From Nitrobacteraceae bacterium AZCC 2146 (GTDB lineage: Bacteria > Pseudomonadota > Alphaproteobacteria > Rhizobiales > Xanthobacteraceae): a DNA stretch of 64,000 nucleotides. This document shows, piece by piece, positions 1-64,000 of the stretch. The stretch covers positions 5,084,001 to 5,148,000 of the forward strand of contig JBAGRP010000001.1 of the NCBI GenBank assembly GCA_036924855.1, given 5' to 3'. Position numbers and translations under genes: made by a program. The notes beneath the pieces were generated by a model that did no database searches, was not told where the DNA came from, and worked only from the letters and a program-made list of their open reading frames with translations. Position 1 is the first letter of the stretch; each line of letters opens with the position of its first letter.

Positions 1-2508
1 CGCCGCCAGCGACTGCCGGCCGATCGGGGTCGGCGAGGTCATCGACGGCATGGCAGGGGCAGGCGCCGCGGGCCGGGCTGGAGCTTCCGCCGGCTCGGGC
101 GCTACCAGCGGCGTAGTATCGTGGGCATTGTCCGCCATCGGCGCCGGCGAACTGCTGTCGAGCAGCGTCATCGCCATCTTGAACGAGCCGAGCACGATCA
201 CGACCACGCTGGCGCCGACCAGCAGCGAGCGGATTTTCGAACTGATGGTCGAGCTGCCCTTGTCGGTGGTGCCGCCCTTCGGCGTGGACTTGGCAGCTTG
301 CCTGGATTTGTCGCTGCCAGGTGAGGACGCCGCGGCGGCCTGCGCGGCGCGGCGCGCAGCAGCGATGAAACTCGACGCGGTGGCCTGTTCGCGGGCGCCA
401 TCGGAAAGCTCGCTGATGGCATCTTCGGACGCGGCGATGCGCTCGGACGGCGACGCAACGCGGACCTGCGGCCGTGTGCCCGGCTCCAGCGGATGATCCG
501 GGGGCAATTCGAGATCGACCATCGGCCGCGGCGCAGTGCGCTCCATTGCGGGCGCCGGCGAAGGCCGTGCGCTGGGCTGGGGGTCGAGAATGTCGCTGAT
601 CGCCTTCGGCGTGGCGAAGGCCGGCGTCGGCTCATGGGAGATCGCGGTGGCGGCGAACTCGCGCGGCGCGGCGTCGAAATGCACCTGCGGCTGCGGTGCA
701 CGGGTTTGCGCCGGCACCGGGGCGGGCATTGGAGCCGCTTTGGCCTGCGCAGGATTTTGCATCTGCGGACGCGGTGGTGCGATCGGCGCAGTGGTTGGCG
801 CAGGCATCGCGGCGCGCGGCGCCGGCGCATGCGGGATCGGCGCCGGAGCGGGAGCCGGCTGTGCCGCGGGCGCGGCACGTACCGCGCGCAGATCGCCTTC
901 GATCATGGCGAGGCGGTCGACGACGTGGCCGAGGGTGTTGTGAACGACTTCGAGGGAGTCCTGGGTGTGGCGGTCGGTTTCCGACTGGCTGAAGCGCATG
1001 TCGGAGAGTTCGCGCTTGATGGTGTCGACCAGGCCGGGATCCATCGACGGGGCGCTGCTGCGGCTGTCGACAAGCGCGGCAAAGGTCGACTGCTGCCGTT
1101 CGAGATGGCGCAGAATATCCTGCAGTCCGTCCTCGACGCGGCCGAGATTGTTGGCGCGCGGATCGGTGGTGGTCTCGATCCGCTCCAGCAGATAGGACAC
1201 GCGCTGTTCGAGATGCGCGAACGCCGACGAGCTGTCATTGCCGACCGGCAGATGGTCGAGCCGATTGGACAGCGCCTGCAAGGCGATTTCGAGATGATCG
1301 GAGCTGGCCGCAGCGGGCCGCTCGCGGTTTTCCAGCGCCGTGGTCAGCGTCGCGATGCGCTGCTCCAGGGCGGCAAAGGAAACGCTGTTGTCGGCGCGCG
1401 CCAGCTGATCGACCTTCGACGACAGCGTGTGCAGGTCGTCACTGAGCCGGCCCAGCGCTTCGTTGGAGGCGACGTTGGAAACGATCGCGCGCAATGCCGC
1501 GATGGCGCCTTCGAGCTGCTGCAGGGTGCCGGGATCGTCGCTGGAGCGCACGATCAGGTCGATCTTGCCACCGAGATTGCGGATCGCGTCGTCGAAGCCG
1601 GCGAGTTGCTCGGCCGGCGTCAGCGTCCGCAGGGTCTCGTGGATTTCGCTAAGCGCGCGTTCGACGCCGGCCAGCGCCTGGCCGTCGATGCCGCTCTGCC
1701 GGCTGTCGTCGATGCGGCGGCCCAGCGAGCGGATCTCGTTCTCGATCGATTCGATGGCGCGGCGCGGCATCGCTTCGGTGATGACGTTGCGGATCTCGGC
1801 CAGTTCGGAGCGGAAGGTGGCGATCGACTGCTCGATGCCAGTGTCCGGGCGCTGCAGCGCCTCGATCTTGCTGGTGATCTGGAACAGCTGCCGCTCGAGG
1901 CCGGACATGTCCAGCGCGGGCGCGTAAGCAGGCGGAGGCGCAAAAGCAGGCGCGATCGGCGGCGCCTGGCGCGGCGGCATCATCCGCGGCGTGCCGTCGA
2001 GTTCGCCCTGGCGGGCGGCGATTTCCGAGATCGCGAAATCCAGCGAGAACGGATCGATCGGCGGCGACGAACTGTAGACCTGTGCCGCGGCGCGCTCGAC
2101 CATGTCGGGGCTGCGCTGAGGGTGCGGACGCGCCGCGGGTTCGCTGATTTGCGAGAGCCGGGCGTCGAGCCGCGAGATCGCGTCGTTGAGCTGGCGGGCG
2201 ACGCCGGGCTCATTGCGGGCGGCAGGACGTGAAAACTGGTCGATCTGCCGGGTGATGGCGTCGAGGCGCTGATGGATTTCGGCGACGTCGGCGGCATCGC
2301 GCTGCGGCAGTGTTGCCGGGCGCCGGGCCAACGGCGGCTGTTCGGTGCGGGGACGGGCGTTCGGCGAGGTGAAATTCGTCGAGGATTCGCTGATGGTCGA
2401 GTTCATCCAGTCGCCCAGCGACATGCCGGCACGGCGCGCGGCGGCTTCGGCCCGCTCGCGAACCGATGGCTCGATCCCCTCAACACTCCACGATACGCGC
2501 GAATTCAT
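1..2508 (-). CDS. PodJ-like polar localisation / Sel1-type protein, 5' part only
   Basis: The reading frame is open from ATG at 2508 to the window edge, giving the first 836 residues. The N-terminus (MNSRVSWSVEGIEPSVRERA) is followed by a ribbon-helix-like segment, then several hundred residues rich in Leu heptads, Glu, Arg and Asp that look like coiled coil (roughly residues 120-500), and then an Ala/Pro-rich stretch. One hydrophobic segment around residues 758-780 would cross the inner membrane, with a Pro/Ala-rich periplasmic start after it. This layout (cytoplasmic coiled coil, one membrane pass, periplasmic C-terminus) matches Caulobacter PodJ and the Rhizobiales proteins annotated as peptidoglycan-binding/SEL1-repeat localisation factors. 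The repeats or peptidoglycan-binding domain would lie beyond the edge. The family assignment rests on architecture, not on a visible catalytic motif. Confidence 0.7.
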   Translation of the reverse strand, partial: MNSRVSWSVEGIEPSVRERAEAAARRAGMSLGDWMNSTISESSTNFTSPNARPRTEQPPLARRPATLPQRDAADVAEIHQRLDAITRQIDQFSRPAARNEPGVARQLNDAISRLDARLSQISEPAARPHPQRSPDMVERAAAQVYSSSPPIDPFSLDFAISEIAARQGELDGTPRMMPPRQAPPIAPAFAPPPAYAPALDMSGLERQLFQITSKIEALQRPDTGIEQSIATFRSELAEIRNVITEAMPRRAIESIENEIRSLGRRIDDSRQSGIDGQALAGVERALSEIHETLRTLTPAEQLAGFDDAIRNLGGKIDLIVRSSDDPGTLQQLEGAIAALRAIVSNVASNEALGRLSDDLHTLSSKVDQLARADNSVSFAALEQRIATLTTALENRERPAAASSDHLEIALQALSNRLDHLPVGNDSSSAFAHLEQRVSYLLERIETTTDPRANNLGRVEDGLQDILRHLERQQSTFAALVDSRSSAPSMDPGLVDTIKRELSDMRFSQSETDRHTQDSLEVVHNTLGHVVDRLAMIEGDLRAVRAAPAAQPAPAPAPIPHAPAPRAAMPAPTTAPIAPPRPQMQNPAQAKAAPMPAPVPAQTRAPQPQVHFDAAPREFAATAISHEPTPAFATPKAISDILDPQPSARPSPAPAMERTAPRPMVDLELPPDHPLEPGTRPQVRVASPSERIAASEDAISELSDGAREQATASSFIAAARRAAQAAAASSPGSDKSRQAAKSTPKGGTTDKGSSTISSKIRSLLVGASVVVIVLGSFKMAMTLLDSSSPAPMADNAHDTTPLVAPEPAEAPARPAAPAPAMPSMTSPTPIGRQSLAA

Positions 2509-2630
2509 GCTTTCGTCCGGTTCCGGGCCTGGCGCAACTGCACCCCGAGGCGTTCCGGCGCGTCCCATCGATGAGACAATCGAAATCGGCGCAGGTCGTC
2601 CGCCTCTGGTTTCGACTTTTTCGTGTTACG

Positions 2631-2646
2631 GTAAATAACCGGTTAA
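2631..2646 (-). promoter_or_regulatory. possible CtrA-type site upstream of the podJ-like gene
   Basis: On the minus strand this reads TTAACC-GGTTA-TTTAC, a match to TTAA-N7-TTAA with one mismatch in the second tetramer. It lies about 125 bases upstream of the start at 2508. podJ is cell-cycle controlled in Caulobacter, so a CtrA site is plausible. A single imperfect site can occur by chance. Confidence 0.25.
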
Positions 2647-2750
2647 GGACCTGGCCGGGCTTCGTTAAAAGTTTGCCGGCGCGGCGTATGCGCGGGACCT
2701 CTTGGGGGCAGCGCTGATCTCGGACATCGGACGGTCAGAATGACGACGGG

Positions 2751-3338
2751 CTAGCTGTTGTCTTTGTGCTGGCTGACCTGGATCGGAACCACGTTGGTCC
2801 GGCTGGACACCGTCGGCAGGGCTTCGAGCGCCTCTTCGCACCACTCCGCCACCATGCTCTCATGACGAAGTCCCATGCGAAGCAACAGCAGTTTGCCGGT
2901 GTCGGCCGGCGCGGCGGTGCCTTGCGGAAAGCGCTTGTTCAGGATGCGTTCGTAGCGGGCGGCGCGGTCGCGGTGATGTTCCATGCGCGCCATCAGGTCA
3001 TCGCGCAGGGGCTCGATGTCGACGCTGTCGAGTGCGTAGAGCCGGACCAGAAGGTCGTCCTTCATCAAGGCCGGGCTGCTCGGCCGGGCTGCCCAGTGCC
3101 GCAGGGCGGCTCTGCCCTCAGGTGTCAGGGTATAGACGAGTTTGTTGGGCTTGCCGGACTGCACCACCTCGCGGCCCTGGACGTGGCCGCGGTCGCGCAG
3201 CCGCGACAGTTCGCGATAGATTTGCTGATGGTCGGCCTTCCAGAAGAAGCCGATCGATGCATCGAATGTCTTGGCGAGCTCGTAGCCCGTCATCGGACAT
3301 TCGGTCAGGCATGCGAGGATTGCGTCACCAAGCGCCAT
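2751..3338 (-). CDS. PadR family transcriptional regulator
   Basis: A 195-residue protein starting MALGDAILACLTECPMTGYE, the typical opening of PadR winged-helix repressors. The motif YELAKTFD, then WKADHQQIYRELSRLRDRG, forms the HTH, and VYTLTPEGRAAL the wing. The C-terminal half (from about residue 95) is the helical Vir_act_alpha_C-like dimerisation domain. I chose the start at 3338 because GAGGGTGG lies just upstream; an in-frame upstream GTG/ATG would add 15 residues with no homology-like features. It is divergent from the NTF2-like gene, and two tandem palindromes in the shared promoter are likely its operators. PadR proteins commonly repress themselves and their neighbour in response to phenolic or toxic ligands; the ligand here is unknown. 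Confidence 0.88.
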   Translation of the reverse strand: MALGDAILACLTECPMTGYELAKTFDASIGFFWKADHQQIYRELSRLRDRGHVQGREVVQSGKPNKLVYTLTPEGRAALRHWAARPSSPALMKDDLLVRLYALDSVDIEPLRDDLMARMEHHRDRAARYERILNKRFPQGTAAPADTGKLLLLRMGLRHESMVAEWCEEALEALPTVSSRTNVVPIQVSQHKDNS

Positions 3339-3377
3339 TCGCCCACCCTCGATCCCTGTTCCGTTCGGCTTGACTTT

Positions 3378-3409
3378 ATGCACAATGGTGCATATGCGTC
3401 AATGCGCAT
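3378..3409. promoter_or_regulatory. two abutting 16-bp palindromes, probable PadR operators
   Basis: Site 1 (3378-3393) is ATGCAC-AATG-GTGCAT, a perfect inverted repeat. Site 2 (3394-3409) is ATGCGT-CAAT-GCGCAT with one mismatch. They abut directly, share ATGC...GCAT ends and have the 16-bp ATG-N10-CAT form of known PadR operators. A TTGACT (3370-3375) that could be a -35 element lies next to site 1, so binding would block transcription of the NTF2-like gene and probably of padR. Confidence 0.6.
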
Positions 3410-3471
3410 ATAACCGTGGGAATTTCTCCTTCCCGCTCCGGTGCGGGCGTTGCGCCCAGAGGAGACGTCAG

Positions 3472-3897
3472 ATGACCATGAGCGGCCTGGACAAATGGTA
3501 CGCCTACATGAAGTCGCACGACGCGGCGGCACTCTGGGATCTGCTTGATCCCGATGCCGTCTTCGAAAGCCCCGTCGTGCATACGCCGCAGCGCGGGCGC
3601 GACATCACCTTCAAATATCTGTCGAGCGCCGAACAGGTGCTGGGCGGTCCGGGCTTCGCCTATCGCGGCGAGTGGCGCAGCAAGAACGGCGCGGTGCTCG
3701 AATTCGAAAACGAGATCGAAGGCATCACGATCAACGGCGTCGACATCATCACCTTCGGCGACGATGGCAGGATCACCCACTTCAAGGTGATGGTGCGCCC
3801 GCTCAAGGCGATCAATCTGCTGCACCGGCTGATGGGCGAGCAATTGATGCGGCAGGGACGTGAAGCCGGCGTTGCAAAGGCGCAATCGCAGTCTTGA
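3472..3897 (+). CDS. NTF2-like / SnoaL-like small protein
   Basis: A 141-residue protein with the cone-shaped NTF2/SnoaL pattern: an N-terminal helix (LDKWYAYMKSHDAAALWDLL), then D-x-DAVFESPVVHTPQRGRD, and C-terminal beta strands including VDIITFGDDGRITHFKVMVRP. The start at 3472 is preceded by GAGGAGA at good spacing; frames further upstream run through the operator region and are unlikely. It is divergent from padR and lies 111 bases before an acyl-CoA dehydrogenase gene on the same strand, so it may be co-transcribed with beta-oxidation genes. This fold hosts isomerases, cyclases and non-enzymatic binders, so the reaction cannot be named. Confidence 0.82.
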   Translation: MTMSGLDKWYAYMKSHDAAALWDLLDPDAVFESPVVHTPQRGRDITFKYLSSAEQVLGGPGFAYRGEWRSKNGAVLEFENEIEGITINGVDIITFGDDGRITHFKVMVRPLKAINLLHRLMGEQLMRQGREAGVAKAQSQS

Positions 3898-4008
3898 TAC
3901 TTGTTACCGCGGACCTCCGGAAGCGGTAGGGTCCATTTCTGGAAACGCAAAGGTTGCTGCGCTGCATGAACTCCCCAAGAGGGGTGGCCAGCCAGCCGGG
4001 AGAACACC

Positions 4009-5799
4009 ATGCCGAGCTACAAGGCCCCCCTGGAAGACGTCGGTTTCCTGCTCAATGACGTGTTTCAGTTCGATCGCTACAACAATCTGCCCGGTTTCAG
4101 CGACGCCTCCGCCGACGTCCGCGACGCGATCCTGGAAGAGGCCGCCAAGCTCAGCGAGCAGGTGCTGCAGCCGCTGAACCGCGTCGGCGATCTCGAAGGC
4201 TGCGTTCGCCACGACGATGGCAGCGTCACCACGGCGAAAGGTTTTAAGGAAGCGTTCAAGCAGGTCACCGAAGGCGGCTGGCTTGGCCTCTCGTCTCCCA
4301 CGGAATATGGCGGCCAGGGCCTGCCGGTGGCGCTGTCGCAGACCGTCTCCGAATTTCAGATCTCCGCCAACATGGCGTTCTCGATGTATGGCGGCCTCAC
4401 CATGGGCGCTACCGCCGCGCTGCTGGTGCACGGCAAGCCCGAGCAGAAGACGATGTTCCTGCCGAAGATGGTGGCCGGCGAGTGGACCGGCACCATGAAC
4501 CTGACCGAGCCGCAATGCGGCACCGATCTCGGTCTGCTCCGCACCAAGGCCGTGAAGCAGGACGACGGCAGCTACAAGATCTCAGGCACCAAGATCTTCA
4601 TCTCCGCCGGCGAGCACGATCTGGCCGACAACATCATCCATCTGGTGCTGGCCCGCATCGAGGGCGCACCGGCCGGCATCAAGGGCGTCTCGCTGTTCGT
4701 GGTGCCGAAGGTGCTGGTCAATGCCGACGGTTCGCTCGGCGCGCGCAACGGCGTCTCCTGCGGCTCGATCGAGCACAAGATGGGCATCCACGGCAATTCC
4801 ACCTGCGTGATGAACTACGACGGCGCCACCGGTTGGCTGATCGGCGAAGAGAACAAGGGCATGCAGGGCATGTTCGTGATGATGAACGAGGCCCGGCTCG
4901 GCGTCGCCGTGCAGGGCCTTGCGCAGTCCGAGGTCGCCTATCAGAACGCGGTGGCTTATGCGAAAGACCGGCTGCAGGGTCGCTCGCTATCGGGTCCGAA
5001 ATCGCCGGAGAAGCCGGCCGATCCGATCATCGTGCATCCCGACGTGCGCCGCACGCTGCTCACCATCCGCGCCTTCAACGAAGCCGCGCGCGCCATGGTG
5101 GTGTGGACCGCGCTGAAGAGCGACGTCGCGCATCGCTCCGACGATCCCAAAGAACGCCAGGCCGCCGACGACCATATGGGTCTGATGACGCCGGTGCTGA
5201 AGGGCGTGCTGACTGATGGTGGCTTCGCCAATGCGGTGTCGGCGCAGCAGATGTTCGGCGGTCACGGTTACATCGCCGAATGGGGCATGGAGCAGTTCGT
5301 CAGGGATGCCCGCATCGCGATGATCTATGAAGGCGCCAACGGCATTCAGGCGCTGGATCTGGTCGGCCGCAAGCTGCCGCGCGACGGCGGCCGCGCGGCG
5401 ATGGCGTTCTTCGCCGAGGTCGGCTCCTTCGCCAAGGAGCACGGAACGGATGAGGCGATGAAGCCCTATGTGGCGCCGCTCAGCGCCGCGCTCGGCCATC
5501 TGCAGCAGGCGACCATGTGGCTGATGCAGAATGCGATGGCCAAGCCCGACAATGCCGGCGCCGGCGCCACCGATTACATGCAATTGTTCGGCCTCGTCAC
5601 CTTCGCCTATATGTGGGCGAAGATGGCGAAGGTGGCGCAGGACAAGATTGCCGCATCCGGCGCGACACCCTATCTGACCACCAAGCTTGTCACCGGCCGC
5701 TTCTTCATGGAACGGATGCTGCCGGAAACCTCGGTGCATCTCGCGCGCATCCAGACCGGCAGCGCCACCACGATGGAATTGCCGGCCGAAGCGTTCTAA
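4009..5799 (+). CDS. acyl-CoA dehydrogenase (long, C-terminal-domain type)
   Basis: A 596-residue FAD flavoprotein that oxidises acyl-CoA to trans-2-enoyl-CoA, the first step of beta-oxidation. N-terminal extension [19 protein letters not shown], then the usual N, middle and C domains: [13 protein letters not shown] is the FAD/substrate motif, [20 protein letters not shown] is the C-domain signature, and Glu441 in [10 protein letters not shown] is the expected catalytic base. The last 130 or so residues form the extra C-terminal domain of the roughly 600-residue subfamily (DmdC/AcdA-like), so it is longer than the common 380-residue enzymes. It is followed by thiolase and the multifunctional FadJ-like protein, which completes a beta-oxidation set. 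Substrate length is not evident. Confidence 0.93.
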
Positions 5800-5817
5800 A
5801 GCGCGATACCCAGTCTT

Positions 5818-5901
5818 CGTCATTGCGAGCGTAGCGAAGCAATCCAGAGAGCCAAAATGAAGAACTGGATTGCTTCGTCGCAAGTGCTCCTCGCAATGAC
5901 G
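5818..5901. repeat. dispersed palindromic repeat (attgcgag type)
   Basis: Outer arms CGTCATTGCGAG (5818-5829) and CTCGCAATGACG (5890-5901) are perfect reverse complements. Inside them CGAAGCAATCCAG is mirrored by CTGGATTGCTTCG. This REP-like, non-coding element is typical of intergenic spaces in Bradyrhizobium-type genomes. Here it lies between the acyl-CoA dehydrogenase and thiolase genes and could fold into a long hairpin in the mRNA. Confidence 0.8.
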
Positions 5902-5970
5902 GTTACATGATTTGACTATTCTGCAATTCGTCTCGCTCAAACGGAGCGAGACCGAAACGGGAGAAACCGA

Positions 5971-7179
5971 ATGCCCGAGGCATATATCTACGATCACGTT
6001 CGCACCCCGCGCGGCCGCGGCAAGGCCGATGGCGCGCTGCATGAAGTGACCGCGCTGGCGCTGGCCACCGCGCCGCTGAAGGCGCTGAAGGAACGCAACA
6101 ACATCCAGCCCGGCACCATCGACGATGTCATCCTTGGCTGCGTCGATCCGGTCGGCGAGGCCGGCGGTGACATCGCCCGCATGGCGGCGCTGTCGGCGGG
6201 TTACGGCAACGACGTGCCGGGCATCCAGATCAACCGCTTCTGCGCGTCCGGCCTCGACGCCGTGAATTTCGCCGCGGCGCAGGTGATGTCGGGCCAGCAC
6301 GCCATGACCATTGGCGGCGGCGCGGAATCCATGAGCCGCGTCGGCATCGGCGCCTCCGGCGGCGCCTGGCCGGTGGATCCCTCCATCGCGGTGCCCGCTT
6401 ACTTCATGCCGCAGGGCGTCTCCGCCGATCTGATCGCCACCAAATACGGTTTCTCCCGCGACGACGTCGATGCCTATGCGGTGCAGAGCCAGCAGCGCGC
6501 GGCGAAAGCGTGGGACGAGGGCCGCTTCAAGAATTCGGTGGTGCCGGTCAAGGACATCAATGGCCTCACCATCCTCGCCAAGGACGAGCACATGCGGCCG
6601 ACCACGACGATGCAGTCGCTCGGCCAGTTGCAGCCGTCCTTCGTGACCATGGGACAGATGGGCGGCTTCGATGCGGTGGCGATCCAGTCGCATCCGGAAA
6701 TCGAACGCATCAACTACGTCCACCATGCCGGCAATTCCTCGGGGATCGTCGATGGCGCGGGCGCCGTGCTGCTCGGCAACGAAGAGGCCGGCAAGAAGGC
6801 CGGCCTGAAGCCGCGCGCCAAAATCCGCGCCTTCGCCAATATCGGTTCCGAACCGGCGATGATGCTGACCGGCCCGGTCGATGTGACCAGGAAGGTGCTG
6901 GAGCGTTCCGGCATGAAACTGTCGGACATCGACCTGTTCGAACTCAACGAGGCCTTTGCCTCGGTGGTGCTGCGCTTCATGCAGGCGTTCGACATCGATA
7001 ATGCCAAGATCAACGTCAATGGCGGCGCCATCGCGCTCGGCCATCCGCTCGGCGCCACCGGCGCGATGATCCTGGGGACCGTGCTCGATGAACTCGAGCG
7101 CACCAACAAGTCGACCGCCCTCGTCACGCTGTGCATCGGCGGCGGCATGGGCACTGCCACCATCATCGAACGCGTGTAA
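5971..7179 (+). CDS. acetyl-CoA C-acyltransferase (thiolase)
   Basis: A 402-residue thiolase that cleaves 3-ketoacyl-CoA with CoA to acetyl-CoA and a shortened acyl-CoA. All three active-site motifs are present: Cys91 in NRFCASGLDAVN, His358 in GGAIALGHPLGATGA and Cys388 in TLCIGGGMG. GGAESMSRVG is also typical. The start follows GGGAGAA. The next gene begins 12 bases after its stop, so the two are co-transcribed and probably form the alpha2beta2 trifunctional complex (this gene as the FadA/FadI-like beta subunit). Biosynthetic thiolases share the motifs, but the context favours degradation. Confidence 0.94.
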   Translation: MPEAYIYDHVRTPRGRGKADGALHEVTALALATAPLKALKERNNIQPGTIDDVILGCVDPVGEAGGDIARMAALSAGYGNDVPGIQINRFCASGLDAVNFAAAQVMSGQHAMTIGGGAESMSRVGIGASGGAWPVDPSIAVPAYFMPQGVSADLIATKYGFSRDDVDAYAVQSQQRAAKAWDEGRFKNSVVPVKDINGLTILAKDEHMRPTTTMQSLGQLQPSFVTMGQMGGFDAVAIQSHPEIERINYVHHAGNSSGIVDGAGAVLLGNEEAGKKAGLKPRAKIRAFANIGSEPAMMLTGPVDVTRKVLERSGMKLSDIDLFELNEAFASVVLRFMQAFDIDNAKINVNGGAIALGHPLGATGAMILGTVLDELERTNKSTALVTLCIGGGMGTATIIERV

Positions 7180-7191
7180 GGAGCGGCCATC

Positions 7192-9408
7192 ATGACCTTC
7201 AAGAACTTCAAGGTTGAGACCGACGCCGACGGCATCGCGCTGGTGACGTGGGACATTCCGGGCCGTTCGATGAACGTGCTGGACGCGACTACCGTCGAAG
7301 AGCTCGACGCCATCGTCACGCAGACCACCGCGGATGCCGCGGTCAAGGGCGTGGTGATCACGTCGGGCAAGGAGGCGTTCTCCGCCGGCGCCGATCTGTC
7401 GATGCTGGAAGGCATGAACAAGACCTTCGCCGAAGCCAGGAAGGCCAAGGGCGAGGAAGCCGCGCAGCAGTTGCTGTTCGATGAAAGCCGCAAGCTGTCG
7501 CTGACGCTGCGCAAGATCGAAACCTCGGGCAAGCCGTGGGTCGCCGCGATCAATGGTCTCGCGCTTGGCGGCGCCTTCGAAGTCACGCTGGCGTGCCATT
7601 ACCGCATCGCTGCCGACAATCCGAAGACCCGGCTCGGCCTGCCGGAGATCAAGGTCGGCCTGTTCCCGGGCGGTGGCGGCACGCAGCGTTTGCCGCGCAT
7701 GCTGCAGCCGCAGGATGCGATGCAGATGCTGCTCAAGGGCGAGGCGATCAATCTCACCAAGGCCAAGGCGATGAACATCGTCGGCGACGTTGTGCCCCCC
7801 AGCGATCTGATCAAGACCGCAAAGGACTGGATCAAGGCCGGCGGCAAGGCGGTGGCGCCGTGGGACGAGAAGGGTTTCAAGCTGCCCGGCGGCGCGGTGT
7901 ATTCGAAGCAGGGCATGATGATCTTCCCCGCGGGCAATGCGATCTATCGCCGCGAGACCTACGACAACTATCCCGCCGCCCGCGCCATCATGCAGTGCGC
8001 CTATGAAGGCCTGCAATTGCCGATGGACGCGGCGCTGCGCGTTGAATCGCGCTACTTCTCGAAGATCCTGCAGAGCAAGGAAGCGGCGGCGATGATCCGC
8101 AGCCTGTTCATCTCGATGCAGGAACTGAGCAAGGGCGCGCGCCGCCCGCCAAATGTGCCGCCGACCAAGGTCAAGAAGCTCGCCATCATCGGCGCCGGCT
8201 TCATGGGCGCCAGCGTCGGCTTCGTCTCGGCGCGCGGCGGCATCGACGTGGTGCTGATCGACCGCGACCAGGCCAGCGCCGACAAGGGCCGTGGCCACTG
8301 CGAGGCCGCGATCGACGGCCTGATCGCCAAGGGGCGCGCCAAGGAGGCGGACAAGGCCGCGCTGATGGCGAAGATCACCGCGACGGCCGACTTCAACGTG
8401 TTGAAGGACTGCGACCTCGTCATCGAAGCGGTGTTCGAGGATCGCGCGGTCAAGGCCGAGATCTACAAGAGGGCGCAGCCGCTGCTGAAGGAAGGCGCGA
8501 TTTTCGCGTCGAACACCTCGACGCTGCCGATCAATTCGCTGGCCGAGGAATTCACCGACCAGAGCAAGTTCATCGGCATCCATTTCTTCTCGCCGGTGGA
8601 GAAGATGATGCTGGTGGAGATCATCGTCGGCAAGAACACCGGCGATGTCGCGCTGGCCACTGCGCTGGATTACGTCCGCGTCATCGGCAAGACGCCGATC
8701 GTGGTCAATGATTCCCGCGGCTTCTTCGCCAATCGCTGCGTGCTGCGTTTCACCGCCGAAGGCCTGGAAATGCTGATGGAAGGCGTGCCGCCGGCGATGA
8801 TCGAGAACACCGCCAAGATGGCCGGCATGCCGGTCGGGCCGCTGTCGCTATCCGACGAGATCGCGCTCGATCTGGTGCTGAAGATCATGAAGGCCACCGA
8901 AGCCGATCTTGGCTCGCAGGCGGTCGATCAGGCGCAGAAGAAACTGATCGTCGAGATGGTGGAGAAACAGGAGCGCCTCGGCCGCAAGAACAGCAAGGGC
9001 TTTTACGAATACCCTGCCAAGGGCAAAGGCCAGAAGAGCCTCTGGCAAGGTCTCGGCGCGCTGGTGCCGAAGCCCGTCGATCCCGATACGCTCGACGTCG
9101 AGGAACTGAAACAGCGCTTCCTCGTGGTGCAGGCGGTGGAAGCCGCGCGCACGGTAGAGGATCACGTCATCACCGATCCGCGCGAGGCCGACGTCGGCTC
9201 GATCCTCGGCTTTGGCTTTGCACCGTTCACCGGCGGCACGCTGAGCTATATCGACTTCATGGGTACGAAGAACTTCGTCGCGCTGTGCCACAAGCTCGAA
9301 GCCAAATACGGCTCGCGTTTCACGCCGCCAAAACTGCTCGAGGACATGGCCGCCAAGGGCGAAACCTTCTACGGCCGCTTCCCGCCGAAGAAGCTGGCGG
9401 CGGCGTAA
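7192..9408 (+). CDS. 3-hydroxyacyl-CoA dehydrogenase / enoyl-CoA hydratase fusion (FadB/FadJ type)
   Basis: A 738-residue multifunctional enzyme for the second and third steps of beta-oxidation. Residues 1-190 are a crotonase domain (KEAFSAGADLSML oxyanion-hole region, NGLALGGAFEVTLACH, LGLPEIKVGLFPGGGGTQRLPR). From about residue 325 an NAD-binding domain begins with IGAGFMGASVG. SNTSTLPI and HFFSPVEKMMLVEII belong to the 3-hydroxyacyl-CoA dehydrogenase domain, and two C-terminal HAD domains follow. Length and domain order match FadJ-like alpha subunits. It lies 12 bases downstream of the thiolase gene, with GGAGCG before the ATG. Confidence 0.95.
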   Translation: MTFKNFKVETDADGIALVTWDIPGRSMNVLDATTVEELDAIVTQTTADAAVKGVVITSGKEAFSAGADLSMLEGMNKTFAEARKAKGEEAAQQLLFDESRKLSLTLRKIETSGKPWVAAINGLALGGAFEVTLACHYRIAADNPKTRLGLPEIKVGLFPGGGGTQRLPRMLQPQDAMQMLLKGEAINLTKAKAMNIVGDVVPPSDLIKTAKDWIKAGGKAVAPWDEKGFKLPGGAVYSKQGMMIFPAGNAIYRRETYDNYPAARAIMQCAYEGLQLPMDAALRVESRYFSKILQSKEAAAMIRSLFISMQELSKGARRPPNVPPTKVKKLAIIGAGFMGASVGFVSARGGIDVVLIDRDQASADKGRGHCEAAIDGLIAKGRAKEADKAALMAKITATADFNVLKDCDLVIEAVFEDRAVKAEIYKRAQPLLKEGAIFASNTSTLPINSLAEEFTDQSKFIGIHFFSPVEKMMLVEIIVGKNTGDVALATALDYVRVIGKTPIVVNDSRGFFANRCVLRFTAEGLEMLMEGVPPAMIENTAKMAGMPVGPLSLSDEIALDLVLKIMKATEADLGSQAVDQAQKKLIVEMVEKQERLGRKNSKGFYEYPAKGKGQKSLWQGLGALVPKPVDPDTLDVEELKQRFLVVQAVEAARTVEDHVITDPREADVGSILGFGFAPFTGGTLSYIDFMGTKNFVALCHKLEAKYGSRFTPPKLLEDMAAKGETFYGRFPPKKLAAA

Positions 9409-9448
9409 GATACACGGCGCGTTTTGCGCCGGCAGCCTACGCAGTCTC

Positions 9449-9526
9449 CGTCATGGCCGGGCTTGTCCCGGCCATCCACGATGTTCTGCGAGAACGTGGA
9501 TGCCCGGCACAAGGCCGGGCATGACG
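9449..9526. repeat. dispersed palindromic repeat (tcatggccgggc type)
   Basis: Arms beginning CGTCATGGCCGGGCTTGTCC and ending in GGCCGGGCATGACG are complementary, with an inner CATCCACG / CGTGGATG pair. It has a different sequence from the repeat at 5818 but the same long-hairpin plan. It lies downstream of the FadJ-like gene. Confidence 0.75.
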
Positions 9527-9556
9527 AACGATGGGGCCGCGATCGCGGCACAAATA

Positions 9557-9587
9557 CGAAGGGCCGGATCATCGATCCGGCCCTTCG
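9557..9587 (-). terminator. hairpin terminator, 3' side of the GST gene
   Basis: CGAAGGGCCGGAT (9557-9569) pairs perfectly with ATCCGGCCCTTCG (9575-9587). It lies 23 bases past the GST stop on the minus strand and faces the end of the fad operon, so it may serve both. There is no long T run. Confidence 0.6.
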
Positions 9588-9609
9588 TCGTAACGAGAAA
9601 CTCAGCGCC

Positions 9610-10224
9610 TTACGCCGCCTTCATCAGGCCTTCCTTGGTCATCGCTTCCTGCACCATCGGGCGGGCGGCGATGCGGGCCTTGTAGGCCATCAGGTTGGTC
9701 ATGGCAGAGAGGTCGAACTTGTGCGCTTCGGCCCAGCGCAGCATCGTGAACAGATAGCCGTCGGCGACGCTGAACTGCTTGCCCATCAGGTAGTCTTTGC
9801 CGGCGAGCTGGCTGTCGAGATATTTGAACTTGCCGGTGATGCGGTCCTTGAAGAACGCCTTCACCTCGTCGGGGATCGCCGGGTTGAACAGCGGCGAAAA
9901 GTTCTTGTGCAGCTCGGTGGTGATGAAGTTGAGCATTTCCTGCAGGCGATACCGCTCCGGGCTGTCCTTGGCCGGGGCAAGGTTCTTGGCAGAGGCCTGG
10001 TCGGCGATCATCTGGATGATGACCGGGCCTTCGGTCATCATCTCGCCGTTGTCGAGACCGAGCGCGGGCACCTGGCCCTTGGGATTGATCTTGAGAAAAT
10101 CGTCGCCATTCTCAAGCTTCTTGGCCTTGAGATCGACTTTGACGAGGTCGTAGGGCAGACCGGCTTCCAGAAGCGCGATATGGGGCGACAGCGAGCAGGC
10201 GCCGGGCGAGTAATACAGCTTCAT
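9610..10224 (-). CDS. glutathione S-transferase
   Basis: A 204-residue cytosolic GST. The N-terminal thioredoxin-fold domain begins MKLYYSPGACSLSPHIAL, with Cys10 as in beta-class bacterial enzymes. NPKGQVPAL holds the cis-proline, and EGPVIIQMIAD contacts glutathione. The C-terminal helical domain includes FSVADGYLFTML. I start at 10224 because AGGGAGAA lies directly upstream and homologues begin MKLYYSPG; the longer frame runs into the operator. It is divergent from a MarR gene with a perfect palindrome between them, and gshA (glutathione synthesis) follows that MarR gene, so the three probably serve glutathione-dependent detoxification. Confidence 0.93.
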   Translation of the reverse strand: MKLYYSPGACSLSPHIALLEAGLPYDLVKVDLKAKKLENGDDFLKINPKGQVPALGLDNGEMMTEGPVIIQMIADQASAKNLAPAKDSPERYRLQEMLNFITTELHKNFSPLFNPAIPDEVKAFFKDRITGKFKYLDSQLAGKDYLMGKQFSVADGYLFTMLRWAEAHKFDLSAMTNLMAYKARIAARPMVQEAMTKEGLMKAA

Positions 10225-10272
10225 TGGAATTCTCCCTGAAGATTGATTGGTTTGCCGCAAACGCGTGACTAA

Positions 10273-10315
10273 ATGCATCCGCATGGAATAGTCAAGATTG
10301 ATGCAGCTGCATCAA
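10273..10315. promoter_or_regulatory. probable MarR operators between gst and marR
   Basis: TTGATGCAG-CTGCATCAA (10298-10315) is a perfect 18-bp palindrome. A second, shorter copy ATGCAT-CC-GCAT (10273-10284) shares ATGCAnCnGCAT and is 28 bp away. The position between divergent gst and marR genes is that of an auto-regulated MarR switch. Confidence 0.6.
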
Positions 10316-10338
10316 GTGCGCTAGGGTGCCGCCACCAT

Positions 10339-10839
10339 ATGGATGACGTGATGAAACGCAAACCTTCCACCGAGGCGACCGCCGCCTGGATCCGGCTGAT
10401 GCGGATCCAGAGCCGGGTGCTGGACGCTGTCGAGCAGGATTTGAAGCGGGCCGGCTTTCCGCCGCTGGCGTGGTATGACGCGCTGCTTGAGCTGTCGCGC
10501 TCGCCGACCGGCGAGATGCGCCCGGTCGAGCTGGAAAAGCAGATGCTGATACCGCAATATTCCACCTCGCGGCTGATCGACCGCCTGGTCGACGAGGGTC
10601 TTGCGGCGCGAAGGGAATGCAAGAACGACAAGCGAGGCCTGTTCGTGGAGATTACCGTGGCCGGCCGCGAGCTGCACAAGAAGATGGGCTGCGCCTATTC
10701 CACGGCGATCGAGAAGCATGTCGGCTCCAAGCTCTCGGACGCAGATGCAGCAAAACTCTGCGGCCTGCTCGACCGGCTCGGCTGCGCGTGCCATGAGAGT
10801 CCGGCACCGGCCGCCAGAGACGCCGCGCCGGCACGATGA
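10339..10839 (+). CDS. MarR family transcriptional regulator
   Basis: A 166-residue winged-helix protein. The helix LKRAGFPPLAWYDALLELSRSP is followed by the recognition helix region LEKQMLIPQYSTSRLIDRLVDEGL and the wing RRECKNDKRGLFVEITVAGRE. ATG at 10339 and ATG at 10351 are both possible starts; no strong ribosome site separates them. Two Cys in CGLLDRLGCACHES near the C-terminus could sense oxidants or electrophiles, which is speculation. It is divergent from gst with palindromes between, so it most likely represses gst and itself. Confidence 0.87.
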   Translation: MDDVMKRKPSTEATAAWIRLMRIQSRVLDAVEQDLKRAGFPPLAWYDALLELSRSPTGEMRPVELEKQMLIPQYSTSRLIDRLVDEGLAARRECKNDKRGLFVEITVAGRELHKKMGCAYSTAIEKHVGSKLSDADAAKLCGLLDRLGCACHESPAPAARDAAPAR

Positions 10840-10935
10840 ACCTAAGCCTACTCCCTGCGTTTGCGGACCTCGCGGTTCGCCGACGTCCCCGACACTGCGC
10901 GCGTTTCATTGCGGCGCCTTTCATCCGGAATTTTT

Positions 10936-12306
10936 ATGGCGCGTGACCAGATCGATATGACGCCGCTGCAATCGCGCGACGAACTCGTGGCGTGGTTGGC
11001 CGATGGCGTGAAGCCGCCGTCGGAATTCCGCATCGGCACCGAACACGAAAAGACGCCGTTCACGCTGCAGGGTCACAATCCCGTACCCTACGAAGGCCCG
11101 CGCGGCATCGGCGCGGTGCTCGAAGGCATGAAATTGCTGCTCGGCTGGGAACCGATCATGGAAGCCGACAACATCATCGGCCTCTATGACGTCACTGGCG
11201 GCGGCGCGATCTCGCTGGAGCCGGGCGGGCAGTTCGAACTGTCCGGCGCGCCGGTCGAAACCGTGCATCAGACGCAGGCCGAGTTGATGGCGCATCTGGC
11301 GCAGGTGCGGGAAGTGGCGACGCCGCTGGGCATCGGCTTTCTCGGGCTCGGCCTGACGCCGTCATGGTCGCGCGCGCAGATTCCGGTGATGCCGAAGGGC
11401 CGCTACAAGATCATGACCAATTACATGCCGAAGGTCGGCCAGTACGGCCTCGACATGATGTACCGGACCTGCACGGTGCAGACCAATCTCGACTTCTCCT
11501 CGGAAGCCGACATGGTCAAGAAGCTGCGTGTCTCCGTGGCGCTGCAGCCGGTCGCCACCGCGTTGTTCGCCAATTCGCCGTTCACCGAAGGCAAGCCGAA
11601 CGGCTTTCTGTCGTTCCGCTCGGAGATCTGGCGCGATACCGACAATGCGCGCTCCGGCATGATTCCCTGGGCGTTCGAGGACGGCATGGGCTTTGAGCGC
11701 TGGGTCGATTATGCGCTCGACGTGCCCATGTATTTCGTCAAGCGTGGCGATACTTACATCGATGTCGCCGGCTCCTCGTTTCGCGATTTCTTCGACGGCA
11801 AGAACAAGATGATTCCCGGCGAAAAGCCGACGCTGTCGGACTGGGCCAATCATCTGTCGACGATCTTCCCCGAGGTGCGGCTGAAGCGTTACCTGGAAAT
11901 GCGCGGCGCCGACGGCGTGCCATGGAACCGGCTGCCGGCGCTGTCGGCGTTCTGGGTCGGGCTGCTCTATGACGACGTCGCCCTCGACGCCGCCTGGGAG
12001 ATCGTCAAGAACTGGTCTGCCGGGGAGCGTCAGGCGCTGCGCGACGACGTGCCGAAACTCGGCTTCAAATCCCGCATCAAGGACCGCTATTTGTTCGAGA
12101 TCGCCAAGGAATGTCTGGCGCTATCCCATGGCGGGCTGCGCCGCCGCGCCCGGCTCGACCAGGGCGGCCGCGACGAGTCCCGGCATCTGGAGCCGCTCGA
12201 CCGTACCATCGACCTCGGCAAGACCCCGGCCGAGGAGATGCTCGACAAGTACAATGGCTCCTGGCACGGCTCCGTCACGCCCGCCTACAAGGATTACTGC
12301 TTCTAG
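10936..12306 (+). CDS. gshA: glutamate-cysteine ligase
   Basis: A 456-residue enzyme making gamma-glutamylcysteine from Glu, Cys and ATP, the first step of glutathione synthesis. It is of the plant/alphaproteobacterial GCS2-like type: RIGTEHEKTPF, DVTGGGAISLEPGGQFELSGAP (with the Glu residues that bind Mg-ATP) and MYRTCTVQTNLDF are characteristic. The start at 10936 matches homologues that begin MARDQID; the spacer before it carries no convincing upstream coding. It sits 96 bases after marR and near gst, so glutathione synthesis and use are genetically linked. Confidence 0.95.
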   Translation: MARDQIDMTPLQSRDELVAWLADGVKPPSEFRIGTEHEKTPFTLQGHNPVPYEGPRGIGAVLEGMKLLLGWEPIMEADNIIGLYDVTGGGAISLEPGGQFELSGAPVETVHQTQAELMAHLAQVREVATPLGIGFLGLGLTPSWSRAQIPVMPKGRYKIMTNYMPKVGQYGLDMMYRTCTVQTNLDFSSEADMVKKLRVSVALQPVATALFANSPFTEGKPNGFLSFRSEIWRDTDNARSGMIPWAFEDGMGFERWVDYALDVPMYFVKRGDTYIDVAGSSFRDFFDGKNKMIPGEKPTLSDWANHLSTIFPEVRLKRYLEMRGADGVPWNRLPALSAFWVGLLYDDVALDAAWEIVKNWSAGERQALRDDVPKLGFKSRIKDRYLFEIAKECLALSHGGLRRRARLDQGGRDESRHLEPLDRTIDLGKTPAEEMLDKYNGSWHGSVTPAYKDYCF

Positions 12307-12415
12307 ATCAGCGGCTTGCTGAATCCTGAAAGATTGTTCATCGGCCGTACAGGTGGCGCGCGGTCAAATGGCCTTTCGCGCTGCACTGTCGCAACCCCGC
12401 TGAAAGTCATTCCGC

Positions 12416-12979
12416 ATGTCGAGGAGCCGCCTGTTCAGAACGTATCTGGCAGCGTTCGCCATGCTGGCGGTGATCGCTGTCGTCAATCCGGCGCGCGCGC
12501 AGACCAATTTCGACCGCCCCGGCGGCGATTACTCCCACGCGCCATCGTTGTCCGGCGACCCCGCCGAATGCGCGCTGGTCTGTGAGCGCGACAAGCGCTG
12601 CCGGGCCTGGAGCTTCAATTACCCCAGCGACAATTCGGAAAACGCGGTGTGTTGGCTCAAGGACAAGGTGACGCCGCGGGTCGAGAGCTATTGCTGCGTC
12701 TCCGGTGTTCGCGGCGCCGGCGTCGTCGAACCGCGCACCGGCCCGGTGGAGACCTCGATCGACCGTTTCGGCGGCGACTACCGCAGCTTTGAAATCAAGA
12801 ACGACGACAAGACCGAGCGCGGCGATGCCTGCCGCGACGCCTGCCAGGGCGACAACAAATGCCGCGCCTGGACCTTTGCCAGACCCGGCTACGCTGGCAA
12901 GGGCGCCCGCTGCTTCCTGAAAAACGACATCAAGCCGCCCCGGCGTAAACCAGGCTTCATCTCGGGCGTTGTGAGGTAG
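12416..12979 (+). CDS. secreted protein with two PAN/Apple-like domains
   Basis: A 187-residue protein. An N-terminal signal peptide (LAAFAMLAVIAVVNPARAQ, cleavage after about residue 28) precedes two repeats of the same pattern: FDRPGGDY...C..C..D..CRAWSFNYP....CWLKD and FGGDYRSF...C...C..D.KCRAWTFARP....CFLKN. The spaced Cys pairs, CRAW and the closing C-x-L-K fit PAN/Apple domains, which bind protein or carbohydrate outside the cytoplasm through disulfide-stapled folds. Exported proteins with these domains are common in Bradyrhizobium and their partners are unknown. Confidence 0.8.
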   Translation: MSRSRLFRTYLAAFAMLAVIAVVNPARAQTNFDRPGGDYSHAPSLSGDPAECALVCERDKRCRAWSFNYPSDNSENAVCWLKDKVTPRVESYCCVSGVRGAGVVEPRTGPVETSIDRFGGDYRSFEIKNDDKTERGDACRDACQGDNKCRAWTFARPGYAGKGARCFLKNDIKPPRRKPGFISGVVR

Positions 12980-13006
12980 CAGCATCGCTGGCGAAGGAGC
13001 TGACCA

Positions 13007-13366
13007 ATGACACGCATCGCAACTGCAATGGCATTCGGGGGAGCCTTGATCGCGGTCACCACCGTCGCCGCCGTGGCGCATCATGGCTGGGGCAGCTACG
13101 ACGCGGCCAATCCTGTCACCGTGAGCGGTCCGATCGAAAGCTCCAAATTCGAGAATCCGCACGCTACCATCGTGATCAAGGGAACCGACAAGGCCTGGAC
13201 CGTGACGCTCGCGCCGACCTCCCGCATGACATCGCGCGGCGCGTCGGCTGATGTCGTCGCGGTCGGCAAGACGGTCTCGGCGTTTGGCTATCCTTCCACC
13301 GTCCAGAAAGACGAGATGCGCGCCGAGCGCATTACGGTGGACGGCAACACCTACGAACTGCGGTAG
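13007..13366 (+). CDS. exported DUF6152-like protein
   Basis: A 119-residue protein with a signal peptide (AFGGALIAVTTVAAVAHH) followed by HHGWGSYDAANPVTVSGPI, the opening typical of DUF6152 periplasmic proteins, and a small beta-rich domain. GGAG-like GAAGGAG precedes the ATG. It lies 11 bases before the following membrane-protein gene, so they are one operon; this pairing recurs in related genomes and hints at a shared periplasmic role, possibly with metals. The function is unknown. Confidence 0.72.
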   Translation: MTRIATAMAFGGALIAVTTVAAVAHHGWGSYDAANPVTVSGPIESSKFENPHATIVIKGTDKAWTVTLAPTSRMTSRGASADVVAVGKTVSAFGYPSTVQKDEMRAERITVDGNTYELR

Positions 13367-13377
13367 CGGCCATTCTG

Positions 13378-13869
13378 ATGACCGAGGCCGCGCCCGCGAT
13401 CTTCATGGCTCTCGAAGCATCAGCCATTGGCGCTGCAATCCGGCAGTCGCGCTGGCTCTATATGACCGCCAATATTGGCCACATCGTTGCGCTGGCATTT
13501 TTTGCCGGCGCGATCGCGGTGATGGATACCAGGCTTGCAGGCGGACTTGCGGCGACTGCGCCTGGCCCGTTGCTGCGAAAGGCGCGCAGCTTCGCCGTCG
13601 CAGGCTTTATCGGTCTCGTTCTCACCGGCGCCGTTCTGTTCACGGCTGAAGCGAGCCATGTGGTGTTGAACCGTGTGTTCCAGATCAAGGCCGGCTTAAT
13701 CGCGCTGGGGCTGCTCAATGTGGTCTGGGTCGAAGCCATCATCATGCCGAAGGTTAGAGAGTTGCCGTCTCTCGTGCCGCTGCCTGCGGCTGCGCGGCGT
13801 GGCGCGCTGACGTCTCTCGCGATCTGGCTTGCCGTCGCCATCTGCGGCCGTGCCATCGCTTACTTTTAA
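13378..13869 (+). CDS. DUF6644-like multi-pass membrane protein
   Basis: A 163-residue protein with four likely membrane helices (around residues 25-48, 70-92, 96-116 and 143-160). SRWLYMTANIGHIVALAFFAGAIAVMD and the His/Arg pattern recall CopD/DUF6644 proteins. It follows the exported DUF6152-like gene by 11 bases and ends 64 bases before the convergent lepB stop. No catalytic motif is visible. Confidence 0.68.
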   Translation: MTEAAPAIFMALEASAIGAAIRQSRWLYMTANIGHIVALAFFAGAIAVMDTRLAGGLAATAPGPLLRKARSFAVAGFIGLVLTGAVLFTAEASHVVLNRVFQIKAGLIALGLLNVVWVEAIIMPKVRELPSLVPLPAAARRGALTSLAIWLAVAICGRAIAYF

Positions 13870-13933
13870 GTTCGGTCGGCCTCGAAGGCCCTGCGCGCAT
13901 TCTTGAAGGCCAGAGCAAGCCATTGCCGCCGTA

Positions 13934-14704
13934 TCAATGCACCGCCGTAAAGAACCGCGCCATCCGGAAACCCGACAACCAGCTGGTCACCGGCTGGTTG
14001 CGGATGCCGAGGTCCCAGGAGCCGACGATCGCATCGACGCGGCCGACGAGGTTGTCCATCGGCAGCAGGCCGACGCCGCCGTCGCGCACGGAGACGCGGC
14101 TGTCGGCGGAGTTGTCGCGGTTGTCGCCCATCACGAACAGATGGTCGGCCGGCACCGTGACTTCCGGCGTGTTGTCGAGCCGGCCGTTGTCATAGAGCTT
14201 GAAGATCGGATGCGAGACGCCGTCGGGCAGCGTTTCGACAAAGCGCCGCGCCGGCTCGGAGCCGCCGCTGTCGTCTTCCGCGGCACCAAGGCCGTCGGGT
14301 TTCACCTTCGTTGCCACGCCGTTGATCCAGACCAGGCCGCCGCGGATCTGGATGCGGTCGCCCGGCAACCCGATCACGCGCTTGACCCAGACCTGCGAAC
14401 GGTCGCCGGGCCAGCGAAACACCACGACATCGCCGCGCTTCGGGGTCGATGCCAGCACGCGGCCGGTCTCGGGGAACGAGACGTGGATCGGAAGCGACGC
14501 CGTGCTGTAGCCATAGGGGAATTTCGACGCCAGCAGCGCGTCGCCGATCAGCAGCGTCGGCTCCATCGAGGCCGAGGGCACATAGAACGGCTCGGCCAGC
14601 GCGCCCTTGGCGAGAAACACGATCATCACGATGGCGACGAGCTGGACGAGTTGCCCGGACCAGCGCTTTGCGTTTGACGTGAAAGATGTGGTGGCGTCGC
14701 TCAT
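13934..14704 (-). CDS. lepB: signal peptidase I
   Basis: A 256-residue serine/lysine protease that removes signal peptides of exported proteins at the outer face of the inner membrane. One N-terminal membrane segment (LVQLVAIVMIVFLAKGALA) is followed by box B PSASMEPTL with nucleophile Ser46, box D VWVKRVIGLPGD with the general-base Lys, and box E MGDNRDNSADSR. The start overlaps the tldD stop as ATGA, so translation is probably coupled to tldD. Length is normal for alphaproteobacteria. The gene may be one of several lepB copies. Confidence 0.95.
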   Translation of the reverse strand: MSDATTSFTSNAKRWSGQLVQLVAIVMIVFLAKGALAEPFYVPSASMEPTLLIGDALLASKFPYGYSTASLPIHVSFPETGRVLASTPKRGDVVVFRWPGDRSQVWVKRVIGLPGDRIQIRGGLVWINGVATKVKPDGLGAAEDDSGGSEPARRFVETLPDGVSHPIFKLYDNGRLDNTPEVTVPADHLFVMGDNRDNSADSRVSVRDGGVGLLPMDNLVGRVDAIVGSWDLGIRNQPVTSWLSGFRMARFFTAVH

Positions 14705-16128
14705 CCGCCCGTTCCTCCGACCGTAATCTTGTCCATCCGCAGCGTCGGCTGGCCAACGCCAACCGGCACGCCCTGGCCGTGCTTGCCACAGGTCCCAATG
14801 CCGTCATCGAGGGCGAGATCGTTGCCGATCATGCTGATGCGATGCAGGTCGGTCGGGCCGTTGCCAATCAGCATCGCGCCCTTCAGCGGCGCGCCGATCT
14901 TGCCGTTCTCGATCTTGTAGGCCTCGGTGCACTGGAACACGTATTTTCCAGAAGTTATGTCGACCTGGCCGCCGCCGAAGTTCACGGCATAGATGCCGTT
15001 CTTCACCGAAGCGAGGATTTCCGCGGGATCGCGCTGGCCCGCCAGCATGTAGGTGTTGGTCATGCGTGGCATCGGCACATGGGCATAGCCCTGGCGGCGG
15101 CCGTTGCCGGTCGGCTTCATGCCCATCAGCCGGGCGTTCTGGCGGTCCTGCATGTAGCCGACCAGAATGCCGTCCTCGATCAGCACGGTGCGGTTGGTCG
15201 GCGTGCCCTCGTCGTCGATCGACAGCGAACCGCGACGCGACGAGATGGTGCCATCATCGACCACGGTGACGCCCTTGGCCGCCACCTGCTGGCCCATCAG
15301 GCCCGCGAAAGCAGAGGTCTGCTTGCGATTGAAATCACCTTCGAGGCCGTGGCCGACCGCTTCGTGCAGCATCACGCCGGGCCAGCCGGGGCCGAGCACC
15401 ACGTCCATCTCGCCGGCGGGGGCGGGGATCGATTCGAGATTGACCAAAGCTTCGCGGATCGCGCCGTCGGCGGCGTTACGCCAAGCCCCGGTCTCGATGA
15501 AGCGCTGATAGCCCTCGCGGCCGCCATAGCCCTTGCTGCCGCTTTCCTGGCGGTCGCCGGAACCGGCCACCACGGAAATGTTGACGCGGACCAGCGGGCG
15601 GATGTCGCGGTAGCTCTCGCCGTCCGGCCGCAGGATTTCGACCACCTGCCAGGTGGCGCCGAGGCTGACCGAGACCTGCCGCACCCGCGGGTCCTTGTCG
15701 CGGACATAGGCGTCGATCTCGGCGAGCAGTTTTACTTTCGCCTCGAAGCCCGGCGCGTCCAGCGGGTTGTCGTCGTTGTAGAGCCGCACATTGGTGTGTG
15801 ACGGCGCCGCCGCGAAGGTGCCGTTGTAGCCGCCGCGTACCGCATGCACGGCGTCGGCGGCGCGGATCAGCGCCGGCAGCGACACGTCGGAGGAATGCGC
15901 GTAGCCGACCGCGTCGTCCTTGACGGCGCGCAGTCCAAATCCCTGCGCGGTGTCATAGGTCGCCTGCTTCAGCCGGCCATTGTCGAAGCCCAGCGCTTCC
16001 GACTGGCTGTATTCGAGAAACAGCTCGCCGTCGTCGGCGCCCTCCAGCCCACGCATCAATTCGCGGCGCACCTGGTCGCGGTCGAGATTGGCGCGGTCGA
16101 GCAGGGAGGTTGTGGCTGGGCTGGTCAT
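14701..16128 (-). CDS. tldD: TldD-type metalloprotease
   Basis: A 475-residue subunit of the TldD/E protease, which in E. coli degrades unfolded peptides and processes microcin. The zinc motif HEAVGH lies at residues 255-260 inside GVMLHEAVGHGLEGDFN, and the C-terminal cysteine motif GTCGKHGQGVPVGVGQP is present. I start at MTSPATTSLLDR (16128), because a longer frame adds 70 residues read from a repeat-bearing intergenic stretch. Its stop overlaps the lepB start, so the two form an operon, probably a protein quality-control and secretion unit. Confidence 0.93.
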   Translation of the reverse strand: MTSPATTSLLDRANLDRDQVRRELMRGLEGADDGELFLEYSQSEALGFDNGRLKQATYDTAQGFGLRAVKDDAVGYAHSSDVSLPALIRAADAVHAVRGGYNGTFAAAPSHTNVRLYNDDNPLDAPGFEAKVKLLAEIDAYVRDKDPRVRQVSVSLGATWQVVEILRPDGESYRDIRPLVRVNISVVAGSGDRQESGSKGYGGREGYQRFIETGAWRNAADGAIREALVNLESIPAPAGEMDVVLGPGWPGVMLHEAVGHGLEGDFNRKQTSAFAGLMGQQVAAKGVTVVDDGTISSRRGSLSIDDEGTPTNRTVLIEDGILVGYMQDRQNARLMGMKPTGNGRRQGYAHVPMPRMTNTYMLAGQRDPAEILASVKNGIYAVNFGGGQVDITSGKYVFQCTEAYKIENGKIGAPLKGAMLIGNGPTDLHRISMIGNDLALDDGIGTCGKHGQGVPVGVGQPTLRMDKITVGGTGG

Positions 16129-16519
16129 GCGGACTCCAGGGTAATGAAGACGTGCCTGTCGTCCCTGCGAAGGCGGGGACCCATCACCACAGGTCTTGTG
16201 TTTAGGAGGGACTCCCGAAAAAGTCTCCTTACAGCACGGTAACCTGCGGCTATCGGTTCCAATCGCGCGTGAAGAGCGCTCGGCCGGAACGACGTGCCCC
16301 CGAAGATAGGCACTCCGGCTGCAAAAGGGGAGGGCCAATTCGCCCCTTTCGGGGGCAAGGCGTACCGCTGCGCCGGGTGCCCAACATAGAGCTATTACAA
16401 TCTGCGCAGGTCGCCGGCCGGTGGCAAGGCGACGGGCCGTCCGATATTGTGCGTAGCACTGTACCCCTGTCAGCGCTGACCCCGCCGCACCCGTCCATTT
16501 CCCAACGCATCGTCATCCC
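16129..16519. other. 391-bp spacer with a half repeat and a small hairpin
   Basis: No gene is supported. Positions 16158-16183 carry GTCGTCCCTGCGAAGGC...ACCCAT, one arm of the dispersed 'gtcgtcccygcgaa' repeat seen complete at 31823; the matching second arm is not recognisable. GCCCC-TTTC-GGGGGC (around 16342-16356) makes a short hairpin. The rest must hold the promoters of tldD and of the PepSY gene, but no clear -35/-10 stands out. Confidence 0.5.
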
Positions 16520-17692
16520 ATGAGCAAACGTCCGATCAAGGCCGCGCTGTTGCAGGTCCATTCCATTGTCGGCCTTGCGATCTCGCTGGTACTGGCCCTG
16601 ATCGGCGTGACCGGCGCGATGTTGAGCTTCGAGGACGAAATCATCGCCAGCCTGAACGCCGGCATCATGCAGGTCGAGGCGCGTTCGACCCCGGTGCTGA
16701 CGCCGGATGTGATGATCGCACGGCTGCAGGCCGGCCGCGACCTCGGCAAGGTGGCGTCCCTGACCATGTCCAGCGATCCATCGGCGGCGGCGCGCGTCAG
16801 GTTCGCGCGCGACGACGGCGGTGCGCGGCCGTCCTCGGTCTATGTCGATCCGTATGACGGTCACATGCTCGGCGTGGCGAGCGGCGAGGGCTTCTTCGTC
16901 ACCACGCGGAAATTGCATCGCTGGTTGCTGCTGCCCGACGATGGCAAGGGGTACGGGCGCCCGATCACCGGCGTTGCTACCCTTGGCCTGGTCGTGCTGC
17001 TGGTTTCGGGTCTGGTGCTGCGATGGCCACGTCGCGCCCGCAGCGTGAAGATGTGGCTGAAGCCGAACCTGGCGTTGCGCGGCCGCAGCTTTCAGTGGTC
17101 GCTGCATTCCGTCGTCGGCACCTGGGCGCTGGTTGTTTATCTCGTGATGGCGCTCACCGGATTGTGGTGGTCGTTCGACTGGTACAGGAACGGCGCGACC
17201 TGGCTGCTGTCGGCACGGCCGGTCGCCGTAGTGCCGATGCAGGCAAAATCGCCGCCGCCGCCGCGCGCGGCCGATGCTGCGGCGCTGTCCCTCGATCGCG
17301 CCTGGTCGGTGTTCCTGCGCGAGCAGGGCAGCCGTTTCGCAACGGCACAGCTGATGGTGCCGGTTGGCGCCGGCACGGTGTTGCGCGTCCGTTCCGTTGC
17401 CCGTGATGCCTCGCATGAGGGCGCCCGGGACGAATTCCGCATCGACGCTGTGACGGGACGGCTGGTGTCATCGGAACTCTATGCCGACAAGTCGTTCGGC
17501 GACCGGATGCTGGCGAGCGTGCTGGATATTCACAGCGGCAGCATCTTTGGATGGCCGGGGCAGCTGCTGTTCATGCTGGCCGCAGCCCTGATGCCGCTGT
17601 TCACAGTCACCGGCTTCATTCTGTATTTGTCGCGCCGAAAACTCCGGCCCGCACCGCAGCCGGCGCTCGGGAGCCTGGTTGCGGGCGAATGA
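16520..17692 (+). CDS. PepSY-domain membrane protein
   Basis: A 390-residue inner-membrane protein of the PepSY-associated TM family (iron-regulated or flavin/quinone-linked reductases). An N-terminal helix follows LLQVHSIVGLAISLVLALIGVTGAMLSF, a PepSY-like periplasmic domain comes next, then a second TM (ITGVATLGLVVLLVSGLVLRWPRR), a third with LHSVVGTWALVVYLVMALTGLWWSFDWYR, and a final helix ending ILYLSRRKLRPA. Conserved His residues in HSIVG, RKLHRW and LHSVVG are haem-ligand candidates. Such genes often sit with siderophore receptors; none is visible here, so iron reduction is only a guess. Confidence 0.85.
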   Translation: MSKRPIKAALLQVHSIVGLAISLVLALIGVTGAMLSFEDEIIASLNAGIMQVEARSTPVLTPDVMIARLQAGRDLGKVASLTMSSDPSAAARVRFARDDGGARPSSVYVDPYDGHMLGVASGEGFFVTTRKLHRWLLLPDDGKGYGRPITGVATLGLVVLLVSGLVLRWPRRARSVKMWLKPNLALRGRSFQWSLHSVVGTWALVVYLVMALTGLWWSFDWYRNGATWLLSARPVAVVPMQAKSPPPPRAADAAALSLDRAWSVFLREQGSRFATAQLMVPVGAGTVLRVRSVARDASHEGARDEFRIDAVTGRLVSSELYADKSFGDRMLASVLDIHSGSIFGWPGQLLFMLAAALMPLFTVTGFILYLSRRKLRPAPQPALGSLVAGE

Positions 17693-17713
17693 GGCGCGCA
17701 GCCTTGAACCGGA

Positions 17714-18130
17714 TCAAGGATGGGTAAGGGGTGGCGGCGCTGGTCGCTCGTCCGAACCGGGTGAGGTCGCGGATTGGGTCTGCATCGCAGAGATATGCGC
17801 CTGCGACCATCGGAAAAGTTCATCGAAGACCGGCCTGAGTGCTCTCGCCGATTCCGTGATTTCATATTCCACCCTGGGAGGTATCTCGGGGAAGACCGTG
17901 CGCTTGACGAGTCCATTGGCCTCGAGATCGCGCAGCTGCGTCGTCAGCATGTGCTGGGTGACACCCGGAATCGCTCGGCGCAGTTCGCCAAACCGGTGCT
18001 TGCGCTGGACGAGCTGCCAGAGAATTTCACCCTTCCATTTGCCGGTGATCATCCCCAGCGCCGAATGAAAATCTTCCACCGCCCGGTCCCGCTGACATTC
18101 GGGCAGAGCATTATCGTCGGTTTTTTCCAT
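17714..18130 (-). CDS. HxlR family transcriptional regulator
   Basis: A 138-residue winged-helix protein. VEDFHSALGMITGKWKGEILWQL, then RFGELRRAIPGVTQHMLTTQLRDLEANGLVKRTVF and PRVEYEITESARALRPV make the complete HxlR signature. Cys12 lies ahead of the HTH, at the place where redox-sensing relatives such as YodB and QorR hold their sensor Cys. It is divergent from the DoxX/DsrE/TlpA genes with a 156-base shared promoter that contains TAGT-N12-ACTA right before its start; this might be an operator but is too short to trust. Confidence 0.9.
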   Translation of the reverse strand: MEKTDDNALPECQRDRAVEDFHSALGMITGKWKGEILWQLVQRKHRFGELRRAIPGVTQHMLTTQLRDLEANGLVKRTVFPEIPPRVEYEITESARALRPVFDELFRWSQAHISAMQTQSATSPGSDERPAPPPLTHP

Positions 18131-18286
18131 TAGTCATATTTTTCATACTATCTCAGAAAAAGCATTCTACTTGTCTTTTTCATCTTACTCCCGAAATTTG
18201 GGTTTCGAAAGCGCATCGCGGATCTGAAGCGGACTTGCTGTCAGCCGCGCAGCTGAAATCGTTTTGACCATCTCTCGGAGCCGCCC

Positions 18287-18679
18287 ATGTCATCGTCATC
18301 TGTAACCTCGTCAGCGCCGCGGCGCTGGACCTCCATCAGTCTTTGGGCCGTCAGAGCACTGCTCGCTCTGGCGTTCGCGGCCGCGGGTACTGCCAAGCTC
18401 TATGGCGTGCCGATGCTTGTCGAGGAGTTCGAACATATCGGCCTTGGGCAATGGTTCCGCTATCTCACCGGCACACTCGAAATCCTCGGAGCCGTTGTCA
18501 TTCTCGTGCCGTCGCGTGCAGCATTCGGCGCCTTGCTGCTGGTCTGCATCATGATTGGCGCGATATTCACCCATCTCTTTGTGATCGGCGGCTCACCGGT
18601 GCCTGCGTTGCTGCTTCTGGTGCTGAGCGCAATCGTCGTCTATGCGAAGCGGAGTCAAATCGTCACTCGTCGGGTTTGA
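18287..18679 (+). CDS. DoxX family membrane protein
   Basis: A 130-residue protein with four predicted helices (about residues 20-40, 58-78, 82-102 and 105-122). The signature RALLALAFAAAGTAKLYG and VEEFEHIGLGQWFRYLTGTLEILGAVVIL is that of DoxX/DoxD-like proteins, which include the thiosulfate:quinone oxidoreductase small subunit and the MRC component DoxX. It is divergent from hxlR and followed 18 bases later by the DsrE-like gene. HxlR commonly controls a DoxX gene in Bradyrhizobium-type genomes. Its substrate is unknown. Confidence 0.88.
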   Translation: MSSSSVTSSAPRRWTSISLWAVRALLALAFAAAGTAKLYGVPMLVEEFEHIGLGQWFRYLTGTLEILGAVVILVPSRAAFGALLLVCIMIGAIFTHLFVIGGSPVPALLLLVLSAIVVYAKRSQIVTRRV

Positions 18680-18697
18680 CGGCGCTTCAGGGCGGAC

Positions 18698-19210
18698 ATG
18701 ATGATCGATATTCTTCGCTATCGTCGAAAGCTGCTCATCGCGGTGGCTTTCACCCTGGCATTTGCGGTGCCGTTGTTCGTGACACTTGCGGTGACCGGCG
18801 AATGCTTCGCGAACTCCAAAGGTGCAGGCACCCCGAGCGCGCAGACTCACCGCATCGTGTTTCAGGTCAATTCCGATGATCCGACCACCATGAAGCATGC
18901 GATCACCAACTCGCTCAACGCGATCAAGGCCTACAGGGACGCGAATGAAGCGGTCGCGATCGAGATCGTCGCCTATGGTCCGGGCGTTCACATGTTCAGG
19001 GCCGACACCTCGCCGGTCAGGGATCTGCTGCAGTTGCTGCGCGCCAGCAGCCCCGACGTGGTGTTCAGCATGTGTGGCAACACCAAGCTGATCATGGAGA
19101 AAAATGAGGGGCATCCGTTGGTGCTGGTCGAAGGGACACAAGTCGTTCCGTACGGCGTGGTGCGTCTCGTGGCTTTGCAGGAAGCCGGCTGGTCCTATAT
19201 GCGGCCGTAA
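18698..19210 (+). CDS. membrane-anchored or exported DsrE-like protein
   Basis: A 170-residue protein. One N-terminal hydrophobic segment (residues 11-34) precedes a DsrE/DsrF-type Rossmann-like domain: HRIVFQVNSDDPTTMKHAITNSLNAIKAYRD, IEIVAYGPGVHMF, and VVFSMCGNTKLI with Cys126 at the place of the conserved sulfur-carrier Cys. A second Cys (Cys36) follows the membrane segment. DsrE-fold proteins pass persulfide sulfur; an extracytoplasmic version next to a TlpA thioredoxin suggests periplasmic thiol or sulfur chemistry. This is an inference from context. Confidence 0.8.
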   Translation: MMIDILRYRRKLLIAVAFTLAFAVPLFVTLAVTGECFANSKGAGTPSAQTHRIVFQVNSDDPTTMKHAITNSLNAIKAYRDANEAVAIEIVAYGPGVHMFRADTSPVRDLLQLLRASSPDVVFSMCGNTKLIMEKNEGHPLVLVEGTQVVPYGVVRLVALQEAGWSYMRP

Positions 19211-19253
19211 TGCCCCGGCGAGATGAGGCAACGGGGAACAAGGGATAGCTGGC

Positions 19254-19874
19254 ATGTCTGGTCGGTACGTTGCGCGCCGCGCGGTGCTTGGCGGTGTTCT
19301 GGGCGCCATCGCGTCTGCTGCCGTTCGACCCCTGCCGGCCTCGGCACTGTCCGACGGGCCACCGCCGTTCGGGAGCGCCCGGCATCAGTTCACGATCCTT
19401 CGTCCTGCCAGGCTCGTTCCGCCCGTTCAGCTTACGCGCCTGGATGGCTCGGTCGTGCGCTTCGCGTCGTTTCGGGGAAAGGTCGTGCTCGTCAATTTCT
19501 GGGCAACGTGGTGTCCGGCATGCCGGATCGAATTGCCGATCCTCGACCGCTTGCAGGAATCCGTCGGCCGGAAGAATTTGGAGATCGTCGCAATTTCTCT
19601 CGATCGCGGCGGTCGCGCGGTAGTTGCGCCGTTTTTGCGACAGCTCAACATCCGCAAACTCCAGATCTACCTCGATCCGGATAGCCGCGTTGCGCGCAAC
19701 GGCAACGATGACCAGTCAACCGCTCCGTTTCAGCTTTACGGAATGCCGATCTCGTACATCGTTGGCCCTGCGGGAGGGATCGAAGGGTACATGACCGGAG
19801 AAGCCGACTGGTCGTCGGACGAGGCCGGTCATCTGCTGAATTACTATCTCCACGCGGGCGCGGCGCCGGGCTGA
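19254..19874 (+). CDS. TlpA-like exported thioredoxin-family protein
   Basis: A 206-residue periplasmic thiol-disulfide protein. The N-terminus RYVARRAVLGGVLGAIASAAV has a twin-arginine-like pattern ahead of a hydrophobic stretch and an ASA cleavage site. FASFRGKVVLVNFWATWCPAC (Cys87, Cys90) is the redox motif with the CPAC sequence, and LYGMPISYIVGPAGG carries the cis-proline. Substrates could be the DsrE-like neighbour or cytochrome assembly proteins; coxBA starts 1 kb downstream, and TlpA in Bradyrhizobium reduces CoxB and ScoI. This copy is more distant from classic TlpA, so that link is tentative. Confidence 0.88.
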   Translation: MSGRYVARRAVLGGVLGAIASAAVRPLPASALSDGPPPFGSARHQFTILRPARLVPPVQLTRLDGSVVRFASFRGKVVLVNFWATWCPACRIELPILDRLQESVGRKNLEIVAISLDRGGRAVVAPFLRQLNIRKLQIYLDPDSRVARNGNDDQSTAPFQLYGMPISYIVGPAGGIEGYMTGEADWSSDEAGHLLNYYLHAGAAPG

Positions 19875-19896
19875 TTCACGGGCGCCCCCTAGGACC

Positions 19897-20457
19897 TTAC
19901 GGCAGCTTGTCGTAGCCCTCGCCGATTCCGTTCAGGCTGAGCGGAAAGCCGATGCCTTCTTCGGGGGTCTCGAAGATGATGAAGGTGGCGGTCTTGGCGG
20001 TGCGGAGCTGGCCGAGCAGCTTGTCGTCCATCACAACTTCGGCAACGCAGCCGTTCGGCAGGCAGCGCACGAAGCCGGCGCGGCCGACGTCCTGGTTGTC
20101 GAGCTTGAGACCGAGGCCCGAGGGTAGCAGCACGCCGAGCGGCGCCACCACCCGCATCAGCTTGCTCTTCTGGTCGGCGGTCTTCAGCACGATCACGGTG
20201 AGGCCGGCATTGGAGCGGTCTTCGGCCACCACGCTCTGGATCAGGGCGCATTGCTCGGCCTGGGCGCCGGGCGGGGTGTCGCAGCGGATCTGCCAGTCGC
20301 CATGTACCGAGCGTACCGCGCCCTGGGCGCTGGCGGCGGTCGGCAGGGCGGAAAGCGCCGCCAGTGCAGCGCAACCGAGCCCTAGCCGGCGCAAGGCTGC
20401 GACAAAGCGAGCGTTGCGGCCCGCGGCCTGTCCATGCTGAAATTTCGAGTGGCCCAT
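19897..20457 (-). CDS. invasion-associated locus B (IalB) family protein
   Basis: A 186-residue exported protein. The signal peptide RLGLGCAALAALSALPTAASAQ is followed by VHGDWQIRCDTPPGAQAEQCALIQ, the hallmark of IalB-like proteins, and a beta-rich domain with Cys pairs (CDT...CAL and CLPNGC). The start at 20457 gives a normal signal peptide; a longer frame adds 59 residues of non-export character. First described as a Bartonella invasion factor, the family is widespread in free-living Rhizobiales with unknown function. It converges with tlpA and diverges from coxB. Confidence 0.87.
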   Translation of the reverse strand: MGHSKFQHGQAAGRNARFVAALRRLGLGCAALAALSALPTAASAQGAVRSVHGDWQIRCDTPPGAQAEQCALIQSVVAEDRSNAGLTVIVLKTADQKSKLMRVVAPLGVLLPSGLGLKLDNQDVGRAGFVRCLPNGCVAEVVMDDKLLGQLRTAKTATFIIFETPEEGIGFPLSLNGIGEGYDKLP

Positions 20458-20882
20458 CAGGGTCGATCCCTTGGCAGTGGTTTTGGCAATGTCCGTCCAC
20501 GAAAAGGACTGATACGGCAATGACGGCGCCTTGAAGGCATCCGCCACCGGGACTGGATGTGCCCGCAGCGGCGAATCAGCCTGCCGCCGAGTGCCTGACC
20601 TGTGCGTACATCGGACAATGCGCCTGTCAAGCACTGTCCGCCCGTCGAAGTGGTGGTTTCTCCTGATTTCATGCGGGAAATGCGGGGTCGAGGCAATACC
20701 TCAGAATGCATTCCGGGATGGTCCATTACTGCATTGCGACAGCCCGCGAATTATGGTTTGAGAGGCTGGATTTCGACGCGTTCTAACGAAGCGGCTCCCC
20801 GCCATTTGTCAGGACGCGGCCCGATCAGCATGTCACGGCAACAGGCCGGAATGCGTGAATTTTACATAGGAGCGCGCGCGGC
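20458..20882. other. 425-bp divergent promoter region, ialB / coxB
   Basis: No gene is supported. An inverted repeat CGGACA-N17-TGTCCG lies at 20612-20640, nearer the ialB side. The last 20 bases before coxB contain ATAGGAGCG, a good ribosome site. No FixK/FNR box (TTGAT-N4-ATCAA) is visible, which fits an aerobic aa3 oxidase. Confidence 0.45.
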
Positions 20883-21722
20883 ATGAAGATGTCGAAGGGC
20901 CAGATTGGCCGCCGGTTGCTGGGTTTAGCGGTTGTTGGAGCCGGGCTCGCCTTTGGCGGCGCGGCGTTCGCCGAAATGGGACAGCCTGCACCGTGGGAAT
21001 TCAGGCTGCAGGAAGCCGCGACACCGGTGATGGAAAACATCACCTGGTTTCATAACTTCCTGCTCTGGCTGATCACCGGCATCACGCTGTTCGTGCTGGT
21101 GCTGCTGGTCCTCGTGGTGGTCAAGTTCAATTCCAGGACCAACCCGGTGCCCTCCAAGACCACCCACAACACCCTGATCGAGGTGGCGTGGACGCTGATC
21201 CCGGTGCTGATCCTGGTCGCGGTTGCGGTGCCGTCGTTCCGCCTGCTGTTCCTGGAGCTCGATATTCCGAAGGCCGACCTGACCGTCAAGGCGACCGGCA
21301 AGCAGTGGTACTGGAGCTACGCCTATCCCGATAACGGTCCGTTCGAGTTCGATTCGCTGATGGCCGCCGACAAGATGCCGCGCCTGCTCGGCGTCGACAA
21401 CGAGATGGTGGTCCCGGTGAACAAGGTGGTTCGCGTCCAGACCACCGGCGCCGACGTCATTCACTCCTTCGCGATCCCGGCCTTCGGCATTAAGATCGAC
21501 GCCGTCCCTGGCCGCCTCAACGAGACCTGGTTCAAGGCCACCAAGGTCGGCATGTTCTACGGCCAGTGCTCGGAACTGTGCGGCAAGGACCATGCCTTCA
21601 TGCCAATCGCGATCCGGGTGGTGAACGACCAGGAATTCGCAGCCTGGGTCGAGACCGCCAAGAAGAAGTACGCGACCAATCCGGCGAATTCGTTCGCCTC
21701 GGCTGCACCGGCGGCGCAGTGA
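20883..21722 (+). CDS. coxB: cytochrome c oxidase subunit II
   Basis: A 279-residue CuA-bearing subunit that takes electrons from cytochrome c. A signal peptide ends near FGGAAFAE; two membrane helices follow (about residues 57-80 and 97-120). The periplasmic cupredoxin domain has KQWYWSYAYPD (aromatic electron entry), H in DVIHSFAIPAFGIK, and the CuA loop GQCSELCGKDHAFMPI with both Cys, Glu, His and Met ligands. It is the first gene of coxB-coxA-ctaB-coxF-ctaG-coxC. Confidence 0.97.
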   Translation: MKMSKGQIGRRLLGLAVVGAGLAFGGAAFAEMGQPAPWEFRLQEAATPVMENITWFHNFLLWLITGITLFVLVLLVLVVVKFNSRTNPVPSKTTHNTLIEVAWTLIPVLILVAVAVPSFRLLFLELDIPKADLTVKATGKQWYWSYAYPDNGPFEFDSLMAADKMPRLLGVDNEMVVPVNKVVRVQTTGADVIHSFAIPAFGIKIDAVPGRLNETWFKATKVGMFYGQCSELCGKDHAFMPIAIRVVNDQEFAAWVETAKKKYATNPANSFASAAPAAQ

Positions 21723-21728
21723 GCCGCA

Positions 21729-21750
21729 GCTGAAGCCGCGAGGCTTCAGC
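21729..21750 (+). repeat. perfect hairpin with GCGA loop between coxB and coxA
   Basis: GCTGAAGCC (21729-21737), loop GCGA, GGCTTCAGC (21742-21750). It is a 9-bp perfect stem capped by a GNRA-type tetraloop, starting 6 bases after the coxB stop. There is no T run, so it is more likely an mRNA stabiliser or processing site, or partial attenuator, than a terminator. Confidence 0.6.
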
Positions 21751-21768
21751 GCAGGGCTCGCGCGATAG

Positions 21769-23466
<1,698 letters not shown>

Positions 23467-23470
23467 GTTT

Positions 23471-23498
23471 AAACGCGGCGCTTTCGGGCGCCGCGTTT
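23471..23498 (+). repeat. strong hairpin between coxA and ctaB
   Basis: AAACGCGGCGC (23471-23481), loop TTTCGG, GCGCCGCGTTT (23488-23498). It is an 11-bp perfect stem starting 4 bases after the coxA stop, ending in TTT only. It could be a partial terminator that lowers expression of the assembly genes relative to coxBA, or a 3' stabiliser. Confidence 0.65.
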
Positions 23499-23548
23499 GC
23501 GTAACGTCTCCGCCATTTCCCGAAGGGGGGCGGAGATGAAACCAAGAA

Positions 23549-24502
23549 GTGAGAGAGATCTTGTCGGTACTCGACCACAACGCCATTGACGTCACGGCGC
23601 CCCGCATTTCCGAAGCGGGCGTTGCCGATTACATCGCGCTGTTGAAGCCGCGGGTAATGTCGCTGGTGGTGTTCACCGCTCTGGTCGGTTATTTCCTGGC
23701 GCCGGGCCATCCGCATCCGGTGATGGCCTTCACCTCGATCCTCTGCATCGCCGTCGGCGGCGGCGCCTCCGGCGCGCTGAACATGTGGTATGAGGCCGAC
23801 ATCGATGCGCTGATGTCGCGCACCGCCAATCGCCCGATCCCGCGCGGCCGCGTCACCCGCCCGGAAGCGCTGACGTTCGGCATGACCCTGGCGTTCTTCT
23901 CGGTGATGACGCTCGGCATTCTCGTCAACTGGGTTGCCGGCGCTCTGCTCGCCTTCACCATCTTCTTCTACGTCGTGATCTACACCATCGCGCTGAAGCG
24001 CTGGACCGCGCAGAACATCGTGATCGGCGGTGCCGCAGGCGCGCTGCCGCCGGTGGTGGCGTGGGCGGCGGCGACCGGATCGCTGTCGGTCGAGCCGATC
24101 CTGCTGTTCCTGATCATCTTCTTCTGGACGCCGCCGCATTTCTGGGCGCTGGCGCTGTTCCGTAACGACGACTATGCCCGCGCCGGCGTGCCGATGCTGC
24201 CCGTCGTCGCCGGTCCCGATGCGACGCGCTTGCAGATCCTGCTCTACACGGTGGTGCTGGTGGCAATCGCCGTGGCGCCCTGGCCGCTCGGCTATTTCTC
24301 TGCGATCTATGGCGTGGCGTCGCTGATCCTTGGTGCCGGCATGCTCTATCTCGCCGTCAACGTCTACAACCGCCGTACCGGCAGCGCCGCGCTGCGCGCC
24401 ACGCGAAAACTGTTCGCCTTCTCGATCGTCTATCTGTTCGCATTGTTCGCCATCCTGCTGCTCGAGGTGGTCGTCAGGGCCATCTTGCCGCTGGTCCGGT
24501 AG
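23549..24502 (+). CDS. ctaB: protohaem IX farnesyltransferase
   Basis: An UbiA-type prenyltransferase of about 313-317 residues that makes haem O from haem B, the precursor of haem A for CoxA. About nine membrane helices. [24 protein letters not shown] is the first Asp-rich prenyl-diphosphate/Mg site, and [24 protein letters not shown] the second conserved region. The start is uncertain: GTG at 23549 is given, but TTG at 23561 is directly preceded by GAGAGAGA and would give the N-terminus (M)SVLDHNA seen in relatives. Confidence 0.95.
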
Positions 24503-24518
24503 AGGGGCGCATGGTCCG

Positions 24519-24686
24519 ATGGACAACGACAAACCAAAGCTGGAGGGCATCGTCCTCACCGAGGCGCAGAAGAAACGCCAGCGCGAACGCTCCCTCGCGA
24601 TCGCCTGGGCGCTCGGCATTCTTGTCGTGCTGTTCTTCGCCGTCACCATGGTCAAGGGACCGGGCGTTCTCGTCCGGCCGATGTGA
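24519..24686 (+). CDS. small single-helix protein of the cox cluster (CoxF-like)
   Basis: A 55-residue protein: a charged N-terminus ([20 protein letters not shown]), then one membrane helix ([20 protein letters not shown]), then a short tail. Position between ctaB and ctaG, 16 bases after ctaB and overlapping the GTG codon ahead of ctaG, matches the small CoxF-like gene of rhizobial cox operons. It is probably an assembly or stability factor; the role is unproven. Confidence 0.8.
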
Positions 24687-24691
24687 TCGAC

Positions 24692-25348
24692 ATGACTGAC
24701 ACGCCGCCCAAAGAGCAATCCAAGGAACAGCCTAAGGAACAGTTGAAGCGCCGTGGTCTCGGCCGCGACACCAAGGTGGCTGCGCTGTGCGGCCTGCTGG
24801 TCGCCTTCATGGTTGGCGCGTCCTATGCCGCCGTGCCGTTCTACAACTGGTTCTGCCGCGCCACCGGTTTCAACGGCACCACCATGGTCGCGAGTTCGGC
24901 GCCGACGTCCGGCCCGCTGGCGCGCAAGATCGCGGTGCGGTTCGACTCCAACGTTTCCGGCGGATTGCCCTGGAAGTTCGTGCCGGAGCAGAGCGAGATC
25001 GAAGTCCGGATCGGCGAGGTCGTCACCATCTTCTACACCGTGACCAACCAGTCGGCGCGGACCACCACCGCGCAGGCCGCCTATAATGTGGCGCCGCTGA
25101 CGGTCGGAGCGTATTTCCAGAAGATCAACTGCTTCTGTTTCACCGAGCAGACCCTGGCGCCCGGTGAGAAGCGCGAAATGCCCGTGGTGTTCTATGTCGA
25201 TCCCGCGCTGGTCGCGGACAGCGAGAACGACGGGCTGAATTCGATCACACTGTCCTATACGTTCTATCCCGTGCGCGATCCGGCGCCGAAGCCGGTGGCG
25301 GCGACGGAGCCCGACAAGCGCAAGGAAAACGTCAAGGGCAACCTCTGA
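24692..25348 (+). CDS. ctaG: cytochrome c oxidase assembly protein CtaG (Cox11)
   Basis: A 218-residue copper chaperone that helps insert CuB into CoxA. After a Lys/Gln-rich N-terminus there is one membrane helix ([27 protein letters not shown]), then a periplasmic immunoglobulin-like domain with the copper motif [22 protein letters not shown] is also conserved. GTG at 24683, overlapping the preceding stop, would add three residues and is the alternative start. Confidence 0.95.
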
Positions 25349-25417
25349 GCGTTTGAGTTTCAAGTTTTGAGAGAACACGTGCCGGCGCAAACCGGTGCAC
25401 CTGACGGAGAGACCGCA

Positions 25418-26275
25418 ATGGCTACGGCGCAAGCAAAGCACCACGACTACCACCTCGTCGATCCCTCGCCCTGGCCGGCGGTTGGCTCGCTGTTCGCCTT
25501 CATCATGGCGGTCGGTGCGGTCAGCTGGATGCACCACATGTATGCCGCCGCCCCGATCGTGTTCGGCATCGGCACCATCGGCGTGCTCTACACCTTCGCC
25601 AGCTGGTGGACCGACGTGATCCGCGAAGCCCAGTACAAGGGCGACCACACCCGCGTCGTGCAGATCAGCCACCGCTACGGCATGATCCTGTTCATCGCTT
25701 CGGAAGTGATGTTCTTCGTCGCCTGGTTCTGGGCCTATTTCAACGCCTCGCTGTTTCCCGCCGATCCCGTGCACGCCACCCGCGAAGCATTGTTCGGTGG
25801 CGTCTGGCCGCCGAAGGGCATCCAGACCTTCGATCCCTGGCATCTGCCGCTGCTCAACACGCTGATCCTGCTGACCTCGGGCACCACCGTCACCTGGGCG
25901 CATCACGCGCTGCTGGAAGGCGACCGCAAGGGTCTGAAATACGGCCTGATTCTCACCGTGCTGCTCGGCGCCCTGTTCTCCTGCGTGCAGGCCTATGAAT
26001 ACAGCCACGCCGCCTTTGCCTTCTCGGGCAACGTCTACGGCGCGACCTTCTTCATGGCGACCGGCTTCCACGGTTTCCATGTGCTGGTCGGCACGATCTT
26101 CCTGCTGGTCTGCCTGTTCCGCGCCTATGCCGGCCACTTCACGCCGAAGCAGCACCTCGGCTTCGAATTCGCCGCCTGGTACTGGCATTTCGTCGACGTG
26201 GTCTGGCTGTTCCTGTTCATCAGCATCTATGTCTGGGGTCATGGCGGCGAGGTCGCGGCTCACGCCGCGCATTGA
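25418..26275 (+). CDS. ctaE: cytochrome c oxidase subunit III
   Basis: A 285-residue subunit with seven membrane helices, starting [53 protein letters not shown] and [16 protein letters not shown] are typical, and the C-terminus [21 protein letters not shown] is the family end. The start at 25418 follows GGAGAGA; a longer frame adds 17 residues without homology-like features. It closes the oxidase operon and is followed by a terminator. Confidence 0.97.
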
Positions 26276-26295
26276 TCGCATTCCGGTGCTAGAAG

Positions 26296-26322
26296 AGGGC
26301 GGCCGCAGGGCCGCCCTTTTTT
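26296..26322 (+). terminator. rho-independent terminator after coxC
   Basis: AGGGCGGC (26296-26303), loop, GCCGCCCT (26310-26317) followed by six T. It is a textbook terminator 20 bases past the subunit III stop, separating the oxidase operon from DUF983-SURF1. Confidence 0.9.
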
Positions 26323-26392
26323 CGTTCAGCACCGCATCCGGGACTCGAGACCGGCCTCCTTCTCCGGCAGAGGGTGGGGGAAGAAAGAAACA

Positions 26393-26788
26393 ATGACCGA
26401 CGACGTCCCCACTCCTGTCACCATGGCCCAAACCGTTCTGCGCGGCCTCGCCTGCAAGTGTCCGCGCTGCGGCAAGGGCAAGCTCTATGCGGGCTTCATC
26501 GACCTCAAACCGGCCTGCGACAATTGCGGGCTCGATTACGCCTTCATCGACGTCGGCGACGGCGCGGCGATCTTCATCATCATGATCGCCGGCGCCATTG
26601 TGGTGGGCTCCGCGCTGGTCGTGGAAGTGAAATACCAGCCGCCGTTCTGGCTGCACGCGGCACTCTGGCTGCCGCTGATCCTGGCCACCACGCTGGCGCC
26701 GCTGCGCTCGATGAAGTCGCTGCTGATCGCGCTGCAATTCCATCACAAGGCCTCGGAAGGCCAGCTGATCGATCGCGCGCCGAAATGA
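26393..26788 (+). CDS. DUF983 membrane protein of the oxidase cluster
   Basis: A 131-residue protein. A zinc-ribbon-like N-terminus CKCPRCGKGKLYAGFIDLKPACDNCGLDY carries two CxxC pairs, then two membrane helices (about residues 57-78 and 84-104). DUF983 proteins are found with cox genes in alphaproteobacteria and may help assembly. The stop overlaps the SURF1 start as ATGA, so the two are translationally coupled. Confidence 0.88.
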   Translation: MTDDVPTPVTMAQTVLRGLACKCPRCGKGKLYAGFIDLKPACDNCGLDYAFIDVGDGAAIFIIMIAGAIVVGSALVVEVKYQPPFWLHAALWLPLILATTLAPLRSMKSLLIALQFHHKASEGQLIDRAPK

Positions 26789-27540
26789 CCACGCTCTCCG
26801 CGCGCCGGCGCAGCATCACCGGCCTTGGCGTCGTCACGCTGGTCATCGTCGGCGTGCTGCTCGGCCTCGGCTTCTGGCAATTGCAGCGCCGCACCGAGAA
26901 GCACGCGCTGATTGCAGCGCTCACCGAAAGACTCGCGGGTGCGCCAGGCGCGCTGCCTGCGGCTTCGACCTGGGCCGCGCTGGCGCCCGCCCATGACGAA
27001 TTCCGCCGCGTAACCTTCACCGCGACCTTCAAACCCGTCCCCGACGGCATGGTCTACAGCTCCGGCTCCGCGGTGCGCCCGGACGTACCGGGGCCGGTCA
27101 CCTGGGCGTTCCTGCCGGCGCAATTGCCGTCCGGAGAGATGGTCGTGATCAATGCCGGCTTCGTGCAGAACACCATGCAGGACCGTGCCCAGCAGGACCG
27201 CGCCGTGCAGCGCCTGATCACCGGCGCGCCGGTTACGATGACCGGCTATCTCCGCTTCCCCGAAGCCGCCGGCCCCCTGACGCCGCATGACGATGTCGCC
27301 AAGCGGCTGTGGTTCACCCGCGACCAGCGCGCCATGGCGCAGGCGCTTGGCTGGGGCGAGGTGGCGCCGTTCTACATCGATCTGGAATCACCCGCGCCCG
27401 CCAACGGCATCCCGAAGCCGGGTCCGCTCGAGGTCCATCTCAAGGACGACCACCTGCAATACGCCATCACCTGGTTCGGACTGGCGGCGGCGGTGGTGAT
27501 CGCGTTCGGCGTGTGGCTGAGGGGGCAGAGGCGGGTCTGA
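26785..27540 (+). CDS. SURF1 family cytochrome oxidase biogenesis protein
   Basis: A 251-residue protein with membrane helices at both ends (VVTLVIVGVLLGLGFWQLQR and ITWFGLAAAVVIAFGVWLR) and a periplasmic domain between them. LGFWQLQRRTEK, VINAGFVQ, and YAITWFGLA are SURF1 signatures. SURF1 supports haem A delivery to CoxA. ATG at 26785 overlaps the DUF983 stop. Confidence 0.94.
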   Translation: MTTLSARRRSITGLGVVTLVIVGVLLGLGFWQLQRRTEKHALIAALTERLAGAPGALPAASTWAALAPAHDEFRRVTFTATFKPVPDGMVYSSGSAVRPDVPGPVTWAFLPAQLPSGEMVVINAGFVQNTMQDRAQQDRAVQRLITGAPVTMTGYLRFPEAAGPLTPHDDVAKRLWFTRDQRAMAQALGWGEVAPFYIDLESPAPANGIPKPGPLEVHLKDDHLQYAITWFGLAAAVVIAFGVWLRGQRRV

Positions 27541-27667
27541 CCGAACTCATTCCCGGTTTCCCCTCCTGCCCAAAACCCTTTATGGTGCCAGACGATTTCA
27601 CTCGGTGTGAAGTTTTAACCCATCATGATCAAAGGCTTGGCGGTGGCCCGCGCCTTTGGAGGGCGCT

Positions 27668-29083
27668 TTGACGACGTATCTTTCGACGCGGGGCGAGGCC
27701 CCCACCCTGGGCTTCTGCGATGTGATGCTGACCGGGCTGGCCCGTGACGGCGGGCTCTACGTGCCCGCGGTCTGGCCGCAGCTCGCACCCGAGACCATCG
27801 CGGCGCTGTTCGGCCGGCCCTATTGGGAGGTTGCGGTCGAGGTGATCCGTCCCTTCGTGGCCGGCGAGATTTCCGACGAAGATCTCGGTCGCATGGCCAA
27901 CGACGCCTACGCCACGTTCCGGCATCCCGCGGTGGTGCCGCTTGACCAGACCGCGCCCAATCAATTCGTACTGGAGCTGTTTCACGGCCCGACGCTGGCG
28001 TTCAAGGACGTCGCGATGCAGCTGATCGCGCGGCTGATGGATCATGTGCTGGCAAAGCGCGCGCGGCGCACCACCATCGTGGTCGCGACTTCCGGCGACA
28101 CCGGCGGTGCCGCCGTCGATGCCTTCGCCGGCCGCGACAATGTCGATCTCATTGTGCTGTTTCCGCACGGAAAGATTTCCGACGTGCAGCGCCGGATGAT
28201 GACGACGACCGGTGCGTCGAACGTTCATGCTCTCGCGGTCGAAGGCAATTTCGACGACTGCCAGGCGATCGTGAAGGGCCTGTTCAACCACCACGCCTTT
28301 CGCGACGCGGTGTCGCTGTCCGGCGTCAATTCAATCAACTGGGCCCGCATCGTCGCGCAGGTGGTTTACTATTTCACGTCGGCAGTCGCGCTCGGCGCGC
28401 CGCACCGCGCCGTCGATTTCACCGTGCCGACCGGCAATTTCGGCGACATCTTTGCCGGCTATGTGGCCAAGCGGATGGGCCTGCCGATCCGCAAATTGCG
28501 TATCGCCGCCAATATCAACGACATCCTGGCGCGCACGCTGCAGACCGGTATCTACGAAGTCCGCGAGGTGCATGCGACGGCCTCGCCGTCGATGGACATC
28601 CAGGTGTCGTCGAACTTCGAACGGTTGCTGTTCGAGGCCTCCGGCCGCGATGCCGCCACCGTGCGCGGTCTGATGGCATCGCTGGCGCAGTCCGGCCGTT
28701 TCGTGCTGCCTGAAAAGGTGCTGACGGCGATCCGCGAGGACTTTGAAGCCGGCCGCGCCGATGAGGACGAGACATCAGCCGCGATCCGCACCAGCTGGCG
28801 CGAGACCGGCGATCTCATCGATCCGCATACCGCGGTGGCGCTCGCCGTCGCCGATCGCGATACTACCGAGCTGCATGTGCCCAACATCGTTTTGTCCACT
28901 GCGCACGCGGCGAAATTTCCCGATGCGGTGGAAGCCGCCTGCGGCGTGCGCCCGGCGCTGCCGGTCTATCTGGAAGGGCTGATGAGCAAGCCCGAGCATA
29001 TTAAAGTCATGAAGAATGACCAAAGCGACATTGAGCGGTTCGTGCTGTCGGTCAGCCGCGCTGCGAAACAAGGAGTTTCCTGA
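27668..29083 (+). CDS. thrC: threonine synthase
   Basis: A 471-residue PLP enzyme turning O-phosphohomoserine into threonine. LSTRGEAPTLGFCDVMLTGLARDGGLYVP is the family opening, ELFHGPTLAFKDVAMQL holds the PLP lysine (AFKD) and VVATSGDTGGAAVDAF is the phosphate/PLP loop. I prefer TTG at 27668, placed 5 bases after GGAGG and giving (M)TTYLSTRGEAP as in homologues; TTG at 27656 is the alternative. It overlaps the next gene by one base. Confidence 0.95.
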   Translation: MTTYLSTRGEAPTLGFCDVMLTGLARDGGLYVPAVWPQLAPETIAALFGRPYWEVAVEVIRPFVAGEISDEDLGRMANDAYATFRHPAVVPLDQTAPNQFVLELFHGPTLAFKDVAMQLIARLMDHVLAKRARRTTIVVATSGDTGGAAVDAFAGRDNVDLIVLFPHGKISDVQRRMMTTTGASNVHALAVEGNFDDCQAIVKGLFNHHAFRDAVSLSGVNSINWARIVAQVVYYFTSAVALGAPHRAVDFTVPTGNFGDIFAGYVAKRMGLPIRKLRIAANINDILARTLQTGIYEVREVHATASPSMDIQVSSNFERLLFEASGRDAATVRGLMASLAQSGRFVLPEKVLTAIREDFEAGRADEDETSAAIRTSWRETGDLIDPHTAVALAVADRDTTELHVPNIVLSTAHAAKFPDAVEAACGVRPALPVYLEGLMSKPEHIKVMKNDQSDIERFVLSVSRAAKQGVS

Positions 29084-30372
29084 TGAGCGTCGAAGTCACC
29101 AAGCTGCCTTCGGGCCTGACGGTCATCACCGATACCATGCCGCATCTGGAAACCGCCGCGCTGGGCGTTTGGACCGGTGTCGGCGGTCGCGACGAGAAGT
29201 CCAACGAGCACGGCATCTCGCATTTGCTGGAGCATATGGCGTTCAAGGGCACCAAGAAGCGCTCGTCGCGCGAGATCGTCGAGGAGATCGAGGCGGTCGG
29301 CGGCGATCTCAATGCCGGCACCTCCACCGAGACGACGGCTTACTACGCGCGCGTGATGAAGGCCGACGTGCCGCTGGCGCTCGACGTGCTCAGCGACATT
29401 CTCGCCAATCCCACTTTCGTGCCCGATGAACTGGAGCGCGAGAAGAGCGTGATCGTGCAGGAAATCGGCGCGGCCCAGGACACGCCCGACGACGTCGTGT
29501 TCGAGCATCTCAACGAACTCTGCTATCCCAACCAGCCGATGGGCCGCTCGCTGCTCGGCACTGCCAAGACCTTGAAGGAATTCAACCGCGACACGCTGCA
29601 GAACTACCTCGGCACGCACTATCGCGGGCCGGACATGGTCGTCGCCGCGGCCGGCGCAGTCAATCACCGCCAGGTCGTGGAAGAAGCCTCGGATCGCTTC
29701 TCGAGCTTCGCCGGCACCGCGGCGCCGAAGCCGCAGCCGGCGATGTTCGGCAAGGGCGGCTCCCGCGTCGTGCACCGCGACCTCGAACAGGCGCATCTGA
29801 CGCTGGCGCTGGAGGGGTTGCCGCAGTCGGACCTGTCGCTGTTCAGCCTGCAGGTGTTCACCAATATCCTCGGCGGCGGCATGTCGTCGCGGCTGTTCCA
29901 GGAGGTCCGCGAGCAGCGCGGCCTGTGCTACTCGATCTACACCTTCCACGCGCCCTATACCGACACCGGCTTCTTCGGGCTCTACACCGGCACCGATCCC
30001 GCCGACGCGCCGGAGATGATGGAAGTCATCGTCGACGTCATCAATGATTCCGTGGAGACGCTCACCGAAGGTGAAGTCAGCCGCGCCAAGGCGCAGATGA
30101 AGGCCGGCCTGCTGATGGCGCTGGAAAGCTGCAGCGCCCGCGCCGAGCAGTTGGCCCGGCACATGCTGGCCTATGGCCGCCCACTCACGGTGGAAGAGCT
30201 GGTGACCCGGATCGACGCCGTCAGCGTCGAGTCGGCCCGCAACGCCGCCCGCGGCCTGTTGTCGCGCAGCCGCCCGGCGGTGGTGGCGCTCGGCAGCGGC
30301 CGGGGGCTGGAAACCGCGGTGTCGTTTGCCGAAGGTTTGACCCGCGCCAAGGACAAAACGCTGCTACACTGA
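29083..30372 (+). CDS. M16 family zinc peptidase (processing-peptidase-like)
   Basis: A 429-residue inverzincin. The zinc motif HLLEH (His47, Glu50, His51 in HGISHLLEHMAFKGT) and the distal Glu in ELEREKSVIVQEIGAAQD are present, so it should be active. FGLYTGTDPADAPEMMEVI and RAKAQMKAGLLMALES are typical of the C-terminal half. It is the closest bacterial kind to the mitochondrial processing peptidase beta subunit; in rhizobial genomes it regularly follows thrC. Its TGATG overlap with thrC indicates one operon. The cellular substrate is unknown. Confidence 0.94.
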   Translation: MSVEVTKLPSGLTVITDTMPHLETAALGVWTGVGGRDEKSNEHGISHLLEHMAFKGTKKRSSREIVEEIEAVGGDLNAGTSTETTAYYARVMKADVPLALDVLSDILANPTFVPDELEREKSVIVQEIGAAQDTPDDVVFEHLNELCYPNQPMGRSLLGTAKTLKEFNRDTLQNYLGTHYRGPDMVVAAAGAVNHRQVVEEASDRFSSFAGTAAPKPQPAMFGKGGSRVVHRDLEQAHLTLALEGLPQSDLSLFSLQVFTNILGGGMSSRLFQEVREQRGLCYSIYTFHAPYTDTGFFGLYTGTDPADAPEMMEVIVDVINDSVETLTEGEVSRAKAQMKAGLLMALESCSARAEQLARHMLAYGRPLTVEELVTRIDAVSVESARNAARGLLSRSRPAVVALGSGRGLETAVSFAEGLTRAKDKTLLH

Positions 30373-30395
30373 CGATGGTTTCGGGGGAGCAGCAC

Positions 30396-30983
30396 ATGGC
30401 CCTGTTTCGTTTGCCATCGAGTGCGCCGGCGGCGCTGGCGCCGCGCGGTTACGGGTTGTTGCTGCGCGCGCCCCAGATGGTGGATTTCCCGCAATGGGCC
30501 GATCTGCGCGAGCACAGCCGCGCCTATCTGACGCCGTGGGAGCCGATCTGGCCGTCGGATGATCTGACCCGCGCCGGCTTCCGCCGCCGGTTGCGGCGCT
30601 ACGCCGAGGATGCCTCCGCCGACCGTGCCTATCCGTTTCTGGTGTTTCGCGAATCCGACGGCGTTCTGGTCGGCGGCATCACGCTGGCCAATGTCCGCCG
30701 CGGCATCGTCCAGGCCGGCACCATCGGCTACTGGGTCGGGCAACCCTATGCGCATCAGGGCGTCATGACCGCGGCTTTGCGGGTGCTGCTGCCGACGCTG
30801 TTCGGCGAACTCAACCTGCACCGCATCGAGGCCGCCTGCATCCCCACCAACACGCCGTCGGTACGGGTGCTGGAGAAATGCGGGTTCACCCGCGAGGGCC
30901 TGGCGCGGCGCTATCTCTGCATCAATGGCATCTGGCAGGACCATCTGCTGTACGGCATGCTGCATGAGGATTTTCGCGGCTAG
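30396..30983 (+). CDS. GNAT N-acetyltransferase (RimJ/RimL type)
   Basis: A 195-residue acetyl-CoA-dependent acetyltransferase. LRAPQMVDFPQWADLREHSRAYLTPWEP opens the RimJ/RimL fold, GTIGYWVGQPYAHQGVMTAALRVLL is the acetyl-CoA pyrophosphate loop region, and NTPSVRVLEKCGFTREGLARRYL ends the domain. The family acetylates ribosomal-protein N-termini or small molecules. The start at 30396 is 7 bases from GGGGGAG. It is the third gene after thrC and M16, 23 bases downstream. Confidence 0.9.
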   Translation: MALFRLPSSAPAALAPRGYGLLLRAPQMVDFPQWADLREHSRAYLTPWEPIWPSDDLTRAGFRRRLRRYAEDASADRAYPFLVFRESDGVLVGGITLANVRRGIVQAGTIGYWVGQPYAHQGVMTAALRVLLPTLFGELNLHRIEAACIPTNTPSVRVLEKCGFTREGLARRYLCINGIWQDHLLYGMLHEDFRG

Positions 30984-31049
30984 CCCCATGCTGCGATGCA
31001 GCTTCTCAATGCCTTTGGTTCGCCGCCATTGCGCTGTTATAAGGCGCCT

Positions 31050-31073
31050 GCGCGGCTTTGGGGAAAGCCGCGC
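31050..31073 (+). terminator. hairpin after the thrC-M16-GNAT operon
   Basis: GCGCGGCTTT (31050-31059), loop GGGG, AAAGCCGCGC (31064-31073): a 10-bp perfect stem, 67 bases after the GNAT stop and 31 bases before the lipoprotein start. No T tract follows, so it may act as a leader structure of the next gene instead. Confidence 0.45.
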
Positions 31074-31104
31074 AAACCACTGAGCTTTCGGGGATATCGA
31101 CACA

Positions 31105-31779
31105 ATGCGTAACATCCGTTTGATGCAGGTGAGCGGCCGCGCCGCCATGCTGCTGGTGCTGGCTGCGGCCGGCGTGACCTTGGCTGGATGCGGTGGCGGC
31201 AGCATGTTCGGCAGCGGCAGTTCGCTTGGCAACGCCAGTTCGGCGATCGGCGATCGCTTCAGCCAGATTTTCGGATCCAATTCGCAGGAGCCCGGTGTCG
31301 CGGCACCGCCAGCTCAGGATGGCGACCTGACCTGTCCGAGCGTAAGCATCCGGCCGGGCGCCTCGACCTACGCGGTCGGCGCACCCGGCAAACCGGCCAG
31401 TGGCAACGAGCTGCGCTATCAGGCCACCATTACCCGCACCGCGCGCGACTGCAATCTCAACGCTGGCCAGATCACGGTGCGGATCGGCATCCAGGGCCGC
31501 ATTATCGTCGGTCCGGCCGGCGCGCCGCCCTCCGTCGATGTGCCGCTGCGCGTCGCTGTGGTGCAGGAAGGCGTCAACCCGAAGACCATCGCCACCAAGG
31601 TGTTCCAGACCAATGTGCAGATCGGCTCGGAAACCAGCGTGCCATTCAGCCTGGTCGGCGAGGACCTCGTCTATCCCGCCCCCACTGCTGCCGCCGGCGA
31701 TTCCTACGTGTTCTACATCGGCTTCGACCCGCAGGCCCTGAAGCCCGAGCCGCGGGCGACGGGGCGGAAGAAGCGATAG
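31105..31779 (+). CDS. putative lipoprotein of unknown function
   Basis: A 224-residue protein. The N-terminus has Arg residues, a hydrophobic run (MLLVLAAAGVTLAGCGGG) and the lipobox LAGC, so the mature protein would start at a lipidated Cys near residue 29 and anchor in an outer or inner membrane leaflet. A Gly/Ser-rich linker follows, then a beta-rich domain with two Cys (LTCPSVSIRPGAS and RDCNLNAGQITVRIG). I do not recognise a catalytic domain; similar lipoproteins occur across Bradyrhizobium-type genomes. Confidence 0.75.
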   Translation: MRNIRLMQVSGRAAMLLVLAAAGVTLAGCGGGSMFGSGSSLGNASSAIGDRFSQIFGSNSQEPGVAAPPAQDGDLTCPSVSIRPGASTYAVGAPGKPASGNELRYQATITRTARDCNLNAGQITVRIGIQGRIIVGPAGAPPSVDVPLRVAVVQEGVNPKTIATKVFQTNVQIGSETSVPFSLVGEDLVYPAPTAAAGDSYVFYIGFDPQALKPEPRATGRKKR

Positions 31780-31822
31780 TTGATCCAGCTATCGAGTATG
31801 GGCGGTTAAACCCGATCTCGGT

Positions 31823-31950
31823 GTCGTCCCCGCGAAAGCGGGGATCCATAGCCTTCGACGGTTGCGTTTGGGCGATTGAGAAGTCGCATTGAAGGCTTCG
31901 CTTCAACTTGAACTGCACGGCGTATGGGTCCCGGCCTTCGCCGGGACGAC
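31823..31950. repeat. composite dispersed palindromic repeat (gtcgtcccygcgaa type)
   Basis: Outer ends GTCGTCCC (31823-31830) and GGGACGAC (31943-31950) are complementary. Each end also folds alone: CCCCGC-GAAA-GCGGGG (31829-31844) and CCCGGC-CTTC-GCCGGG (31930-31945). A third hairpin TTGAAG-GCTTCG-CTTCAA lies between. It sits between a lipoprotein gene and the convergent atp operon. Confidence 0.75.
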
Positions 31951-31985
31951 AGGCTGAGAGGCCTTCGCATCAGCTTCAAACACAA

Positions 31986-32018
31986 AAAAGCCGGCGCGAT
32001 GATCTCGCGCCGGCTTTT
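31986..32018 (-). terminator. bidirectional terminator, end of the atp F0 operon
   Basis: AAAAGCCGGCGCGA (31986-31999) pairs perfectly with TCGCGCCGGCTTTT (32005-32018). A-rich and T-rich flanks on both sides let it work in both directions: it ends the minus-strand atp operon 22 bases after atpF and can stop readthrough from the plus-strand lipoprotein gene. Confidence 0.88.
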
Positions 32019-32039
32019 GAATTTGAAACGCTTCGTTCG

Positions 32040-32528
32040 TCAGTTCAGCTTGGCGCGGACTTCGCCGATGCCCTGGTTGACGAGGTCGTCAGCCACAGAG
32101 CCCTTGACCGACTGCGACAGGATCGTGGTCGCGGCGGTGACGGCGGCATCGGCCGCGGCAGCGCGGACGTCGGCCAGAGCCTGGGCCTCGGCCTGTGCAA
32201 TCTTGCCTTCCGCGGTCTTGGTGCGGCGAGCGACAAAATCTTCCATCTTGGTCTTGGCCTCGGCGGCGATGCGCTCGGCCTCTTCCTTGGCGGAGGTGAT
32301 GATGTCCTGCGCTTCGCGTTCAGCCGACGCATGACGCGCCTTATAGTCCGCAAGCAGGGCCGCCGCCTCATCACGAAGACGACGGGCGTCGTCGAGTTCT
32401 TCCTTGATGCGATCGCGGCGGTGATCGAGCGCCTTCAGGATGGTGCGGTGAATGCCGAAATAGCCAAACACCGCCATCAGCAGGATGAAGGATACGGCGA
32501 CCCAGTCTTCAGCTTCAAAACCGAACAT
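32040..32528 (-). CDS. atpF: ATP synthase F0 subunit b
   Basis: A 162-residue peripheral-stalk subunit. One N-terminal membrane helix ([17 protein letters not shown]) is followed by a long charged coiled coil ([27 protein letters not shown] and onward). It lies 4 bases after the b' gene, as expected for alphaproteobacteria with separate b and b' subunits, and is the last gene of this F0 operon. Confidence 0.95.
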
Positions 32529-32532
32529 CGCG

Positions 32533-33102
32533 TTATCCTTTCAACGAAGCGTCGAGCGCGGCGTTGACGACGCCTGCATTCGGGCTGGTGCCCGTCAGGC
32601 GTTCGACGATCGCCGCAGCGGTGTCCGCGGCGATGCTGCGGACGTTGCCCATGGCGGTTGCGCGGGTGCTGGCGATGGTTTTCTCGGCGGCGGTGAGCCG
32701 CGTCGCCAGATTCTCTTCCAGCTGCGCCTTGGCCTGCTCCTGCTGCGTGTTGAGCTTTTCGCGAACCTCGGTCGCCATCGCCTGCGCCTTGGCGCGGGCA
32801 TTGGCGAGTTCGGTTTCGTAAGCCTTCAGCGCAGCGTCGGAATCGGCCTTGAGACGGGCGGCTTCATTGAGGTCGGTATCGATGACCTGCTGCCGGTTCG
32901 CAAGAACGCCGCCGACGCGGGGCAGCGCCAGACGCGACACGATCAGATAGAGCAAGGCGAACGCGATCGCGAACGACACCAGCTGTGAAGCAAAGGTGTC
33001 CTTCTCGAACGGTGGAAACGAGGCCTTGTGTCCACCGTCCGCCGCGGTATGGGCGGCAGTACCGTGTTCCGTGCCTTTGGATTTGCCCTGACCTTCAGCC
33101 AC
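32533..33102 (-). CDS. atpF2: ATP synthase F0 subunit b'
   Basis: A 189-residue second stalk subunit. The N-terminus ([40 protein letters not shown]) precedes one membrane helix ([21 protein letters not shown]) and a long coiled coil. I start at GTG 33102, 6 bases after AAGGAG; the frame continues upstream to 33147 without a better start. It probably forms a b-b' heterodimer with atpF. Confidence 0.93.
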
Positions 33103-33165
33103 AGCAGTCTCCTTATCGATCGGAAGCGCCCCGGGATGGAGCGGCAACCGGATCAGTTGTCAGGC

Positions 33166-33393
33166 TTAGACGGCGAACAGCAGCAGCAGCGCGATCAGCA
33201 GCGAGAAGATGCCGAGCGCTTCCGTCACGGCGAAGCCGAAGATCAGGTTCGCGAACTGGCCCTGCGAAGCCGAGGGATTGCGCAGCGCGCCGCTGAGGAA
33301 CTGGCTGAAGATCATGCCGACGCCGATGCCGGCGCCGCCCATGCCGAGACAAGCAATGCCCGCGCCGATGTACTTTGCTGCGATTGGATCCAT
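33166..33393 (-). CDS. atpE: ATP synthase F0 subunit c
   Basis: A 75-residue two-helix hairpin of the c-ring. [31 protein letters not shown] is helix 1 plus the polar loop, and Glu58 in [10 protein letters not shown] is the proton-binding carboxylate. An AAGGAG-type site precedes the ATG. Small ORF of exactly the expected size. Confidence 0.97.
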
Positions 33394-33451
33394 GGTAAAA
33401 CTCCTTCTTGGATAGGGATAAGAGAGGTGAGGGGTGAACTCCCCGGGACGG

Positions 33452-34201
33452 TTAGTGCCCCGGATGAAGCGCGTCGTTGAGATAGATGCAGGTCAGGATC
33501 GTGAACACGTAGGCCTGCAGGAAGGCGACCAGCAGTTCCAGCGCGGTCAGCGCCGTGGTCATTGCCAGCGGCAGCACCGAACCGGCGATGCCCAGCGCGC
33601 CCAAGGCGCTCAGCGAGGTCACGAAGCCGGCGAAAACCTTCAGCGTGATGTGGCCGGCCAGCATGTTGGCGAACAGACGTACCGAATGCGACACCGGGCG
33701 CGACAGGAACGAGATCACCTCGATCACCATGATCAGCGGCAGGATGTAGATCGGAATGCCGTGCGGCACGAACAGCTTGAAGAAGCCGAGGCCGTTCTTG
33801 TAGAGGCCGTAGAGAAACACCGTCAGGAACACCATCAGCGCCAGGGCGACGGTGATAATCAGATGGCTGGTGACGGTGAACGTATAGGGGATGATGCCGA
33901 TCAGGTTCGCGGTCAGGATGAACATGAACAGCGAGAACACGAAGGGGAAGAATCTCATGCCCTCTTCGCCGATGCTGCTGCGCATCGTGTTGGACACGAA
34001 TTCATAGGACAGTTCAGCGACCGACTGGAAACGGTCCGGGATCAGCCGGCGTCCGGCGCTGCCGCCGATCATCAGCACCGACACCAGCGCAACCGCGCCG
34101 AACATGTAGGCCGATGAATTGGTGAAGGCGATTTCCTGGTGGCCGATATGGCCCAGGCTGAAGATCTTGTGGATCTCAAATTGATGGATCGGATCGGCCA
34201 T
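33452..34201 (-). CDS. atpB: ATP synthase F0 subunit a
   Basis: A 249-residue membrane subunit with about six helices that forms the proton half-channels. The essential Arg lies in [25 protein letters not shown]. The N-terminus [32 protein letters not shown] is typical for the family. Followed 58 bases later by atpE and preceded by atpI. Confidence 0.97.
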
Positions 34202-34269
34202 CCACGTCGGTCTTTCATCTCTGCCGGAATGTCCGGCGATTTAAACGCTGCGCAGTCTGCGCGCGAAAT

Positions 34270-34641
34270 TCATGGCGTTCGTCCGACTCCGGCCGAGCGC
34301 ATCACGTTGATCACGCCGGCGACGAAGCCGAGCAGCATGAAAACGATCAGCCCCCAGGGCGACGTCGACAGCAAACGATCGAAGCCCCAGCCTAGAATCG
34401 TTCCGACGACAACACCCGCCACCAGTTCCGAAGAAAGGCGGAGACCCACGGCCATGGCCGAAGCCCTGGACTGCGCGTTTCCGCTTCCAGTTTCGGATTG
34501 GTCAGTCTGAGATTTGCGGTCATCCCGAATTTTGGACAACCGCTGATCCAGACTTCCGAGCCTTGCGGAAAGCGCAGCTTCGTCGGGAAGCGGTTTTCCA
34601 CTTCCGCTTTCGCCATCATTGTCCCGTGTGTTGTCGGCCAT
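34270..34641 (-). CDS. atpI: AtpI/AtpZ family protein
   Basis: A 123-residue protein. A charged N-terminal half (ARLGSLDQRLSKIRDDRK) is followed by two membrane helices (LSSELVAGVVVGTILGWGFDRL and GLIVFMLLGFVAGVINVM). AtpI helps c-ring assembly. First gene of the F0 operon, with a recognisable promoter about 70 bases upstream. Confidence 0.9.
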   Translation of the reverse strand: MADNTRDNDGESGSGKPLPDEAALSARLGSLDQRLSKIRDDRKSQTDQSETGSGNAQSRASAMAVGLRLSSELVAGVVVGTILGWGFDRLLSTSPWGLIVFMLLGFVAGVINVMRSAGVGRTP

Positions 34642-34710
34642 GCTCTCGACACTCGGAAAAACGCTGCAATCGCTGGAAATAACGCCCCGTCACCCTTAAA
34701 AGCCGGGCGG

Positions 34711-34739
34711 ACCATACTTAGCGCATCTTGCCAAGTCAA
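34711..34739 (-). promoter_or_regulatory. probable sigma-70 type promoter of the atp F0 operon
   Basis: On the minus strand TTGACT (34739-34734), a 17-base spacer and TATGGT (34716-34711) fit the housekeeping consensus. Initiation near 34704 would leave a leader of about 60 bases before atpI. No other promoter of equal quality is visible in this 274-base spacer. Confidence 0.5.
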
Positions 34740-34915
34740 GATTCGCTGATCGTCCGTTAGCACGTTGATTCACTTGATTTTATTGGCAAAAATCGAATCT
34801 CGCTGCGCGCGATCGCCGCAGCGCAATAGCGAGTTTTGAGATGATCTGCCTTGCACGGCGCAGGCCGCTCTGTTGAGGTGCCGCACTTCCCAAAACGCGC
34901 CCCGCCGGAGTGAGC

Positions 34916-35539
34916 ATGCCACAAGAGATCGACTATTATTTTTCGCTGACCTCGCCCTGGGCCTATATCGGCCACAAGGCCTTTCGCGATGTGGTAAGTG
35001 CTTACGATCTCAAGGTGAATCACAAGCCGGTGCTGCTGGGTGAGCTGTTTTCCGAAACCGGCGGGCTGCCGCTCGGCAGGCGTCATCCGGTGCGGCAACG
35101 TTACCGGATGGTCGAACTGCAGCGCTGGCGCGACAAGCGCGGCCTGAATTTCCACCTGCAGCCGAAGCACTGGCCGTTCAACGGCCTTCTTGCCGATGGC
35201 GTCGTCGTCGCCGCGGTGGAAGCCGGTTTTGATCCCGATGCGTTTCTGCGCAAGGCCTATCCCGGCGTCTGGGAAAACCAGCTCGATCTCGCCGATCCCG
35301 CGGTGCTCGCCAGCATGGCCGATGATTCGGGGCTGCCGGGTGCACAGCTGGTGGAGCGCGCGGCGTCCGATGCGATCGCCGCCGCCTATGAGCAGAACCG
35401 CCAGGACGCGCTGGCCGTCGGCGTGTTCGGCTCGCCCGCTTACGTGCTGGGCGGCGAGGTGTTCTGGGGCCAGGACCGGATCGAATTGCTGGCCGACGCG
35501 TTGAAATCGAAGCGGGCGCCCTACACATCTGAAGTCTAG
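34916..35539 (+). CDS. 2-hydroxychromene-2-carboxylate isomerase / DsbA-like protein
   Basis: A 207-residue thioredoxin-fold protein. The opening EIDYYFSLTSPWAYIGHKAF has Ser-Pro-Trp-Ala in place of CxxC, as in HCCA isomerases and kappa-class GST, so it should act with glutathione on an aromatic-ring intermediate and not as a disulfide oxidase. FGSPAYVLGGEVFWGQDRIELL is the family C-terminal signature with cis-Pro. ATG at 34916 has GGAG upstream; GTG at 34910 is an alternative. No ring-cleavage genes are near, so the substrate is open. Confidence 0.88.
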   Translation: MPQEIDYYFSLTSPWAYIGHKAFRDVVSAYDLKVNHKPVLLGELFSETGGLPLGRRHPVRQRYRMVELQRWRDKRGLNFHLQPKHWPFNGLLADGVVVAAVEAGFDPDAFLRKAYPGVWENQLDLADPAVLASMADDSGLPGAQLVERAASDAIAAAYEQNRQDALAVGVFGSPAYVLGGEVFWGQDRIELLADALKSKRAPYTSEV

Positions 35540-35590
35540 GCAAGACTGAAGTCTGGGCAAGACGGAATTCAAGACAGGCGGAGCATTGCC

Positions 35591-36094
35591 ATGAAAATTG
35601 CTGTCGCTCCTTTTGCCGCTTTATTCGCAAGCGTTGCGCTGGTGTCCGGTATCGGCAGCGCACATGCGCAGGCGCTGCCGGATATCGAGAACGGCCGCTA
35701 TACATTGTCCCCGACCCCCGACGGCGTGGTCCGGCTCGATACCCGTAACGGCACGGTTTCGACCTGTACCGACAAGGGTAACGGCTGGGCCTGCTATGTC
35801 ATGCCCGACGAGCGCGCCGCGTTTGATGCCGAAATTGGCCGGCTGCAGAAAGATAATGAAGTCCTGAAAGCGCAACTGGCGCAGCGTGAACCGCCCGTCG
35901 CCGGTAAAACCGACGAACCGCTGCCGAAACAGGATTCACTGAAGCCAAAGGTCGCCGAGGGCGAACGCAAGATCGAGATCCCGCTGCCGAGCGATCGCGA
36001 CATGGATCGCGTGATGTCCTTCGTCGAAAGCGCCTGGCGCCGCCTGGTCGAGATGGCCAACCGCATCCAGCGCGACGTCAGCGGGAAGATTTGA
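35591..36094 (+). CDS. secreted protein of unknown function with a short coiled coil
   Basis: A 167-residue protein. The signal peptide (IAVAPFAALFASVALVSGIGSAHAQ, cut after AHA) is followed by a small domain with YTLSPTPDGVVRLDTRNGTVSTC and GWACYVMPDERAAF (two Cys), then a heptad-rich helix (FDAEIGRLQKDNEVLKAQLAQ) and a Pro/Lys-rich tail. I recognise no family. It starts 51 bases after the isomerase gene. Confidence 0.75.
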   Translation: MKIAVAPFAALFASVALVSGIGSAHAQALPDIENGRYTLSPTPDGVVRLDTRNGTVSTCTDKGNGWACYVMPDERAAFDAEIGRLQKDNEVLKAQLAQREPPVAGKTDEPLPKQDSLKPKVAEGERKIEIPLPSDRDMDRVMSFVESAWRRLVEMANRIQRDVSGKI

Positions 36095-36332
36095 GAGCGG
36101 CGCCGGGCGGTTCGAACAAGCCCTGCCAATCCGCGCGAGGCTAGGCGCCGCCCGCGACTGAAAAGAAGCTTCAAGACCGACATCTCGCCGGCGTGATCCG
36201 AACAAGATTTCTTCAATTTTGCTTGATCGATTGAACGGGCCGTGCCGCTACGGCCGAACAGCCGGGTGCCGTGTCTTTCACCCTACCCCAGGAGCGAGCG
36301 CCCGGCTGTTTGTTCGGCCCGAAACCGATGCG
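36095..36332. other. spacer with no supported gene
   Basis: Open frames here on both strands have composition unlike their neighbours and no ribosome sites. An 86-codon plus-strand frame with a hydrophobic end is antisense to the charged small-protein frame at 36333-36537 and is probably its shadow. Confidence 0.4.
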
Positions 36333-36537
36333 CTACCTGTCTTGCAGACCGATGTCGCCGCCATCGCCATGAACGCGGTCGCGGTCGGCCTGATCGGTCT
36401 TGTCGGCATCCTCGGTGATGGCGTCCTGCTGTTCGCGCTCGCTGTCCTTGCGTGGCTTGGGACCTGGAATGTCCCTTGATGTTTTGGCGGCATGGCGTTC
36501 TCTCTTTCGCAGGGGAACGTCGATCCGCTGTTTTCAT
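36333..36537 (-). pseudogene. small charged protein, apparent frameshift
   Basis: The minus strand encodes a strongly hydrophilic tail (SRDIPGPKPRKDSEREQQDA, then ITEDADKTDQADRDRVHGDG and a stop at 36333) that looks like the disordered small proteins of Bradyrhizobium. Its own frame runs back to a stop with no ATG, GTG or TTG. A good ATG at 36537 opens a different frame (MKTADRRSPAKER) that would join it through a one- or two-base slip in the GAAAGAGAGAAC tract near 36500. Either the gene is frameshifted or it uses a non-standard start. Identification is from composition only. Confidence 0.35.
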
Positions 36538-36552
36538 CGCTGCGAGGCCTCC

Positions 36553-37026
36553 ATGACATCTGCCAAATCGATCTCGCTCACCCCGCCATCCCATGTCAGC
36601 GCCAGCAGCGTGGTGTCCTCGATGCTGACGGTGCAGACGTCCGGCACCGGCTTCATCGATCTTACCCGCGAAGTCGCGAAATTCATCGCCGAGGCCGGCG
36701 CATTTGAGGGGGTGCTGACGCTGTTCATCCGCCACACCTCGGCGTCGTTGACGATCCAGGAAAATGCCGATCCCTCGGTGCTGGTCGATCTGATGACGAT
36801 TCTCGATCGCCTGGCGCCGCAGGATTTCGGCTGGACCCACGACACCGAAGGCCCTGACGACATGCCGGCCCATGTTCGCACCATGCTGACCGCCAGTTCA
36901 CTGCAGGTGCCGGTGCTATCAGGCCAGCTCGCGCTCGGCACCTGGCAGGCGATCTACCTCATCGAACACCGAAGCCGCCCGCACCGGCGCGAGGTGGTGC
37001 TGCAGTTTCTGGGCGCGACTTCGTAG
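36553..37026 (+). CDS. YjbQ family protein (UPF0047)
   Basis: A 157-residue protein. FEGVLTLFIRHTSASLTIQENADPSVLVDLM is the complete YjbQ signature with conserved His and Glu/Asp, and HDTEGPDDMPAHVRTMLTASS and GTWQAIYLIEHRSRPHRREVVL complete the fold. The family is annotated as secondary thiamine-phosphate synthase from genetic evidence in E. coli; its true role is not settled. The start at 36553 follows GCGAGG. Confidence 0.92.
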   Translation: MTSAKSISLTPPSHVSASSVVSSMLTVQTSGTGFIDLTREVAKFIAEAGAFEGVLTLFIRHTSASLTIQENADPSVLVDLMTILDRLAPQDFGWTHDTEGPDDMPAHVRTMLTASSLQVPVLSGQLALGTWQAIYLIEHRSRPHRREVVLQFLGATS

Positions 37027-37040
37027 CGACCAAAATAAAA

Positions 37041-37066
37041 CCGGCCGTGGATTGCTCCGCGGCCGG
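37041..37066. terminator. shared terminator between yjbQ and the convergent transporter gene
   Basis: CCGGCCGTGG (37041-37050) pairs with CCGCGGCCGG (37057-37066) with one wobble. Flanking AAAA and CTTG extend the stem on each side. It lies 15 bases after the yjbQ stop and 42 bases past the transporter stop on the other strand. Confidence 0.7.
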
Positions 37067-37107
37067 CTTGTTCGTCGCTGCGGCGGCCAGCGCCGCCGGA
37101 TGCCAAC

Positions 37108-38799
37108 TCAGTTCTTGCTGATATCGACGTCCTTGGTTTCCGGCAGGAACAGCAGACCGGCGACCACGGTAATGGATGCGAAGATGATCGGGTACCACAG
37201 GCCGGCATAGATATCGCCGGTCGAGGCCACGATCGCGAAGGCGGTGGCGGGCAACAACCCGCCGAACCAGCCGTTGCCGATGTGGTAGGGCAGCGACATC
37301 GAGGTGTAGCGGATGCGGGTCGGGAACAGTTCGACCAGCATCGCCGCGATCGGCCCATAGACCATGGTGACGAACATCACCAGGATGAACAGCAGTCCGA
37401 TCACCGCCGCGACCTGCGGACGGAAGATGTCGAACGGATGTGCCATCTTCACGATCTGCGCGTCGCCGGCCTTCGGATAGCCCGCCGCCTGCGCTGCCGC
37501 CAGCACCTGCGGGTTGGAGGCCGCCGCTGCGGTGTAGGGAACGTCCTTGCCGTTGATGACGACCTTCACACCGGAGCCTGCCGGGCCATAGCTCGTCGAG
37601 TACTTGATCGACGACGATGCCAGGTAGGCACGGGCAGTGTCGCAAGGGGTCGAGAAGACGCGGGTGCCGACGGGGTTGAACAGATCGCCGCACAGTGCGG
37701 GATCGGAGACCACTTCGACCTTGACGCTTTCAATGGCCTTTTCCAGTGTCGGATTGGCGTTGGTGGTGATCATCCGGAAGATCGGGAAGAAGGTCAGCGC
37801 CGCGATCAGGCAGCCGGCCAGGATGATCGGCTTGCGGCCGATCTTGTCCGACAGCGCACCCCAGAAGACGAAGAAGCCGGTGCCGAGCAGCAACGACCAC
37901 GCGATCAGGAGGTTTGCGGTGTAGCCATCGACCTTGAGGATCGATTGCATGAAGAACAGCGCGTAGAACTGGCCGGTGTACCAGACCACGCCCTGGCCCA
38001 TGGTGCCGCCGATCAGCGCGATCAGCACGATCTTGGCGTTGCTCCAGTTGCCGAAGGATTCGGTGAGCGGCGCCTTCGAGCTCTTGCCCTCATCCTTCAT
38101 CTTCTTGAACACGGGAGACTCGTTCAGCCGCAGCCGGATCCACACGGATACGCCGAGCAGCACCACCGAGACCAGGAATGGAATGCGCCAGCCCCACGCC
38201 GCGAATTCCGGCTCGCCGAGAATCGTACGGGTGAACAGGATTACGATCAGCGACAGGAACAGGCCGAGCGTGGCCGTGGTCTGGATGAACGACGTGTAGT
38301 AGCCGCGCTTGCCGGGCGGCGAATGCTCCGCCACATAGGTCGCCGCGCCGCCATACTCGCCGCCGAGCGCCAGGCCCTGCAGCAGGCGGAGCGAGATCAG
38401 GATGATCGGCGCCGCGATGCCGATGGTCGCGGCATTGGGCAGCAGGCCGACGATGAAGGTCGACAGGCCCATGATCAGGATGGTGACGAGGAAGGTGTAC
38501 TTGCGGCCGACGATGTCGCCGACGCGGCCGAACACGATGGCGCCGAACGGACGGACGATGAAGCCGGCGGCGAAAGCAAGCAGCGCGAAGATGTCGCGCG
38601 TCGCCTGGTTGAACATCGGCGCCTTGGTGACGGGATCGATGACGCCGAAAAACTGCGCGCCGATGATGCCGGCGAGCGAGCCGAACAGGTAAAAATCATA
38701 CCATTCGAAAACGGTGCCGAGCGATGATGCGAGAATGACGAAGCGTTCGTCCTTCGTCATCCCCGACGCCTTTGGCGATGTTGCAGCTAGTGTGGACAT
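37108..38799 (-). CDS. MFS transporter, metabolite:H+ symporter (MHS) type, with large insert
   Basis: A 563-residue permease. TVFEWYDFYLFGSLAGIIG and GRVGDIVGRKYTFLVTILIMG are MHS signatures; SDKIGRKPIILAGCL is the second-half counterpart. MHS proteins are normally about 430-450 residues; here roughly residues 365-465 form an extra soluble stretch between helices with two Cys (DPALCGDLFN and FSTPCDTARAYL) that could be a disulfide-bonded periplasmic domain. It is divergent from the LuxR-type regulator next door. Substrates of the family are organic acids, proline/betaine or similar; by context a carboxylate is likely. Confidence 0.92.
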   Translation of the reverse strand: MSTLAATSPKASGMTKDERFVILASSLGTVFEWYDFYLFGSLAGIIGAQFFGVIDPVTKAPMFNQATRDIFALLAFAAGFIVRPFGAIVFGRVGDIVGRKYTFLVTILIMGLSTFIVGLLPNAATIGIAAPIILISLRLLQGLALGGEYGGAATYVAEHSPPGKRGYYTSFIQTTATLGLFLSLIVILFTRTILGEPEFAAWGWRIPFLVSVVLLGVSVWIRLRLNESPVFKKMKDEGKSSKAPLTESFGNWSNAKIVLIALIGGTMGQGVVWYTGQFYALFFMQSILKVDGYTANLLIAWSLLLGTGFFVFWGALSDKIGRKPIILAGCLIAALTFFPIFRMITTNANPTLEKAIESVKVEVVSDPALCGDLFNPVGTRVFSTPCDTARAYLASSSIKYSTSYGPAGSGVKVVINGKDVPYTAAAASNPQVLAAAQAAGYPKAGDAQIVKMAHPFDIFRPQVAAVIGLLFILVMFVTMVYGPIAAMLVELFPTRIRYTSMSLPYHIGNGWFGGLLPATAFAIVASTGDIYAGLWYPIIFASITVVAGLLFLPETKDVDISKN

Positions 38800-39159
38800 G
38801 TTTGAATCGCTCCCCGAATTCGTTGCTGTAATTCTCGCTTGCTGCGCCGAACTTTTGCCGGATGGATGCAGGAAGCTTCGGCGCGCAGGCTAACATCGCC
38901 GCGAAACGCGGCCCAATACGACTTTTGGCCCTTTCAAGGCGATGCGCGCACGTACCGCTGCGCCGGACTGTCGCAGAATGGATGTGCGCATGCGATTTAT
39001 TGCGACGCACAATCCGGCGCGTTCACCAATTTACCGCGTGGCAGCATTGCGTGCTTGCCAGATGCCGGGCATCAGGGGACACTTGTGGCGAGAAACGCGG
39101 TTTTGCGTTGAATCACAAAACGGTCACCGGTTCGCCGCAAGCCTTTCGCATGGATTTTG
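38800..39159. other. 360-bp divergent promoter region, transporter / response regulator
   Basis: No gene is supported: frames here lack ribosome sites. The near-palindrome TGGCAGCA...TGCTTGCCA around 39041-39062 is a possible binding site between the two genes. No other signal stands out. Confidence 0.4.
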
Positions 39160-39837
39160 ATGTCGGTTATTGCCACCACGCGCCTCATTATCGCCGACGA
39201 TCATCCGCTGTTTCGCGGTGCGCTGCGACAGGCGGTGGCCAGCGTGCTGCCGGCGGCGAAAATCGACGAGACAGGAACGTTCGAAGATCTCACCGCGCTG
39301 CTTGAACAGGATTCCGATGTCGATCTGATCCTGCTCGATCTGTCGATGCCCGGCATCAGTGGCTTCTCGGGCCTGATTTACCTGCGCGCGCAATATCCCG
39401 CTATCCCCGTGATAATTGTCTCCGCCAGCGACGACGTCGGCACCATCCGGCAATCGCTGGATTTCGGCGCCTCCGGTTTCATTCCGAAGCGCTTCGGCGT
39501 CGATACGTTGCGCGATGCGATACTGAAAGTGATGGACGGCGACGTCTGGGTCCCGCCGGACGTCGATATGTCGGCCGCCGCCGATCCGGAAATGACCAAG
39601 CTGCGCGATCGCCTGGTGACGCTGACGCCGCAGCAGGTCCGCGTGCTGATGATGCTGTCGCAAGGCCTGCTCAACAAGCAGATCGCCTACGAGCTCAGCG
39701 TGTCCGAAGCGACCATCAAGGCGCACGTCTCCGCGATACTGCAGAAGCTCGGCGTCGAAAGCCGCACCCAGGCGGTAATCGCCGCAGCGAAAATCGCCGG
39801 CGGCCAGTGGCGCCAGAGCGAATCAACGCCGCAGTAA
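39160..39837 (+). CDS. NarL/LuxR-type response regulator (CrbR/ErdR-like)
   Basis: A 225-residue regulator. Receiver domain: IADDHPLFRGALRQAV with the acidic pair, phospho-acceptor Asp in DLILLDLSMPGISGF, and Lys in GASGFIPKRF. The DNA-binding domain (about residues 150-215) has LTPQQVRVLMMLSQGLLNKQIAYELSVSEATIKAHVSAIL. QDSDVDLILLDLSMPG, LIYLRAQYPAIPVIIVSAS and the overall pattern resemble CrbR/ErdR, which activates acetyl-CoA synthetase and other acetate/ethanol genes. The cognate kinase is probably the convergent giant kinase. ATG at 39160 is chosen over the TTG one codon earlier. Confidence 0.9.
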   Translation: MSVIATTRLIIADDHPLFRGALRQAVASVLPAAKIDETGTFEDLTALLEQDSDVDLILLDLSMPGISGFSGLIYLRAQYPAIPVIIVSASDDVGTIRQSLDFGASGFIPKRFGVDTLRDAILKVMDGDVWVPPDVDMSAAADPEMTKLRDRLVTLTPQQVRVLMMLSQGLLNKQIAYELSVSEATIKAHVSAILQKLGVESRTQAVIAAAKIAGGQWRQSESTPQ

Positions 39838-39856
39838 TTAGAGCAGCCGGGGGCAC

Positions 39857-39984
39857 TGTCATTCCGGGATGCACTTCAGACGGCAGAGCCGGCTGGAGGG
39901 CAGACCCGGAATCCAGAGAGGGTTTGGCCATCTCGGGATTCCGGGTTCGCTCGCGGCTGTCGCCGCTCCCGCCCCAGAATGACA
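39857..39984. repeat. dispersed palindromic repeat (tgtcattccggg type)
   Basis: Outer ends TGTCATTCCGGG (39857-39868) and CAGAATGACA (39975-39984) are largely complementary. Inside, ACCCGGAATCC (39904-39914) pairs perfectly with GGATTCCGGGT (39936-39946). It fills the gap between the convergent response regulator and kinase genes. Confidence 0.7.
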
Positions 39985-40017
39985 GTTGTTTCCGATCCCT
40001 AGCGCTCGAGCGGATTG

Positions 40018-43000
40018 CTATTCCGCCGCGATCATCTGCTGCGTGCGCCATTGCCCGAGCAGCGCGCGCAGCGACGCCGGCTTCACCGGCTTGTTGAGCA
40101 CGGCGATCTTTTCCTGCCGGGCGGCATCCCGCACGTGCGGGCTGCGATCGGCGGTGATCAGGATCGCCGGAATGTTTTGCCCGAAGCGGCTGCGGATTTC
40201 GCGGATCGCGGCAACGCCGTTGCCGCGATCGAGATGATAATCGACCAGCAGGCCGGTGAGCCGCTTGCCCGATGCCTCGATCTCCGCGATGGCCTCGATC
40301 GCCGCTTCCGGATCGGCGACCGCGATAACAGTCGCGTCCCAGGCCATCAGCAACGTCTTCATGCCGTCGAGAATCGCCGCGTCGTTCTCGATGCAGACGA
40401 TCAGCGTGCCGGACATCGGCGATTTCGACAGCGGCGTCGAGCTGGTCACGGCGGTAGTGTGGTTGATCGCCTTGGCCACCGGCACCGTCACCGAGAAGAA
40501 CGAACCGCCGCTGCGGTTGGAATCCAGCGCGATGCCGTGATTGAGCACATGGGCGAGCCGCTTGACGATGGACAGGCCGAGTCCGAGACCACGAGCGATC
40601 CGCGCGCCCTGTTCGAGGCGGTGGAATTCCTTGAAAATCTCGCCGCGCTTCAGGATCGGTATGCCGACGCCGGTGTCGTAGATGCCGATCTGCAGCGACT
40701 TGCCGCGGCGCCGGCAGCCGACCAGCACGCGGCCATGCGGGGTGTATTTGATCGCGTTCGAAATCAGGTTCTGCAGTAGCCGCCGCAGCAGCAGCCGATC
40801 GGATTCCACCGGCAGCGAACACGGCACGAAAGCGAGGGCGACGCCGCGGGCGCGGGCGATCGGCGCGTATTCGATTTCCAGCGAACGCATCAGATCGCCG
40901 ATCCGGAAACTGGAGATCGAGGGATTCATGGCGCCGGCGTCGAGCCGCGAGATATCCAGCAGCGCGCCGAGGATCTCCTCGATCGCTTCCAGCGAGTCGT
41001 CGATGTTCTCGACCAGCCGCGCGTCCTCGCCGCCGCTTTGCCGCTCCACCAGGCTGGTGACGTAAAGCCTTGCCGCATTGAGCGGTTGCAGGATGTCGTG
41101 GCTGGCCGCGGCGAGGAACCGCGTCTTCGAGATGTTGGCGTCCTCCGCGGTGCTCTTGGCATGGGCCAGCTCGGAGTTCAGCCGCGTCAATTCCTCGGTG
41201 CGGTCGCGGACGCGCTTTTCCAGCGTGGCATTGGCGCGCTCCAGCGCTTCGGCGGCCTCGAAGCTCGGCGTCACGTCGGAGAAGGTCAGCACGAGGCCGC
41301 CATCGGGCATCCGGTTGGCGCGGACTTCGATGACGATCTGGCGGTCCGGCAGCCGCTCCAGATAGGGCTCGCCCTCGGTGGTGTAGGCGATCAGCCGCAT
41401 CTGCGTCAGCGTCTCGTTGTCGCCGAACGACGGCGCGCTCTGGGCGCCGATGAATTCGAGAATTTCCCGTAAGGGAATGCCGATCTGTACGATCTGCGGC
41501 GGCAGGCCGAGGATGTCGCCGAACTGCCGGTTCGAGCAGATCAGCTGCAGCTCGGGATTGAACACCGCGATGCCCTGGCGGACGTGGTTGAGCGCGGTCT
41601 GCAGGATTTCGCGGTTGAAGTGCAGCGCGGCGTGGGAATCGTCGAGCAGTTTCAGGGCAGCCTTGGCGGAGACGGTGCGCCTGCGCAGCAGCAGCGACAT
41701 CACCACGCGTGACGACGCCGCCCCGATCGATGACGCGATCAGATGCTCGGCGTGCTGCAGCAGTTCGAAATCCGCAGGTGCCGCCGGATCGATATCGACG
41801 CGGTGGCTGGCGGCAAAGGCCTCGAAGGATTCGCGCGCGCGGGCGGGGCCGAGATATTGCGTTACCGTGCCCAGGATATCCTGCACCGTCACCGTGGTGC
41901 GCCAGCGCCGGAACGCCGGCGTGATCGGCGCCAGCGTGTTTGGCACGAACACGTCGGCCTGCAGCCGCTCGATCGACGATGGTGCTCGCATCAGCGACAG
42001 CACGATGTAAGTGAGAATATTGAGCGACAGGCTCCACAAGGTGCCGTGCATCAACGGTGGCAGGTCGGCGCCGAACAGATCCTGCGGCCGCAGCGCCTCG
42101 ATGCCGAACGGGCCGTGCTGCAGCAGCATCATGCCGGCGGTGTTGCCGTCGAGGAAGCTCGGGATGAACAGCGTATAGGCCCAGACGACGAAGCCGACGA
42201 CCATGCCGCCCATGGCGCCGCGGGCGGTGGCGCGGCGCCAGATCAGGCCGCCGAAAAACGCCGGCGCGAATTGCGCGATCGCGGCAAAGGACAGCAGGCC
42301 GATCGCGGCGAGTTGGGTGTTGCCGAGTGCGCGGAAATAGAAATAGGCCATCACCATGATGGCGAAGATCGCGAAGCGGCGCGCCTTGAGCAGCAGGTTG
42401 CCGAAGTCGGTCTGCACCGTCGGTGAATGCGGGCTGCGCCGCAGCACCAGCGGCAGCACGAGGTCGTTGGAGACCATGATGGCCAGCGCGACGCATTCGA
42501 CGATCACCATCGCGGTGGCCGCCGACAGGCCGCCGATGAACACGACCATGCTGAGGAGGGTGGTGCCGGCCTCGATCGGCAGCGCCAGCACATACATGTC
42601 GCTATCGACCGCGCCGAACGGGAAGGTGACCAGCCCCGCCAGTGCGATCGGGATCACGAACAGGTTGATCGCGACCAGATAGAGCGGGAACAGCCAGCGC
42701 GCGCGACTGACTTCCGCATCGCTGGAATTCTCCACCACGCTGACATGAAACTGCCGCGGCAGCATCATGATGGCGCAGAACGACAGCAGCACCATGGTGA
42801 AAAAGTTGCCGACCGACGGCGTGTAGCTGATCGCACGCATCGCCTCCGGCGTCTTCATCGCCCGCTCGAACAATTCGACCGGGCCGAACATCCAGAACGT
42901 CACGAAGGCGCCGGCAGTGATGAAGGCCACCAGCTTGACGATGGATTCGGTGGCGATGGCGAGCATCAGGCCGTGCTGATGTTCCGTCGCATTGGTCTGC

Positions 43001-43536
43001 CGGGTGCCGAACAGCACGGCGAACACCGCCATTGCCAGGGTCACGATCAGCGCCATGTCGCCGACAACAGGAACGCCGGCAATGGTCTTGTCGTCGCCGA
43101 GGATGGTCTCAAGCGATGACGCCACCGCTTTCAATTGCAGCGCGATGTAGGGGACCGAGCCGATGATGGCGATCACGGCGACGGTGGCGGCCACCGCCTG
43201 GCTCTTGCCGTAGCGCGCGGCGATGAAATCGGCGATCGAGGTGATGTTCTGCGATTTCGCCAGATGGATCACCCGGCGCAGCACTGGCGTGCAGAACACC
43301 ATCAGCAGGATCGGGCCGATATAGATCGCCAGAAATTCGATGCTGGTACGGCTGGCGAAGCCGACCGAGCCGAAGAACGTCCACGACGTGCAGTAGATCG
43401 CCAGCGACAGCGGATAGATCAGCGCGCCGGCGCGGCCGCGTTTGAACAGCGCGTTGCGGTCGCCATAGCTGGCGACGCAAAACAGAAACCCGATGTAGCC
43501 GAGGGCGGCCGCAATCACGCCCCAGTCGTGCAGCAT
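40018..43536 (-). CDS. solute-symporter-domain hybrid histidine kinase (CrbS/MxtR-like)
   Basis: A 1172-residue sensor. Residues 1-500 are a sodium:solute symporter-like (SSS/SLC5) domain with about 13 helices (YGDRNALFKRGRAG, SWTFFGSVGFASRTSIEFLAIY, DFIAARYGKSQAVAA). A PAS domain follows near residues 635-755 (ALNHVRQGIAVFNPELQLICSN), then a coiled coil. The HisKA His is near residue 812 (AAASHDILQPLNAARLY), the ATPase has LLQNLISNAIKY and YDTGVGIPI, and a C-terminal receiver has Asp near 1098 in LLVDYHLDRGNG. This is the CrbS/MxtR/CbrA architecture, in which the transporter-like part may sense or import a carbon source such as acetate. It lies downstream of hemA and the GlpM-like gene on the same strand. 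Confidence 0.93.
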   Translation of the reverse strand: MLHDWGVIAAALGYIGFLFCVASYGDRNALFKRGRAGALIYPLSLAIYCTSWTFFGSVGFASRTSIEFLAIYIGPILLMVFCTPVLRRVIHLAKSQNITSIADFIAARYGKSQAVAATVAVIAIIGSVPYIALQLKAVASSLETILGDDKTIAGVPVVGDMALIVTLAMAVFAVLFGTRQTNATEHQHGLMLAIATESIVKLVAFITAGAFVTFWMFGPVELFERAMKTPEAMRAISYTPSVGNFFTMVLLSFCAIMMLPRQFHVSVVENSSDAEVSRARWLFPLYLVAINLFVIPIALAGLVTFPFGAVDSDMYVLALPIEAGTTLLSMVVFIGGLSAATAMVIVECVALAIMVSNDLVLPLVLRRSPHSPTVQTDFGNLLLKARRFAIFAIMVMAYFYFRALGNTQLAAIGLLSFAAIAQFAPAFFGGLIWRRATARGAMGGMVVGFVVWAYTLFIPSFLDGNTAGMMLLQHGPFGIEALRPQDLFGADLPPLMHGTLWSLSLNILTYIVLSLMRAPSSIERLQADVFVPNTLAPITPAFRRWRTTVTVQDILGTVTQYLGPARARESFEAFAASHRVDIDPAAPADFELLQHAEHLIASSIGAASSRVVMSLLLRRRTVSAKAALKLLDDSHAALHFNREILQTALNHVRQGIAVFNPELQLICSNRQFGDILGLPPQIVQIGIPLREILEFIGAQSAPSFGDNETLTQMRLIAYTTEGEPYLERLPDRQIVIEVRANRMPDGGLVLTFSDVTPSFEAAEALERANATLEKRVRDRTEELTRLNSELAHAKSTAEDANISKTRFLAAASHDILQPLNAARLYVTSLVERQSGGEDARLVENIDDSLEAIEEILGALLDISRLDAGAMNPSISSFRIGDLMRSLEIEYAPIARARGVALAFVPCSLPVESDRLLLRRLLQNLISNAIKYTPHGRVLVGCRRRGKSLQIGIYDTGVGIPILKRGEIFKEFHRLEQGARIARGLGLGLSIVKRLAHVLNHGIALDSNRSGGSFFSVTVPVAKAINHTTAVTSSTPLSKSPMSGTLIVCIENDAAILDGMKTLLMAWDATVIAVADPEAAIEAIAEIEASGKRLTGLLVDYHLDRGNGVAAIREIRSRFGQNIPAILITADRSPHVRDAARQEKIAVLNKPVKPASLRALLGQWRTQQMIAAE

Positions 43537-43650
43537 CGCGCTTGCTCCCTGCCGGAGGGCTCAGGCCCGTCCGTTCCCGGAAAATCTAGCGTGTTGCGGT
43601 GGCGCAAGCGACAGGGATTCGGCAGCAAGTCGCGGAATAGCGGATCGTCG

Positions 43651-43980
43651 TTAAACCCAGCGCGGTGCGAAAAAAGCACCGAGGGCCACCACGAACCAGA
43701 CGCCAAGTCCGACGAGCAGGGCGATGCGGTAGTCGAAACGGTCGATGGCGAAATAGCAGATGGCGAGGAATGCCAGATAGGCCGGGATGGTCTTGGCCCC
43801 GGCCACACAGGCCTCGCGAAAACCGGCATTGTCGTTCTTGGCGCCGACGACCAGCAGCGCGATCAGGGCAAAGGTTGGAAACAGCGGCAGAATGCCCGGC
43901 AGCGTGTTGCCCCGCTTCGACAGCCAGACGATCGCCGCCGTCACGAGGCCGCCGACGATGCCTTTCCAGACGATATCCAT
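43651..43980 (-). CDS. GlpM-like membrane protein
   Basis: A 109-residue protein with about four helices (residues 5-22, 28-45, 60-80 and 84-105). WLSKRGNTLPGILPLFPTFALIALLVVGAKND matches the GlpM family, small inner-membrane proteins first linked to alginate/glycerol metabolism in Pseudomonas and of unknown biochemistry. It lies 27 bases after hemA and 114 before the kinase gene, so it may be co-transcribed with both. Confidence 0.82.
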   Translation of the reverse strand: MDIVWKGIVGGLVTAAIVWLSKRGNTLPGILPLFPTFALIALLVVGAKNDNAGFREACVAGAKTIPAYLAFLAICYFAIDRFDYRIALLVGLGVWFVVALGAFFAPRWV

Positions 43981-44007
43981 CAGCCGATACCTTCGGACAG
44001 GGCCGCT

Positions 44008-45237
44008 TTACTCGGCCGCCAGCGCCTTGGCGCGCAACGGCAGACCGAGCTGGTCCCAGACCTGCACCAGCGCTTCGGCGAGTTGATCGATCAGCGCGTC
44101 GTCATGGTAGGGCGACGGCGTGATTCGCAGCCGCTCGGCACCCTTGGCGACGGTGGGATAGTTGATCGGCTGGATATAGATGCCGTGGTTCTCGAGCAGC
44201 AGGTCGCAGGCCTTCTTGCAGTGCTCGGGATCGCCGACGAAAACAGGGACGATATGGGTGTCGCTCGACATCACCGGCAGGCCGGCGGCGTTGAGAATCG
44301 CCTTGACCCGGGCGGCACGGTCCTGGTGGCGCTCGCGCTCCCAGTTCGACGTCTTCAGATGCCGGATCGCGGCGGTCGCGGCCGAGCAGATCGCCGGCGG
44401 CAGCGCGGTGGTGAAGATGAAGCCGGGCGCATAGGAGCGCACGGCATCGACGATGTCCTTGCTCGCCGCGATGTAGCCGCCGAGGCAACCGAATGCCTTG
44501 GCCAGCGTACCTTCCAGAACATCGATACGATGCATGACGCCATCGCGCTCGGCGATGCCGCCGCCGCGTGGGCCGTACATGCCGACCGCGTGGACTTCAT
44601 CGACATAGGTCATGGCGCCGTAGCGTTCGGCGAGATCGCAGATCTTCGCCAGCGGGGCGATGTCGCCGTCCATCGAATACAGGCTCTCGCAGGCGATCAG
44701 CTTCGGCCGCGCCGGATCGGCGGCGCGCAGCAGTTCTTCCAGATGCGCGACGTCGTTGTGGCGGAACACTACGCGTTCGCAGCCGGACTGCCGGATGCCT
44801 TCGATCATCGAATTGTGGTTGAGCGCGTCCGACAGGATCAGGCAATTCGGCATCAGCTTGGCGAGCGTCGAAATGCCGGTCTGGTTCGAGACGTAGCCCG
44901 AGGTAAACAGCAGCGCGGCTTCCTTGCCGTGCAGATCGGCGAGTTCTTCTTCGAGCTGCACCAGCGGATGATGGGTGCCGGCGATGTTGCGGGTGCCACC
45001 GGCGCCGGTGCCGACGCGGGTCGCGGTCTCCACCATGGCGCCGACCACCTTCGGATGCTGCCCCATGCCGAGGTAATCGTTCGAGCACCAGATCACGACG
45101 TTCTTCGGACCCTGCGGCGTGTGCCAGACGGCGTGCGGGAACCGGCCGGCGATCCGCTCGAGGTCGGCGAATACGCGGTAGCGCCGCTCATCGTGCAGGC
45201 GGTCGAGGGCGTCACTGAAGAACTTGCTGTAATCCAT
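44008..45237 (-). CDS. hemA: 5-aminolevulinate synthase
   Basis: A 409-residue PLP enzyme joining glycine and succinyl-CoA to 5-aminolevulinate, the committed haem step in alphaproteobacteria. [17 protein letters not shown] opens the fold, [36 protein letters not shown] is the glycine-binding region, and [14 protein letters not shown] carries the PLP lysine. The start is [14 protein letters not shown] at 45237; a longer frame adds 33 residues from the leader. A FixK/FNR box lies about 140 bases upstream, so expression should rise when oxygen falls. Confidence 0.97.
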
Positions 45238-45378
45238 CGCAAAAGACCTGAAACGGAGCCGGGCAGGGCGACTGTGCCAACAGCGTTTTAGAGCTTTTCC
45301 AGCTTTGCTGTCGAGGCGAAATCGGACATTCGGCACCCCTCCCGGGGGACGCGGGGTTGCTCTAGGCGCGGGCCTTTA

Positions 45379-45394
45379 TTTGATCCTTATCAAA
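45379..45394 (-). promoter_or_regulatory. FixK/FNR box upstream of hemA
   Basis: TTTGAT-CCTT-ATCAAA is a perfect 16-bp palindrome matching the FixK2/FNR consensus TTGAT-N4-ATCAA. It lies between the metallo-hydrolase stop and hemA, about 142 bases before the hemA ATG, so the target must be hemA. It links haem supply to low oxygen. Confidence 0.85.
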
Positions 45395-45431
45395 CACATC
45401 GCCCATGCTGCGGGCGGCAAGGCGGCGGAGA

Positions 45432-46496
45432 TCACGCCGCCTTGAAGCGCAGTACCCCGTCGGGCCCCAAAATCTCGGTCAGCCGGTTCTGCGCCAGCAT
45501 GTGATTGACATGGGCGATCAACTCGCCGGCGGCAAAGCCGGTCTGGTGGGCGTCGAGCTTGTGCTTGTGGAACACAACGGGGACCAGTTCGGCCGAGGTC
45601 TTCGCGGTGTCCTTGCAGGCCGCGGCGATCATCTGGCAGCGTTCTTCGTGATGGTCGGAGAGCTGGGTGATCCGCGTCTTGACGCCATAGAACGGTACGC
45701 CGTGGCCCGGCAGCACCAGCACGTCATCGGGCAGGGTGTCCGCGAGGCTCTTCAGCGAGCGCAGATAGGAGCCGAGCGAATTCTCATCGGGTTCGTGCGC
45801 CCAGACGCTGACATTGGGCGAAATCTTGCTCAGCACCTGATCGGCGGAAAGAAACAGTCCGTCGGCGGCGCAATACAGCATCACCTGATCCGGCGAATGG
45901 CCGGCGCCGGTGATGACGCGGAACGATCGCGTGCCGATGGTGATGTCATCGCCGTCGGAGAGTCGGCGATACGCCGCCGGCAGCGGCACGGTTTTCTTCA
46001 GATAGTCCTGGCCGCGGCCGAGCAGTTGCTCGGTGATCGCCTCGTCCATGCCGTGGCGGCGATAGAACAGCCGCGAATTCACGATCCGCTCTTCGGTTCG
46101 GCGGTTCTGGTGATAGACGCCCTGCAGATATTCGACCTGCGACATGTAGAACGGGCACGCGAAGCGCTGCACGATCCAGCCGGCCTGACCGACGTGATCG
46201 GGATGCGCATGCGTCACGATCACACGGCTGATGGGTTTGCCCGCAAGCGGTCCCTCGAACAGTGTCATCCACGCCTGGATGGTCGCGTCGTTGCCGAAAC
46301 CGGTATCGACCATCGCCCAGCCGTCGCCGTCGGCGAGCAGATAGATATTCACATGGTTGAGGCGGAACGGCAGATCGAGCCGGATCCACAGCACGCCCGG
46401 CGCAATCTCGACCACCTGGTCGGGACCCGGATGGTTCTCCCAGGGATACCGCAGGTCATCGGCGGAGCTTAAAATGGCGTCTGTTTTTGAATGCAT
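45432..46496 (-). CDS. MBL-fold metallo-hydrolase
   Basis: A 354-residue metallo-beta-lactamase-fold protein. IVTHAHPDHVG is the HxHxDH zinc motif, VDTGFGN the strand before it, GAGHSPDQVMLY the next His, and VLPGHGVPFYG a later His. The C-terminal part (VFHKHKLDAHQTGFAAGELIAHVNHML) fits the BLACT winged-helix tail of LACTB2-like hydrolases. The start at 46496 (MHSKTDAILSS) is chosen over a TTG five codons earlier. Substrate is not deducible; thioester or lactone hydrolysis is usual in this subgroup. Confidence 0.9.
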   Translation of the reverse strand: MHSKTDAILSSADDLRYPWENHPGPDQVVEIAPGVLWIRLDLPFRLNHVNIYLLADGDGWAMVDTGFGNDATIQAWMTLFEGPLAGKPISRVIVTHAHPDHVGQAGWIVQRFACPFYMSQVEYLQGVYHQNRRTEERIVNSRLFYRRHGMDEAITEQLLGRGQDYLKKTVPLPAAYRRLSDGDDITIGTRSFRVITGAGHSPDQVMLYCAADGLFLSADQVLSKISPNVSVWAHEPDENSLGSYLRSLKSLADTLPDDVLVLPGHGVPFYGVKTRITQLSDHHEERCQMIAAACKDTAKTSAELVPVVFHKHKLDAHQTGFAAGELIAHVNHMLAQNRLTEILGPDGVLRFKAA

Positions 46497-46544
46497 TTTT
46501 TCGTATCGCAATTTGTTTTAACCGGCTTACCGGGACAAATGCCG

Positions 46545-46573
46545 CGGCGCCAGCCGAAATTAGGCTGGCGCCG
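46545..46573 (-). terminator. bioB terminator
   Basis: CGGCGCCAGCC (46545-46555), loop GAAATTA, GGCTGGCGCCG (46563-46573): an 11-bp perfect stem 14 bases past the bioB stop on the minus strand. The T tract is weak (CATTTGTC). Confidence 0.72.
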
Positions 46574-46586
46574 GTCTCGGGGGCTG

Positions 46587-47654
46587 TCAGGCGGTCGCGC
46601 CGTTTCGCGAAAACGCCGCCTCAGCCGGGGGCGCGGCATGGGTTGCGTCAGGTTTCACGTCGTCCAGTTTCGAGTTGATGCCGAGACGATCGAGCAGGAT
46701 CGCATCGCGATCGGTCTGCGGGTTCTTGGTGGTCAGCAGCACGTCGCCGATGAAAATCGAATTGGCGCCGGCGACGAAGCACAGCGCCTGCAATTCGTCG
46801 GTCATATATTGCCGCCCCGCGGACAGCCGCACCACGCTCTTCGGCATCATGATCCGCGCCACAGCGATCATGCGCACCAAGGCGATCGGATCGGGACGCT
46901 CGGCGGTATCGTTGACCGGCACGCCCTTGACCTCGTTCCACATGTTGATCGGCACGCTCTCCGGATGGTGCGGCAGGTTGGCCAGCAGCATCAGCATGCC
47001 CAGCCGGTCTTCGACCTGCTCACCCATCCCGACGATACCGCCGCAGCAGACTTTCAGGCCGGCGTGGCGCGCATGTGCCAGCGTCTCGATGCGATCTTCC
47101 ATCGTCCGGGTGGAGATGATCTTGCCGTAGAACTCGCGTGAAGTATCGATGTTGTGGTTGTAGAAATCGAGGCCGGCGTCCTGCAGGCGCTTGGCCTGAT
47201 CCTTGGTCAGCATGCCCAATGTCGCGCAGGTTTCGAGGCCGAGATCCTTCACGGCGCTGACCATCTCGCAGACCCGGTCGAGATCCTTGTCCTTCGGATT
47301 GCGCCATGCGGCGGCCATGCAGAACCGGCTGGCGCCGGCTTCCTTGGCGCGCTGCGCGGTGGCGACCACGGTTTCGCGGTCCATCAGCTTGGTCGCCTTG
47401 ACGTCGGTATCGTAGTGCGCGCTTTGCGAACAGTAGCCGCAATCTTCCGGGCAGCCGCCGGTCTTGATGCTGAGCAGGCTCGCAGTCTCGACATGGTTGG
47501 GATCGAAATGGCTGCGATGAACGCTTTGTGCCCGGAAGATCAGGTCGGCGAACGGTAGCGCATAAAGCGCTTCCGCCTCATCGCGCTGCCAATCGTGGCG
47601 CGGCGGATTTGCCGAATCGCTATGGCCCATCGGGGCGGCAAACATCTTGTTCAT
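46587..47654 (-). CDS. bioB: biotin synthase
   Basis: A 355-residue radical-SAM enzyme inserting sulfur into dethiobiotin. The [4Fe-4S] motif is Cys68-Cys72-Cys75 in [17 protein letters not shown]; the second-cluster residues lie in [20 protein letters not shown] and [11 protein letters not shown], and [26 protein letters not shown] ends the barrel. No other bio genes are present nearby, so bioB is a stand-alone gene here. The C-terminal tail is Ala/Pro-rich and slightly long. Confidence 0.97.
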
Positions 47655-47686
47655 GGTGCGATTCCCTCACATTCAACCATGCGGAT

Positions 47687-47719
47687 AATCATGGACTGCT
47701 GGAAAACCAGTCCATGATT
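47687..47719. promoter_or_regulatory. 33-bp imperfect palindrome ahead of bioB
   Basis: AATCATGGAC-TGC-TGG, loop AAAA, CCA-GTCCATGATT: both arms match except for a three-base bulge. It lies 33 bases upstream of the bioB start and 63 past the chemoreceptor stop. It could be an operator or leader hairpin of bioB, or a terminator of the chemoreceptor gene without a T run. It is not the known BioR consensus TTATMKATAA. Confidence 0.5.
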
Positions 47720-47781
47720 TCGGCTGTCGGAGCAAGGATCGCCGGTCGAACGCAGCCATGCGCTGCGAGGGACGCTAATGG

Positions 47782-49926
47782 TTATGCCGCGCGAATGTTC
47801 GACAAAAAGACATCGATTTCGTCGCGCAGAATATCCGCCTCGCGACGCAGGTCGCCGGAGGCGCCGAGCACGTCGTTCGCAGCAGTTCCTGCCTGAAGCG
47901 ATGCTTCGCTGACGCCGACGATGTTGCTCGACACTTCGCTGGTGCCGCCCGCGGCGTGCTGGATGTTGCGGGCGATCTCGCGGGTGGCCGCGCCCTGCTG
48001 TTCCACGGCGGCGGCGATCGCGGAGCTGACGTCGTTGATCTCGGCGATGGTCTGGCCGATGTTCCGGATCGCGCCGACCGCGGTTGCCGTCACCTGCTGC
48101 ATCGAAGCGATCTGCGAGCGGATTTCGTCGGTGGCCTTCGCGGTTTGATTGGCGAGGCTCTTCACCTCGGACGCCACCACGGCAAAACCTCGGCCGGCAT
48201 CGCCGGCGCGCGCGGCTTCGATGGTCGCGTTCAGCGCCAGCAGGTTGGTCTGCGAGGCGATGGTCTGGATCAGATCGATCACGGTGCTGATGCGGTTGGC
48301 GTTCTCGGCCAGGCCCTGCATCGTAGTGTCGGTCTGGCCGGCTTCGCTGACGGCCTTGGCGGCGATTTCAGCCGAACTGACCACCTGGCGGCTGATTTCG
48401 GAAATCGACGACGACAATTGCTCGGTTCCGGCGGAGACGGTCTGCACGTTCACCGAGGTTTCCTCGGCGGCGGAGGCCACCGCGCTGACCAGCGCGCTGG
48501 AGCGATCGGCGGTCGCCGACATGCTCTGGGCCGTGGTCTGCATGGAATTGGCTGAGGTCTGCAGTTTGTCGAGTGCTGCGCGAACCGTGGCTTCGAAATC
48601 GACGATGCGCGTTTCGATTCGCGAGGCGCGTTCGGACTTGGCGATACGGTCCTGGTCCTGTTCGGCGCTCAGCACGCGCGCATTGATCATGCTCTCGCGG
48701 AAAATCTCCAGCGAATTGGCCATCACGGCGATCTCGTCCTGCTGCCGGCTGCGGGCGATCTCGGTTTCGAGGTCGCCGCTGGACAGCCGCTGCATCGCGC
48801 GCTGCAGCTGAGCGATCCGGCGCAGGATGCTGCGGCCGACATAGAGCCAGACGAACAGCGCCGATCCGATCAGGGTCAGGGCACCCAATCCGAGCATCAC
48901 CTGGGTAGCGAGCGAAATTGTCTGCCGCGCCTGCAAGGTCGAAGCTTCGGTCTCGACGCGCACATTGTCGACCAGCTGCTTGACGCTGATGCCGAGGCCA
49001 AGATTGAGCTTGCGGGTTTCGTCGAGGATCAGCTCGCCATATTCGGCGGCATCGATTTCTTTCTGGCGCACCTTGAAGACACTGTTTTTGCCATCGCCCA
49101 GGGCCAGCACTTTCAGCGCGGAGTCCTTCAGGTCATCGGCGCCGCTCACATTGGCGACCGAATCGAGCATCGATTTGACGCGTCGCTGCCCGGCCTGGAA
49201 CGTCCGTTCGATCGGGGTGAGCGCTTCGGCTTTGTTCACCGAGAGCGCGGACATCAGGTCGGAGGCGATCAGGTTGGTGCTGGCGACGATATCGCCGACC
49301 TGCTCGATGGTCTTGGCGACTTCCGCCGCATTGTCCCGCGAAAAGTTCGCGGACCGCAGCGCTGCGGTCATGCTTCCCTGGGCGTCCATCAGCGCTGGCG
49401 CAGACATCGACACGAAAAGGGTCTCTGCCTCGCGCAATTCCTCATAAAGTTTCTGGTGCTGGGCGGCGGCATCGAGCCGTTCCTGGGCCGCCGCGCCAAG
49501 GCTGCGAATCGTATCCTCGATATTCTTCACGGTGTCACCGAGGGCCGCGACGACGGCCTTGTCGGCGCCGAGCTTGGCAATTGCGTCGAGTTTTTCGACG
49601 GCAATCTTGTGGGTTTCCCGCATTTTCTGCGAGCGGTCCTTCAGCGCATCCGCGCTGCCCGACGCCAGCAAAGTCGGCCCCTGACTTGCCAGGTTTTCGC
49701 TGGCCGTCGCCAGCTGCAGGCTTGCCGTCAACTTCGGGATGTCGCGTCCGCTCAGATTGGTCATCATCTCGCCGAGCTGGCCGAGAATCACCCCGGCGCC
49801 GACGCTGATGACGATCGCCATGCCCGCGATTACGGCAAAGGCGGCGAACAGGCTGCCCCGGATGCCCCAGCGTGGTCGTGAAAAACCGAACCGGCCGAAG
49901 TTTCCGATGATCGACGTCAACGCCAT
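47782..49926 (-). CDS. methyl-accepting chemotaxis protein
   Basis: A 714-residue chemoreceptor. TM1 (about residues 24-52) and TM2 (about 340-365, [22 protein letters not shown]) flank a long periplasmic helical sensor with no recognisable cache fold. HAMP follows ([26 protein letters not shown]), then the signalling coiled coil with the conserved tip region [37 protein letters not shown]. No CheR-binding pentapeptide is seen at the C-terminus. No che genes are nearby, so it works with a pathway encoded elsewhere. Confidence 0.95.
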
Positions 49927-50013
49927 GTTTGCCGCTCCCGCGTGTCCACTGAATCCGTGGATCGATTGCGGCGGCAGTATCGCGGTACCGGGTTAAGAAA
50001 TCGGGAAAGCGTC

Positions 50014-50032
50014 GCGAAATTTCAAATTTCGC
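50014..50032. promoter_or_regulatory. perfect 19-bp palindrome upstream of the chemoreceptor gene
   Basis: GCGAAATTT-C-AAATTTCGC is an exact inverted repeat with a one-base centre, 88 bases before the ATG at 49926. It lies between the porin terminator and the chemoreceptor gene, as expected of an operator. The regulator is unknown. Confidence 0.5.
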
Positions 50033-50059
50033 AGCACGCGCATCGGCTCAAGGTAAACA

Positions 50060-50087
50060 AAAAGGCCGGCGCAAGCGCCGGCCTTTT
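50060..50087 (-). terminator. terminator of the porin gene
   Basis: AAAAGGCCGGCGC (50060-50072), loop AA, GCGCCGGCCTTTT (50075-50087). It lies 28 bases past the porin stop on the minus strand and has A/T tracts on both sides, so it can act in either direction. Confidence 0.88.
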
Positions 50088-50115
50088 CTAGTCAGATGCT
50101 TCGATCAGACGAAGA

Positions 50116-50829
50116 TCAATACTTCGCGACGACCGGGCCACCCCAGTTGAAGCGGTAGTTCAGGCCAGCCTTGACGGTGTGCTCGTCGTTGCGGGTCGAA
50201 CCGAACGCGGCCAGCGGAGCCGTAGCGAAGGAGGTCTTGCCGAAGTCGTAGTACTGGTACTCGACCTTGCCCGACCAATTCTGGGTGAACAGGTATTCCA
50301 GGCCAGCGCCGACGGTGTAGCCATCCTTGCCGCCGCCATTGATGGCGATCGCGGTCGGACCAACCACGGACTGGTTGAAATCGGCGAAGCCGTAACCGCC
50401 CTTGACGTACAGCAGGGCCGGGCCCCAAGTGTAGCCGATACGGCCGGTGACCGAGCCGAGGCCCTTCAGGTTGTTGTTGTAGACATAAGCGCCGGGGAAC
50501 ACGACATTGTTGCTGCTGTCGCTGAGCCAGCTGTACTCAGCTTCGATGCCGAGAACCCAGTTCGGAGCGAACTGGTAGTCGTAGCCGCCCTGGACGCCGC
50601 CCAGGAACTTGCCATCGTTGTTGTTGTTGGCAACGCCCGAGAAGCCGTTGTTGCCGTTGAACGCGCCACCGACGTGACCGCCGATGTAGAAGCCGGTCCA
50701 GTTGTAGATCGGGGCAGCGACGTAGGCCGGGGCCTTCGTGTAGGGGCGAGCTGCGAGATCGGCTGCAAGTGCTGGCACAGTCGCGCCGAGGGCGACGAGG
50801 GCCACAGTACCCAGAAGGAAGTTCTTCAT
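50116..50829 (-). CDS. outer membrane beta-barrel protein (Omp25/31 family)
   Basis: A 237-residue outer-membrane protein. The signal peptide MKNFLLGTVALVALGATVPALA is followed by ADLAARPYTKAPAYVAAPIYNWTGFYIGGHVGGAF, the rhizobial Omp25/31 opening, then alternating amphipathic beta strands (GGYDYQFAPNWVLGIEAEYSW, SVTGRIGYTWGPALLYVKGGYGFA, VEYQYYDFGK) and a terminal strand ending in aromatic Tyr (WGGPVVAKY). GGAGAA precedes the ATG at 50829. Its upstream region contains a striking TTAA array, so it may be cell-cycle controlled. Confidence 0.93.
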   Translation of the reverse strand: MKNFLLGTVALVALGATVPALAADLAARPYTKAPAYVAAPIYNWTGFYIGGHVGGAFNGNNGFSGVANNNNDGKFLGGVQGGYDYQFAPNWVLGIEAEYSWLSDSSNNVVFPGAYVYNNNLKGLGSVTGRIGYTWGPALLYVKGGYGFADFNQSVVGPTAIAINGGGKDGYTVGAGLEYLFTQNWSGKVEYQYYDFGKTSFATAPLAAFGSTRNDEHTVKAGLNYRFNWGGPVVAKY

Positions 50830-51336
50830 TTTTGTATTCTCCAGAAAACGTTTTAGAGCAGCCGCGCTTCGGCTCCGTCCATGGCGTGGATGTAGACAGC
50901 TTTTGCATAAAATACTGTCACCAATCCGCAACAGGCGACGACATCCGAACCATCTGAGACAACTGGATTTTCTGTGCTTAATGCAGCCTTAATGAAATCT
51001 TAAAGTTGCCTTAATTTTCAGTGGTTTCACCTACTCCAATACCTTTTTGGCGCAAGCCGGCTGAGTTTGGTTTTTGTCTAAACCGGAAGTCGCATTCTCA
51101 AAAAGATGGGCTCAGCCAGAAGGCCGGATCGATTCTCAGAAATCGAAGGCGGGTACGCGCTTCTGTCTTCTGTGCATCCGGAGATCACTTGGCGAGTCTC
51201 TCTCCGGCGACGTCACGGACATATCACAGCGATCGGCGAGCTTGCGTCGTGGCCGCGACCGGAAACAAAAGGCACCTTCCAAGTTGGTCTTTGCGCGGGC
51301 GGCTGTCGGCGCCTCTCCGCAAAGGAAGCGCGTTGC
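50830..51336. other. 507-bp AT-richer spacer
   Basis: No gene is supported. Two overlapping open frames at 51021-51388 have no ribosome site and unlikely composition. The left part contains the TTAA array (50978-51014) and, by position, the porin promoter; the rest shows nothing recognisable. Confidence 0.45.
50978..51014. promoter_or_regulatory. four TTAA tetramers at exact 11-bp period: three overlapping CtrA-type boxes
   Basis: TTAA occurs at 50978, 50989, 51000 and 51011, each pair separated by exactly seven bases (TGCAGCC, TGAAATC, AGTTGCC). Each adjacent pair is a full TTAA-N7-TTAA match to the CtrA core consensus. The array lies about 150-185 bases upstream of the porin ATG and 323 bases before the plus-strand gene at 51337, so the porin is the likelier target. 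Confidence 0.65.
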
Positions 51337-51681
51337 ATGCAGGTCGAGCGGATTTTACGTGAGTACGGCCACTTTCTCCGGCCGATGAGCGAGGCGCCAC
51401 GGGACGGACAACGGATCTTGGGACATGCTGCCCACGCCAGGCATCTGGTCTCGTGTTACTGGGAAACCCGGCCGACGGTTCTCATCGGCCCGAATTGGGT
51501 TGAAGAGAAAGACAGCCCCGGCGGCTATCTCGATCGCTATTTCGATGGCTGGATCAATCCGCGCGAGTTCAGGCTTCTCGACGCCGTCGCGGTTAGCCGG
51601 CTGCTGGTCGCCTATATCGACGATGTCCGTGCAGCGGATAATCTTGAAGCGTTGAAGGTGCTGGAGCAGGCGGAGACGTGA
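51337..51681 (+). CDS. small hypothetical protein
   Basis: A 114-residue protein starting MQVERILREYGHFLRPMSEA. PRDGQRILGHAAHARHLVSCYWE and PNWVEEKDSPGGYLDRYFDGWINP recall small proteins of unknown function that begin with a PxDGxxIL motif. AAGGAAG lies before ATG 51337; ATG at 51382 (MSEAPRDGQ) is an alternative. No membrane segment. The GC-biased codon pattern supports real coding, but I cannot name a function. Confidence 0.55.
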   Translation: MQVERILREYGHFLRPMSEAPRDGQRILGHAAHARHLVSCYWETRPTVLIGPNWVEEKDSPGGYLDRYFDGWINPREFRLLDAVAVSRLLVAYIDDVRAADNLEALKVLEQAET

Positions 51682-51702
51682 CGCTCGCGTCGTTGCGAGG
51701 AC

Positions 51703-51777
51703 TGGTGCTGCCAGACAGGATTGAACTGTCGACCTCTCCATTACCAATGGAGTGCTCTACCACTGAGCTACGGCAGC
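51703..51777 (-). tRNA. tRNA-Thr (anticodon GGT)
   Basis: The minus strand folds as a cloverleaf: acceptor GCTGCCG with TGGCAGC, D arm GCTC-AGTGGTAGA-GAGC, anticodon arm CTCCA-TTGGTAA-TGGAG (anticodon GGT), T arm GACAG-TTCAATC-CTGTC, discriminator A and an encoded CCA (51705-51703). It reads the threonine codons ACC and ACT. No duplicate or att-like copy was noticed. Confidence 0.96.
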
Positions 51778-52084
51778 ATGCTGGAAACGGGAATCAACCT
51801 GAAAAGGCCGTCCAAGCGGGGCGATCCTTGCCACAAGGTGTCAGGCCGCGCAAGCGCGGCAGGTGCCGCGGCGCCATCATTATGAATGAATCGCATGGGC
51901 GGCAGTCTGTCCCGGGGCGTCCGCCGGGTTCCATCGGGCCGAATCGGTCTTATTGCGCCGACGGCACCGGCGCATATGTTGGGCTCGTGGCGGTATTTGC
52001 TGATAAAGCTCAACCGCGTGGATATCCGGTGCTGCCCTGGAGGCGCTGGACCTTCAGGAATCCGTTGACCGACTTTCGCGTGCC
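51778..52084. other. 307-bp spacer, no gene seen
   Basis: Must hold the tRNA-Thr promoter (minus strand) and the promoter of the small gene at 52085. Short open frames on both strands look random. No repeat or hairpin of note was seen. Confidence 0.4.
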
Positions 52085-52276
52085 ATGACCGACAAACCGA
52101 CCGAACGCCCCAGTGATCGCGAAATTGCCCGCCAGAATCGGCTGCGCAATGCGCTGCGTGAAAACCTGAAGCGGCGGAAATCGCAGTTGCGGGGCCGGGC
52201 TGATCAGCCGACTCCTACGAACGACGCCACAAGCGACCCACATGCCGGTCCAATCGATCCGGATGACCATTCATAG
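52085..52276 (+). CDS. small basic protein of unknown function
   Basis: A 63-residue protein, MTDKPTERPSDREIARQNRL followed by a basic helix (RNALRENLKRRKSQLRGR) and a Pro/Asp-rich tail. The Rhizobiales-typical small-protein pattern 'REIARxxRLRxALRENLKRRKxQ' makes real coding likely. It sits 19 bases before the CRP-TrxR-like gene and could be co-transcribed. Its function is not known; the basic helix might bind nucleic acid. Confidence 0.7.
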   Translation: MTDKPTERPSDREIARQNRLRNALRENLKRRKSQLRGRADQPTPTNDATSDPHAGPIDPDDHS

Positions 52277-52295
52277 CGTAACGGTACGAGTTGAG

Positions 52296-53993
52296 ATGTC
52301 TTCAGAATCCACAGCGCAAAAGGCTGCCGCGCCGCGCCCTGCGCTCCCGCCCCGACACGACCAGACCTTTCCGGCGCTGACGGCGGCCGAAATCGAGCGG
52401 ATGCGCCGGTTTGGCAAGGTCAGGCACTATAAGGACGGCGAACGGCTGTTCGAGACCGGCAAGCCCGGGCCGGGCATGTTCGTGGTGCTGGCCGGTCATG
52501 TCGCCATCACCCAGCGCGATGGCCTTGGTCGCATCACACCGGTGGCCGATCAGGGCGCCGGGCAGTTTATTGCGGAGATCGGCCAGCTCTCCGGTCGCGC
52601 GGCGCTGGTAGATGCCTATGCCGAGGGCGACGCCGAAACCCTGTTGATCCCGCCGGAGCGGCTGCGCGCGCTATTGGTCGCGGAAGCCGATCTCGGCGAA
52701 CGCATCATGCGGGCGCTGATCCTGCGTCGGGTCAACCTGATTCAGGGCGGCGTCGGCGGTCCGGTGCTGATCGGCGCGGCGAACACCCGCGACGTGGTCC
52801 GTCTGCAGGGCTTTCTCACCCGCAATGGTTATCCGCATCATCTGCTCGATCCCGCCGCCGACAAGGACGCTGCCGATCTGATCGCACGCTACACGCCTTC
52901 GCCGCAGGATTTGCCGCTGGCGGTGGTCGCCGACGGCACGGTACTGCGCAATCCCTCCGTGTCCGACCTCGCTCGCGCGATGGGCATGATTGGCCACATC
53001 GAAAAGGGCAAGCTTTACGATGTCGCCATTGTCGGCAGCGGTCCCGCCGGCCTGTCCACCGCGGTGTATGCCGCTTCCGAAGGGCTCTCGGTCGCAGTCT
53101 GCGATTCCCGATCATTCGGCGGCCAGGCCGGCGCCAGCGCGCGGATCGAGAACTACCTCGGCTTTCCGACCGGCATATCGGGCCTGGCGCTGACCGCGCG
53201 AGCCTTCAACCAGGCGCAGAAATTCGGCGCCGACATAATGATCCCGGTGGCGGTGATGTCGTTGGACTGTGCCCGCGTCGATGATGTCTTTGCGCTGACG
53301 TTGGACGACGGCGACGTGTTGCGCGCCAAATCCGTGGTGGTGGCGAGCGGCGCGCGCTACCGCCGCCCGGCTATCGAAAGACTTTCCGATTTCGAGGGGC
53401 GCGGCGTCTGGTACTGGGCGTCGCCAATCGAGGCACGGCTCTGCAAGGAGCAGGAAGTGATCCTGGTCGGCGGCGGCAATTCCGCAGGGCAGGCGGCGGT
53501 GTTTCTCGCGGCCCATGCCCGCAAGGTCCACATGGTGATCCGTGGCGGCGGACTTGGCGCCAGCATGTCGCGCTATCTGATCGAGCGCATCGAGGCGACG
53601 CCGAATATCGAGCTGGTGTTCAATACCGAGGTGGTCGGGCTCGAAGGCGCCGGGGATGCCGGACTGGAGCGTGTGGTTTCGCGCAGCCGACTGTCCGGCG
53701 AAGAGACCACCATGGACATCCGCAATCTGTTCCTGTTCGTCGGCGCCGATCCCGCCACCGGCTGGCTCGACGATTGCGGTGTGACCCTGGATCGCGGCGG
53801 CTTCATCGTCACCGGCGCGCCGTCCGATGGGCGGCCGGTTCAGGCGCTGGAGACTTCGGTGCCCGGCGTGTTCGCCGTCGGCGACGTCCGTTCGGGCTCG
53901 GTCAAGCGCGTCGGCGGCGCCATCGGCGAGGGCGCGCAAGTGGTGGCGGCGCTGCACGGATTTCTCGGCGACACTGCCAAGCCGGCGCTCTAG
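52296..53993 (+). CDS. cyclic-nucleotide-binding domain fused to thioredoxin-reductase-like flavoprotein
   Basis: A 565-residue fusion. Residues 35-150 are a CRP/cNMP-type beta-roll (YKDGERLFETGKPGPGMFVVLAGHVAI, FIAEIGQLSGRAALVDAYA). Residues 155-235 are a small thioredoxin-like linker. From about 240 comes a two-dinucleotide-domain flavoprotein: FAD motif IVGSGPAGLSTA near 246, NADPH motif ILVGGGNSAGQAA near 390, and the C-terminal VFAVGDVRSGSVKRVGGAIGEG. The CxxC of true thioredoxin reductases is absent, so it should reduce another partner or act like ferredoxin/flavodoxin-NADP reductases. EthD-like and UBP-zinc-finger genes follow on the same strand. Confidence 0.9.
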   Translation: MSSESTAQKAAAPRPALPPRHDQTFPALTAAEIERMRRFGKVRHYKDGERLFETGKPGPGMFVVLAGHVAITQRDGLGRITPVADQGAGQFIAEIGQLSGRAALVDAYAEGDAETLLIPPERLRALLVAEADLGERIMRALILRRVNLIQGGVGGPVLIGAANTRDVVRLQGFLTRNGYPHHLLDPAADKDAADLIARYTPSPQDLPLAVVADGTVLRNPSVSDLARAMGMIGHIEKGKLYDVAIVGSGPAGLSTAVYAASEGLSVAVCDSRSFGGQAGASARIENYLGFPTGISGLALTARAFNQAQKFGADIMIPVAVMSLDCARVDDVFALTLDDGDVLRAKSVVVASGARYRRPAIERLSDFEGRGVWYWASPIEARLCKEQEVILVGGGNSAGQAAVFLAAHARKVHMVIRGGGLGASMSRYLIERIEATPNIELVFNTEVVGLEGAGDAGLERVVSRSRLSGEETTMDIRNLFLFVGADPATGWLDDCGVTLDRGGFIVTGAPSDGRPVQALETSVPGVFAVGDVRSGSVKRVGGAIGEGAQVVAALHGFLGDTAKPAL

Positions 53994-54036
53994 GATAGGA
54001 TGCTTGCTATCAACTCAAAAAACAGGGAAGAACGCC

Positions 54037-54345
54037 ATGGCTGAACTTGTCGTCGCCTACAAGACCCCCGCCGATTCCGCTGCTTTCGATAAATACTATG
54101 CCGAGACCCACATCGCGCTTGCGAAGAAAATGCCCGGCCTGAAGAACTATCAGATCAGCCAGGGCGCCGTCGCCGGCCCCGGCGGTCCGACGGGGGTACA
54201 TCTGGTTGCCACGCTGACCTTCGACAGCGTCGCTGCGATCCAGGCGGCTTTTGCCAGCCCCGAAGGCCAGGCCGCAGTGGCCGACGTGCCGAAGTTTGCG
54301 ACCGGTGGCGCCGACATCATGTTCTTCGACGCACGCGACGTGTAA
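54037..54345 (+). CDS. EthD family protein
   Basis: A 102-residue ferredoxin-like-fold protein. MAELVVAYKTPADSAAFDKY, YAETHIALAKKMPGLKNYQ and FDSVAAIQAAFASPEGQAAVADVPKFATGG are typical of EthD, a small dimeric protein needed for ether degradation in Rhodococcus but widespread with other roles. It starts 43 bases after the flavoprotein gene, with an AGGGAAG site. Confidence 0.9.
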   Translation: MAELVVAYKTPADSAAFDKYYAETHIALAKKMPGLKNYQISQGAVAGPGGPTGVHLVATLTFDSVAAIQAAFASPEGQAAVADVPKFATGGADIMFFDARDV

Positions 54346-54370
54346 TCCTACTTTTCAAATACCGGAGAAG

Positions 54371-54682
54371 ATGGTGGCCAAACCCTGCACGCATATTTCG
54401 GGAATTCGCGATGTCACGCCGAGCGCGCTCGGCTGCGAGGAGTGCCTGAAGAGCGGCAGTGTTTGGCTGCATCTGCGGATTTGCCGGACCTGTGGCCATG
54501 TCGGCTGCTGCGACGATTCGCCGAACAAGCATGCGACGAAGCATTTCCATGCCACCAGACACCCGGTCATCGAAGGCTACGATCCGCCGGAAGGGTGGGG
54601 CTGGTGCTACGTCGATGAGGTGATGTTCGATCTGTCGAACCGCAAGACGCCGCATAACGGTCCGATCCCGCGCTATTATTGA
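54371..54682 (+). CDS. UBP-type zinc-finger protein
   Basis: A 103-residue protein built almost entirely of a ZnF-UBP domain: CTHISGIRDVTPSALGCEECLKSGSVWLHLRICRTCGHVGCCDDSPNKHATKHFHATRHPVIEG supplies the conserved Cys and His ligands. In eukaryotes this domain binds the ubiquitin C-terminus; in bacteria it is common next to CRP-TrxR-like flavoproteins and its ligand is unknown. GGAGAAG directly precedes the ATG. Confidence 0.92.
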   Translation: MVAKPCTHISGIRDVTPSALGCEECLKSGSVWLHLRICRTCGHVGCCDDSPNKHATKHFHATRHPVIEGYDPPEGWGWCYVDEVMFDLSNRKTPHNGPIPRYY

Positions 54683-54689
54683 GCGCGGT

Positions 54690-54928
54690 TCACGCCGGCC
54701 AGACCAGCATCGCCATCTCGGCCGTCTTCTGCAATTCCTTGCGGGTCGCGCCGTCGGCGGATTGTACCGCCATGCCGCAGATCACCGCGCGCAGATAGCG
54801 CGCCAGATCGGCGGGATCTGAATTTTTCGGCAGGTCGCCTTCCGCCTTCGCCCGCTGAAATCGCTTGCGTACCAGTTGCTCGGCGAAGATCCGCCGTCGG
54901 CTCTGCTCTTTTTTCAACGCGTCGGCGC
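54690..54928 (-). pseudogene. TetR family regulator, C-terminal remnant
   Basis: The minus strand encodes only the last part of a TetR/AcrR-type ligand domain: FAEQLVRKRFQRAKAEGDLP, then DPADLARYLRAVICGMAVQSADGATRKELQKTAEMAMLVWPA and a stop at 54690. The N-terminal DNA-binding HTH and most of the core are missing, and upstream the frame turns into Arg-rich nonsense. It abuts a 5'-truncated hydrolase on the opposite strand, so one deletion probably removed both starts. Confidence 0.75.
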
Positions 54929-54931
54929 CGT

Positions 54932-55165
54932 CGCCACGCCTTCGAGAAGGACGCCGCGGATTTCGCCGGCTTCGCCAAGAAACCGCTGCCGATGCCCATG
55001 CTGGTTCTGACCGGCGAAAAAGCCTCTGGCGAAGGCCTGATTACGCAGGCGAAGCTGGTCGCCACCAATGTCGATGGGGTTGTCATCAAAGGGTCAGGAC
55101 ATTGGTTGATGGAAGAGGCGCCGGACCAGGTGATTCCGAAGCTCGTCGAATTTCTGAATCGCTAG
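54932..55165 (+). pseudogene. alpha/beta-hydrolase, C-terminal remnant
   Basis: The plus frame gives HAFEKDAADFAGFAKKPLPM, then PMLVLTGEKASGEGL, and GVVIKGSGHWLMEEAPDQVIPKLVEFLNR with stop at 55165. These are the last 75 or so residues of an alpha/beta hydrolase, including the catalytic His in GSGHWLMEE; the nucleophile elbow and start are gone. It is the mirror partner of the beheaded tetR. Confidence 0.75.
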
Positions 55166-55331
55166 AAGCCGGGATGAAGCCGCCCATCATTCAAAACGAC
55201 GGGGAAATTTCCGTCAAAAAACAGGCGCATCGTACAATCATTGTTGCGGCGGTGCCGATATGCAACGTTAGATGATGGAAACCATTTGATATTTTGTCGC
55301 CGAGCGGCGTAGCATTCGATGGGTTCTAAAA

Positions 55332-55850
55332 ATGGGGCGTGTCATGGTTTTGGGTATGAGTCTGGCAACATTCACTCTGGTGCATGTGATTATAAGTCTG
55401 GTCGCGATCGTGTCGGGCCTCGTCGTCATGTTCGGACTTCTCGGCTCCAACCGGATGAGCGGCTTGACCGCGCTGTTTCTGGTGACGACGATACTGACCA
55501 GCGTTACCGGTTTCTTTTTCCCGTTCACGCAATTGCTGCCGTCGCACATAGTTGGCATTCTTTCGCTGGTGCTGCTGGCAATCGCGTGTTTTGCGCTCTA
55601 CGGCCAGAATCTTTCCGGCGCATGGCGCTGGATCTATGTCCTGACCGCGATGATCTCGCTCTATCTCAACGTGTTCGTGCTGGTCATCCAGAGCTTCCTG
55701 AAGATCGGCCCGTTGCATGCGCTGGCGCCGAGCGTGCCGCCAAGCGAACCGCCATTCGCCGTCGTCCAGGGCATCGTGCTGGTGTTCTTCATCGTTGTGA
55801 TCATCGGCGCGGTCAGAAGGTTTCGCCCGCCGGCGGTGATCACTTTCTGA
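55332..55850 (+). CDS. hypothetical multi-pass membrane protein
   Basis: A 172-residue protein with about five membrane helices (around residues 10-37, 44-66, 71-92, 96-122 and 145-163). FFFPFTQLLPSHIVGILSLVLLAIACFALYGQ and RWIYVLTAMISLYLNVFVLVIQSFLK are distinctive but match no family I can name. ATG at 55332 is given; 55344 and 55356 are also possible. Expressed on its own by the look of the spacing. Confidence 0.72.
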   Translation: MGRVMVLGMSLATFTLVHVIISLVAIVSGLVVMFGLLGSNRMSGLTALFLVTTILTSVTGFFFPFTQLLPSHIVGILSLVLLAIACFALYGQNLSGAWRWIYVLTAMISLYLNVFVLVIQSFLKIGPLHALAPSVPPSEPPFAVVQGIVLVFFIVVIIGAVRRFRPPAVITF

Positions 55851-55943
55851 TGCACCGGACCTCGTAAGGCCGCACTCTACGTGCGATATGCGCGTCCGCT
55901 AGGACGCGCGCCAAGCAACAAGCCAGCAAGGAAAGGCTGCGAC

Positions 55944-56768
55944 ATGGCTTTCATCAAAACCAAAGATGGCACCGAGATTTTTTACAAGGACTGGGGCACC
56001 GGACAGCCCATCGTTTTCAGTCACGGCTGGCCGCTGTCGGCGGACGATTGGGACGCGCAAATGCTTTTCTTTTTGGGGAAAGGCTTCCGCGTCATCGCTC
56101 ATGACCGGCGCGGTCACGGCCGCTCCAGCCAGACCGGGGATGGTCATGATATGGACCACTATGCCGACGATCTGGCTGCGCTGACGGCGCATCTCGATCT
56201 GAAAAACGCGGTGCATGTGGGCCACTCCACGGGCGGTGGCGAGGTCGCGCATTATCTGGGGCGTCACGGCGAAAGCCGGGTCGCCAAGGCCGTTCTCATC
56301 AGCGCGGTGCCGCCGATCATGGTGAAAACCGCCAACAACTCCGGCGGTCTGCCGAAAGAAGTGTTTGATGGGCTGCAGGCGCAGCTTGCCGCCAACCGCT
56401 CCCAATTCTACCGCGATCTGCCGGCCGGGCCATTCTACGGCTTCAACCGGCCGGGCGCGAAAGCGTCGGAAGCCATCATCCAGAATTGGTGGCGCCAGGG
56501 CATGATGGGCGGTGCCAAGGCGCACTACGACGGCATCGTCGCCTTCTCTCAGACAGACTTCACCGAAGACCTCAAGAAGATCACGGTGCCAGTTCTGGTG
56601 ATGCACGGTGACGACGATCAAATCGTGCCGTATGCCGATTCCGCGCCGCTGAGTGCCAAGCTGGTGAAAAATGGCACCTTGAAAACCTACAAAGGTTTTC
56701 CGCACGGCATGCCTACGACAGAAGCCGAGACGATCAACGCCGATCTGCTGGCCTTCATCAAGAGCTGA
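55944..56768 (+). CDS. alpha/beta hydrolase, cofactor-free haloperoxidase type
   Basis: A 274-residue hydrolase. [16 protein letters not shown] holds the oxyanion hole, [13 protein letters not shown] is the family loop, Ser95 in [15 protein letters not shown] is the nucleophile, [11 protein letters not shown] carries Asp and [11 protein letters not shown] the His. This pattern is that of non-haem chloroperoxidase/arylesterase enzymes. The start at 55944 follows AAGGAAAGG. It converges with the TetR gene 15 bases away. Confidence 0.92.
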
Positions 56769-56783
56769 GCCGGCAGAGCGGCC

Positions 56784-57452
56784 TTAAATCTTCGATCTGT
56801 GTGCGGGCGGTTCCTCGAGAATCGCCCGTATTGTTTTGAAGGTGCGCTTGACCAGGGCTTCGGGTTTTTCCTGCGCGCCCTGCGCCAGCCAGTTCTCGCT
56901 CGCGACGCGGATGGCTCCCGTGGTCATCATCGCGACCAGACGGGCGCGAAGCTGCTCGGCCTTGTCGCTGGCGCGCTTTTCGAGCGCAGTCGCCATCGCG
57001 CGCTCCATCTTCTCGTATTTGACCTGTTCACGCGCCCGCAAGGCGGGATTGTCGCGTTTCAGGCGAGCCAGGGCGATCGCCTCGTCCGGCTTGAACTGCC
57101 GGGCCATCGCCAGGATGGCATTTTCCGCGGCCGACAGCATCGATTCCGCCGCCGGCCGCTCCGCGATGGCCGTGACCAACGCATCCGTGCTGCCATCCTG
57201 CCACGCCAGCACGAGGTCCTCTTTCGATGCGAAATAGTGAAAGAAACTGCGGCGTGAAATCTCCGCGGCGGCGGCAATGTCGTCCAGCGTGGTCGCCTCG
57301 AAGCCGCGCGCCAGAAACAGCTCCATGGCGACTTTGGTCAACCGGTCCCGGGTTTGCTGGCGCTTGCGTTCGCGCAGGCCAAGCGTCAGCAAAGGCGCGG
57401 GTTTTATTTCCGCGTTTGGTTTCCGTGGCTTAGCTGAATTCTTGGTAACCAC
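56784..57452 (-). CDS. TetR family transcriptional regulator
   Basis: A 222-residue regulator. The HTH is TKVAMELFLARGFEATTLDDIAAAAEISRRSFFHYFASKEDLVLAW; the C-terminal domain is helical and Ala/Arg-rich (MftR/TetR_C-like). I favour GTG 57452, 5-8 bases after GAGGAT; upstream in-frame ATGs at 57506 and beyond would push the start through the operator. It diverges from the SDR gene, with a palindrome between them. Confidence 0.87.
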   Translation of the reverse strand: MVTKNSAKPRKPNAEIKPAPLLTLGLRERKRQQTRDRLTKVAMELFLARGFEATTLDDIAAAAEISRRSFFHYFASKEDLVLAWQDGSTDALVTAIAERPAAESMLSAAENAILAMARQFKPDEAIALARLKRDNPALRAREQVKYEKMERAMATALEKRASDKAEQLRARLVAMMTTGAIRVASENWLAQGAQEKPEALVKRTFKTIRAILEEPPAHRSKI

Positions 57453-57503
57453 AACAATCCTCGATCTGCACCTATTGCAAGTTTGCACCAAGTGCACATT
57501 TAG

Positions 57504-57526
57504 CATTGCGCTGGCGTAACGCAATG
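57504..57526. promoter_or_regulatory. inverted repeat between tetR and SDR gene
   Basis: CATTGCG (57504-57510), N9, CGCAATG (57520-57526). A perfect 7-bp palindrome centred 36 bases before the SDR start and 63 before tetR, where a TetR repressor would control both. Two TGCACC direct repeats lie just to its left (57468-57489). Confidence 0.5.
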
Positions 57527-57550
57527 ATTCCCGATCCTGGAGATATAAGC

Positions 57551-58489
57551 ATGACCGACTGGACCATCGACGACATTCCACCCATGACCGGTAAGCTTGC
57601 GGTGGTGACCGGCGCCACCGGTGGTCTCGGCTATGAAACCGCGCTGGCGCTCGCGGGGGCGGGCGCAGAAGTCGTGCTCACCGGTCGCAACGAGGCGAAG
57701 GGCCGCGATGCGACCGGCAGAATTTCCGACCGGTTTCCCGGTGCCCTCGTCAGCTATGAAACCCTCGATCTGGCAAGCCTTGCTTCCGTAGCCGATTTCA
57801 CGCGCCGCTTCACAGCGATGTATGCGTCGCTCGATCTGCTCGTCAACAATGCCGGCGTGATGTCGCTGCCGCAGCGGCAGGTCACCGCCGACGGTTTCGA
57901 GATGCAGTTCGGTACCAATTATCTCGGCCATTACGCGCTGACGGCGCATCTGCTTCCGGCGCTTCGTCGTGGCAGCGGGCCGCGTATCGTCAATCTCAGC
58001 AGCCTCGCGCATCGCACAGGTGTGATCGATTTCGACGATCTGCAGGGCGCACGCAAATACACGCCGTGGAAGGCGTACTGCCAGTCGAAGCTGGCGATGC
58101 TGATCTTCGCGCTTGAGCTGCAGCGCCGCAGCGACGCCGCCGGCTGGGGCCTGATGAGCAACGCCGCACATCCGGGCTATGCCCGCACCGACCTCATTCC
58201 AAATGGTCCGGGCGCCAAGGGCCTGATGTGGCAGATCAGCAAGGCATTGCAGCCGCTGATGAGTCATTCCGCAGCGGCCGGTGCGCTGCCGACCTTGTTC
58301 GCGGCAACGTCGCCGGAGGCAAAGCCGGGTGGATACTACGGGCCGAACGGGTTTTACGAACTGAAGGGGCCGCCGGTGTCCGCCAAAATCATGCCGCGGG
58401 CGCAAGATGCCGCGGTGGCGGCCCGGCTCTGGGATGTCTCCGCCGCCCTGACGGGCGTATCATTCGATCAGGCTGCGCTGGCCGCGTGA
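57551..58489 (+). CDS. short-chain dehydrogenase/reductase
   Basis: A 312-residue NAD(P)-dependent oxidoreductase. Cofactor motif VVTGATGGLGYETA, VNNAGVMSLP, catalytic Ser in NLSSLAHRTG and the YxxxK pair in AYCQSKLAM are all present. The length and TDLIPNGPGAKGL tail place it near retinol/protochlorophyllide-type SDRs. The start at 57551 follows GGAGATATA. Regulated by the divergent TetR by inference; an NAD(P)-binding protein gene follows 38 bases later. Confidence 0.93.
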   Translation: MTDWTIDDIPPMTGKLAVVTGATGGLGYETALALAGAGAEVVLTGRNEAKGRDATGRISDRFPGALVSYETLDLASLASVADFTRRFTAMYASLDLLVNNAGVMSLPQRQVTADGFEMQFGTNYLGHYALTAHLLPALRRGSGPRIVNLSSLAHRTGVIDFDDLQGARKYTPWKAYCQSKLAMLIFALELQRRSDAAGWGLMSNAAHPGYARTDLIPNGPGAKGLMWQISKALQPLMSHSAAAGALPTLFAATSPEAKPGGYYGPNGFYELKGPPVSAKIMPRAQDAAVAARLWDVSAALTGVSFDQAALAA

Positions 58490-58527
58490 TCGCGACGCGC
58501 GCCAGCCATTCTTCCAAAGGAATTCAG

Positions 58528-59187
58528 ATGAAAGTCATTTTGTTCGGCGCCACCGGAATGGTCGGGCAGGGCGTGCTGCGCGAATGCCTGCTCGACGCGA
58601 GCGTCGAATCCGTGCTCGCCGTCGGGCGCAGCCGCACCGGCCAGAGCAACGCCAAGCTGCGCGAGATCAAGCACTCCGATTTTCTGGATTTGTCGGCGAT
58701 CGAGCCGCAACTGGCGGGCTACGACGCCTGCCTGTTTTGCCTCGGCGTGACCTCGCTGGGCCAGAGCGAGGAGAACTACCGGCGCCTCACCTACGACATC
58801 ACCATGGCGGTCGCGACCACGCTGGTAAAACTCAATCCCGGCATGACCTTCATCTACGTCACAGGCCAGAGTACCGACAGCACCGAGCAGGGCCGGGTGA
58901 TGTGGGCGCGCATCAAGGGCAAGACCGAGAACGACCTGTTCAAGCTGCCGTTCAAGGCCGCCTATATGTTCCGTCCCGGCGGCATCCAGCCATTGCACGG
59001 CATCCGGTCGAAGACCGCGTGGGTGCAGGCGATCTATGCCGCGACCGGGCCGTTGTGGACACTGCTGAACCGGATTGCGCCGAAATACGTCACCACGACC
59101 GAGAAGCTTGGCCGTGCCATGATCAAGGTCGCCCGCGATGGCTATCCCAAACCGATACTGGAAAGCCTGGATATCAACCGCGTTTAA
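58528..59187 (+). CDS. NAD(P)-binding Rossmann-fold protein (atypical SDR)
   Basis: A 219-residue protein beginning MKVILFGATGMVGQGVLREC, the GxxGxxG motif of extended/atypical SDRs. LFCLGVTSLGQSEENYRRLTYD and FIYVTGQSTDSTEQGRVMWARIKGKTEN lack a plain YxxxK; KGKTEN supplies a Lys without the Tyr, so activity is uncertain. It resembles HTATIP2/YwnB-like epimerase-family proteins. Probably co-transcribed with the SDR gene. Confidence 0.88.
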   Translation: MKVILFGATGMVGQGVLRECLLDASVESVLAVGRSRTGQSNAKLREIKHSDFLDLSAIEPQLAGYDACLFCLGVTSLGQSEENYRRLTYDITMAVATTLVKLNPGMTFIYVTGQSTDSTEQGRVMWARIKGKTENDLFKLPFKAAYMFRPGGIQPLHGIRSKTAWVQAIYAATGPLWTLLNRIAPKYVTTTEKLGRAMIKVARDGYPKPILESLDINRV

Positions 59188-59290
59188 CGATTGCCGGCGA
59201 TCGAAGGGATCGCTGTCGGGTGCCTGGATCTTGGCGGCACGGTACCAGGCCAGAGATGGATTCGAACCCTGCTCGACATTCGGGGTTGAT

Positions 59291-59310
59291 TAGGGAATAA
59301 TCACTCCCTA
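59291..59310. promoter_or_regulatory. probable operator of the downstream TetR (copy 1)
   Basis: TAGGGA-ATAATCAC-TCCCTA, a perfect 6-bp palindrome with an 8-bp spacer, ends 10 bases before the TetR start. A near-identical site lies before the MFS gene at 59984. Confidence 0.65.
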
Positions 59311-59320
59311 TTGTGGCGCC

Positions 59321-59941
59321 ATGTCGACGCTCTCAAAAACCACAACACAGCGCCGCGGTCCGGGCCGCCCTCGCGAGTTCGATATGGAGGCGGCGCTGGA
59401 CGCCGCGCTGCTGGTGTTCCGCGAACGCGGCTATCACGCCGCGTCGCTTGGTGATCTCGGCTCGGCGATGAATCTCACGGCGGGCAGCATCTACAAGGCT
59501 TTTAGCGACAAGCGGGCGATCTTTCTCGCCGCCTTCGGCCGCTATGTCGGCCTTCGCGATGCCCAGCTGCATCCGTTACTCAATGCCGAGAAGAGCGGCT
59601 TCGACAAGTTGCGAGCCCTGCTGAACTTCTACGTCGAGTCGTCATGCGGCATCGAAGGCCGGCGTGGCTGTCTCATCGTGGGTAGCGCCACGGAACTGGC
59701 CTTGTTCGATGCGGAGGTCGCCGGCCGGGTGACCGCGGCTTTGCAACGTGTCGAGACCCGACTGCGCGAACTCATTCGGCTTGGCCAATCCGACGGCTCG
59801 ATTTCCGCCAAGGTCGATGTCAATGCCGCGGCATTTGCCCTGCTGTGTCTGCTGCAGGGCTTTCGAGTCGTCGGCAAAACAAAACGCACCCGGGCCGAGA
59901 TGAAGACTGCCGCGGATCAGGCCTTGCGGCTTATCACCTGA
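59321..59941 (+). CDS. TetR/AcrR family transcriptional regulator
   Basis: A 206-residue regulator. GRPREFDMEAALDAALLVFRERGYHAASLGDLGSAMNLTAGSIYKAFSDKRAIF is the HTH, and the C-terminal part (ESSCGIEGRRGCLIVGSATELA) is TetR_C_16/YcnC-like with two Cys. The same palindrome appears before this gene and before the following MFS gene, so it probably represses itself and the exporter. Confidence 0.92.
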   Translation: MSTLSKTTTQRRGPGRPREFDMEAALDAALLVFRERGYHAASLGDLGSAMNLTAGSIYKAFSDKRAIFLAAFGRYVGLRDAQLHPLLNAEKSGFDKLRALLNFYVESSCGIEGRRGCLIVGSATELALFDAEVAGRVTAALQRVETRLRELIRLGQSDGSISAKVDVNAAAFALLCLLQGFRVVGKTKRTRAEMKTAADQALRLIT

Positions 59942-59983
59942 CTGGAAGTGGTGCCCATCCCATCCCATCGCCGCTTCCCTAAT

Positions 59984-60003
59984 TAGGAAATAATCGTTTC
60001 CAT
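59984..60003. promoter_or_regulatory. probable operator of the TetR regulator (copy 2)
   Basis: TAGGAA-ATAATCGT-TTCCAT matches copy 1 at 59291 in 15 of 20 positions, including the shared AATAATC core. It sits just before the AAAGGAG ribosome site of the MFS gene. Confidence 0.65.
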
Positions 60004-60016
60004 AAAGGAGTATCTT

Positions 60017-61243
60017 TTGACAATCACTCTGCCTCACCAGGACGCAACGACGGGCATTTCAGCGTGGCTGACCTTGCTGCTTGCAACGGCAAGCGGTCTT
60101 ATCGCGGCCAACGTCTATTACGCGCAGCCGCTTGTCGGGCCGATCAGCGCGTCGCTCGGGCTTTCGCCGCAGGCCGCAGGGCTCATCGTGACCATGACGC
60201 AGATTGGCTACGGTGCGGGGCTGCTGCTGGTCGTTCCGCTCGGCGACCTGTTCGAGAACCGCGGTCTTGTTGTCACCATGCTCGGTGTTGCCGCGCTGGC
60301 GCTGGCCGGGGCGGCCATGTCGACACATGCTTCGAGCTTTCTGACTGCCGCCTTGCTGATCGGATTAGGCTCTGTGGCGGTGCAGGTTCTCGTGCCCTAT
60401 GCCGCGCACCTGTCCCCCGAAGCGGTGCGAGGCCGCGTCGTCGGCAACGTCATGAGCGGGTTGATGCTGGGCATCATGCTTGCCCGCCCGGTTGCAAGCT
60501 TGATCACTGACGTGCTGTCCTGGCACGCCGTGTTCGTGATCTCTGCCTTGTTGATGGTTGGCCTTGGCATCGTGCTGCGGGTGGCGCTGCCGCGTCGCCA
60601 GCCCGCGCCGGGCCTCAGTTATGGTGCCCTGCTCGTCTCGATGGGCCGGCTCGCCCGACATACGCCGATCCTGCAGCGGCGTGCGCTGTATCACGCGTGC
60701 CTGTTCTGTGCGTTCAGCCTGTTCTGGACCACGGTGCCGCTGCTGCTGGCCGAGACGTTCCGGATGTCGCAAACCGGCATTGCATGGTTCGCCCTCGCCG
60801 GTGTAGCCGGCGCCATCGCCGCCCCGCTCGCAGGCCGTGCCGCGGATCGCGGCTGGAGCAGGCCCGGGACGAGGCTCTCAATGATCGCCGTTGCTGCGTC
60901 GTTGTTACTCGGCTGGTTGGGGTCATCGGGGTCCTACGCCGGCCTCGCCATCCTAGTTCTTGCAGCAATCCTGTTGGACTTCGGGGTGATTGCGCACTTC
61001 GTGCTCGGTCAGCGCGCGATCTTTTCGCTGGGCGCCGAGATTCGCGGACGGCTCAACGGTCTCTACATGGCGACCTTTTTCATGGGCGGTGCGATCGGTT
61101 CCGTGCTCGGCGGCTGGACCTATGCCCATGGCGGCTGGTCGCTGTCGATGTGGGTGGGACTGGGCCTGCCCATGCTGGCCCTGGCCTGCACCTTCACCGA
61201 ACGATCACCGCCGATATCGGCACCTCACGAGACCAGAAGATAG
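60017..61243 (+). CDS. MFS transporter (drug/metabolite exporter type)
   Basis: A 408-residue permease with about 12 helices. NVYYAQPLVGPISASLGLSPQAAGLIVTMTQIGYGAGLLLVVPLGDLFENR is the family opening; AEIRGRLNGLYMATFFMGGAIGSVLGGWTY is the matching loop in the second half. This resembles YgaY/drug-efflux members. The TTG start at 60017 is 6 bases after AAAGGAG. Controlled by the upstream TetR by inference; an epoxide hydrolase-like gene follows 55 bases later. Confidence 0.92.
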   Translation: MTITLPHQDATTGISAWLTLLLATASGLIAANVYYAQPLVGPISASLGLSPQAAGLIVTMTQIGYGAGLLLVVPLGDLFENRGLVVTMLGVAALALAGAAMSTHASSFLTAALLIGLGSVAVQVLVPYAAHLSPEAVRGRVVGNVMSGLMLGIMLARPVASLITDVLSWHAVFVISALLMVGLGIVLRVALPRRQPAPGLSYGALLVSMGRLARHTPILQRRALYHACLFCAFSLFWTTVPLLLAETFRMSQTGIAWFALAGVAGAIAAPLAGRAADRGWSRPGTRLSMIAVAASLLLGWLGSSGSYAGLAILVLAAILLDFGVIAHFVLGQRAIFSLGAEIRGRLNGLYMATFFMGGAIGSVLGGWTYAHGGWSLSMWVGLGLPMLALACTFTERSPPISAPHETRR

Positions 61244-61298
61244 AGATCTTCGCCTTCTCATCATTCCCCTGACCCTCATCAACTGAAGGACGTTACAC

Positions 61299-62180
61299 AT
61301 GACAGAGTCGAAAGACGGAGCCTCGATGGCTGGCTTCAGGCATCATCAGATCGCCACCTGCGGCATCTCGATGCACGTGGTCGAGGCGGGCTCCGGACCC
61401 TTGATGGTGCTGGTGTCGGGCTGGCCACAGACCTGGTACTCCTGGCACAAGATCATGCCGGAACTGGCGCGGCATTTTCGGGTGGTGGCGGTGGATCTTC
61501 CCGGTCTTGGCGACAGCGACTTTCCCAAAGACGGCTACGATACCGGTTCGATTTCACTCCATCTTGATGCCGTGCTGGATGCCTTCGACGCACGAGACTG
61601 CGTATTGGTGACGCATGATGTGGGCGCCTGGGTGGGCTACGCCTACGCGGCTCGCCGTCCGGAGCGCGTGAAGCGCCTGGTGCTGATCGACGCGGCCATT
61701 CCCGGACTGGCGTCGCCGGAGGTGTTCCGCTTGTCGCCTGAAACCGCCCGGAAAGTCTGGCACTTCTACTTCAATTTTGTCCCCGACCTGCCCGAGCTCC
61801 TTGTCGTCGGCCGCGAGCGAGAGTTCCTCACCTGGTTGTTCCGCACGAAATCGGTGGACTGGAGCACGGCCTTCGACCCGGCGTCGCTCGACATTTACGT
61901 GCAGGCGTACGCGGCACCAGGACGTTGGAGCGGTGGAATGGGCTATTACCGATCGATCTTTGACTCCATCGAGCAAAACCGGGCGACCGCTTCGACCCCG
62001 CTGGCCATGCCCGTGCTGGCGATCGGTGGGGCATTCGGCCTGGGAGAGTCGATGGCGAAGTCGATCGGTCAAGCCGCGGAAAACGTTCAGGGCGCGGTGA
62101 TCCACGGGTGCGGCCATTACGTGCCGGAGGAGCGGCCGGACGAGTTGCTGGCTATTTTGCTGCCCTTCAGCCTGGGCTGA
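61299..62180 (+). CDS. alpha/beta hydrolase, epoxide hydrolase-like
   Basis: A 293-residue hydrolase. The elbow is THDVGAWVGYAYA with Asp107 as nucleophile, as in epoxide hydrolases and haloalkane dehalogenases; VSGWPQTWYSW holds the oxyanion region, VDLPGLGDSDFP the family loop, and HGCGHYVPEERPDEL the catalytic His. Likely part of the TetR-MFS module, giving an export-plus-detoxify pair. The substrate is unknown. Confidence 0.9.
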   Translation: MTESKDGASMAGFRHHQIATCGISMHVVEAGSGPLMVLVSGWPQTWYSWHKIMPELARHFRVVAVDLPGLGDSDFPKDGYDTGSISLHLDAVLDAFDARDCVLVTHDVGAWVGYAYAARRPERVKRLVLIDAAIPGLASPEVFRLSPETARKVWHFYFNFVPDLPELLVVGREREFLTWLFRTKSVDWSTAFDPASLDIYVQAYAAPGRWSGGMGYYRSIFDSIEQNRATASTPLAMPVLAIGGAFGLGESMAKSIGQAAENVQGAVIHGCGHYVPEERPDELLAILLPFSLG

Positions 62181-62316
62181 GCGGTGAGGGAGCCCGGAAT
62201 GACGAACAATTGTGCAGATTCGCCCAATCCCATCGAAAAGCCGCAAATTTCAAAGCTTTTGCTTTAAACAGCCCATCCGCCCTATAGTTCGGGCACAGCA
62301 ATCAGCGGGAATCGGT

Positions 62317-63606
62317 ATGGATCGCATTCGCATCGTCGGCGGTAGCACGCTTAATGGCACCATTCCGATCTCTGGCGCGAAAAACGCCGCCCTGCCGTTA
62401 ATGATCGCGGGTCTGCTGTCCGAAGAGACGCTGATCCTCGACAATGTGCCGCGGCTGGCCGATGTCGCGCAGCTGCAGCGGATTCTCGGCAACCACGGCG
62501 TCGACATTATGTCGGCCGGAAAGCGCCCGGGCGACCACGAATATCAGGGCCAGACCCTGCATATCTCCGCCGCCAACATCATCGATACCACCGCGCCCTA
62601 TGAGCTGGTGTCGAAGATGCGCGCCAGCTTCTGGGTGATTGCGCCGCTGTTGGCGCGGATGCACGAAGCCAAGGTGTCGCTGCCCGGCGGCTGTGCCATC
62701 GGCACCCGCCCGGTGGATCTGCTGATCATGGCGCTGGAAAAGCTCGGCGCCGAGCTGACCATCGACGGCGGCTATGTGATCGCAAAGGCGCCCGGCGGCC
62801 TCAAGGGTGCCGAGATCGATTTCGCCAAGGTCACCGTATCCGGCACCCATGTGGCGCTGATGGCGGCGACGCTCGCCAAGGGCACCACGGTCATCACCAA
62901 TGCCGCCTGCGAACCCGAGATCGTCGATGTCGCCGACTGCCTGAACAAGATGGGCGCCCGCGTCAGCGGCGCCGGCACGCCGCGCATCGTCATCCAGGGT
63001 GTCAGCAAGCTGCATGGCGCCCGCCACACCGTGTTGCCGGACCGCATCGAGACCGGCACCTATGCCATGGCGGTGGCGATGACCGGCGGCGATGTCCAAT
63101 TGTCCGGCGCCCGGCCGGAATTGCTGCAGTCGGCGCTGGACGTGCTTACGGAGGCTGGCGCGACCATCACCGTCAACAACGACGGTATCCGCGTCGCCCG
63201 CAACGGCGCCGGCATCAAGCCGGTGACGGTTTCGACCGCGCCATTCCCCGGTTTCCCGACCGATCTGCAGGCTCAGCTGATGGCGTTGATGGCCTGCGCC
63301 AAGGGTAGCTCACAGATCACCGAGACGATCTTCGAGAACCGCTTCATGCATGTGCAGGAATTGGCGCGGTTCGGTGCCCAGATTCATCTCGACGGCGAAA
63401 CCGCCACCGTCGATGGCATCGCAAAACTGCGCGGCGCGCCTGTCATGGCGACAGATCTGCGTGCCTCGGTGTCGCTGGTGATCGCCGGCCTCGCCGCCGA
63501 AGGCGAGACCATGGTCAATCGCATCTATCATCTCGACCGCGGCTTTGAGCGGCTAGAGGAAAAACTCTCCGCCTGCGGCGCCACCATCGAGCGCATCAGC
63601 GGCTAG
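62317..63606 (+). CDS. murA: UDP-N-acetylglucosamine 1-carboxyvinyltransferase
   Basis: A 429-residue EPSP-synthase-fold enzyme for the first committed step of peptidoglycan synthesis. Lys22 in [11 protein letters not shown] and the fosfomycin-target Cys126 in [11 protein letters not shown] are present, so fosfomycin sensitivity is expected at the target. [18 protein letters not shown] and [11 protein letters not shown] complete the signature. Start at [11 protein letters not shown]; a longer frame adds 35 unsupported residues. Confidence 0.97.
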
Positions 63607-63640
63607 GTTTCTCGCAATTCTTGGAAGATCTGGGGCTGCC

Positions 63641-64000
63641 GTGACAGGTCAACGCAAGCTGATTGCTCTGGATGCTGATGACCTCGCGGTGATCTCCGCG
63701 CATGTGCAGGATGCCGCCGTTCGCGTCGGCGACATCCTGTGGCGGCAGAGCGAAAAGCGGCTGGTGGTCGGCATGAGACGGCTCGATTGGGACCAGACCA
63801 TCTCCGGCGAGGTCACGCCGCGCCGGCTGGTGGCGGCGCTGCGGTTTGACCGGGTGCTGGCCTGCAAGTCGCGCGATATCGATCTGGATGCCCCGGGCGC
63901 CGCGCTGGAGCTGCTTGGGATCGAGTTTCACCCCGGCGAGGCGCCGGGCGGGAGCGCAGTGCTGATGTTCGCCGAAGGCGGTGCGCTGCGGCTGGATGTC
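63641..64000 (+). CDS. DUF2948 family protein, 5' part
   Basis: The frame is open from GTG 63641 to the window edge (120 residues). LIALDADDLAVISAHVQDAAVRVGDI opens the family, and RLVVGMRRLDW plus RVLACKSRDIDLDAP continue it. It starts 34 bases after murA. In Rhizobiales this gene lies between murA and hisD, so hisD is expected beyond the edge. Function unknown. Confidence 0.88.
   Translation, partial: MTGQRKLIALDADDLAVISAHVQDAAVRVGDILWRQSEKRLVVGMRRLDWDQTISGEVTPRRLVAALRFDRVLACKSRDIDLDAPGAALELLGIEFHPGEAPGGSAVLMFAEGGALRLDV

Follow-up and report, generated by a model that had tools for sequence, protein, structure and literature searches.

Four phased TTNAG half-sites as a probable response-regulator operator upstream of an outer-membrane porin gene in Nitrobacteraceae bacterium AZCC 2146 and related genera

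Upstream of a gene for an outer-membrane porin, we found four half-sites arranged head to tail at a period of exactly 11 bp and conserved before orthologous porins of several genera. The array is probably an operator, on which an OmpR/PhoB-family response regulator would load cooperatively as two dimers and thereby set the level of the porin. A single-copy, highly ordered operator of this kind would provide a clean bait for the regulator of a porin that is conserved in plant symbionts and phototrophs.

Array upstream of the porin gene

The window analyzed here is the 64,000-nucleotide stretch C1:5084001-5148000 of a 7.64-Mb single-contig genome (G000). Its features of interest, in window positions, are the following:

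50116..50829, minus strand: predicted target gene, an outer-membrane beta-barrel porin of 237 aa (Pfam OMP_b-brl)
51014-51010, 51003-50999, 50992-50988 and 50981-50977, minus strand (the porin strand): four half-sites TTAAG at period 11, forming the array 50977..51014
50922..50976, minus strand: conserved linker from the array to the core promoter, with column information of 0.55 and 0.84 in its two parts
50893..50921, minus strand: presumed core promoter GTGACAG ... CTGTCTA, whose anchor GTGACAG occurs in 50 of 81 upstream regions
51106..51681, plus strand: divergent hypothetical ORF with no Pfam or NCBIfam match
47782..49926, minus strand: neighbouring chemoreceptor gene (MCPsignal, HAMP), a synteny marker of the orthologues

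Among the matches listed, from which entries of the window genome itself may be missing, the porin is closest to Tardiphaga records (81% identity). A tRNA gene lies beyond the divergent ORF at 51706-51777 (minus strand; Rfam tRNA, 69.9 bits).

The TTAA tetramers begin at 50978, 50989, 51000 and 51011 with seven bases between neighbours, which bears out the exact 11-bp period claimed in an earlier note on this DNA, and the units read, on the porin strand and in order, TTAAGGCAACT, TTAAGATTTCA, TTAAGGCTGCA and TTAAGCAC. The three overlapping TTAA-N7-TTAA pairs that it described are the only three in the window (shuffle mean 0.01), and the four tetramers, from a total of 25 TTAA in the window, are the sole ones of the intergenic region between the porin and the divergent ORF. 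Its judgement that chance was very unlikely also holds. The fourfold pattern, with up to three mismatches allowed, had a mean of 0.00 in 100 window shuffles, and when the 276-bp intergenic region (44.6% G+C) was shuffled 200,000 times by single nucleotides, three tetramers fell in register five times and four never. Genome-wide, the threefold TTAA pattern occurs at three places (reversed control 0) and the full four units at the window array only, in a single copy. The twofold pattern TTAA-N7-TTAA is not enriched, with 46 places in the genome vs 51 in the reversed control.

Conservation in orthologous promoters

We compared the window with 80 loci from named genomes that encode relatives of the porin, the best 80 of 331, which gave 81 upstream regions. 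The GTGACAG core was sought at -130 to -50 and was found in 50 of these, 76-108 bp before the start; the other 31 regions were set aside, 24 of them having another promoter type. Relatives of the chemoreceptor gene are present in 41 of the 49 loci with a GTGACAG core vs 1 of the 31 without it, and the core loci are therefore mostly syntenic orthologues.

The best four-unit register lies 55 bp (29 promoters) or 56 bp (12 promoters) upstream of the GTGACAG core in 41 of the 50 promoters. The other nine have their best register elsewhere: at 66 bp in L016 and L031, 69 in L068, 75 in L041, and 79 in L056 and L082, with three of the nine (L024, L030 and L034) showing no clear array. At least 14 of 16 TTNAG matches were reached at period 11 in 36 of the 50 promoters and at periods 8, 9, 10, 12, 13 and 14 in none, where shared descent inflates the counts and related sequences are not independent events. 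Local shuffles reached 14 of 16 in 0 of 2000 trials, and the other porin group (24 promoters) gave at most 11 matches. Information per column, over 41 sequences, was 0.85 within the array vs 0.20 just upstream. Judged by this pattern of conservation, the array is regulatory DNA aimed at the porin. The porin is taken as the target because the array is conserved before its orthologues and relatives of the divergent ORF occur in 8 of 80 loci, all 8 among the 49 with the core; the divergent ORF is thus unlikely to be the main target and was rejected as such. A longer array is seen in L056 and L082, with an extra copy of TTAAGCAC some 24 bp beyond it.

The conserved unit is TT-N-A-G. Exact TTAA is found in units 1-4 in 35, 11, 22 and 28 of the 41 arrays, respectively, with all four exact in five arrays and one adjacent exact pair in 19, and position five is G in 38, 38, 36 and 31 of them. 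Unit 2 is spelled TTTA (12 arrays), TTAA (11), TTCA (9), TTAG (3) or otherwise (6). A matrix made from 34 of the 50 core promoters, picked by hand, has the consensus AAATTAAGGCnTCwTTnAGnTTTsATTArGGCnyCATTAAGCAC, and 31 of the 34 have A immediately before unit 1. The steady G at position five looks selected rather than drifted.

Distribution across genomes

Exact fourfold arrays occur in 8 of 296 family genomes (the reversed control in one), and seven of the eight precede the porin orthologue; the eighth (L100) lies near cytochrome c and narG-like genes, named by eye, and not at a porin. A 50-position sequence model built on 33 of the 34 matrix sequences (L053 was left out) matched 66 of the 296 genomes at E <= 0.01. 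By hand count, these include 12 of 18 genomes of the genus of the window (g1), 24 of 26 of g25, 15 of 16 of g28, 8 of 9 of g20, both of g6 and the one of g46, with two further matches in g24 and one each in g26 and g40. One match per genome was inspected, in sets of 30, 5 and 31, second matches in G220 and G228 being left out. A porin follows 65 of the 66 inspected matches, the orthologue in 63 and a distant porin of 34% identity in the two from g24; for the match in G285 (L285), no porin was found in the stretch fetched. Among the matches in the set of 31, the orthologous porin, where present, starts 133-156 bp past the end of the model. These results, together with the fixed distance of 55 or 56 bp to the core in 41 of 50 promoters, support the porin as the target proposed in the earlier note. 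The array is present before orthologous porins and is not common elsewhere, two points on which that note had let its reading depend.

Among 249 genomes drawn from the order, nine match at E <= 0.001, eight of them from this family; the ninth, outside the family at the end of a trpS-like gene (G460, L231), was judged a chance match. The window genome has one match at 9e-15, followed by matches at 5.35 and 6.27, and thus no second target by the model at a meaningful E-value. No threefold TTNAG was found elsewhere in this genome (reversed control 1), and a porin paralogue of 65% identity in the same genome is without the array. A TTAA-N7-TTAA pair also lies upstream of two other beta-barrel genes (L140 and L141), which were considered as part of the same system and rejected, neither having the array; the box upstream of L140 (G000:C1:2563748-2563764) is of the CtrA type, TTAA-N7-TTAACC, on the other strand.

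Possible porin relatives with several barrels were also noted in this genome. Three successive porin matches fall seemingly in one 773-aa frame at G000:C1:4844108-4846306 (L119, L122 and L123), which suggests a protein with three fused beta-barrel repeats, and frames of 465-478 aa at 5064943-5067902 point to forms with two barrels.

Proposed mode of action

On the porin strand, the predicted operator has the form (TTNAG-N6)x3-TTNAG. Head-to-tail repeats at 11 bp are a habit of OmpR/PhoB-family regulators, and two features of such operators were found here: direct half-sites at period 11 only, among periods 8-14 tried, and eight regulators of the family common to three array-bearing genomes. 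With the presumed -35 element about 55 bp downstream, two dimers would load along a single helical face. The earlier note had proposed that the in-phase array suits cooperative loading, and 11-bp direct repeats do fit head-to-tail loading. If GGTGAC-17-CTGTCT is the promoter, as we infer, transcription would begin some 58 bp ahead of the ATG, with the array spanning approximately -127 to -90. Such positions can be occupied by class I activators in phase with the polymerase. The assignments of regulator family, sign and signal are likewise predictions; our guess for the sign is activation, with repression a less favored alternative. A consensus promoter scan found no site at the presumed core promoter.

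Two neighbouring elements may add to this picture. A second protein perhaps binds in the conserved linker. At 50893-50921 and in the orthologues, GACAG...CTGTC arms flank the presumed -35/-10 spacer and form an imperfect inverted repeat, a possible operator for a repressor.

Candidate regulators

The earlier note read the array as CtrA-type boxes. The core TTAA-N7-TTAA is indeed present three times, as it had stated, but the C or CC expected after the second TTAA is absent on both strands. Binding by CtrA would mean that the half-sites drifted from TTAACC to TTAAG in the Bradyrhizobium clade, four phased sites compensating for the weakness of each single one; this is one branch of the response-regulator operator reading and overlaps with it, and we consider it a serious candidate though somewhat unlikely. 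Apart from the threefold core, it is favored by unit 4 (TTAAG-CAC), which agrees with the half-site TTAACCAT at an average of 5.98 of 8 bases (about 4.3 for units 1-3), by CtrA binding reported upstream of Brucella omp25 (Francis et al., 2017, as cited in the passage seen of PMC10538546), and by the TTAACC arrays of genus g24 described below. However, the CtrA protein shares 97-99% identity with its counterparts in two other genera that carry the array, and the CtrA-type boxes of this genome read TTAACC. The G counts at position five point to a preference for G and not to drift, unit 2 is seldom exact TTAA, adjacent exact pairs and complete exact arrays are limited to the 19 and five of 41 noted above, and TTAA-N7-TTAAC occurs on either strand in 1 of the 41 orthologous arrays, the window array having no TTAAC on either strand.

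TTAA-N7-TTAACC itself has 22 matches at 20 places in this genome (reversed control 4). Boxes of this type precede flgB, a flagellin gene and a comM-like gene and also occur in the interval that separates homologues of def and rmuC (names by eye); ctrA, too, carries a conserved GTTAACCATA in three genera. The def-rmuC interval (L124, G000:C1:3352685-3352771) has three TTAA-N7-TTAA within 90 bp, of which two end in TTAACC, and is probably a CtrA promoter with multiple sites. Since TTAA-N7-TTAA alone is no commoner in this genome than in its reversed control, caution is warranted before such pairs are called CtrA sites.

The pattern TTAA-N7-TTAA-N7-YTAA-N7-TTAACC was found in 4 of the 296 genomes, all of genus g24 (four of the eight drawn), and not in the reversed control; the two g24 matches of the model are such four-unit arrays ending in TTAACC. 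An Omp25-type porin stands shortly downstream in all four, with 34-38% identity to the porin of the window and not its orthologue. In L288-L290, the last half-site TTAACCATAAAAA lies about 56-58 bp before a TTG start (the start in L291 was judged by eye). In L288-L291, the arrays lie from locus position 1501 onward, and a second porin gene adjoins the Omp25-type porin. The g24 arrays plausibly belong to CtrA. A tentative and rather unlikely extension is that the arrangement of four phased half-sites ahead of Omp25-type porins is ancient in the family; it would consist of CtrA sites that tie the porin to the cell cycle in g24 and have passed, with the TTNAG spelling, to a different response regulator in the Tardiphaga/Bradyrhizobium/Rhodopseudomonas/Nitrobacter clade. 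If such a hand-over took place, an undescribed specificity would own a single-copy switch dedicated to a porin. The comparison with the TTAACC arrays makes testable whether CtrA still reads the array or another regulator took over.

That a core regulator other than CtrA reads the array is a prospect we put not far short of even. OmpR/PhoB-family DNA-binding domain matches number 32 in the window genome, 9 in G061 and 11 in G089, the latter two genomes both carrying the array before the orthologous porin. The three have eight regulators in common, with identities of 79-99% (for RR153 in G061, across just 128 residues): PhoB, FeuP, ChvI, CtrA, CenR, a PetR-like regulator, RR143 and RR153, named by eye. 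Among those other than CtrA, we rank the ones of unknown motif first (the degP-linked RR143, RR153 and the PetR-like regulator), followed by FeuP. RR143 is CopR-like by NCBIfam, below the cut-off, and stands behind degP; the degP promoter, at the head of its operon, has a conserved block and no 11-bp TTNAG pair. No array was found on scanning the DNA upstream of 15 genes for OmpR-family regulators. A two-unit match upstream of RR146 scored 11.6, and neither G061 nor G089 has a close counterpart of this regulator. Because there is no second target and no array at the 15 regulator genes, neither regulon nor autoregulation can identify the regulator.

FeuP, an osmosensing-type regulator, could bind the array only with relaxed specificity, which we regard as improbable. 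All three genomes compared encode it (91-93% identity), PmrA is the NCBIfam model nearest to it, below the cut-off, and its half-sites are TTCA at 11 bp in the portion seen of PMC3616915, a spelling that unit 2 shows in 9 of 41 arrays. Against this, its own boxes, TTCAT-N6-TTCAC, have C at position three and T or C at position five, where the array has mostly A and G. These boxes occur upstream of feuP in all three genomes; TTCA-N7-TTCA lies just upstream of the gene at L224:1752, L225:1592 and, as the reverse complement, L226:1632. These loci represent three genera, and the finding agrees with the autoregulation that has been proposed for FeuP in S. meliloti.

A structural role is less probable still. 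The phased T-A or C-A steps would then form bendable AT-rich DNA for a MucR/H-NS-like protein or act through DNA structure alone, with no sequence-specific regulator. MucR recognizes AT-rich sequence that contains several TA steps but follows little consensus, and one of its peaks lies at Brucella omp25d, but its sites, in the section seen of PMC10746212, are 141-217 bp long and 74-83% AT, whereas the array spans 38 bp and shows base-specific conservation at G/C positions (the G after each core and GGC after the core of unit 1). Finally, although TTAA-N7-TTAA pairs alone are no commoner than in the reversed control, an array arising by chance or surviving as a relic without function is extremely improbable given the column information, the specificity for period 11 and the phased conservation across genera, and a chance origin is rejected on the window, intergenic and local shuffles and the genome-wide reversed control.

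Comparison with known systems

Architectures of four half-sites are known; the operator, its spelling and its regulator appear undescribed in the open-licence literature searched by titles, abstract openings and passages, where we found no description of an array at the porin of this clade. The restriction to open-licence papers makes this weak evidence of novelty. At E. coli ompF, several tandem OmpR half-sites lie upstream of the porin promoter, and they differ from the array in sequence and spacing. The PhoB box is CTGTCAT-N4-CTGTCAT. The published CtrA, FeuP, ChvI and CenR motifs, in the form in which the cited passages give them, were compared with the array, and none fits it fully.

Brucella omp25 is controlled by the OmpR-family regulator BvrR on three boxes (passage in PMC10538546), and control of Omp25/RopB-type proteins by BvrR/ChvI resembles the present case, as far as the passages seen describe it, in that an OmpR-family regulator occupies multiple boxes ahead of the gene for a related protein. 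The ChvI motif of S. meliloti, N-GCC-N8-GCC (cited in a passage of PMC9731502), is not formed by neighbouring units of the array, whose plus strand reads GCC-N8-ATC-N8-GCC by eye. For CenR, the motif is TGA-N8-TGA (passage in PMC9275681), and by eye no such pair lies within the array. The PmrA box, CTTAAG-N5-XTTAAT with tandem half-sites at 11 bp (passage in PMC3973317), is similar in its TTAA(G) half-sites repeated head to tail at 11 bp; it differs in its leading C, whereas the array mostly has A before unit 1, and the array has four units. None of six regulators of the window genome that were scanned passed the PmrA cut-off of NCBIfam. The FeuP box, TTCA-N7-TTCA, is not found in the window array, whose cores are TTAA; it is likewise an 11-bp direct repeat with a TT-N-A core, from which the array differs at the third and fifth positions. 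The CtrA box, TAA-N7-TTAAC (passage in PMC3616915), shares with the array the TTAA-starting half-sites set head to tail at 11 bp and the occurrence of several overlapping boxes, whereas the array has G and not C after the core and leaves the third base of unit 2 free.
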